From Nitrosomonas sp. (lineage in GTDB: Bacteria > Pseudomonadota > Gammaproteobacteria > Burkholderiales > Nitrosomonadaceae): 42,155 bases of DNA. This document shows, piece after piece, positions 1 through 42,155 of this stretch; within the stretch, counting starts at the first letter, position 1; each line of letters begins with the position of its first letter. The DNA lies in assembly GCA_021774155.1 (NCBI GenBank), contig JAJFJH010000116.1:1-42155 (forward strand), in the 5' to 3' direction. Position numbers and translations under genes: made by a program. The notes below the pieces were generated by a model. It made no database searches, was not told where the DNA came from, and saw only the letters and a list, made by a program, of their open reading frames with translations.

Positions 1-1286
1 TGAACATCGTTGTAGATATAGCGTAGTTGTTTATTGATAAATTCAAGTGCGATGTCTGCTTGTTGGTTGTGTAGTAACGCATCTGCATAGCCATGCATCA
101 ACGCACGGTGTTGCGGGTATATTTTCAAAGCACTGCGGTAAATCTCTAGTGCATCCGCAGTTTTTCCAGATTTAAGTAAGACATTGGCTGTTAACGTTTC
201 AATCATGGCACCTGCCAATACATGAGGCTGTTTGACCTGAATAGTTTTGCCAATTTGATGTTCTTCAAGTGGTATGTTGGACGTTCCTTTATTAAGAATT
301 TCATAGAGATGCGTTAACATTTCGCCCGCTTTCTGATATTTTTTGTCGCGTAGCAGCGCATATATATAACCATAATATTCAACGACCTCGTTAGCATAAC
401 GTTTTTCACGCAAGCGAGATTCAAAATGCTTAATCGTTTCTCTTGGTTTGTCCTGATATGCCTGTAACTTGGCACGAACTAACATAAAATCGATACTGTC
501 CGGCACTTGACGGTAGGTCATTTCTTGCGTTCTATTCTGGATATCAGCGATGCGTTCGAACGTCAGCGGGTGTGTACGAAGGTATGACGGCGCACCATTC
601 TCATAGAAACGACCCGCTTTTTGTAAGCGCTCAAAGAATGCGGGCATACCTTGAGGATCAAAACCTGCGTCTAGTAAGATATTCAAACCAATCCGGTCGG
701 CTTCTTTCTCATTATTACGGGTAAAGTCCAATTGCGATTGGATTGCCTTGGCTTGCGCCGTGACAAGAACAGCTTGACCGGCTTGTGGGTTGGAGCGCGC
801 AGCGATAATGGCCAGCGCTAAACTCGCCAATGTCATCATCATGCTGTATTTTTGCCCGGCAATCATACGTGCCAGATGTTTTTGTGTGACGTGTGCGATT
901 TCGTGCGCCATCACGGCGGCAAGCTCAGATTCGCTTTGTGCGGCAATGATGAGTCCACTATTAAAACCCATAAACCCGCCGGGTAGCGCGAACGCATTAA
1001 TGGAAGCATCTTGTAACGCAAAGAATTCAAATGATTGATCAGGGTTGGCTTCATTAGAGCTGGATATTAATTTGAAGCCGAGGCTATTGAGGTAGCTGCT
1101 TATCTCTGGGTCGTCAAGATAAGTCGGATCAGCGCGAATATCACGCATGATGCGTAGACCAATTTGTTTTTCTTCAAAAGGTGAAATCGTAGCTTGCGAC
1201 ACATCACCCAAGTCAGGTAATTCATGCGCAAAGACTTTGGCGGGGAATAAAAGCGAAAGCACAATTATTAAATAACATATTCTCAT
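1..1286 (-). CDS. M48-family periplasmic metalloprotease with TPR-like C-terminus (BepA-like), 3' end outside window
   Basis: Manual minus-strand translation from ATG at 1286: MRICYLIIVLSLLFPAKVFAHELPDLGDVSQ... with HEIAH zinc motif (..ESELAAVMAHEIAHVTQKHLARM..) and NEKEAD. Open to the window edge, so absent from the ORF track. Confidence 0.9.
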   Translation of the reverse strand, partial: MRICYLIIVLSLLFPAKVFAHELPDLGDVSQATISPFEEKQIGLRIMRDIRADPTYLDDPEISSYLNSLGFKLISSSNEANPDQSFEFFALQDASINAFALPGGFMGFNSGLIIAAQSESELAAVMAHEIAHVTQKHLARMIAGQKYSMMMTLASLALAIIAARSNPQAGQAVLVTAQAKAIQSQLDFTRNNEKEADRIGLNILLDAGFDPQGMPAFFERLQKAGRFYENGAPSYLRTHPLTFERIADIQNRTQEMTYRQVPDSIDFMLVRAKLQAYQDKPRETIKHFESRLREKRYANEVVEYYGYIYALLRDKKYQKAGEMLTHLYEILNKGTSNIPLEEHQIGKTIQVKQPHVLAGAMIETLTANVLLKSGKTADALEIYRSALKIYPQHRALMHGYADALLHNQQADIALEFINKQLRYIYNDV

Positions 1287-1373
1287 GTCAATTCGATAAT
1301 TGATTGTGAGCCAAGTTCCATCTATCGTTTGTCTAGAATGTATGTTCTTTATTTAGCCACGTGATATTTTACG

Positions 1374-2984
1374 CTAGTTGGTAAATTTTGTTGTAATGGG
1401 ATAATGCCACAGCGTTCCAAAGTCACAGCGGGTGATGCGAATGCCTGGAGGCGATTGATAGCGTTTGTGCTCATTGAGTCGAATGAGGCGAATCACCTGT
1501 TTCACATCAGCTTCATCATAATGCATAGCAATAATCTCTGCTGTGGACTTATTCTCTTCCACATAAGCTTTGATGATGCCATCAAGTACATCATAGTCAG
1601 GCAAGCTGTCTTGGTCGGTCTGGTTGGGTCGTAATTCAGCAGATGGTGTGCGCTCAATGATGCGTTCTGGAATGACCGGTTTCAGCTTATTACGATAACG
1701 GCACAATTGGTAAACCAGTGTTTTACTCACATCTTTCAAAACTGCAAAGCCACCGGCCATATCGCCATAAAGGGTGCAATAGCCAACCGCCATTTCTGAC
1801 TTATTGCCAGTTGTCAGTACTATGGAGCCTGTTCTATTTGAGAGCGCCATGAGAATAGAGCCACGTATTCTCGCTTGCAGGTTTTCGGTAGTAGTGTTGG
1901 TGTCTTCATCGTCAGACAGGATGTGGAATTGTTGGGTGAGTATACTGACGTATTGATCAAACAAAGGTTTAATGCTGCACTCATCATATTGCACACCTAG
2001 TGTATAAGCCATGGTTTCAGCGTCATGCAAGCTCATGTTCGCCGTGTATTGTGACGGCATCATCACTGTTCTTACCATGTCAGCACCTAATGCATCAGTT
2101 GCAATAATTAACGCAAGCGCTGAATCGACACCGCCGGAAAGCCCGATCAACACGCCAGGAAAATTGTTCTTTCTGACATAATCTCTCACGCCCAGGCAAA
2201 GTGCTTGATAGATGTCAGCGATAGCAAGTTGTATGGGTGCAAGCTCGGTAGCAATGGGTTGTTTGTCTTGTATTTCAACTAAACCGATAGTTTCAGTAAA
2301 TGATGGTAACTGATGCGTTAATTCGCCCTGCCCGTTCATCACAAACGATGCGCCATCAAATACCGTCTCGTCCTGACCGCCGACTAGGTTAGTGTGGACA
2401 ACAGCAACTTTCGCGCGGCTAATATATTGCTGCGTTAATTTGTGACGAGTGGCCTGTTTGTCGATCAAGAAAGATGATGCGCTCAGCACCAATAAAACAT
2501 CGAAGTTTGCTTGCTGCGTCAGAAGCGCTGTTTCACTTTGCCAAAAATCAGCGCAAATATTAATACCAAACGTCACGCCATTTAATACAAATACGGAGGG
2601 TTCAGTTCCTGCATCGAAATAATTGGGTTCGTTAAAGAAAGGAGAGGAGAGTATAGTTTGCTTATGGTGAGTGGCGATAATTTCGCCATCACGCACCAGC
2701 GATGCTGCATTGAATAAGTGATTGTCTTGATGGTGCGGATGGCCTATCAACAGCGTAATGCCTTTTACTTGGACGACTAAATCAGTTAGTGCTTTGTCGC
2801 ACGCCAGATAAAACTCCGTACGCAGCAATAAGTCCTGTGGGGGATAACCGCACAGCGCTAATTCAGGGGTGATAACTAAATCAGCACCGGCGAGTTTAGC
2901 CTGCTCTGTTACGGCGAGAATTTTTGCTGTATTACCAAGAAGATCGCCGACTGTACAATTAATCTGAGCGATTGCAATTTTCAT
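1374..2984 (-). CDS. nadE: Glutamine-dependent NAD+ synthetase (nitrilase domain + NAD synthase domain)
   Basis: ORF 536 aa; N-terminal nitrilase-like MKIAIAQINCTVGDLLGN, C-terminal LIGLSGGVDSALALIIATDALG P-loop and TTGNKSEMAVGYCTLYGDMAGG. Confidence 0.95.
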   Translation of the reverse strand: MKIAIAQINCTVGDLLGNTAKILAVTEQAKLAGADLVITPELALCGYPPQDLLLRTEFYLACDKALTDLVVQVKGITLLIGHPHHQDNHLFNAASLVRDGEIIATHHKQTILSSPFFNEPNYFDAGTEPSVFVLNGVTFGINICADFWQSETALLTQQANFDVLLVLSASSFLIDKQATRHKLTQQYISRAKVAVVHTNLVGGQDETVFDGASFVMNGQGELTHQLPSFTETIGLVEIQDKQPIATELAPIQLAIADIYQALCLGVRDYVRKNNFPGVLIGLSGGVDSALALIIATDALGADMVRTVMMPSQYTANMSLHDAETMAYTLGVQYDECSIKPLFDQYVSILTQQFHILSDDEDTNTTTENLQARIRGSILMALSNRTGSIVLTTGNKSEMAVGYCTLYGDMAGGFAVLKDVSKTLVYQLCRYRNKLKPVIPERIIERTPSAELRPNQTDQDSLPDYDVLDGIIKAYVEENKSTAEIIAMHYDEADVKQVIRLIRLNEHKRYQSPPGIRITRCDFGTLWHYPITTKFTN

Positions 2985-3018
2985 AGTCGGATGAATTAAA
3001 TATTATATTTTGTTTGGA

Positions 3019-4395
3019 TTAAAACGGTAATACCGCATCAGGTTTAGCCTGTAAAATATTTTGGCGGAAATCTTGTTGAATGCGTAAAATTGCAGCCTCA
3101 TTATCAGCTTCAAAGCGCAATACAATTACTGGGGTTGTGTTGGATGAACGCATCAGTCCAAAACCGTCGGCATATTCAACGCGCAGTCCATCAATAGTGA
3201 TGACGCGATCTGCATCGGTGAACCTTGCAGTTTGCTGTAGCTGCGCAATCAATACGTAATTTTCACCTTCTTTGAGATTGATGTGTAATTCAGGGGTATT
3301 GATAGTGTCTGGTAGTGCATCAAATGCGGTGCTAATATCGGGCAAGTGACTGATAAGTTCTAATAATCGTGCGCCAGCATAAAGAGCGTCATCAAAACCA
3401 TACCAGCGTTCTTTGAAGAAAAAATGGCCGCTCATTTCACCGGCGAGTAATGCCCCTGTTTCGCTAAGTTTGCGCTTGATAAATGAATGCCCGGTTTTCC
3501 ACATAATTGGTTGGCCGCCATGTTTTTCAATCCATAGTGCCAGATTACGTGTGCATTTCACGTCAAAAATTATCTGTCCACCAGGGTTTCGTGACAGCAC
3601 GTCCGCCGCAAATAACATCAACTGACGGTCGGCATAAATAATGTCGCCATTTTTAGTTACCACACCGAGACGATCGCCATCACCATCGAATGCGAGGCCG
3701 ATGTCTGCATCGGATGTTTTCAATGCATGAATCAGATCTTGCAAGTTTTCAGGCATAGATGGATCAGGGTGGTGGTTGGGAAAATTACCATCGACCTCGC
3801 AAAATAACTCAGTCACCTCGCAGCCTAAATCACGATAAAGCTTAGGTGCGAAAGCGCCAGCAACGCCATTGCCGCAATCGATAACAACTTTTAGCGGGCG
3901 TGATAAATTTATATCACTGCTGATACGCTGTAAGTAGGTGTCGACAATATCATGTTGGCGATAACTGCCATTGCCATGCGTCAGATCATCATTCTCTATG
4001 CGTAAGCGCAAAGCTTGAATGGTTTCTGACGCTAGTGTTTCACCACCCAGGACAATTTTTAGACCGTTATATTCTGGCGGATTGTGGCTACCCGTGACCA
4101 TTACACCAGAGTAATCACACAGCTCATGCGCCGTGTAGTACACCATGGGTGTTGCCACCATACCGACATCAATAACATCAATACCACTTTTTTGAATGCC
4201 TTTTGCCAGTGCAGAGGTAAGTCTTGGTCCTGACAAGCGGCCATCGCATCCGATGGCAATCGCAGTGAGATTACGTGCTTTGGCTTCTGAGCCAATGGCA
4301 TGACCAATGGCTGTGACCACATCAATACTTAGTACTGTATCGACAACACCACGGATATCGTAGGCTTTGAAAATTTCCTTAGGTATATTATGCAT
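3019..4395 (-). CDS. Phosphomannomutase/phosphoglucomutase
   Basis: ORF 458 aa; FKAYDIRGVV, VMVTGSHNPPEYNGLK phosphoserine loop, FDGDGDRLGVV metal loop, GEMSGHFFFKERWYGFDDALYA sugar loop. Confidence 0.95.
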   Translation of the reverse strand: MHNIPKEIFKAYDIRGVVDTVLSIDVVTAIGHAIGSEAKARNLTAIAIGCDGRLSGPRLTSALAKGIQKSGIDVIDVGMVATPMVYYTAHELCDYSGVMVTGSHNPPEYNGLKIVLGGETLASETIQALRLRIENDDLTHGNGSYRQHDIVDTYLQRISSDINLSRPLKVVIDCGNGVAGAFAPKLYRDLGCEVTELFCEVDGNFPNHHPDPSMPENLQDLIHALKTSDADIGLAFDGDGDRLGVVTKNGDIIYADRQLMLFAADVLSRNPGGQIIFDVKCTRNLALWIEKHGGQPIMWKTGHSFIKRKLSETGALLAGEMSGHFFFKERWYGFDDALYAGARLLELISHLPDISTAFDALPDTINTPELHINLKEGENYVLIAQLQQTARFTDADRVITIDGLRVEYADGFGLMRSSNTTPVIVLRFEADNEAAILRIQQDFRQNILQAKPDAVLPF

Positions 4396-4404
4396 GTTCA
4401 GCTA

Positions 4405-4608
4405 TTAATGGTGGCCGGCGACAGCACCACCTTTAAGTTTGTAATGAGTGCCACAGTATGGGCATAGTGCCTCACCGGTATTTTCAATGGGCAAGAACAC
4501 ACGGGGATGCGTATCCCATAATTCCATGGCAGGGGTTGGGCAGTGTAAGGGTAAGTCTTCAATTGTGACTTCGACTTCACGTGCTTTGTTATCAGCTTTT
4601 TGAATCAT
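4405..4608 (-). CDS. Zinc-finger domain-containing protein (zf-CHCC type)
   Basis: 67 aa; CPTPAMELWDTHPRVFLPIE..GEALCPYCGTHYKL, the compact CHCC zinc-finger pattern commonly next to ilvE in betaproteobacteria. Confidence 0.85.
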   Translation of the reverse strand: MIQKADNKAREVEVTIEDLPLHCPTPAMELWDTHPRVFLPIENTGEALCPYCGTHYKLKGGAVAGHH

Positions 4609-4629
4609 AATCAGTTACTCCGGTGAACC

Positions 4630-5553
4630 TTAATTAACAAATGAGAGCCAGTCCATATGCTTGGGTGCTTTGCCAGCGACACAATCAAAATACATGGCTT
4701 GTAGTTGAGTGGTGATAGGACCACGTTTGCCTTCACCTATGGTGCGGTTGTCTAGCTCACGAATCGGCGTGACCTCGGCAGCCGTGCCGGTGAAAAAGGC
4801 TTCGTCCGCACAATAGATTTCGTCGCGGGTAATTCGTTTCTCAATCACCGGGATGCCGATCTCTTCAGCCAGTGTAATGACCGAAGCGCGGGTAATACCT
4901 TCCAGACAAGAGGTTAAATCTGGCGTGTAGATTTTACCCCTTTTAATTATAAACAGATTCTCACCGGAACCTTCGGCAACATAACCATCGACATCCAGCA
5001 ACAAAGCTTCTTGATAGCCATCATGAGCGACTTCTTGGTGCGCCAAAATTGAATTGGCATAAGTCGTTACCGACTTAGCGCGACACATGTTGATATTTAC
5101 ATGGTGGCGAGTAAATGAAGACGTTTTGACACGAATGCCATGTTCCAAGCTCTCTGGACCTAAGTAGGTTCCCCATGGCCAAGCCGCAATCGCTACATGT
5201 ACCGACAACGTTTTAGCAGAAAGCCCCATGGCTTCAGAGCCATAAAATGCAATCGGACGGATATAGCATGAAGCCAAGTTGTTTTGTTTCACCACATCTA
5301 GTTGCGCCTGCAACAGTGTGGCTTTGTCACACGGCATTTTCATCATGAAAATATGCGCCGAATTAAACAGACGTTCCGTATGTTCCTGCAAACGAAAAAT
5401 TGCCGTGCCTTGTGCCGTCTCATACGCACGTACACCTTCAAACACACCCATCCCATAATGCAGCGTATGGGTCAGCACGTGAATATTGGCATCCCGCCAG
5501 GGAACCATTTCTCCGTCATACCAAATTACGCCATCGCGGTCAGCCATTGACAT
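4630..5553 (-). CDS. ilvE: Branched-chain amino acid aminotransferase
   Basis: 307 aa class IV aminotransferase: MADRDGVIWYDGEMVPWRDANIHVLTHTLHYGMGVFEGVRAY, EGSGENLFIIKRG, GITRASVITLAEE. Confidence 0.95.
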   Translation of the reverse strand: MSMADRDGVIWYDGEMVPWRDANIHVLTHTLHYGMGVFEGVRAYETAQGTAIFRLQEHTERLFNSAHIFMMKMPCDKATLLQAQLDVVKQNNLASCYIRPIAFYGSEAMGLSAKTLSVHVAIAAWPWGTYLGPESLEHGIRVKTSSFTRHHVNINMCRAKSVTTYANSILAHQEVAHDGYQEALLLDVDGYVAEGSGENLFIIKRGKIYTPDLTSCLEGITRASVITLAEEIGIPVIEKRITRDEIYCADEAFFTGTAAEVTPIRELDNRTIGEGKRGPITTQLQAMYFDCVAGKAPKHMDWLSFVN

Positions 5554-5690
5554 TCAGGGACTCCCGAAAAATATAATTTTAAAGGAAGTATTCTAACTTA
5601 TTTTTGGGGGTGGCTGTGTAATAGGAATGATCAAGCAGGCATTTGCTGCTCAATAAATAGTTACTTTTATCTACCGAGCAAAACTAATGC

Positions 5691-5860
5691 TCAAGAATTA
5701 ATCAACAACTCGCCACTAGGTTTAAAGTCGTTGACGTTTCTCGTCATGATATGAAGTCCCTGTCGGAATACAATGGCGGCAATGAGTCCATCTCTAACTG
5801 TGGTCGTTTGTCCTGATTTTTTTGTGCTTGCGATGATTTCTCCGCAGATGTGGCAATGCC
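5691..5860 (-). pseudogene. C-terminal remnant of a PIN-domain (VapC/FitB-like) toxin
   Basis: Minus-strand frame reads ..WQCHICGEIIASTKKSGQTTTVRDGLIAAIVFRQGLHIMTRNVNDFKPSGELLINS*. DGLIAAIV..GL.IMTRNVNDF matches the PIN-domain C-terminus; no upstream continuation or start. Confidence 0.6.
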
Positions 5861-6082
5861 AAAATCAATTGGCTCATGACAGCTTGCACGAAAAGAGGCT
5901 GGCCAAAAAAGTAGTTACCTTTGTTGAATCAAGTAAATTAATTAGTAAATTACCCAACTGGGATAACCTAGGCAAAGCGATTAAACAAGGTGGAAATTTT
6001 TTGACGCCGATTGACAGTCGCGTTACGTACTTTTGTAGGACTTAACCCATATATACGGTTAATCTGTAAATATATTTTGCAA

Positions 6083-9000
6083 TCATGCCTCCTTGTTTAT
6101 TAAAAAATAAACCACAGGAATTACCAGTAATGAAAACAGGGTTGAGGCAAAAATGCCAAAAATGAAGCTCCATGCCAGACCTGAAAATATTGGATCCAGG
6201 ATAATAACAAACGCACCGAACATAGCCGCTCCGGCGGTCAAGAATATTGGGCGCAATCGAATTGCACCAGCTTCTATCAGCGCGTCTGCGAGTGTCACAT
6301 TGACCCGGGTACGAATACGCTCGATGAAGTCAATCAGAATAATTGAATTACGCACAACAATACCTGCGAGGGCAATCATGCCGATCATAGCGGTAGCCGT
6401 AAAATATATTGGGTTAGGATAACCTGCGATAGGTGTGGCAAACTGGTTTAGCAGCCAGAAGCCGGGCATGATACCAATAACTGTCAGTGGAATTGCTATC
6501 ATCATCACCAATGGGACCGTTAGCGATCCGGTTTGTCCGACTAATAAGATATAGATCATCAGTAGTGCAGCGGCAAAAGCGAGTCCAAGATCACGAAACA
6601 CATCGACCGTAATCTTCCATTCGCCTTCGCCTGCAAATTCAGCAGTAAATCCTTCTGGCAAGGGCTGTTCAGCCAGTACGTCATTGAGATCGAAAACCGC
6701 TTCTACTGGACTGCGCCCCGCCATCTCAGCAGTGACATAATTCACCCGTTGCAAATTCTTATGGTAAATAGGTTGATCTGCGCTTTTAATGGAAACCGTT
6801 ACTATTTCACTGAGCGGTATCAAGTCGCCTTGCGCATTTTTTACTCGTAGAGCCGATAAATCGGGAACAGATGAACGCAGTGAGCGAGGCAGTTGTAACA
6901 TTATTTCCAGTGGTTGACGTTCGCTTTCCTGATGCACAACACCAACACGCTCGCCAGCGGCAGCAATGCGCAACGTTTTTGCAACCTGCGCAACGTTAAC
7001 ACCGGATATTGCCGCTTTTTCACGATTCAAGTGAAAATGCACCGTATCATGCGGCGCCACGGAAAAATCATCAACATCAACAACGCCCTCTATTTTTTCC
7101 ATATCGACCCGGACACGTTTGGACACTGCCACCAGATTTTCAATACTGGCTTCAGGTGGACCATAGATTTCTGCGACCAAGCTGGCAAGCACGGGTGGTC
7201 CGGGCGGAATTTCCACAATTTTAAGGTTAGCGCCGTATTTTTTACCGAGCCGTTCAATTTCGGGTCGTATACGTAAAGCAATTTCGTGCGATTGCTGGAC
7301 ACGCATGTCCTTAGGTAATAAATTAATTCTTACATCACCCAAATAACCGCCGCTGCGTAAATAATACTGACGTACCATGCCGTTAAAGTCCATGGGCGAT
7401 GCCAGGCCGGTATAGGTTTGATAATCAGTGACTTCGTTGACGGTGGCAAGATAGTTGCCCAGGGCGCGTGCGACTTCATCGGTTTGCTCCAGTGTCGATC
7501 CACGCGGCATATCGATGATGATTTGTAATTCATTTTTATTGTCAAATGGTAACAATTTGAGTGGTACGGCGCGAGTAGCCGCCAGCATCACGGAGCCCAC
7601 AAAGGCGACGAACACAATCAACAAAAATAGTTTGGCGCGTCCTGGCGCTTCCAGCAGAGGTCCCAATGAAGCTCGATAAGCACGATAAATAAGAGTTTCT
7701 TTTAGATCTTCCTCAGGTAATTCATGGTTTCGCTTGTGATAATCACTTCGAAGCAGTTTATAGCTCGCCCAGGGAGTGACGGTAAAAGCGACAATCAGTG
7801 AAATAATCATGGCTACCGGCACATTAAAAGCCATTGGCGCCATGTATGGCCCCATCATGCCGGTAATGAAAAACATCGGCAAAAAAGACACAACGACAGC
7901 GAATGTCGCCAGAATGGTTGGTGGCCTGACTTCATCAACTGCCGTCAACAGTGCATCCAGTGGCGATTCTTTTCCCAATTTATAATGCCTATGAATATTT
8001 TCAACATCTACTATTGGGTCATCAACCAGTAAGCCCAACGATAAAATCAAGGCAAACAGAGTGACACGGTTAATGGTATAACCGAACATGTAATCCAGTA
8101 ATAGAGTGAGCGCCAAAGTCATCGGCACAGCTATGGAAACAATAAAAGCTTCTTTCGGCCCGAGTGAAAAGGCAAGTAGCACCACGATAATCACAATGGC
8201 AAAACTCAGGTGTTTGATCAACTCGTTGACTTTGTGGTTGGCTGTTTCGCCGTAATCACGCGTAATACTCAGCAAAATATCATCGGGAATCAGTGTGCCG
8301 TGCAATTCTTCTGCAGTGGCGATTACGGATTTGGCGACGTTTACGGCATTACTGCCTTTGCGTTTGGCAACTGCAATGGTCACCATTTGACGTTCTTGTC
8401 CGGCTTGCGGTTTGTTGCCGGTGGCATTGCCAATCGTGGGCATTTCATCAACAGCAGGACCAAAACCAATGCGGGTGTAATGATTGACATCAGCCGAACC
8501 ATCTTCAATATGCGCCACATCGCGCAGATAAACGACACGGCCGTCAACACTTTTAATAATAGTAGCGCCCACATCTTTTGATGAACTGAAATGCGGCCCA
8601 GCCTCCAGCAAAATTTCGCGGTTGTGACGTTCAAAGTGACCCGCTTGAAGATTTACATTGGCATTAGCCAGTGCTTGAGTGACTTCAAGCAGCGTAACAC
8701 CGCGCGCAGCCAGTCGTGCAGGGTTTGCATAAATAGATACTCGTCTCTGTTCACCACCGACAACCCAACTTTTACCGACATCATTAACACTTCTCAGCGA
8801 AACAATCAGTTCATCGGCAATGCGCCGAAGCGCCATGGAATCATAGTTGTTATTTTGTGCCGAGAGCGTCATCAAAACGATAGGGACGTTATCGATTTCA
8901 ACCGGACTTACTTTCCATTGCGTAACGCCTGATGGGATAATATCTTGGTTAGACATCAACTTATCCCAAGTCTTGATCAAACTGTTTTCATAATTCTGCC

Positions 9001-9331
9001 CTACAAAGTACCGGACAGTAACAACCGCGGCGCCGGGCCTGGAAACAGAATAAACATATTCCACGCCTTCAATTTGTTTGAGTAAAACTTCCAGCGGCGT
9101 AACAGCCAGTTTTTCAACTTCTTCACTGGAAGCACCAGGATATTCAATCAGGATATCCATCACCGGCACCACAATCTGTGGGTCTTCTTCTCGAGGGGTG
9201 AGAATAAGCGCTGCCGCCCCCGCCAGCAAAGAAATAATCAGAAACAGAATGGAAAGTTGAGAAGTTGTAAAAACATGTACAATTTTTGACGTCAAACCAC
9301 GTTTTTGGTTTGGTTTTTGCTGATCTTCCAT
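6083..9331 (-). CDS. RND efflux transporter permease (AcrB/MdtC-type)
   Basis: 1082 aa; ALILTPREEDPQIVVPVMDI, PGASSEEVEKLVTPLE-like porter region, GLLVDDPIVDVENIHR, C-terminal TM block. Confidence 0.93.
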   Translation of the reverse strand: MEDQQKPNQKRGLTSKIVHVFTTSQLSILFLIISLLAGAAALILTPREEDPQIVVPVMDILIEYPGASSEEVEKLAVTPLEVLLKQIEGVEYVYSVSRPGAAVVTVRYFVGQNYENSLIKTWDKLMSNQDIIPSGVTQWKVSPVEIDNVPIVLMTLSAQNNNYDSMALRRIADELIVSLRSVNDVGKSWVVGGEQRRVSIYANPARLAARGVTLLEVTQALANANVNLQAGHFERHNREILLEAGPHFSSSKDVGATIIKSVDGRVVYLRDVAHIEDGSADVNHYTRIGFGPAVDEMPTIGNATGNKPQAGQERQMVTIAVAKRKGSNAVNVAKSVIATAEELHGTLIPDDILLSITRDYGETANHKVNELIKHLSFAIVIIVVLLAFSLGPKEAFIVSIAVPMTLALTLLLDYMFGYTINRVTLFALILSLGLLVDDPIVDVENIHRHYKLGKESPLDALLTAVDEVRPPTILATFAVVVSFLPMFFITGMMGPYMAPMAFNVPVAMIISLIVAFTVTPWASYKLLRSDYHKRNHELPEEDLKETLIYRAYRASLGPLLEAPGRAKLFLLIVFVAFVGSVMLAATRAVPLKLLPFDNKNELQIIIDMPRGSTLEQTDEVARALGNYLATVNEVTDYQTYTGLASPMDFNGMVRQYYLRSGGYLGDVRINLLPKDMRVQQSHEIALRIRPEIERLGKKYGANLKIVEIPPGPPVLASLVAEIYGPPEASIENLVAVSKRVRVDMEKIEGVVDVDDFSVAPHDTVHFHLNREKAAISGVNVAQVAKTLRIAAAGERVGVVHQESERQPLEIMLQLPRSLRSSVPDLSALRVKNAQGDLIPLSEIVTVSIKSADQPIYHKNLQRVNYVTAEMAGRSPVEAVFDLNDVLAEQPLPEGFTAEFAGEGEWKITVDVFRDLGLAFAAALLMIYILLVGQTGSLTVPLVMMIAIPLTVIGIMPGFWLLNQFATPIAGYPNPIYFTATAMIGMIALAGIVVRNSIILIDFIERIRTRVNVTLADALIEAGAIRLRPIFLTAGAAMFGAFVIILDPIFSGLAWSFIFGIFASTLFSLLVIPVVYFLINKEA

Positions 9332-10416
9332 TATTGTGCCTGCTGCGAATGGGTTATAATGGTTTCCCCTGCGCGTAAACCGGAAATAACTTCAATCTGA
9401 TCGCCGAAAGTTTTGGCCGTTCTGACATGACGAACAAGTTGCCGACCTTCTGACAACACCTTAACGATCTCCAGTTGGCCGATGTGTTGTACTGCACTGA
9501 CAGGAATCAATAACGCTCCATGTTGACCGCATGCTTGTTCCAGCCATCCGAAATACCCTGGTTTTAAATCGTTTACTTCAGGCAGTGCGATTTTGATCAA
9601 TTGCGTATGCGTTTGTGGATCGATTTCGGGACTGACCTCGTCAATTTTAGCGTCGATTGTTCTATCCAAATCATCAATACGCACCGTAACATCAGTACCG
9701 ATAATGAAACGTGCAGCGCACGTATTGGGCACGTCAACTTCAAGCCTAAGCCCTTGCGGTATTTGCAAAACAACTACGGGCACACCGGGCAGCCCCATGT
9801 CTCCAGGTTGTTTAAGGCGTTTCACGACAACACCGTCAAAGGGGGCTAACAATCGTGTGTTAGTCAGATGCGTCTTCACTTCACTCACAGCGCTCGTTGC
9901 CTGATCGACGCCAGCTTGTGCCTCTTTTTCCTGCGCGATTACAGCATCAAAACTTTCGCGTGTCGCAGCCTCTTTTCCGTATAAAACACGCATGCGTTGC
10001 GCATCTGCTTTTGCGCGGTCAGCCTGAGCAGTGGCGCCAGCAAGTTTGGCAAGGGCTGCCTGTTCCTGGGCCTTAATATCGCGCTCATCCAGGCGGGCGA
10101 TGAGGTCGCCTTTTTTAACGGCATCACCTGCATTAACGGTCATTTCGATAACCCGGGCCGTTATTTTGGGCGCAATATTGGCTACGGTTCTTGATTTTAC
10201 CGTGCCGGGCCAGGCAAGAATATTGTCAACCAATTTCTTTTTAACAATAACCGTGTTACTGATTGGCGCATGTGAATTGTTAGCTTGCGGACTCAATCCA
10301 GGGCGTACTTTGCTGACAAAACCGCCTTGCATATAAACGAGCAAAAGTATCAAGGTTAAAACAGCGAGGGAAATGGCGACAATTTTTTTGATATTTTTAT
10401 GTTTAATTTGTGGCAT
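9331..10416 (-). CDS. RND periplasmic adaptor subunit (membrane fusion protein)
   Basis: 361 aa; single N-terminal TM, lipoyl/hairpin region VNAGDAVKKGDLIARLDERDIKAQ, LLAPFDGVVVKRLKQPGD; start overlaps the end of the permease gene. Confidence 0.92.
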   Translation of the reverse strand: MPQIKHKNIKKIVAISLAVLTLILLLVYMQGGFVSKVRPGLSPQANNSHAPISNTVIVKKKLVDNILAWPGTVKSRTVANIAPKITARVIEMTVNAGDAVKKGDLIARLDERDIKAQEQAALAKLAGATAQADRAKADAQRMRVLYGKEAATRESFDAVIAQEKEAQAGVDQATSAVSEVKTHLTNTRLLAPFDGVVVKRLKQPGDMGLPGVPVVVLQIPQGLRLEVDVPNTCAARFIIGTDVTVRIDDLDRTIDAKIDEVSPEIDPQTHTQLIKIALPEVNDLKPGYFGWLEQACGQHGALLIPVSAVQHIGQLEIVKVLSEGRQLVRHVRTAKTFGDQIEVISGLRAGETIITHSQQAQ

Positions 10417-10426
10417 GAGAACCTCT

Positions 10427-11824
10427 TTATTTCCAGCTGCCGATTGCTTTTTTTAATGCAGTTTCAGCACTTAGGGCATCGTAATGGGCTGCGATAGAAT
10501 TAGACTGGGTCTTATTTCTGGCAACCTCGGATTCGATATAGCGAGTGACTGTCGCCATTCCGGCGCGCCTTTCTTCGTTCACCAGCCGCAAGGCTTCTTC
10601 AGCCGCACGCACCGATGCTTCAGTAACGCGAAGACGTGCTAACGCTTCTTCTAGATTCAGAAAAGCAATTTTGACTTCCTGCTCAATCGCCAGCTTGGTT
10701 TTACGTTCTATTTCACGTACTTCTGCAGCCTTTCGTTCTGCAGCACTGACACGTTGTTTGGTGCCAAATCCTGAAAACAAATCCATTTCGACAGCAACAC
10801 CTACGGTGACATTATCTTTTTGCCCAGAAAAACCAGGTACCTGGCTGTTTTGACCATAACTTACAAAAGCATCAGCCTTGGGTAAATACGCGCCCTGCTC
10901 AACTTTTAGCCGACGCATACTGATTTCTACTTGCTTCGCAGCTGCCTTGACTTCTGGACGCTCCGTCATGGCAAGTGCGAGAAATTCGTTAAACGGTGCT
11001 GTCAATTCTGGCTTGGTTAATATCGAAGATGACGGTGCAATTGTAAATGCTTGACTACTTGGTAAACCAAGCAAATTAGATAGGCTGGTTTTGGATATTT
11101 CAATACCGTTGGCTGCTCTAATTTCAGCATCCTGCGTCTCCGCCAATTTTACTTCCAGCGATAATACATCGGACTTCAGGGCCGTTCCCGCTTCATATTT
11201 AAGCTTTGTTTGATTGAATTCACTGGTAATTGCAAGAATGGAGTCTTGGGCAATTTTTTGCGCTTCTAAAGCAGCCAGATAAGCATAGTACGAAGTGGTT
11301 ACAGCTTCTATCAAGGCATTGTGCACTGATGAGCGTTCAAATTCAGCGGCATCGATGCCCAGCTCCGCCGCTTTTTTATTTTGATAATCTTGCCCTCCAC
11401 GAAAGAGAGACAGTCTTCCTATAATTTCGGGACGAAAGTCTTGCCGAAAACCGGGGGTGTTGATGTTCTGGATGGAATTGGTATTGAAATCCCGTTGTGA
11501 CACAATCATTGAAAAGACTTGCGCCGGGTTGTTGGAATGTAAATAGCTTGCTCTCGCAGTTACTTGCGGATAAAACGCAGAAAGCGCTATACCTAGTTGC
11601 GCTTCCGCCTGACCGATGCGTTCTATAGCGATTTGTAGATCAGGATTATTATTCAATGCATAATCTACAGCTTGATCCAGCGTAAATGACTGGGCGGTTA
11701 ATGTTTCTGGTGCCGTTCTATCAACGGTATATTCCGAAACAAGACCTTCGTCTGCTGATAAATTAGATAGCATGAATATCGACAATAAACTGAATGCTAG
11801 TTTTTTTTTAATACTTTTGAGCAT
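10427..11824 (-). CDS. TolC-family outer membrane efflux protein
   Basis: 465 aa; signal peptide, FTLDQAVDYALNNNPDLQIA..AEAQLGIALSAFYPQVTARASY; two-fold repeated helical architecture. Confidence 0.92.
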   Translation of the reverse strand: MLKSIKKKLAFSLLSIFMLSNLSADEGLVSEYTVDRTAPETLTAQSFTLDQAVDYALNNNPDLQIAIERIGQAEAQLGIALSAFYPQVTARASYLHSNNPAQVFSMIVSQRDFNTNSIQNINTPGFRQDFRPEIIGRLSLFRGGQDYQNKKAAELGIDAAEFERSSVHNALIEAVTTSYYAYLAALEAQKIAQDSILAITSEFNQTKLKYEAGTALKSDVLSLEVKLAETQDAEIRAANGIEISKTSLSNLLGLPSSQAFTIAPSSSILTKPELTAPFNEFLALAMTERPEVKAAAKQVEISMRRLKVEQGAYLPKADAFVSYGQNSQVPGFSGQKDNVTVGVAVEMDLFSGFGTKQRVSAAERKAAEVREIERKTKLAIEQEVKIAFLNLEEALARLRVTEASVRAAEEALRLVNEERRAGMATVTRYIESEVARNKTQSNSIAAHYDALSAETALKKAIGSWK

Positions 11825-12010
11825 ATCTGTATGTGTAGCAGGCCTAATAAAACCAGTGGGTCTACAAAAGACCTTTAATATAATATTTCACAATTAAGAG
11901 TTCAGATAAAACACGAATCTTCATATTCGCTGTGTGCTACGCAGTAATTAGAAGATTAAGTGCCTAACTGTGCGTGATCAAAAAGCGCTGCTCGATTTAA
12001 TACCCAATCT

Positions 12011-12103
12011 TCAGAATTGCCAACACGCCAGCAACAGACTGATCAGGACATAATCACCAGCAACCGCGATTACTGCTCTATCAATCGTCATATTATTCAT
12101 CAT
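12011..12103 (-). pseudogene. Truncated DUF2892 (YgaP-type inner membrane) protein fragment
   Basis: Minus translation MMNNMTIDRAVIAVAGDYVLISLLLACWQF*; resembles the family start M.(V/I)DRAVR..AG..VL.SL.L but stops after one TM. Overlaps the sqr 3' end. Confidence 0.5.
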
Positions 12104-13376
12104 CTTTTAATCGCATTACACCCAATAGTTTAAGCATTAATTTTTCATAATAGGGTTCACTAATGCCTTTTCGTATTTTTCGCATAAAGTACTTTTCGAA
12201 ACCAATTTTAGCCAAATGCACCCATTTGCCTTCTGCAGACCAGGTTGTATTACGCGGAGGAATCTGCGGCATAGCCAGAAAAGCGACCCCGCTATCACCG
12301 AAATCAGCCAAGCATAACGCATTCCACGTTGCTTTATGTGTTGGCTCTTTGCCGGACAATTCTTCAGCAATATTGTGTGCGGTAGCGGTCACCATCGATT
12401 CGATCATGTAGCCAGTTTTTGGCGCGCCGACTGGCAGTGGTGTTTTTTCAATCGGTGGAATGGCGATGCAGACGCCAACCGAATAGATATTTTTAAAGGC
12501 TGGATTGCGTTGATACTCATCCACCAAAACAAAACCGCGCGGATTAACCAAGCCTTCGGCTTCCACATGACGTACCGCATCGACACCAGTAAAAGCCGGT
12601 AACATCATCGAGTGCTTAAACGGCAATTCATGTTTTTTCTTATCTTTTCCCTCTTCATCGACTTCAGTCACAAACATCAAGCCGGATTCAATTTTGTCGA
12701 CTTTTGCGTTCGTTATCCATTTAACTGTCTTGTCACGTAAAGCACTTTCCAACAGTCCTTTGGTATCACCGACCCCTCCCAAACCCAGATGACCAATATA
12801 AGGTTCCGAGGTAACAAAAGTCATCGGCACCTTATCGCGTATTTTCCTTTTGCGTAATTCCGTTTCAAGAATCATTAAGTACTCATATGCAGGACCAAAA
12901 CAGGATGCACCTTGAACTGCACCGACAACTATTGGACCAGGATCCGCCAAAAACTTATCCCAATCTTCTGCAGCTACTGTTGCATGATCAACATGACAAA
13001 CAGATGAGGTATAGCCCTCCGGCCCCAAACCAGGAATTTCATCAAAGGCCAGACGTGGCCCTGTCGCAATTACCAGGAAGTCGTAGGGCATGACTGACTG
13101 ATCATCTAGCTGAATCTGATTATTTACCGGATCTATTTTTGTGGCCGCTTTTTGAATGAATTCAATGTCTTTCTTTTTCATTACTGGTGCCAACTCAATT
13201 TTTAGGTCTTCCGGTTTACGCCAACCTGGTGGTACCCATGGATTTGATGGCACAAAATGAAAAGTAGGTGTGTCTGAAATCACAATAACATCATGATCTT
13301 TACCAACCGTTTCTTTCATTTCGTAAGCCATTGGTACGCCACCAATGCCTGCTCCCAGAATTACAATACGAGCCAT
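12093..13376 (-). CDS. sqr: Sulfide:quinone oxidoreductase (NAD(P)/FAD-dependent)
   Basis: 427 aa; N-terminal Rossmann VILGAGIGGVPMAYEM; three cysteines in SQR-like contexts (SSVCHVD, GASCFGPAYEY, YSVGVCIAIPP). Confidence 0.85.
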   Translation of the reverse strand: MARIVILGAGIGGVPMAYEMKETVGKDHDVIVISDTPTFHFVPSNPWVPPGWRKPEDLKIELAPVMKKKDIEFIQKAATKIDPVNNQIQLDDQSVMPYDFLVIATGPRLAFDEIPGLGPEGYTSSVCHVDHATVAAEDWDKFLADPGPIVVGAVQGASCFGPAYEYLMILETELRKRKIRDKVPMTFVTSEPYIGHLGLGGVGDTKGLLESALRDKTVKWITNAKVDKIESGLMFVTEVDEEGKDKKKHELPFKHSMMLPAFTGVDAVRHVEAEGLVNPRGFVLVDEYQRNPAFKNIYSVGVCIAIPPIEKTPLPVGAPKTGYMIESMVTATAHNIAEELSGKEPTHKATWNALCLADFGDSGVAFLAMPQIPPRNTTWSAEGKWVHLAKIGFEKYFMRKIRKGISEPYYEKLMLKLLGVMRLKDDE

Positions 13377-13581
13377 GATTCTCTCCTTAATAACTATCTT
13401 GTCTGTCGTCTAACATAGAGCACAACAGATTAAACAACCAGAATGTTCACATAGTATTACTGTATAAAAGCAGCCGATTTCTGCGTTAATTTTAAATCAT
13501 TTCTTTTGTATATGCCTACAAATGCTCATATTACTGACTCAGCTACTTTCGGTGCTTTTTTGCTATTTTAAAACCTGAATC

Positions 13582-14028
13582 TTATCTATCCTTAATAGCA
13601 CTTGCACCGCCAAGAAATTCGAAAAAAGCATACGAAATTGTTACGACATTAATATCAACTGGTAATCCTTCTTCGATGACAAATTGCACTGGCATGCGTC
13701 TAGTCTCATCCGGCTTAAGCATTTGCCGTGCAAAGCAAAAACATTCAAATTTCTTTAAATATCTCTCTAAAAAAATGGACTGTAGAGGTTTGAATTACCA
13801 AGGCAAGCCTCTTGTATTGGCATCAAATTCTACATTTACTCAACGCGTTGCATCCACCAGATCTTCTGGTACCATCACATCCGAATGTAACAAATTACTT
13901 ATTCCGTTACTTCACAGAATTTTTCATAAAACGGTACTACTAATGCATAGCCGAAGGCAAGCATTACTAATGTGAAAACTAACAGCTTCTTCATCCGTAA
14001 GATTTGCCTTCGTTTTACTATTTTCCAT
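13582..14028 (-). pseudogene. ctaG: Decayed cytochrome c oxidase assembly protein Cox11/CtaG
   Basis: Minus-strand pieces: KKLLVFTLVMLAFGYALVVPFYEKFCEVTE* | VDATR*VNVEFDANTRGLPW*FKPLQS | ..KKFECFCFARQMLKPDETRRMPVQFVIEEGLPVDINVVTISYAFFEFLGG. Cox11 hallmarks (PLYxxFCxVTG, V.VEFDAN..GLPW.F.P, ECFCF, TISYxFFE) separated by in-frame stops, a frameshift and a missing middle block. Confidence 0.85.
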
Positions 14029-14030
14029 CG

Positions 14031-14126
14031 CTATAAAATAACCAATAAATAAAGTGCAACAATCATAATAAATAAATACAACGCAGTTTCCAAATTCCTA
14101 CGCTTTAAATCTGTCCCTTGTGACAT
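14031..14126 (-). CDS. Small cytochrome oxidase assembly-type membrane protein (31 aa)
   Basis: Minus translation MSQGTDLKRRNLETALYLFIMIVALYLLVIL*: charged N-terminus plus one TM, located between ctaD and ctaG as in betaproteobacterial cox operons; below the ORF-track size cutoff. Confidence 0.65.
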   Translation of the reverse strand: MSQGTDLKRRNLETALYLFIMIVALYLLVIL

Positions 14127-14145
14127 CGCTTTCTCCAATCTTCAT

Positions 14146-15726
14146 TTACCTGACAACAGGTGGCGTCTCAAAGCTATGATATGGTGCCGGTGTTGGTAAG
14201 CGCATCCACTCCAATGTCTTAGCACCATCCCATGGCTTCTCAGGCGCTTTCTCACCACTACGAATACAATTAATCATGATGTAGAGAAAGAAAAGCTGCG
14301 TCAATCCAAATCCGAATGAACCCAGACTTGAAATCATATTGAAATCAGCAAACTGTGTAGCATAATCTGGAATTCTGCGCGGCATCCCTGCCAAGCCTAA
14401 GAAATGCTGCACAAAGAATGTCATATTAAAGAAGAACATGGACAACCAGAAATGCCATTTACCTAATGTTTCACTGTACATACGGCCAGTCCACTTCGGT
14501 AGCCAATAATACACGCCTGCAAAGATTGCAAATAGTGCTCCTGATACTAATACATAATGGAAATGTGCAACTACATAATAGGTATCTTGTACTTGGATAT
14601 CAATCGGAACGATTGCAAGAATAACACCGCTGAATCCACCGATAACAAACAGGAAAATAAAACCTATTGAAAACAACATTGGCGTTTCAAATGTCATGGA
14701 ACCACGCCACATGGTAGCAACCCAATTAAACACCTTAATGCCGGTTGGCACCGCAATAAGCATGGTGGCATACATATAGAACAGCTGGCCCGCGACTGGC
14801 ATACCTGCTGTAAACATGTGATGCGCCCAAACAAAACAGGACAATATTGCAATTGACGCCGTTGCATATACCATTGATGAATAACCGAACAATGGCTTAC
14901 GTGAGAATGTTGGTATCACCTCAGAAACAATGCCAAATGCAGGAAGAATCATAATATAGACTTCCGGATGACCAAAGAACCAGAAAATATGTTGAAATAG
15001 AACTGGATCCCCTCCACCGGCGGCATTAAAAAAACTCGTACCAAAATGACGATCGGTCAGCAACATGGTCACGACTCCAGCCAGGACTGGCATTACCAGC
15101 ACCAGCAAATAGGCAGTGATCAGCCATGTCCAAACGAATAATGGCATTTTCATCAGTGTCATACCTGGCGCACGCATATTAAGAATCGTGGTAATTATAT
15201 TAATGGCACCCATAATTGAAGAAGCGCCCAGAATATGCACCGAAAAAATCATTAAATCTACGCCAAGACCACCTTGCGTAGAAAGCGGCGGATAGAATGT
15301 CCAGCCACCTGCCGCCGCGCCACCCGGCACAAAAAACGAAACGATTAACAAAGAGGCCGCTACTGGCAATAACCAGAAACTCCAGTTATTCATACGGGCA
15401 AACGCCATATCCGATGCGCCGATCATCATGGGCACTTGCCAGTTCGCCAGACCTACAAAAGCTGGCATAATGGCGCCGAACACCATGATCAGGCCATGCA
15501 GCGTTGTAAATTGATTAAATAATTCTGGTTCGAGTATTTGTATTCCAGGCTGATATAATTCAGCCCGAATTCCCATTGCCAACGTTCCACCAACCAGAAA
15601 CATAGAGAATGCAAACCACAGGTACATCGTACCAATGTCCTTATGGTTGGTCGTCGTTATCCAGCGCATTATCCCGCCAGGGTGATCATAATGCCCATGA
15701 CCGTGTACATCTTGAATAGTAGACAT
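14146..15726 (-). CDS. ctaD: Cytochrome c oxidase subunit I (aa3 type)
   Basis: 526 aa; [62 protein letters not shown] heme/CuB ligand motifs. Confidence 0.97.
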
Positions 15727-15748
15727 GATTTTCTCCTTTTATTTAGAT

Positions 15749-16369
15749 TCAATGATGGCTATGATCATCATCATGGTTGTCATGATTCATTTTCATAGTA
15801 TCCAGTTGTTTTTTCTGATCATTCGATAAAACAGCATGTATCGCATGACGCTCCATAACGTGGTGTTCGACCATTGTATTGAAAGCATTCGTATGATCTT
15901 TACCAAGTTTATGTAATTGGTCATCACTCGTACCGGGTTTCATGCTCCCATTTTTAAATGCCTTCATGCTTTTTTTCAGTTTTTTCTTGAGTAGTTCATG
16001 CCCCTGTTTATACTTCAGGTGCAAACGAACGATTTTCCCTAATTGTTCATCGCTGAGCTTTAATGTATCTGTATGAAATATGACCATATGCGCATAATCA
16101 TGCCCATCCTTCTTCATACCGTCATCTTTTTTACCGCCGTGTTTGTCGCTTTTTCCTTCCTTGCCGTGACCCTCTTTATCTTCCCTTTCTTTATGACCAC
16201 CGCCTTGTCCGCGCCCTTTCTCTTGATCGTGCTCATGAGCCTGCGCCAGCATAAGGCTTTTGTCCAAAGATTGAGAGCTTTCAGCCACCGAGATAGCTGG
16301 TGCAATACAGATAGTAATAATGAATGTAGAACCAATAACAGTAGAAATTATGGATTTTGTATCAATCAT
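15749..16369 (-). CDS. Exported His/Lys/Gly-rich Spy/ZraP-like (LTxxQ-type) putative metal-binding protein
   Basis: 206 aa; signal peptide, low-complexity EKGRGQGGGHKEREDKEGHGKEGKSDKHGGKKDDG, LSDEQLGKIVRLHLKYKQ and LSNDQKKQLDTM helices, terminal HDNHDDDHSHH. Confidence 0.65.
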   Translation of the reverse strand: MIDTKSIISTVIGSTFIITICIAPAISVAESSQSLDKSLMLAQAHEHDQEKGRGQGGGHKEREDKEGHGKEGKSDKHGGKKDDGMKKDGHDYAHMVIFHTDTLKLSDEQLGKIVRLHLKYKQGHELLKKKLKKSMKAFKNGSMKPGTSDDQLHKLGKDHTNAFNTMVEHHVMERHAIHAVLSNDQKKQLDTMKMNHDNHDDDHSHH

Positions 16370-17039
16370 GATTGTTTCTCCTAAATATTTAGAACATTAT
16401 CAGTAAATTAACCTGCTTTTTCTTATTGACTGATACGCTGATTAGTTGTGTTTGTTGTCCCTCGGTAAATTTCACACGGCTTTTCAAGTAACAAGATAAC
16501 GCAACACTATTAAACGATCCGAGCTTGCCAGTATTTTTAATAACTCAGTTGCAGGCCACACACCTTATAACAAATTATATTAAAGAATTTTAATATTCTA
16601 ATATTATTACATACAGATATTATGTCAAGATATTTGTGTGAATACTCCTCCGACTAAAAGGATGGTGGCATCAGATTACGGCCAAAAGCTTTATTTATCA
16701 GTTGCCTGGATGATCTGAAATAAGACTCAACTTTATTAATTAATTCTCCGGCTTTGCCGCAATTCACTCAAGAATTCTTAAATTCAACATCAATACATTT
16801 TTTCCACCTAAAGCCTGGAGTTTACAAATCCCCTATCAGATGCTTTACACTCATTATTTAGCCTCACAACTATGCCACCAACAATAAGCTTCCAAGCAGA
16901 TATGATTATCTGTAATAAATGCTTAAACAAATAGATAGAAGCGATTCTTTAGGTAACTCATGCTTTTAATTCTAATTTTTTAAATTATAATTCTAACAAT
17001 CGATAGTAAACACGCTACTAATTTCATTGAGGAATAAGC

Positions 17040-17861
17040 ATGAAACGACAACTTCTATTATTTTTTGTTGTATTCTTACTTTCAAATGGCACCTTTGCCC
17101 AGCAAGCTTATTTAAATTTAAAATCACATGCTGTCATGGTCTTTGACACGCAAGACAACTACATCATCTACGATAAGAATGCTGGAGATGTTATGCCTAT
17201 CGCATCAATTACTAAACTAATGACCGCCATCGTTATTCTTGATGCGCAATTACCACTCCATGAATTAATAACTATTGATACCGATGATATTGATAGACTA
17301 AAGAACACGCATTCGCGTTTGAATATAGGCACCGAACTTTCCCGCCAGGAATTACTCAAAATCTCTTTAATGTCTTCCGAAAATCGTGCCGCTTCGGCAC
17401 TAGGACGCACCTATCCTGGTGGACTAAGTGCCTTTGTTAGCGCAATGAACAGTAAAGCTTATCAGCTAGGTATGTATAGTACTTATTTCGTTGAGCCCAC
17501 GGGATTAAGCAGTAGAAACGTATCCACTGCTAGTGACTTGGCAAAATTGGTTGAGGCTTCTAATCAATATGACTTGATCCAAGAATATTCCACGGCGTCT
17601 GATCATATTGTCAATGCCAATAAAAGGAATAGCCTACAATTCATTAATTCCAACAGCTTAGTGCGGAATAAAAATTGGAACATCGATATTTCTAAGACTG
17701 GCTATATCAACGAAGCAGGGCGTTGTTTAGTTATGAAAACAACGATACAAGGAAAACCTACAGTCATCGTGTTACTCAATTCATGGGGAAAAAATACCCG
17801 TATTGGTGACGCTAATCGTGTTAAACGCTGGATAGAAGCAAGAAATGTTGCGCTAAAATAA
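17040..17861 (+). CDS. pbpG: D-alanyl-D-alanine endopeptidase (S11 family, PBP7-like)
   Basis: 273 aa; signal peptide, SITKLMTA (SxxK), SSENRAASALG (SxN), SKTGYINEAGRCLVM (KTG). Confidence 0.9.
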   Translation: MKRQLLLFFVVFLLSNGTFAQQAYLNLKSHAVMVFDTQDNYIIYDKNAGDVMPIASITKLMTAIVILDAQLPLHELITIDTDDIDRLKNTHSRLNIGTELSRQELLKISLMSSENRAASALGRTYPGGLSAFVSAMNSKAYQLGMYSTYFVEPTGLSSRNVSTASDLAKLVEASNQYDLIQEYSTASDHIVNANKRNSLQFINSNSLVRNKNWNIDISKTGYINEAGRCLVMKTTIQGKPTVIVLLNSWGKNTRIGDANRVKRWIEARNVALK

Positions 17862-18207
17862 AATAGGTTAATATGTGATATCCATCTAAATCCAAGCTGA
17901 CAGATGCCTTAAAAAAGCAACTGTTAGCTAAGTGCATTAGTTCTGGCCTGAACTAATATTCCTTCAACTTAAGTAATACAATATTCCAGTTCTTACGTTT
18001 CAAGCTGGTCTAATAGAAATATTTCATCATTAGGAAGCATTTCAACCACTTCATGCATCTATGCTTAAGCCCTCAATTAGATATAGAATGCACACCATAA
18101 GTATTGGTGAACTGGTAAAATGCCTGAATAGTTGTTGCTTTCACTAAGAATTAAACACAAATTTGTAGTTACAAATTGCAACCCAATAAATAAGAAAATA
18201 ATTCGTT

Positions 18208-18771
18208 ATGTTGTTAATGATTGATAACTACGATTCCTTCACCTACAACCTTGTGCAATACTTCAGTGAATTAGGCGAAGAAGTCGTGGTGTTTCGTAAT
18301 GATGAAATTACACTCGATAAAATTGTAGATCTTAAGCCTGAGCGTATTGTCATATCACCCGGACCCTGCACACCCAATGAAGCCGGTATATCGCTTTCAG
18401 TCGTTGATAGTTTCTGTGGAAAAATTCCGGTTTTGGGTGTCTGTCTTGGTCACCAGAGTATCGGACAAGCTTTTGGCGGTAAAATTATCCACGCAAAGCA
18501 GCTCATGCATGGCAAAACAGCACCTGTTTTTCACCATAACAAGGGAGTGTTTCAAGGTCTGCCAAACCCTTTCATTGCTACGCGATATCATTCGCTCGTT
18601 GTTGAACGCGCCACTTTACCGGATTGCCTTGAAATCACCGCATGGACAGAAGATGATGAGATAATGGGTGTTCGTCATAAATCCATCGCCATTGAAGGTG
18701 TACAGTTCCATCCAGAATCAATCTTGAGCCAGCATGGGCATCAAATGCTGCAAAATTTTCTTGATCAATAA
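18208..18771 (+). CDS. trpG: Anthranilate synthase component II (glutamine amidotransferase)
   Basis: 187 aa; [59 protein letters not shown]. Confidence 0.95.
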
Positions 18772-18813
18772 TACGCACTAAGTAATGTCTAAAGTGTGCA
18801 AAGGTAGCCATTC

Positions 18814-19848
18814 ATGAATCCACATGGAGCACTAACACGAATCGTATCTCACCAAGAAATTACACATGATGAGATGCTATCTTTGATGCGACAAATCATG
18901 CAGGGAGAAGTATCTCCTATATTGATCTCAGCTATCATTACTGGGTTGCGTGTTAAAAAAGAAACTATTGGTGAAATTGCTGCGGCAGCACAGGTTATGC
19001 GTGAGCTTGCCACGAAAGTAGCCGTCAATGACCTCGCACACTTAGTTGACACCTGTGGAACCGGTGGCGATTCTAGCCATACTTTCAATATTTCTACTGC
19101 ATCAGCGTTTGTTGCAGCTGCAGCCGGCGCAAAAGTCGCCAAGCATGGTGGACGCTCGGTTTCAAGTAAATCAGGCAGCGCGGATGTATTAGAAGCGTTG
19201 GGAATTAATTTAAATCAAACGCCACAGCAAACAGCACAAGCTATTGACGAGATTGGCGTTGGGTTTATGTTTGCACCAAATTACCATGGTGCGATGAAAT
19301 ATGCTGCGCCGGTACGACGCGAATTAGGAATTCGAACAATATTTAACATTCTTGGTCCCCTAACAAATCCAGCAGGCGCTGAAAATCAAGTTTTAGGTGT
19401 ATTTAATGCCGATCTGGTTGGAATGCTTGCCCATGTCTTGCAACGCCTTGGCAGCCAACATGTAATGATTGTTAATGGTGAAGATGGGCTTGATGAAATC
19501 ACATTAACAGGCAAAACACATGTAGGTGAGCTTAAAGATGGGAAGGTCAGTGAATTCGATATAAAGCCGGAAGATTTTAAATTAAAATCAGCACCTATTG
19601 AGGCCATTCAAGTTTCTGACAGCAACCACGCAAAAGTGATGCTAATGTCTGTCTTAGAAAACAAACCAGGGCCTGCATTGGATATTGTACTGCTAAATGC
19701 AGGGGCAGCCATTTATGTTGCAGGAAAAGCAGATACACTTGCAGGTGGCGTTAAAAATGCTCAGATAGCTGTTGAAAGTGGCACAGCTTTAAGCAAATTA
19801 CAACAACTCATTGAGTTCTCACATCAAGATAAAGAAACGACAAACTAA
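18814..19848 (+). CDS. trpD: Anthranilate phosphoribosyltransferase
   Basis: 344 aa; [60 protein letters not shown]. Confidence 0.96.
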
Positions 19849-19850
19849 GA

Positions 19851-20720
19851 ATGCCAACGATTCTAAAAAAAATACTGGCCGTTAAAGCCAGAGAAGTAAC
19901 CACGGCTCAAATTAACAAGCCCTACGCAGTATTACTTGATGAAACAAAAGATGCCGAAACGCCAAGAGACTTTGTCGGTGCTATTCGCCAAAAAATTAAC
20001 GCAACGTCACCTGCCGTCATTGCTGAAATTAAACAAGCAAGTCCAAGCAAAGGCATACTACGTGGCGATGGCAAGAACCAAGCTAAACCAGACTATCCCA
20101 ACCAACTAATTGGATGCTTTAACCCGGCGGCCATTGCTAACACCTATGCAAAAAACGGTGCCGCCTGCCTTTCTGTCTTAACAGATGAACAATTCTTTAT
20201 GGGTAGCGCGGAATACTTGAAACAAGCACGTGCCGCCTGCGACATACCTGTTTTACGCAAAGACTTCATTATTGATGAATACCAAATTGTTGAGGCACGG
20301 GCGATGGGTGCTGACTGTATATTACTGATAGTTTCGGCTTTCTTGATGGATGGTGAATTTTGTGGTGTAGATAGCCCTGTCGAAAGAATGCTAAAACTTG
20401 AAGCCCTCGCCCATTCACTTAACATGGCGGTATTAGTGGAAGTCCATGATGAGAAAGAACTAAAACTAGCATTACAGCTAACAACACCACTGATAGGTAT
20501 TAATAACCGCAACTTGCATACGTTTGAAACTAACCTACAAACAACCATTGAATTACTCAGCATAATTCCTATAGACCGTATTGTAGTCACTGAAAGTGGC
20601 ATACGTGCGCCAGATGATGTTAAATTAATGCTTGACCATCAAGTGAATACCTTTCTCGTTGGTGAGGCTTTCATGCGAGCTGACGACCCCGGTGTAGAGC
20701 TCGAACGCCTATTTAACTAG
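19851..20720 (+). CDS. trpC: Indole-3-glycerol phosphate synthase
   Basis: 289 aa; [51 protein letters not shown]. Confidence 0.96.
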
Positions 20721-20872
20721 ACACTACTACTCTACTGTAGTAAATGTTACCCTGCCACACCATAATTATTTTCTAATAACTCATTTAGAAAATAAAAATA
20801 CCTGCCTGATTTCTAAAGATTTCTACTGTTATGTCGAGATATAGCTCATAAGACAATAGTGGCGGATATATT

Positions 20873-21727
20873 ATGGAACAGCAAAAAATAACGGGGCTAG
20901 ATGAATGGATTGATTTTCTAAGCGAGGTGGAAATCCCCGTATTAAAACATACGGCCCGCAGACTACAGACCCTTCTACAAGACAAAGACAAGCTTTCTGC
21001 ACGCGGGATTGCTCATGTCATAAAACATGACCCATTAATGACCGTCAAATTACTGCGTTATTTGCAACAGAACAAGCGAAGTAGTCAAGACCATGAGGTT
21101 GTGGAAGTTGAACAAGTATTAATGATGCTTGGACTTGAGCCATCTCTGAGAAATATACCTGCCAAGCCATTGGCAGAGGAAATGCTTGGCAAACAGAAAA
21201 TGGAAGCTTTAATCTGCCTACTACGTGTGATTCATCGCTCAAACCTAGCGTCATCTTATGCTTTTGATTGGGCCATACACTTAAATGATCTTCATTTTGA
21301 AGAAATACGCATCGCGGCTTTATTACATGATATTGCTGAACTACTAATGTGGTGTTTTTCACCCACAGAGATGCTCAAGATTCGTACAATACAGCAGCAA
21401 GACAAGACTCTACGTAGTAATGTGGCGCAAACACAAGTATTTGGCTTCTCATTAGACGAACTTAAATCTGAGCTTGTCATTAAATGGTCTTTACCCAAAT
21501 TACTCATTACACTTATGGATGGCCAACATGCAAAACTAGAGCGAGTACGTAACGTCTCACTTGCTGTTAATTTAGCACGCCATTTAGCAAATGGTCGGGG
21601 TGACGCAGCATTACCTGATGATTACAGGAATATTGCTGAGTTGCTGAAATTAGATGTCGACGCAGTGATTGATTTAATCAGTGCTAAGAGTGACAAAAAT
21701 CATACGGCAAATATGGCTTTCACCTAG
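20873..21727 (+). CDS. HDOD domain-containing protein
   Basis: 284 aa; EVEIPVLKHTARRLQTLL..IAHVIKHDPLMTVKLLRYLQ, IAALLHDIAELLMW. Confidence 0.85.
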   Translation: MEQQKITGLDEWIDFLSEVEIPVLKHTARRLQTLLQDKDKLSARGIAHVIKHDPLMTVKLLRYLQQNKRSSQDHEVVEVEQVLMMLGLEPSLRNIPAKPLAEEMLGKQKMEALICLLRVIHRSNLASSYAFDWAIHLNDLHFEEIRIAALLHDIAELLMWCFSPTEMLKIRTIQQQDKTLRSNVAQTQVFGFSLDELKSELVIKWSLPKLLITLMDGQHAKLERVRNVSLAVNLARHLANGRGDAALPDDYRNIAELLKLDVDAVIDLISAKSDKNHTANMAFT

Positions 21728-21730
21728 TTT

Positions 21731-22192
21731 CTATGAGTCCGACATCACCAGTGTTACACCACGATTAGCAAGTTCATCTGCTTGTTCATTACCTTCATGC
21801 CCTGCATGTCCACGTACCCAAATCCACTCAATCTCATGTTGTCGAGACAAGTTATCAAGCTGTTGCCATAAATCAGCATTTTTTACCGGCTTTTTACTGG
21901 CGGTTAACCAACCACGCATTTTCCATGCATGTACCCATTCACTGATACCTTTCTGAACATATTGTGAATCCGTATATAAATGGATCTTGCATGGCTGATT
22001 TAAAGCTTCCAAAGCACGTATGGTTGCAAGTAATTCCATTCGATTATTAGTGGTTTGCTTTTCCCCACCGAACAATTCTTGTACGTGACTATCATATTTT
22101 AGCAACGCACCCCACCCACCAACACCTGGATTACCCTTACAAGCACCATCTGTAAAAATGTCGACAACTTTTGAACCCTGTTTGCTATTCAT
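21731..22192 (-). CDS. rnhA: Ribonuclease HI
   Basis: 153 aa; [67 protein letters not shown]. Confidence 0.97.
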
Positions 22193-22958
22193 TACTTTTA
22201 TTCTTCTTCTCTAAACATGATCGTTTGTTATTTTTTTTAGACCCATTTTCGTTACAACCCTGCGTTGCAGCGGCCATCCGCTTCTTGCCAGCCAGTGCGT
22301 TCTTCCAACCAGGCTTAATAATATGCATACCGTGCATATGTTTAACTGCTTGAAGAAAATATACGCCACCTGATATTGGCCACCAACGATCTCCCGCAGC
22401 CTCCATAAAATCAAAGCGCTTACGCCATTTCTCCTGTCCAAATGGCGGTGTATAACAAGATAAACATCCCTCTGTCATCTCAAAATCTAGAAGTTTCAGC
22501 CAGTCCTTAAGTCGCGGCAAGGCAATAAAGTTACCTCTCCATGGAAAATCTTTCTGATTCTTCTCAAAATGACGACGCGTACCCCAAAGACTTAGTGGGT
22601 TAAACCCAGAGATGATGACATGGCCCTCTGGCCTCAATACACGATGAACTTCACGTAATATCTGATGAGGGTTCTCATTAAACTCAAGAACATGCGGCAA
22701 TAAAACCAGATCCATGCTCGAACTCTCAATGGGAAGAAAGTCAGGCCGGGCGCATAGTACCACTCCAGTACAAGTACCAGCACAAAATTTTAGCGGCATA
22801 CGATTAGTCCGCAAAAAATCAAACTTTGGCAGTCCTATCTGCGCGGCATTGTAGCCAAAAATATTAGCGACGGCTTGGTCAAAATAGCGCTGCTCACATT
22901 CATGCAGATATTCTCCCAGTGACGTTTCAAACCACAGTTGATCATTCTCTTCAGACAT
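22185..22958 (-). CDS. SAM-dependent class I methyltransferase
   Basis: 257 aa; [47 protein letters not shown]; adjacent to rnhA and gloB, a common betaproteobacterial arrangement. Confidence 0.9.
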
Positions 22959-23064
22959 AACTAATTTGCAGAAATCTTATATTTGAACGATTATTGATTT
23001 TATACTATGAACGATAAGAAATAACCTAAAAAAAGAATCAATGTAAATAAAGAAAGGAAAACAT

Positions 23065-23841
23065 ATGATACAAGTCCACCCTATCCATGCTTTTAATGAT
23101 AATTATATCTGGATGATCCATGATAAGGATCATGCCGTCGTCATAGACCCAGGTGATGCACTACCTGTATTACGTTACTTAGATAACAATAATCTAAAGC
23201 TTATCGCCATCTTGATTACACACCATCATAATGATCATGTCGGTGGCAACACGGCATTATTAGAAAAATTTTCAGTACCTGTGTATGGCCCTGCAAATGA
23301 ATCAATCGCCACACTCACCCATCACGTTAACGAAGGGGAAAAAGTACAACTAGACAAACTGTCGTTGAGTCTGAGTGTGCTCGATGTCCCTGGTCATACT
23401 GCCGGTCATATTGCCTATCATGGTTCAACTAATGAAAACAGTGTGCTGTTCTGTGGTGACACTTTGTTTGTATGCGGCTGTGGTCGAATTTTCGAAGGAA
23501 CGGCACCACAAATGTACGCTTCCTTACAAAAACTAGCGAATCTACCTGACGAAACACTGGTTTATTGTACTCATGAATATACGTTAAGCAATATAAGCTT
23601 TAGCCGAACGGTTGATCCTAAAAATACAACATTAGAGAAACTTGAAATTAAAATGCAAGACCTACGTCATCGTGGCATCCCAACCCTACCATCCTCCATC
23701 GCCACCGAAAAAATAAACAATCCCTTCCTCCGTTGCGACCAGCCCGAAATTATTTCAAGTGTTAGCAATCACGTTAATCAAACTTTATCAGAGCCCGTTG
23801 AAGTATTTGCAGCACTTCGACAATGGAAAAACACGTTCTAA
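23065..23841 (+). CDS. gloB: Hydroxyacylglutathione hydrolase (glyoxalase II)
   Basis: 258 aa; AFNDNYIWMI, LITHHHNDHVGG metallo-beta-lactamase motif, FCGDTLFVCGCGRIFEGT. Confidence 0.96.
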   Translation: MIQVHPIHAFNDNYIWMIHDKDHAVVIDPGDALPVLRYLDNNNLKLIAILITHHHNDHVGGNTALLEKFSVPVYGPANESIATLTHHVNEGEKVQLDKLSLSLSVLDVPGHTAGHIAYHGSTNENSVLFCGDTLFVCGCGRIFEGTAPQMYASLQKLANLPDETLVYCTHEYTLSNISFSRTVDPKNTTLEKLEIKMQDLRHRGIPTLPSSIATEKINNPFLRCDQPEIISSVSNHVNQTLSEPVEVFAALRQWKNTF

Positions 23842-23846
23842 TAACA

Positions 23847-23895
23847 AAAACGGACATTTATTTTAACGTGTCGTCAAAAATAAAATGTCCGTTTT
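23847..23895. terminator. Hairpin between convergent gloB and the P460 gene
   Basis: aaaacggacattt ... aaatgtccgtttt inverted arms (via aaaatgtccgtttt) with A/T flanks on both sides. Confidence 0.6.
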
Positions 23896-23958
23896 CTTAA
23901 AACAACAACTACTTATTAGCAATCTTTATATTTAAATATATTTTGCTAATGTAATTTA

Positions 23959-24543
23959 TTACTTACCTGGCTTACCATCACGCAACACTGGATAGTACTG
24001 AGTGAAGATCATATCCTCAGCAGCATTTGCTTTGTGGCATGATGAGCATGATTCATCAGCTTGTATGTTGCCATTTTTAGCTTCATATGACGCAAAGCCA
24101 AAGAATGCCCAATTTTCTGGTCTATCAGCGAAACGTTTGCTATCTTTCACCATAGCAGCAATGCCGTTAAATTCGCCAGGGAAGTAGCCTTTACCGCTAG
24201 GAGCAGCAGTAGATCCAACACTAACTAATTCTTTAACAATAACGGTACCATTACGGAACTTACCCGTTTTCTGCCAGTGCGCCCAACTTGCAGGGTCAAT
24301 GTAAACATTGTGGAATTCTGGAAATGCAGGGCTTCCATCGTTCAAATCATTCGGTGTAACTGACGCACCAATAAATACCCATTCACGATAATTTACAGGG
24401 CGAAGCAACTCGTTATCCGCAGTGTATTTTGCGTAACTCGTTTGACCATCAGAAGCACTAACTGATGCAACTTGAGCAAGCAACATACCCGACAACAATA
24501 TTGGTGCAATACTACCTAATAACGCTTTTTTTAACAGTGACAT
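23959..24543 (-). CDS. Cytochrome P460 family protein
   Basis: 194 aa; signal peptide, NYREWVFIGASVTPNDLNDG, FRNGTVIVKELVSVG, CSSCH heme-binding motif, DMIFTQYYPVLRD. Confidence 0.93.
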   Translation of the reverse strand: MSLLKKALLGSIAPILLSGMLLAQVASVSASDGQTSYAKYTADNELLRPVNYREWVFIGASVTPNDLNDGSPAFPEFHNVYIDPASWAHWQKTGKFRNGTVIVKELVSVGSTAAPSGKGYFPGEFNGIAAMVKDSKRFADRPENWAFFGFASYEAKNGNIQADESCSSCHKANAAEDMIFTQYYPVLRDGKPGK

Positions 24544-24930
24544 AATAGACCCTTAAAGATAAATTAAAGAAATGCACAAACACACAGAAAACAGCTATAA
24601 AATCGTACTTACTGCCTCCCGCGTTCATGTTAGTCAGACCTGCTTTCTTCGTCAAGGAAAAAATATTGAATCTGTTTATTACTGCATACTGCAAGTTTCA
24701 TTTAAGAAAGAAAAATAAACAAATACAAATACGCGTTAAATTTTCTAATATTTAATCATCACCAAAATTAAAAAAGTAAAAATAACTATGTTAATTCAGC
24801 AACTGACCTAACTGACAGACATTTACCCAACTAAGGAAAATGAAATCTTGTGCAATCATTTAATACATTTAAGATTTATTCTGGATCTAATAGTGCGAGT
24901 GCGCAAGATGGTTTTTCTAACTTAAACTGC

Positions 24931-25599
24931 CTATTGGTCTGCGGATTTGATTGCCTCAAGATTAGCTCGCGCATCGTCACTACCTAAAGCAGCCGCTTTC
25001 TCAAACCACTCAATGGCTATGTCCACGTTCCTTTCCACCCCTTCTCCAGTGTAATACAATGCACCAAGATTATTTTGTGCATCAATATTACCTTGCTCTG
25101 CGGCTTTTTTGAATAACTCAACCGCTTGCACAGTATCTTGCTCAATGCCTTCTCCATTGATATACATTAAACCCAGATTAAACTGCGCATCTGCATAGCC
25201 TTGTTCAGCGGCCCTGTAAAACCACCCTGCCGCAAGCCCTGGGTCATTATCTCGCACTTGCCCGGACAAAGTTTTGGAAACAGCTTCTCCCGTGTAATAC
25301 ATTACACCCAGTTCAGTTTGCGATTGTGGATCACCGGCATTGGCTCTTTCAAATAATTCTTTGAATTTTTCTTCTGTATCCACGCCGTCTTCTGAACCAG
25401 CCGGTAATATTTGACTCATTAATTCTTCTTTCTCTTCAGGCGAGAGCCCTTCACCAAGAAAAGATGGCAATTCTCTCGCTGACGTCATTTCATCTACCAT
25501 CTTATACGATGAATCCGACTCATCAGATGATGACTCATCTCCACAACCTACAAGCACTAGTGATAACACAACATACAAAGCAACTGCTAGAACATTCAT
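24931..25599 (-). CDS. Lipoprotein with Sel1-like repeats
   Basis: 222 aa; lipobox LVLVGC; repeats such as GDPQSQTELGVMYYTGE, GYADAQFNLGLMYINGEGI, GNIDAQNNLGALYYTGEGV. Confidence 0.88.
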   Translation of the reverse strand: MNVLAVALYVVLSLVLVGCGDESSSDESDSSYKMVDEMTSARELPSFLGEGLSPEEKEELMSQILPAGSEDGVDTEEKFKELFERANAGDPQSQTELGVMYYTGEAVSKTLSGQVRDNDPGLAAGWFYRAAEQGYADAQFNLGLMYINGEGIEQDTVQAVELFKKAAEQGNIDAQNNLGALYYTGEGVERNVDIAIEWFEKAAALGSDDARANLEAIKSADQ

Positions 25600-25682
25600 T
25601 CTATATTTCCTTTACTTAATTCAGTTCAGTTAAAAAATTTATTTGAATCTTATTACAGGAAAGGTCAGATATCAAACAACAC

Positions 25683-26435
25683 TTATCTGCCTCCAGCATC
25701 TTTTAAAAGCTTCACCGCTTCTTGATGACGATATCTTGTTGCTAGTCCCACAGAGGTAATACCATTAGACGCCTGCGCGTTGACATTAGCACCCGCTGCA
25801 ATTAACGCGTAGATTGCACTTAAATGACCATGCTGTGATGCTATCATCAGTGCCGTTGCGCCATTATCTAGACTAACATCCAAATCAGCTTTCGCATCTA
25901 TCAACAAGGGTACAACACGTCGATGGCCTTCTTGTGACGCCAACATTAACGGCGTCATACCATCCGCTCTATAAGCATTAACATTGGCGTTAGCTGCCAA
26001 TAATAATGTAACGACTTCATGGCGACCCGTTTGTGATGCCATTATTAATGCGGTCACATTATTTTCGTTTGGCGCTATCGCATTTACGTCCGCACCCGCT
26101 GCAAGCAACACCTCTACCACAAAATGACGACCATCCTGCGATGCCTGTATCAATGCAGTAAAACTATTATTTGTGCGCGCATTCACATCTGCACCTGCAT
26201 CAAGTAGTATCTGCGTCACATCTTTACTGCCTCTTTTAATAGCCGCAAACAATGCCGCATTTAAAGTGTCTTCTTCAAAGGAATTTGTGGCCAACAACTC
26301 TTTGACCAGAGATGCCCGAGCTTTCCCAGCCTCAGCGATGAGTTCTCTATCCGCCGAATTAGCCCAAATATTTGTAGAAAAAAAAAGTAAAACTAATAGC
26401 ACTAATATAAAATTAACCTTCTGTAACTCAATCAT
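25683..26435 (-). CDS. Exported ankyrin-repeat protein
   Basis: 250 aa; N-terminal signal/TM, repeated xxTALIxASQxGHxxVVxLLLAAGADVNA units. Confidence 0.92.
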   Translation of the reverse strand: MIELQKVNFILVLLVLLFFSTNIWANSADRELIAEAGKARASLVKELLATNSFEEDTLNAALFAAIKRGSKDVTQILLDAGADVNARTNNSFTALIQASQDGRHFVVEVLLAAGADVNAIAPNENNVTALIMASQTGRHEVVTLLLAANANVNAYRADGMTPLMLASQEGHRRVVPLLIDAKADLDVSLDNGATALMIASQHGHLSAIYALIAAGANVNAQASNGITSVGLATRYRHQEAVKLLKDAGGR

Positions 26436-26692
26436 TTTATTTCCTTTCTAATACTTACTTATTTAATTCAAATTAATTAATAATTTTTAAAATTTGGTAG
26501 GCTGACAATGACTTAATCCACAGGAATATTATGCCATTTCATACCCACTTGTCATATAGAGTAATCATAATCCCCACATTTCTTCCTTGCTCGAGCTATG
26601 CTATCCTCACGCGCTTAATTTAAAATGTTAGAATATTAGGCAATCTGACGTTGGATGTCTGTACAAACAAAAGCTTTGAAAAATAAGATGCT

Positions 26693-27865
26693 ATGACAAC
26701 AAAATGCTATGACGTGGTTATTATCGGTGGCGGCCCCGTTGGTATGGCGCTGGTCATTGCTTTGCAAAAATGCGGGCTTTCCACATTATTGCTGGAAGCA
26801 CGTGGACTACCTGAAGAAGACGAAGACCCTCGTCCGCTTGCGCTATCACATGGAAGCCGTTTAATACTTGAACGCTTAAATGTATGGAATAAATTATCCG
26901 CACCTACGCCAATCTCGACTATACACATTTCGAATCAAGGCAGTCTTGGACGCACGATGATAACGACTGAAGATGCTGGCGTACCCAGCCTAGGCTATGT
27001 GGTTAATTACCATAATTTATTTAATACCATGTATACCATAGTGCAGGAAGTGAGAGCTGACTATATTGCAGGGGCAAAAGTAACTAGTCTTGAAACTTGT
27101 ATAGAACATGGACAAGTTGATTTTGAATATGAAAATAAAAATAAACAAGTCACCGCGAAATTACTCGTTTTAGCAGATGGTGGTCGCTTGACGGCACAAA
27201 TTAAAGACATCGACTATGTCGTGCATGAATATGAACAATGGGCTATTGTAGCTAATATAACGACTGAAATGCCGCAGTCAGGTATTGCCTATGAACGCTT
27301 CACACCCGACGGCCCCGTTGCAATGCTTCCCTCAGGCGACCATTTTGCGCTAGTGTGGACGGTTTCACCTGACATAGCGCAAACAGTTATTGCAATGGAT
27401 GAGTCCGTTTTCCTTACTAAATTGCATGATCATTTTGGTGATCGTTTGGGTAAATTCATTAAAGCAGGTAAGCGCACGGGTTTTCCGTTGTCACTGAAAT
27501 ATGCAACACCGAATACATCACAACGCATTGCACTAGTTGGTAATGCCGCGCAAACACTGCACCCAGTTGCGGGTCAAGGATTTAATCTTGGATTAAGAGA
27601 TGCTTGGGAGTTGGCAAATGTCATTCTCGCATCATCCGACATGGCAACGGCAATCGGCACACCTGCCATGTTGTCAAGATTTCGCAAGAAAAGACAAATT
27701 GACAGCCATGCTGGGCGAATTTTCACTGACTCACTAGTAAAGTTTTTTTCCAATGATAATATTCTGTTAAGGAACGCAAGTGGCATGGGACTTTGCGCCT
27801 TGGATAATATACCGCCACTGAAACGATTTGTAGCGCGACGAATGATTTTTGGAGCAAGAGGATAA
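26693..27865 (+). CDS. FAD-dependent ubiquinone biosynthesis hydroxylase (UbiH/UbiF/COQ6 family)
   Basis: 390 aa; YDVVIIGGGPVGMALVIALQKCGL, RIALVGNAAQTLHPVAGQGFNLGLRDAWEL. Confidence 0.93.
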   Translation: MTTKCYDVVIIGGGPVGMALVIALQKCGLSTLLLEARGLPEEDEDPRPLALSHGSRLILERLNVWNKLSAPTPISTIHISNQGSLGRTMITTEDAGVPSLGYVVNYHNLFNTMYTIVQEVRADYIAGAKVTSLETCIEHGQVDFEYENKNKQVTAKLLVLADGGRLTAQIKDIDYVVHEYEQWAIVANITTEMPQSGIAYERFTPDGPVAMLPSGDHFALVWTVSPDIAQTVIAMDESVFLTKLHDHFGDRLGKFIKAGKRTGFPLSLKYATPNTSQRIALVGNAAQTLHPVAGQGFNLGLRDAWELANVILASSDMATAIGTPAMLSRFRKKRQIDSHAGRIFTDSLVKFFSNDNILLRNASGMGLCALDNIPPLKRFVARRMIFGARG

Positions 27866-27987
27866 TTAGTTATTGCTTGATTAGGTAATCAATCAACAAT
27901 TTATTAACTGACACTTTCCAATATAAATTTGCAGCATATTATTTTACTGAAGATTAATCGACTCATTACTCCAACGATATTCGCAAC

Positions 27988-29010
27988 ATGAAAATTGGCC
28001 CCTATACTCTAAAAAACAACTTGATCGTTGCGCCAATGGCCGGTGTCACTGACCGCCCTTTCCGACAATTATGCAAAAGTATGGGGGCAGGTATGGCTGT
28101 GTCAGAAATGATTTCAAGCAACTCATTACTTTGGGGCTCAGAAAAAACACGCCGTCGTGCTAATCACGATGGCGAAGTCTCACCTATTTCGGTTCAAATT
28201 GCCGGTGCTGATCCTCAAATGATGGCGGAAGCAGCACAATACAATGTTGACCAAGGTGCGCAAATCATCGACATTAATATGGGCTGTCCCGCTAAAAAGA
28301 TTTGCAATGTAATGGCAGGCTCTGCGCTATTACAGAACGAGATACTCGTAGGAAGAATCCTCAACTCAATTGTAAAATCTGTTGACATCCCCGTCACACT
28401 AAAAATAAGAACCGGATGGAGTACGCAAGAAAAAAATGCATTATCGGTTGCACGTATTGCTGAAGACGCCGGCATTCAAGCACTCGCGATACATGGCCGA
28501 ACCCGCGCCTGTGCTTATAAGGGTGAGGCCGAATACGACACCATCGCGGCTGTAAAAGCAGCCATCAATATACCTGTCATCGCCAATGGTGACATTGCCA
28601 CACCGATAAAAGCCAAGCAAGTTCTCGAATACACCGGCGTTGATGCCATTATGATTGGCCGTGCAGCACAAGGCCGTCCATGGATCTTTCGCGAGACCGA
28701 ACATTTTCTTGCCACTGGCGAGCATTTACCGCCACCTGAAGTCAGGGAAATTCATCGTGTACTTTTGGATCATCTAAATGACTTATACAGCTTCTATGGC
28801 GAATATTCCGGCGTTCGCATTGCGAGAAAACATATCTCCTGGTATACCAAAGGACTAGTTGGCTCCGCTACTTTTCGCCATGCAATGAACCAAATACCAA
28901 CCATTGATGAACAAATTACTGCAACGAATATTTTTTTCCATGAACTTGCTGATTACGGACAACGATTAACTTATATCGAAAATAAGGAACAGGTAAATGA
29001 GTACCATTAA
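27988..29010 (+). CDS. dusB: tRNA-dihydrouridine synthase B
   Basis: 340 aa; NNLIVAPMAGVTDRPFRQLC, DINMGCPAKKICN, VPVTLKIRTGW-like region, AIHGRTRACAYKGEAEYD; overlaps fis. Confidence 0.96.
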   Translation: MKIGPYTLKNNLIVAPMAGVTDRPFRQLCKSMGAGMAVSEMISSNSLLWGSEKTRRRANHDGEVSPISVQIAGADPQMMAEAAQYNVDQGAQIIDINMGCPAKKICNVMAGSALLQNEILVGRILNSIVKSVDIPVTLKIRTGWSTQEKNALSVARIAEDAGIQALAIHGRTRACAYKGEAEYDTIAAVKAAINIPVIANGDIATPIKAKQVLEYTGVDAIMIGRAAQGRPWIFRETEHFLATGEHLPPPEVREIHRVLLDHLNDLYSFYGEYSGVRIARKHISWYTKGLVGSATFRHAMNQIPTIDEQITATNIFFHELADYGQRLTYIENKEQVNEYH

Positions 29011-29239
29011 TGAAAATGAAATAGCTTGTTGTGTGCGTAAATCAGTCAACAAATACCTGCATGATCTTGACGGTGAAAAACCATGCCCTCTATACAATAT
29101 GGTCATTCATAGCGTTGAGAAACCACTGATTGAACTTGCCATTAAGCATACTAATGGCAATCAAACGCAAGCAGCTGAATTACTTGGTATTAATCGCAAT
29201 ACACTTCGTAACAAGATCAAGCAATATAAGATAAAATAA
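28997..29239 (+). CDS. fis: DNA-binding protein Fis
   Basis: 80 aa; C-terminal [40 protein letters not shown], downstream of dusB as in other proteobacteria. Confidence 0.95.
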
Positions 29240-29246
29240 GGTAAAG

Positions 29247-30806
29247 ATGATTGTAAAACAAGCATTAATAAGCGTCTCCGACAAAACCGGCATTGTTGAA
29301 CTGGCACAAGGCCTTGATCAGCTTGGCATAGCGATACTTTCAACTGGCGGAACCGCAAAACTACTTCAGGATAAAGGCATACCTGTAACTGAAGTCAGCG
29401 ACTACACGGGCTTCCCAGAAATGCTTGATGGTCGCGTTAAAACATTACACCCTAAAGTTCATGCAGGTATATTGGCACGTAGAGACCTGCCTGAACATGT
29501 TCAGGCAATGGAGCAATCATCCATCCCAACCATTGATCTTGTGATAGTTAATCTTTACCCATTTAGTCAAACCGTCGCCAAGCCGAACTGCAGCATCGAA
29601 GATGCCATTGAGAATATCGACATTGGCGGCCCAACCATGATCCGTGCGGCAGCAAAAAACTATCAACATGTTTCCGTTGTCACTGATGCTGAAGATTACC
29701 CGCTAGTTTTGACCGAAATTAAAGCAAATAGTGGCACAATCAGCCAAGCTCAGCGTTTTAAGCTCGCTCAAAAAGCCTTCTCGCATACCGCTGCTTATGA
29801 TAGTGCCATTAGCAATTACCTCACCGCAATCAATGAAGATCAAACACACGACCAGTTCCCAGAGCGCCTGAACATTAATCTAACCAAAGCTCAGTCACTA
29901 CGCTATGGTGAAAACCCGCATCAAGCAGCAGCCTTTTATCGTGACCTCACACCACTTGACGGCAGCCTCTCCAGCTACACCCAGCTACAAGGCAAGGAAC
30001 TCTCATTCAACAATATTGCTGACACTGATACGGCTTGGGAATGCGTCAAATCATTTGATGAACCGGCTTGTGTCATTATCAAACATGCTAATCCTTGTGG
30101 CGTCGCTGTTGCCAAGAACTCACTTGCCGCTTATCAATCAGCCTTTGCTACGGATCCAACTTCCGCCTTTGGTGGCATTATCGCGTTTAATCGTGCATTA
30201 GATAAACCCGCTGCTGAAGCCATTATAAATCAGTTTGTCGAAGTCATTATTGCGCCAGAAATTACCGAAGATGCACGGCAAATATTGGCTAAAAAGAAAA
30301 ACATACGCGTCCTCACCGTTCCACTATTAGCCGGCATTAACTCATTCGACTTTAAGCGCGTTGGCGGCGGCCTATTGGTACAAACACCTGACGATCACAA
30401 TCTTAAAGCAGACGATCTTAAGGTGGTTACCCAATTAAAACCTAACCCACAACAACGCCAAGATTTCTTATTTGCTTGGCGGGTTGCTAAGTTTGTCAAA
30501 TCCAACACCATCGTATTTTGCATCAACGGACAAACATTGGGCGTCGGTGCAGGGCAAATGAGCCGCATCGACAGCGCCCGCATCGCTGCTATCAAAGCAC
30601 AGCACGCAGGACTCTCACTTACTGGCTCTGTGGTTGCTTCAGACGCATTCTTCCCATTTAGAGATGGCCTTGATGTCGTGGTTGAAGCGGGTGCTAAGGC
30701 AGTTATCCAACCCGGCGGCAGTATTCGTGATGATGAAGTCATTGCAGCCGCTGATGAACAAGGCATCACCATGGTGTTTACGGGTGTACGTCATTTTAGA
30801 CATTAA
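29247..30806 (+). CDS. purH: Bifunctional AICAR transformylase/IMP cyclohydrolase
   Basis: 519 aa; [51 protein letters not shown]. Confidence 0.97.
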
Positions 30807-30824
30807 TTAGCGGGTTAAAAATAA

Positions 30825-32126
30825 ATGAAATTACTCGTAATCGGAGGTGGTGGCAGGGAACATGCCCTAGCATGGAAATTAGCGCTATCACCACGCGTTT
30901 CAAAAGTTTATGTTGCGCCCGGTAACGCAGGTACTGAATTAGAAGAAAACCTTGAAAATCTCCCGATCACCGCTATAGATGGTCTAATATCATTTGCTAA
31001 AACAGAAAAAATCGCTATCACCATAGTCGGCCCAGAAGCCCCTCTCGCTGATGGCATTGTTAATGCATTTCAGGCTGCTGAGCTTAAGATCTTTGGGCCG
31101 ACACAACAAGCCGCACAATTAGAAATATCTAAAGATTTTTCCAAAGCGTTCATGCAACGCCACAATATTCCAACATCTGAGTATGCCACTTTTACTGATC
31201 CTGCTGAGGCACACCAATATTTGGATCAGAAAGGCGCGCCCATCGTCGTCAAAGCCGATGGTCTAGCCGCCGGAAAAGGTGTAGTTGTTGCAATGACCTT
31301 AGACGAAGCACATGCCGCTATTGACGCTATGCTTGTTGATAAAAACATGGGGAATGCGGGTGCAAAAGTCGTTATTGAAGAATTTCTACAAGGTGAAGAA
31401 GTCAGTTTCATGGTTATGGTTGACGGCCACCATGCCCTACCCCTAGCAACCAGCCAAGACCATAAACGACTGTTAGAAGGCGACCAAGGCCCCAATACTG
31501 GCGGCATGGGTGCTTACTCTCCCATACGCTTAGTAACCCCTGAACGTCACGCTAAAATTATGCGTGAAATCATCCATCCAGTCATCCGCGGCATGGAACA
31601 AGAAAACACCCACTACGTTGGTTTTCTTTATGCCGGGTTAATGATTACACCCAACGGTGAAAATAAAGTATTGGAATTCAATTGCCGCATGGGTGACCCT
31701 GAAACTCAGCCGATTATGATGCGCTTAAAAAGTGACTTACTCACCCACATCGAACAAGCACTCAATGGCACACTCAACAAAGCCGAGACTGAATGGGATA
31801 GACGCGTCGCACTAGGCATTATCATGGCCGCACAAGGTTACCCTGGTAGCCCACGTAAAAACGACGTCATCCACGGCTTAGAGGCATTAAAATTCCAGCA
31901 AAAAATTAACCCTGATTTTTACGTCTTCCATTCAGGAACTAGTATGGGCGGCAAAGATAACAAAGAAATCATCACTGCTGGCGGCCGTGTATTATGCGTC
32001 ACCGCACTGGGAGACAACGTGCAAATAGCGCAACAAAATGCCTACAAAATAGCCGATCAAATCCAATTTGACGACGCGCAAATGCGTTCTGATATTGGGT
32101 ATCGTGGTATTGTGAATACCCCATAG
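30825..32126 (+). CDS. purD: Phosphoribosylamine-glycine ligase
   Basis: 433 aa; MKLLVIGGGGREHALAWKLA, VGPEAPLADGIVN, GPNTGGMGAYSP, FNCRMGDPETQP. Confidence 0.97.
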   Translation: MKLLVIGGGGREHALAWKLALSPRVSKVYVAPGNAGTELEENLENLPITAIDGLISFAKTEKIAITIVGPEAPLADGIVNAFQAAELKIFGPTQQAAQLEISKDFSKAFMQRHNIPTSEYATFTDPAEAHQYLDQKGAPIVVKADGLAAGKGVVVAMTLDEAHAAIDAMLVDKNMGNAGAKVVIEEFLQGEEVSFMVMVDGHHALPLATSQDHKRLLEGDQGPNTGGMGAYSPIRLVTPERHAKIMREIIHPVIRGMEQENTHYVGFLYAGLMITPNGENKVLEFNCRMGDPETQPIMMRLKSDLLTHIEQALNGTLNKAETEWDRRVALGIIMAAQGYPGSPRKNDVIHGLEALKFQQKINPDFYVFHSGTSMGGKDNKEIITAGGRVLCVTALGDNVQIAQQNAYKIADQIQFDDAQMRSDIGYRGIVNTP

Positions 32127-32264
32127 AATCAACAGCCCTTCCTTATCGGGCAAAAAACTCTCATTAGTTTATATAGAACAACAGAAGATCAAGCACCTAT
32201 GTGCTACTAGAAATAATGCACTGCCTGAGAAGTATCTTAATTGGTAAGATTGGCTGGATACATT

Positions 32265-32303
32265 AATAAACAACTCCGCGGCAACGCTGCGGGGTTGTTT
32301 ATT
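32265..32303. terminator. Bidirectional intrinsic terminator between purD (+) and the peroxidase cassette (-)
   Basis: aataaacaactccgc-ggcaacgct-gcggggttgtttatt: 15-bp stem with a single G-U type mismatch, A-rich/T-rich arms on both strands. Confidence 0.8.
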
Positions 32304-32334
32304 GGAAACGTCTATGCTTCTGAAGAAAGAACAA

Positions 32335-33168
32335 TCAGGGACTGAGCAAAGGACCCAGTCGGGACCGTCGCGGAAAAAGTATGTAACGTCCGATCTTAAG
32401 GATTAACCATAATCCACTTTTGTTCTTTTTGTACTCACGGTCAGTTGCCTCAAGGTCAATGTGAGCAGGAACCTTGGCTAATATACCTGACTTTTCACCC
32501 ACAGGCAGCGTGCCCTCCCTGAGATTACGACGTCGCTCGACAATTCTCTCAAAAAAAGGCACTTCACTATTGAAAAATTCCCGAATCAATTCGGGCGTAG
32601 CGTGCTTGACGCCGTCCCGGTCAATCTGCCCGCAAAGAGTATCGAACCCCTGCCACTGAACATGACCGCGAAAGCGAGCCGTAAATCGATCACGCGCACT
32701 TTTCACTGTACGAATGCCATCCCACGCTGAGTAAGGCTCCGTATCTTGCGTCGAAATAAAAACTGCAAGCACTTTATCAGTAATACGTTGGTTTGGAACA
32801 CCCAGCTCCTTTGCGATTCCCTCTAGATGCACAATGAAACGCTCCAGCTGAGCCTCGTCAACCCCGGTCTCAACATTGAAAACGCGACTTGAACAGGCCC
32901 CCTGCCCCCAGCCTTTCACACAGGCCTCAATGTCCGTCTCGTCGGGTTTTGATCCCGTCTGATCTTGAATGCCGGTGCGCGCTAAAAAACTGAGAATTTT
33001 CATCCATATGCTACTGGCTAAACCAAGGCCATCTGGCCCGAAGATTGCATCGGAGGAAGCCTTGGTAACGATCCCTTTTCCATTTCCTGACGGCCAAACA
33101 TGCCTCTCTAGCCCAGCCTTCAGTGGACATCCGGTGGTATCTGAATTCTCTGGAATATGACTGTTCAT
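32335..33168 (-). CDS. Uncharacterized protein; possible divergent Peroxidase_2 (chloroperoxidase/UPO-like heme-thiolate) homolog
   Basis: 277 aa; N-terminal GCPLKAGLERHVWPSGNGKGI has the spacing of the UPO Cys-Pro heme-thiolate segment; later FRGHVQWQGFDTLCGQIDRDGVKHATPELIREFFNSEVPFFERI resembles the family C-terminal half. CDS reality supported by length and operon context; family call is a hypothesis. Confidence 0.5.
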   Translation of the reverse strand: MNSHIPENSDTTGCPLKAGLERHVWPSGNGKGIVTKASSDAIFGPDGLGLASSIWMKILSFLARTGIQDQTGSKPDETDIEACVKGWGQGACSSRVFNVETGVDEAQLERFIVHLEGIAKELGVPNQRITDKVLAVFISTQDTEPYSAWDGIRTVKSARDRFTARFRGHVQWQGFDTLCGQIDRDGVKHATPELIREFFNSEVPFFERIVERRRNLREGTLPVGEKSGILAKVPAHIDLEATDREYKKNKSGLWLILKIGRYILFPRRSRLGPLLSP

Positions 33169-33355
33169 AGTATCTCCTTGAATATAGAGTTTCGATTGGA
33201 GCAGCGGAAAAACAAAGACCTGAGTCCTTGATCCTACAGCGTTAATTATCAGGAATCTTCTCGCGTATATTTTAGAAGTTTACGGAAGATAGTGCACATA
33301 TATCATTAGGGCAAACTCGACCAATCTCAATGATTCGGACCATGCCAAGTCCCCG

Positions 33356-34870
33356 CTAGGTTGGGTCAATAATACCGCCCGCAATCATTTTTAACGCCGT
33401 AATACTTGGAATGAAGAAATAATCACCACCACGTGTTTCAACTAAACGCGGGATATTGTTCACAAAATGTGGTGGTTTACCTGAACCGGGCTCCACTTCA
33501 AATACGACTTTCCCTGGGCACTTAGCGCCGTGATTACCCAGCAGAACATCTTTATCATTGCCCTGCTTAAAGTCATTGGCATAGTTGATCCATTGCTGCT
33601 GAACAAACTCAAACTGTCGTTTAATGTCTGCATTTAATACCATGAAGATAATGCCGTGATTACCATCATCACTCGTTTGATCTTTAGCTTTACCGTAGGG
33701 CAAGCCACGACGTAAAATCCGGCGACGATCAACTAGTGCACCTGGTGTGTTAAACGCATCTTTTACACCATATTCTAAAGAACCACGCGGGTTAATACGG
33801 CGCATATGGGCGCTTACTGGACATTTTGCGCCCTCTATATCTTCATTATAAGTAAAATCAGTCAACATTTTTTTCTGAGTAGGGACATCTGCCGCTGCAA
33901 ATTTCTTATCCCATTCCGCTTTACTTGCTTCATCCGGTGTATGCACCAGTGGTGCACCGTTATCTCGCCATCGGCCTGAAAACTTCGCCGCTAACAGCTC
34001 TTTTCCACCAGGAAACACTTTGCTTTGTTCATCTAAAAACTTGTTAAAAGTTCCGACATTCTGATGCAATTTACGATAAACCATGTAGGTCGCATTATTA
34101 GATAGTAGATCAGGCCTTGGCGCGGTCTTTGGATACTCCATGGCTTCATCAATATGACCCAGAATAAACTCACCTGTCGCTAGCGGCACCCACCCGCCTT
34201 CACGGGTTAGTTTTCCACGCCCGATAACACGTTTCTCGTTATTTGTTTGACCTTCAAATACTGGGTCGCCAATACCGTCTGTATAACCAAAGTGTTCTTT
34301 AGAGGAAGGCGTAATACCGTCTTCTTCATAAAGTATGCTGGCATCTTGATAGGGCAAATCATCACTTGGATTACCAAATGCATCTTCACCACGATGACCT
34401 TTTAATAAGGCCACGCCACCAGATGCGTCAATTTGTTGGCTGACCCATTGATAACGCTCCTCAACATCTTCAACGGACTTACCATTAATCGAAATCCAGA
34501 TATGGACAGATTCTTGCCAGATCTTATCCCAATGCTCGGGATCGCTTGGGCCATCATCACCTAAAATATCTTTTCGCTTACTCATACCCATCACAAAATC
34601 TGAGGGAAAACCGATTAATGATGCGGTAGGCAGTTCTAAAGCCCGCAACCCTGAAAAAGTAAACGCTATATTCGTGGTAACCGATGGCGCTGAATTTTTA
34701 TTCCATCTTTCTGCGGAAGTGACTTTCGAGGTGATTCTAGCTACAAAGTCTCTGCCTTTGTCACCATTATCAACGCGCAAAAAAAGATAACGCGCTTTGA
34801 AAAAACCGAAAGAGCCATAAGCTTTAACAATGTTTCCTTGTATATCCGTTAAGTCTAAATTCTGTGTCAT
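33356..34870 (-). CDS. Dyp-type peroxidase (large cytosolic-type)
   Basis: 504 aa; DLTDIQGNIVKAYG, GYTDGIGDPVFEG (GxxDG), GEFILGHIDE, CPVSAHMRRINPR (proximal His), GGDYFFIPS; no signal peptide. Confidence 0.95.
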   Translation of the reverse strand: MTQNLDLTDIQGNIVKAYGSFGFFKARYLFLRVDNGDKGRDFVARITSKVTSAERWNKNSAPSVTTNIAFTFSGLRALELPTASLIGFPSDFVMGMSKRKDILGDDGPSDPEHWDKIWQESVHIWISINGKSVEDVEERYQWVSQQIDASGGVALLKGHRGEDAFGNPSDDLPYQDASILYEEDGITPSSKEHFGYTDGIGDPVFEGQTNNEKRVIGRGKLTREGGWVPLATGEFILGHIDEAMEYPKTAPRPDLLSNNATYMVYRKLHQNVGTFNKFLDEQSKVFPGGKELLAAKFSGRWRDNGAPLVHTPDEASKAEWDKKFAAADVPTQKKMLTDFTYNEDIEGAKCPVSAHMRRINPRGSLEYGVKDAFNTPGALVDRRRILRRGLPYGKAKDQTSDDGNHGIIFMVLNADIKRQFEFVQQQWINYANDFKQGNDKDVLLGNHGAKCPGKVVFEVEPGSGKPPHFVNNIPRLVETRGGDYFFIPSITALKMIAGGIIDPT

Positions 34871-34930
34871 GATTAAACTCTCGTTGATGTGTTTACAAAA
34901 TTTTGCGATTTTTTATATAGAAAGCTAAGG

Positions 34931-35668
34931 TTAAGGTTTACACTGCCCTGGCACCCAAGAGGGCCCGCTTAAGTTGCTTGGCTGCACTTGTTCAATAAAA
35001 GCTCTATAAGCTTGTTGCAAATCCGCTGCACTTTTACCTTGATTAGCCGCCGCAAATTTTGAAAACTCCTGCTTTAGATAAAGTGCTTTAAGCTGCTCTT
35101 GTAGAGAATCATCCGTTGAGCCATTAAAAAATAATGCAGAATTAAGTTGGCATCGTTTCATGTAACTAATAAAGCTATTACTATCTGTCACTCCCTCAAA
35201 AGCCACGCAGTTTTCCCAAATATAACGAACATCACGTTGTTGCCCGCGATCATTATAAGACCACTTATCCCACATACCTCTTAAATACGCATCTAAGTCA
35301 CCATGAAAATTACTAGAGAATACGAGATATTTAGATTTCAACTGATCTTTTTGTGGCAACGCACCCAAACGCGCCTTTTCTGAAATAATAGAAGTAATTT
35401 CAGAAAAATTAAAAATTGAGTCGCTGCCCGGTAACGATTCATAAAAAACATTATCCAATACAAACAAACGCGCCAAATAAGTATTAGGTACCTTGGCTAA
35501 TGGACTTTCTTCGTGAATAGGTAGCCGCAAACAACGCTCGCGTGTGATATCTGCAGATGACTTGCCATCTACGATACGATTAATAATCGGGCAAAGAGTC
35601 GTTAATGCCGTTGCATTACCACTCTTATTTGGCTTTAGAAAAACATTTAAAGTATTCATGAATCCCAT
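34931..35668 (-). CDS. Uncharacterized protein, paralog B of the DyP-linked pair
   Basis: ORF 34931..35722; start reassigned to ATG at 35668 (MGFMNTLNVF..) because of AAAAGGATA RBS-like sequence just upstream, which also removes the overlap with the preceding gene. Contains KSKYLVFSSNFHGDLDAYLRGMWDKW. Confidence 0.75.
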   Translation of the reverse strand: MGFMNTLNVFLKPNKSGNATALTTLCPIINRIVDGKSSADITRERCLRLPIHEESPLAKVPNTYLARLFVLDNVFYESLPGSDSIFNFSEITSIISEKARLGALPQKDQLKSKYLVFSSNFHGDLDAYLRGMWDKWSYNDRGQQRDVRYIWENCVAFEGVTDSNSFISYMKRCQLNSALFFNGSTDDSLQEQLKALYLKQEFSKFAAANQGKSAADLQQAYRAFIEQVQPSNLSGPSWVPGQCKP

Positions 35669-35687
35669 GATAATTATCCTTTTAACT

Positions 35688-36344
35688 CTAGTGATTATGA
35701 CTGCTTTCATGTGCTCCCGCATGACGCACTTTAACCGCCAAAGCAGCCAAGCTCACGATTGGTGTATGGCTCATTTCACCAAAATCATGCTGCAACTGAT
35801 TTAATAAATTATTGTAGTCTTTAAGAAATTCATCGGGATCTTTATTGCTGGATGCGGCATTGAAATCAATCAACGCTTTTTTGACATTCTTAGCAGACTT
35901 CACATCATTTGAGGCCGCCATTGGATAAGCATTATAGTAATGCGAAGTATCTATCTGATTGTGCTGAATGTAGTTGTGAAATGGCGTTAAAGGCACTGAT
36001 TTTGGGTAACGAACATTCATTTTCCAAAAAAGATCAAGGCCAGAGGGAATGGCGAAGGTAAATGAGTCAACGTATTGATCCCAACTACCGTTGAAATTAC
36101 TAAAGAACAACATGTAAGAATATTTAAGTTCCTCTTTAGGTTGGCTTGAATCAAGATGTGGAAATTTTCCCTTTGGGATAATAACCCAACGGGCATAATG
36201 AATCAGAGAAAGGGTCAACAAACCATTAAGGACATTGGGCACTAAAAGTGCGGCTTTAAAGATCAACCAATTCAACCATGCTTTGTACCAAGGTATCGGG
36301 GTTATAACATTCATGGCATAAGCCTTTCCGGCTATATTTGACAT
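35688..36344 (-). CDS. Uncharacterized membrane-associated protein, paralog A of the DyP-linked pair
   Basis: 218 aa; predicted N-terminal hydrophobic segment; YSYMLFFSNFNGSWDQYVDSF shared with the neighbouring gene. Confidence 0.8.
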   Translation of the reverse strand: MSNIAGKAYAMNVITPIPWYKAWLNWLIFKAALLVPNVLNGLLTLSLIHYARWVIIPKGKFPHLDSSQPKEELKYSYMLFFSNFNGSWDQYVDSFTFAIPSGLDLFWKMNVRYPKSVPLTPFHNYIQHNQIDTSHYYNAYPMAASNDVKSAKNVKKALIDFNAASSNKDPDEFLKDYNNLLNQLQHDFGEMSHTPIVSLAALAVKVRHAGAHESSHNH

Positions 36345-36680
36345 AAGAATCTCCTTAACAGAATTAGATTAATGTTACTTTTTATCGTTTTTCGCTAATT
36401 GATAAAGCATGCTCAACGTCATTGACTTGTCTTTACTGTTTCCTCCAACAAAAACCAGGCAAACCTGATAAAAAATAAATATGAAAGGTGGGTTAAAACA
36501 CCATAATAAACATGGTCATTTCGACACAATAAGACCCATCTGTCAATTAGGCTTCTCACATATTATGTATAAATTGCAACGCTAAAATTAATCTTAAAGG
36601 TAAAATAATCTTGCTATTTTATTGAATTATCAGCATTGTTTAGTATGGCATGGTAATACTAATTCTGAGGATATGCAATA

Positions 36681-36800
36681 ATGATGATGGCTTTTTTATA
36701 TTCAGAAGATAAATCTGTTGTCCCTTTTACAACAAAGAGTTACTTCATCGTTCTATATTTTATAATTGCCATCTTTGTTTGGATCGGAGCGATTCCTTAA
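36681..36800 (+). CDS. Putative 39-aa single-TM small protein
   Basis: MMMAFLYSEDKSVVPFTTKSYFIVLYFIIAIFVWIGAIP*, preceded by GAGGA (ctgaggatatgcaataATG). Below the ORF-track size cutoff. Confidence 0.45.
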   Translation: MMMAFLYSEDKSVVPFTTKSYFIVLYFIIAIFVWIGAIP

Positions 36801-36883
36801 GAAATGAAGAAACATTTATAGATTGAAGGAAGGCTATGAGGAATGCTGACGTTGACATCAGGTCTTTGAAAAAATTTATCGGC

Positions 36884-37933
36884 TTATAACGGCAATTCTC
36901 GATTACAGATTCCTATGCCGCTAATTTCTTTAACAGCCTTAATATAATCAGCATTTTCACGCAAATTTATCATGGTAATAGGGTGTGGCCATTTTCCATG
37001 CATGTGTGCAAGCCGCGCAAGGCTAACCGCAGACATATCCCATTCTAATTCAGCTAAAAGTTGATCCAAACTCTGAGGGTTGTTACACACCAGCACCATA
37101 TCACAGCCTGCATTTAGTGCAGCCTTTGTACGCACAACGATATTACCTAAATGTGCCGCACCCAACATGCTCAGGTCATCACTAAAAATACAACCATCGA
37201 ACTTTAGCTCTTTGCGCAGAATGTCTTTAAGCCATACACTTGAAAAACTAGCCGGATTTTGGTCAACTTTAGGATAAATCACATGTGCTGACATGATACC
37301 TGCTAATCCAAAGCCAATCATTTGCTGGAATGGCACCATATCATCCATTTCTATGTCTACATATGGCCGTTCATCTACCGATTTTTCTAAATGAGAGTCG
37401 GCTTGGATATGCCCGTGACCTGGAAAATGTTTGCCAACAGCCATTAATCCTCCTGATTTCAAACCGAGCATCAGGTGGTGTGCTAACTTGGCAATCACTT
37501 GAGGATCGCTGTGAAAAGCACGGTCACCGATCACAAAACTTTGTCCATGATCGATATCTAACACAGGCGTAAAACTTAAATCTATGCCGCAAGCGTTTAA
37601 TTCAGCAGCTAATACATAACCCGTTTGCTGTGCTAGATGCTGTGCACGACTTGGACTTGCATCCCAAATTTTACCAAGCTCACGCATGGCCGGAAGGCGC
37701 GTAAAGTCTTCTTTAAAACGCTGCACTCTACCGCCTTCGTGATCGATTGCGATTAACAACGAGGGACTTCTTAAAGCATGTATTTCAGCCGCCAGTTCGG
37801 TGAGCTGCCTATAGGATGAGAAATTACGCGTAAATAAAATAACACCCCCCGTTAAAGGGTGTAGTAATCTTCTTTTGTCGTCAGCGTTCAGCGTCGTGCC
37901 TTCGACATCGAGCATAATTGGCCCGAGTGTCAT
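36884..37933 (-). CDS. nagZ: Beta-N-acetylhexosaminidase
   Basis: 349 aa; [50 protein letters not shown]. Confidence 0.96.
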
Positions 37934-37935
37934 GG

Positions 37936-38313
37936 TTATTTCTCCAAAACCACGAAGGCACAGACAAGATTAACCTCATCACTAATAGAAAGATGATGAT
38001 TAATGATGCCTTCATTGCTAATCATTTGCTTAAGCTCTGTATGAAATTTAAAATATGGTTTTCCTAAAGCGTCATGGGCGACTTCAATATAATTTAAACT
38101 AACCGGATGACGCAACCCAGTCCCCATAGCCTTAGACAACGCCTCTTTAGCCGCAAAACGATTGGCTATGAATCTTTCTGGCTTGGTACTATGTGTATAT
38201 TCTAACCATTCAGTATCCGCTAATATTCGCTTAGCAAAACGATCGCCATATCGCTTTAAAGATCGGGCAATACGTGATGGTTCAACAATATCTGTGCCGA
38301 TTCCGTAAATCAT
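37936..38313 (-). CDS. acpS: Holo-[acyl-carrier-protein] synthase
   Basis: 125 aa; [45 protein letters not shown]. Confidence 0.97.
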
Positions 38314-39032
38314 TTCGCCTCATGAATTAATCGCTTCATTTCCCGTACTGCTTGCTCAAAACCTACAAATATCGCTTGGGCGACAATCACGTGGCCAATG
38401 TTGAGTTCTGAAACGCCAGGAATAGAAGCGATGGCTTGAACATTTTGATAATTCAAACCATGCCCAGCATTTACTATTAGCCCTTTATTCAAGCCATAAT
38501 CCACAGCCTCCCGGATACTACGCAATTCACTTTGTTGTAACTCAACAGACTGTGCATCAGCATACCCACCTGTATGAATCTCAATCTTTGGCGCACCTGT
38601 ATTAGCAGCCGCATTGATCTGCGAACGATCTGCGTCAATAAATAGGGAAACTAAAATACCTGCATCGGCCAAAATGCCACATGCGCGTTTTACTTGATCG
38701 AAGTGCCGGACAACATCTAACCCCCCTTCCGTTGTTAACTCTTCTCTTCGCTCTGGTACTAAACAAACATCCTGTGGTTTGATGCGTAATGCTATGGCTA
38801 TCATTTCATCCGTAACCGCACTCTCCAAGTTCATGCGTGTGGTTAATAATTCACGCAGAATTTCCACATCAGCATCTTGAATATGGCGTCGATCTTCACG
38901 TAAATGTAACGTAATTGCGTCGGCACCCGCAGTCTCGGCGAGCAATGCCGCATCGATAGGATTGGGATAAGTTGTACCACGTGCTTGACGCAATGTCGCA
39001 ACATGATCAATATTTACGCCTAGCTCAATCAT
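38310..39032 (-). CDS. pdxJ: Pyridoxine 5'-phosphate synthase
   Basis: 240 aa; [62 protein letters not shown]. Confidence 0.98.
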
Positions 39033-39080
39033 AGTTTCTAGTTTTCTCTGGATAAAACGTCATACATAATATAAACAGGT

Positions 39081-39974
39081 TTAATCATACCCCAAACTTC
39101 TGAGTACTTTTGAATCATCAGCCCAACCACTCTTTACTTTTACCCAAATTTGCAAAAACACTTTGCCGCCAAAAAAAACTTCCATCTCTTTGCGTGCTTG
39201 TGTGCCAATTGCTTTTAATTTCTCGCCATTTTTACCAATGACAATTGCTTTCTGATTGGCTTTTTCTACGATAATTGAGGCATGAATTCGGCGTAAGCTG
39301 CCTTCTATTTTAAACGCTTCAATGACAACGCTTGTTGCATAAGGGATTTCATCTCCCATCAATCGAAAAAGCTTCTCACGCACCAATTCAGCCGCAACAA
39401 AACGCTCATTACGATCGGTAATGACATCTTCATCAAAAAGAGGAACGCCTTGCGGCAAATGAGGGCGTATTGAATCTAATAAATTAGGTAACTGAATTTT
39501 TTTCTCTGCACTGATCGGCACCATTGCATCAAAAGCAAAACACTTAGCCATTTCATCAAGAAATGGCAATAACAGCGTTTTGTCCGCGACATTATCAATT
39601 TTGTTGATAACAAGTATCACCGGTTTATTATTCGGCAACAGCTTTAAAATCAATTTGTCGCGATCATCAAAATGTAGTGCTTCTATTATAAAAAGCACCA
39701 CGTCGACTTCTTTTAGGCTCTGGGTCACAACACGATTCATCATGTTGTTCAAACGATTAGTATGCTGAGTCTGAAAACCTGGCGTATCCACAAAAACAAA
39801 CTGCGATTGCTTGTCCGTTAAAATCCCATTAATCCGGTGACGCGTTGTTTGCGCTTTTCTCGATGTAATGCTTACCTTCTGACCCACTAAATGATTAAAC
39901 AAGGTTGATTTACCAACGTTGGGCCGTCCAACAATAGCGATAAAACCTGTTTGAAAATTAGCGTGATTATTCAT
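39081..39974 (-). CDS. era: GTPase Era
   Basis: 297 aa; [51 protein letters not shown]-terminal KH domain [15 protein letters not shown]. Confidence 0.98.
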
Positions 39975-40182
39975 TCTTAAAAATGATCACAGTAACGTAT
40001 TCCTTTAATGAAATGATTTACGTAAGAGTGGTTTACTTCCCAGCACTCCTTCAATTTGATATTTTAGAATACAGTTAGCTTTCCAGTGTTACCGCGTTGC
40101 AGCACTTGCCAAGAGAACACAACCTTTGTCTGCGTACTGCGCCTTGTTTTGATACATCTTGTGAACGCTGCATCCTAAAATG

Positions 40183-40887
40183 TCAAGTTGAAGAAGTACT
40201 AATACTGAGTTTTTTAATTATTTTATAGGCCTCTTTTGCTGCCGCTTGTTCAGCACAACGACGGCTACCGCCATCGCCTATGGCCCTAATATTGAATTTT
40301 GTAACAACACAGGCCACTTTAAATTTCTTTTCATGCGCTTTACCAACCGTTGAAATAATAGAATACTCAGGAAGTGCAAGCCTGAGGCCTTGCAAGTATT
40401 CTTGTAATAACGTTTTTGGGTCTTTACCGAGTGTCTTTTGATCTAGATTGTCGAGTAATGGCATGTAAAGCGTCGCAACCACTTCTTCCGCTTTTGCAAA
40501 ATCACTATCAAGGTAAACAGCACCCAAAACGGCTTCCAACGCATCTGAAAGGATTGATGGACGACGATTTCCACCGCTTTTCAGCTCGCCATCACCAAAC
40601 CGCATCAACTCGCCTAAATTGAGTTCCAAGGCAAGTTTATTTAGCGCTTTCTGATTAACAAGATTCGCACGTAACCTCGACAGGTCTCCTTCAGGGAGCT
40701 CAGGACAAAGCTTAAAAATTAAACCAGCAACGGCACAATTAAGTACGCCATCGCCCAAAAATTCAAGCCGTTCATTATGCGGCGTACTATGGCTACGATG
40801 CGTCAACGCTTCGCGCAACAAAGCTAAATTTTTAAAACTATGGCCTATATTATGACAAAATTGATCATATTTTGCGTCCTTGTGCAT
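40183..40887 (-). CDS. rnc: Ribonuclease III
   Basis: 234 aa; NERLEFLGDGVLNCAVA, SDALEAVLGAVYLD, dsRBD with DGGSRRCAEQAAAKEAYKII. Confidence 0.98.
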   Translation of the reverse strand: MHKDAKYDQFCHNIGHSFKNLALLREALTHRSHSTPHNERLEFLGDGVLNCAVAGLIFKLCPELPEGDLSRLRANLVNQKALNKLALELNLGELMRFGDGELKSGGNRRPSILSDALEAVLGAVYLDSDFAKAEEVVATLYMPLLDNLDQKTLGKDPKTLLQEYLQGLRLALPEYSIISTVGKAHEKKFKVACVVTKFNIRAIGDGGSRRCAEQAAAKEAYKIIKKLSISTSST

Positions 40888-40893
40888 GCGTAT

Positions 40894-41265
40894 TTAGTGG
40901 CTTGTTGCATTAAATTCAATAAACAACGAAATATTCGCAACAACGGGTACTGTTACCGAATAATTAACCTCCAGAATCCGTTGCTTATTTTCTTTTTTTA
41001 TTTCAATATCATTCCCAGTTACCGCCCTGATATCATCAATTTGCGAGCGCTTAAGAAATGATTCTCTAATCTGCCGTGGTGTAGTATCTTTGAAATTTGG
41101 ATCACTGGCTATGCCAACCAATGCTTTTTGGATGGTCGCATACTCGATATAGACTGGCGCTAATTTCATACCTAAAATGGCCACCATAACAAGTACTACC
41201 GACCATATCAACAAACCTGACAAGCTAATTCCTCTTTGCTGCGTTCTATATGTACCGTAATACAT
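40894..41265 (-). CDS. DUF4845 domain-containing protein
   Basis: 123 aa; QQRGISLSGLLIWSVVLVMVAILGMKLAPVYIEYATIQKAL, located between lepB and rnc as in other betaproteobacteria. Confidence 0.9.
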   Translation of the reverse strand: MYYGTYRTQQRGISLSGLLIWSVVLVMVAILGMKLAPVYIEYATIQKALVGIASDPNFKDTTPRQIRESFLKRSQIDDIRAVTGNDIEIKKENKQRILEVNYSVTVPVVANISLFIEFNATSH

Positions 41266-41367
41266 AGCCTTCTCCTTGACCCAAGTTATTCTATAAAATC
41301 ATTAATCAGCATGAGCTTAGTAGAAGATATCAGCCATTAGAATAAGAATTAATCGGCAGCACCTCAT

Positions 41368-42155
41368 TTATTGAATCGATAATCCAATGCGATCAAATGC
41401 ATTGAAATTCCACCAAATCATAAATGCCTTTCCAACAATGTTTTCTTCCGGAACAAAACCCCAATAACGGCTATCACTACTACTATCACGATTATCGCCC
41501 AGTGTTAGATAATTACCTTCTGGAACAACACAGATAAAACCGGACATATTGAAAGTACAGTTCTCTCGATAAGGAAATTGGTGGATACCAGACATTTGTA
41601 TTCCAGGAACATCTGGTTCCGTAATGATCGTATGGCTCTCTTCTCCCAAGAGCTCATGAAAGAAATCGGTATAAACATAACCTAAACCTGACTCAAGGTA
41701 TTTATATTCTGACTCATATTTAGTCTCAACAGGCTCACCATTAATAGTCAGCCGTTTATTTTGATACAACACGGTATCACCTGGCAAACCGACAACACGC
41801 TTAATGTAATCAATTGAAGGGTCTGCTGGATAACGAAACACCATCACTTCACCGCGCTTTGGTTCATTAAGATCGATCACTTTCTTGTTGATAACAGGTA
41901 AGCGGATACCATAGGTATACTTATTAACTAGTATAAAATCACCCACAATCAATGTTGGAATCATAGAACCCGATGGGATCTTGAAAGGCTCCACTACAAA
42001 AGATCGCAAACTAAACACGATTAAAATAACAGGGAAAAAACTTTTTGGATACTCTATCCACCAAGGCTCGCTTTCATTAGGCCCGCGTTTATGCCGCAGC
42101 ACGAAGAAATCAAGAAACCAAACAAAACCTGTAATAACTAGTAAAACAAACAAGA
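41368..42155 (-). CDS. lepB: Signal peptidase I (5' end probably beyond window)
   Basis: 261 aa seen; PFKIPSGSMIPTLIVGDFILVNKYTYG (Ser), MVFRYPADPSIDYIKRVVGLPGD (Lys), LTLGDNRDSSSDSRYWGFVPE; reading frame remains open at the edge. Confidence 0.95.
   Translation of the reverse strand, partial: LFVLLVITGFVWFLDFFVLRHKRGPNESEPWWIEYPKSFFPVILIVFSLRSFVVEPFKIPSGSMIPTLIVGDFILVNKYTYGIRLPVINKKVIDLNEPKRGEVMVFRYPADPSIDYIKRVVGLPGDTVLYQNKRLTINGEPVETKYESEYKYLESGLGYVYTDFFHELLGEESHTIITEPDVPGIQMSGIHQFPYRENCTFNMSGFICVVPEGNYLTLGDNRDSSSDSRYWGFVPEENIVGKAFMIWWNFNAFDRIGLSIQ

Follow-up and report, generated by a model that had tools for sequence, protein, structure and literature searches.

The DyP locus of a Nitrosomonas genome

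The window, a 42,155-nt stretch of DNA, derives from a Nitrosomonas-type genome whose best neighbour genomes are also Nitrosomonas. Four co-directional genes on the minus strand, which the first-pass annotation had proposed to form a peroxidase cassette, were recovered as open reading frames at the positions it had given: gene A (35688..36344, 218 aa), gene B (34931..35668, 245 aa), a gene for a dye-decolorizing peroxidase (DyP; 33356..34870, 504 aa), and gene C (32335..33168, 277 aa). The gap before nagZ, put at about 500 bp in that annotation, measured 539 bp. The module is flanked by nagZ-acpS-pdxJ-era on one side and by the convergent genes purD-purH-dusB on the other. The convergent ends of purD and C are separated by a terminator-type hairpin (32264..32304) that had been described as strong and bidirectional, and folding energies compared with shuffled sequence agreed with this for both strands (-26.8 kcal/mol, z -8.2 on the plus strand; -19.1 kcal/mol, z -6.3 on the minus strand). 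Gene order is identical in Nitrosomonas sp. OFTM113 (L023; era-pdxJ-acpS-nagZ-A-B-DyP-C-purD-purH-dusB), and A, which contains IHYARW...LFFSNFNGSWDQY, has a dN/dS of 0.03 relative to its counterpart at this locus. PADLOC returned nothing.

Ribosome-binding sites were found before A (AAGGAGA), before C (AAGGAGA), and before an ATG of B at 35668 (AAGGAT), but none precedes the first ATG of B (35722). The start of B was consequently moved, and B most likely begins at 35668 to give a 245-aa protein that does not overlap A. The 187-bp gap between DyP and C contains a weak hairpin followed by a T-run (33213..33230, minus strand), a possible partial terminator whose folding was not significant (z -1.3), and co-transcription of C with DyP is therefore unproven.

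The peroxidase had been recognized from its GxxDG and HMRRINPR motifs, and profile searches corroborated this identity, with PF21105 (DyP_N) and PF20628 (Dyp_perox_C) both matching above their curated cut-offs. FGYTDG, which holds the GxxDG Asp, HMRRINPR, and RRILRRG are conserved in 76 homologs, the first two being largely invariant. With the GxxDG Asp, distal Arg, and proximal His all present, the sequence is that of a C-type (class V) DyP, and the protein is predicted to bind heme and to have peroxidase activity. Its best match among solved structures is DrDyP of Deinococcus radiodurans (DR_A0145, PDB 8RE2/8RE3, C-type/class V; E 4e-57), although the GxxDG motif ends in Met in DrDyP and in Gly in the window DyP.

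Two known DyP arrangements differ from this locus. In DyP-encapsulin cargo systems the DyP likewise has a dedicated neighbour protein, but the partner in the window belongs to another, unnamed family, and the absence of an encapsulin shell gene, already remarked upon in the first-pass annotation, extends to the whole window genome, which gave no match to PF04454 whereas three control genomes did. The EfeUOB-type DyP (EfeB, PF04261) shares the DyP superfamily with the window DyP; PF04261 has no match in the window genome, and its loci lack A and B, as detailed below.

A and B accompany DyP_N-type DyPs

To examine conservation of the locus, one genome per species was scanned, the query being an alignment of A-type proteins; this yielded 453 confirmed relatives, and the counts given here come from 80 of these 453. 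At three of the 80 loci the contig stops before DyP, and in all 77 with sufficient contig, A, B, and DyP occur in this order on one strand (76 plain, and one with B split into two open reading frames). These loci span Pseudomonadota, Acidobacteriota, Cyanobacteriota, and Calditrichota, and the trio is also present on a Granulicella plasmid and in a genome of the same genus as the window. Since similarity to A determined which loci entered the scan, and Nitrosomonas and Oxalobacteraceae dominate among them, an additional random draw of 399 Pseudomonadota genomes, which includes the window genome and its congener, was made free of that bias. PF21105 DyPs were present in 18 of these genomes, 16 of which had an A/B-family protein immediately adjacent to the DyP or fused to it (nine A+B pairs, four proteins of a 'single' type, and three of fusion type). 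With the same flank length, none of 30 loci encoding control PF04261 DyPs had an A/B-family protein (Fisher one-sided P = 7e-11, or 5e-10 when the window and its congener are left out). The two strong DyP_N DyPs with no A/B gene within about 5 kb (L103 and L104) form a separate branch of their own on the DyP tree.

Gene-neighbourhood analysis of DyP homologs had been named beforehand as the check on which the cassette proposal should stand or fall, and co-occurrence with A/B was upheld in both samples. Nearly all sampled DyPs of the DyP_N type, across several phyla, are thus accompanied by members of an unnamed protein family, sometimes as a fusion, and A-B-DyP is almost certainly a conserved functional module. 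We found no description of this association in the open-access literature, although subscription journals or association databases may hold one.

The A/B protein family

A and B had been described as paralogs that could not be assigned to a family with certainty, and their paralogy holds: BLASTP aligned them at 22% identity over 123 aa (E 2e-8), profile-profile comparison gave a probability of 98%, and no Pfam or NCBIfam model matched A or B, or indeed C, above its cut-off. HHalign further related A to the second A/B-type domain of the natural fusions (fusion 2) at 98.8%, and the 'single' proteins to fusion 2 at 99% and to fusion 1 at 95.5%; fusion 1 compared directly with A was not significant. 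By these profile comparisons A, B, the 'single' proteins, and the fusion domains are one family. HHalign detected no homology between this family and DyP, the P450s, the catalase-related proteins, or C, and sequence homology of A/B to the DyP barrel itself was thus unsupported.

PDB profile searches with A/B returned nothing significant. The AlphaFold model of A, built from 28 sequences, had a low pLDDT of 56, too poor for a fold to be named, and a best Foldseek E of 0.6, i.e. no significant structural match; the predicted order of its elements is compatible with the beta-alpha-beta-beta-alpha-beta fold of a ferredoxin-like alpha+beta barrel, and the weak Foldseek matches include dimeric ferredoxin-like proteins. 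Two Cys of B, in ENC and KRCQ motifs, are invariant in 79 of 79 homologs and could have a structural or redox-active role. A search of viral contigs found no relatives of B.

The subtype of A/B protein tracks the DyP tree. When 50 DyPs were placed on a tree, one well-supported branch (SH-aLRT 99) separated those with A+B pairs from all others, and 4 changes sufficed to explain the four partner states, compared with 22 in shuffles. In addition, several genomes encode the components as one polypeptide. A 998-aa protein of Rhizobium (L020) has the order Fus1-TM-Fus2-DyP, that is, an A/B-type domain, membrane helices, a second A/B-type domain, and DyP, and proteins of Sulfitobacter and Pararhizobium (1620 and 1423 aa) have a P450 in front of the same arrangement. 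Such P450-Fus1-TM-Fus2-DyP polypeptides, encoded at L016:2562-7424 and L017:2661-6932, carry cytochrome P450 as their sole annotation. In Skermanella, the fusion parts are present as three adjacent genes.

Gene fusions are classical evidence for the joint action of proteins that are separate elsewhere, and the natural fusions of A/B with DyP therefore point to separate A/B and DyP proteins acting together. Given the near-universal adjacency, the matching of subtypes on the DyP tree, and these fusions, A/B and DyP probably form a physical complex.

The fourth position is exchangeable

The proposed four-gene cassette stood only in part, in that A-B-DyP is fixed and the fourth position is not. 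Among 83 loci, the fourth gene was a P450, usually together with a GST-like gene, at 24, a catalase-related gene at 29, and C at only 3, and no fourth gene was recognized at 27. The fixed unit is therefore the three genes A-B-DyP, with P450 plus GST-like, catalase-related, or C as the fourth. At least 3 kb was available on each side in 16 of the 27 loci lacking a recognized fourth gene, so the fourth enzyme is non-obligatory or may be encoded elsewhere. At the same nagZ site, sister Nitrosomonas have P450-GST and the window has C. In the window genome the module P450 has no close copy, the closest P450 being only 23% identical, and a search of it for the catalase-related protein, run with no positive control, gave no match.

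Among 22 full-length P450s near the module, 21 (that at L005:10404-11600 and those of 20 further loci) carry Pro where the I-helix acid would stand, in the sequence GAIPTT or, once, GAIPTI, and the fused P450s have VPTT or GPTT at this site. A P450 at L087 was rejected as a module member; it lies on the opposite strand, has a canonical GTVDTT I-helix, and is probably unrelated. Absence of this acid is a typical feature of P450s that work with peroxides or rearrange hydroperoxides and do not activate O2. The composition of the I-helix thus suggests that the module P450s are peroxide-driven or isomerase P450s, and the loss of the acid is a hint, not proof, of a chemistry shared through peroxide. 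That P450, catalase-related protein, and C replace one another in a single slot also points toward the class of substrate.

Other genes also occur nearby. Genes for patatin, thioesterase, a SnoaL-like protein (ester cyclase), or 3-hydroxyacyl-CoA dehydrogenase are present at some loci, and at L005:12656-13432 and seven further loci the GST-like gene is followed by a conserved 250-aa protein that by eye resembles a YiiX-type NlpC/P60 hydrolase.

Gene C

C is a real gene, as it is under purifying selection (dN/dS about 0.10 relative to the sister locus). Among 369 genomes of the class, it was found only in the window genome. C also occurs in a Methylococcaceae genome, upstream of A, on the opposite side of the unit from its place in the window. 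Its identity to the window protein is 72%, against 65, 50, and 62% for A, B, and DyP, and for this reason C appears to move between modules by transfer. These same comparisons bear on whether C might simply be an unrelated gene that came to lie next to the trio, leaving A-B-DyP as the sole unit. The 187-bp gap with its hairpin and the occurrence of C at only three loci are in keeping with that explanation, but C again adjoins A-B-DyP in Methylococcaceae, on the other side and at higher identity than its neighbours, and it occupies the exact slot of the P450-GST genes of the sister species, which together render a chance neighbour improbable.

The first-pass annotation had called this protein 'UPO-like', a label that was not borne out: PF01328 gave no match at E<=10, and Cys14 is replaced in the L091 homolog, where the GCP of the window protein, containing the candidate heme-ligand Cys of a PCP motif, reads EYP. 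C could nonetheless be a divergent heme-thiolate peroxygenase with the UPO/chloroperoxidase fold, as its CP...H..WPSGNGKGI by eye loosely resembles the start of a UPO and as it swaps places with heme enzymes. The loss of the Cys in L091 and the lack of a PF01328 match in the window genome argue against this, as does the lack of one in 399 Pseudomonadota genomes, where the controls were also silent. A PDB profile search with C found no relative, and we regard a peroxygenase as very improbable. An AlphaFold model of C from only three sequences (pLDDT 37) was too poor for a fold to be named.

Proposed role of the module

We consider the best overall explanation, to which we assign a probability of roughly 0.55, to be that DyP works with dedicated A/B partners and with an exchangeable fourth enzyme that handles peroxide. 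In this model, A and B would bind DyP as a complex, which in the fused forms would probably lie near the membrane, and would set the heme state of DyP, bring it to its substrate, or both. They would thereby scaffold or activate DyP, or place it at the membrane, and couple it to the fourth enzyme. That enzyme, be it C, a catalase-related protein, or a P450 lacking the I-helix acid, may act on the peroxide or hydroperoxide of DyP, either upstream or downstream. That it shares hydroperoxide chemistry with DyP is put forward tentatively, at somewhat less than even odds.

Another possibility is that the module serves oxidative-stress defence, merely destroying peroxides, with A and B as accessory or membrane-tethering subunits. 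Catalase-family, GST-like, and katG neighbours would fit such a role, but a P450 is an odd partner for detoxification and the closest DyP of solved structure performs poorly as a peroxidase at neutral pH (PMC10820274), so that, while a serious contender, this explanation seems to us rather doubtful.

Alternatively, the module could serve the biosynthesis or rearrangement of lipid or organic hydroperoxides, with DyP making or activating a hydroperoxide that P450, the catalase-related protein, or C rearranges, much as in lipoxygenase-catalase-related or dioxygenase-P450 fusions. Those fusions, which belong to oxylipin pathways, likewise pair or fuse an oxidative heme or iron enzyme with a P450 or catalase-related partner, and thus with the same pair of partner types, but their core is a dioxygenase or lipoxygenase, whereas here it is DyP with A/B domains (PMC13049297, PMC5617202). 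The GAIPTT-type P450s that alternate with catalase-related proteins, and the patatin, thioesterase, SnoaL-like, and dehydrogenase genes at some loci, also favour this pathway, but no gene of the lipoxygenase or cyclooxygenase type was spotted among the annotated loci. Moreover, DyPs are not known to act as dioxygenases, and many of the bacteria with the module have few polyunsaturated fatty acids. A pathway of this kind is accordingly unlikely. The odds are similarly against a broader proposal, in which C-type DyPs would not stand alone as peroxidases but would be subunits of a DyP-A/B complex that supplies, or is supplied by, a second, exchangeable heme enzyme. Bacteria would then have their own equivalent of the dioxygenase-P450 and lipoxygenase-catalase-related pathways, and C would be a novel type of enzyme in the exchangeable slot.

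Returning to the model of dedicated A/B partners, the near-constant adjacency or fusion of A/B, combined with an exchangeable second oxidative enzyme, suggests that C-type DyP works in a complex. This bears on the natural role of DyPs. DrDyP at pH 7.5 is six-coordinate low-spin and inactive, and its inactivity at physiological pH led the authors to suggest a role for partner proteins; their paper mentions neither operon nor catalase (PMC10820274). The DrDyP gene (L018:4908-8141) has an A/B-family gene upstream, as in the window, and a catalase-family gene downstream, and it differs in having one 'single'-type A/B protein where the window has the A+B pair. Absence of the A/B partner may be why the purified DyP looks inactive.

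A further variation among 'single' proteins was seen in Sinorhizobium (L008:5359-6270), where a second A/B protein of this type and a NIPSNAP protein adjoin the DyP.
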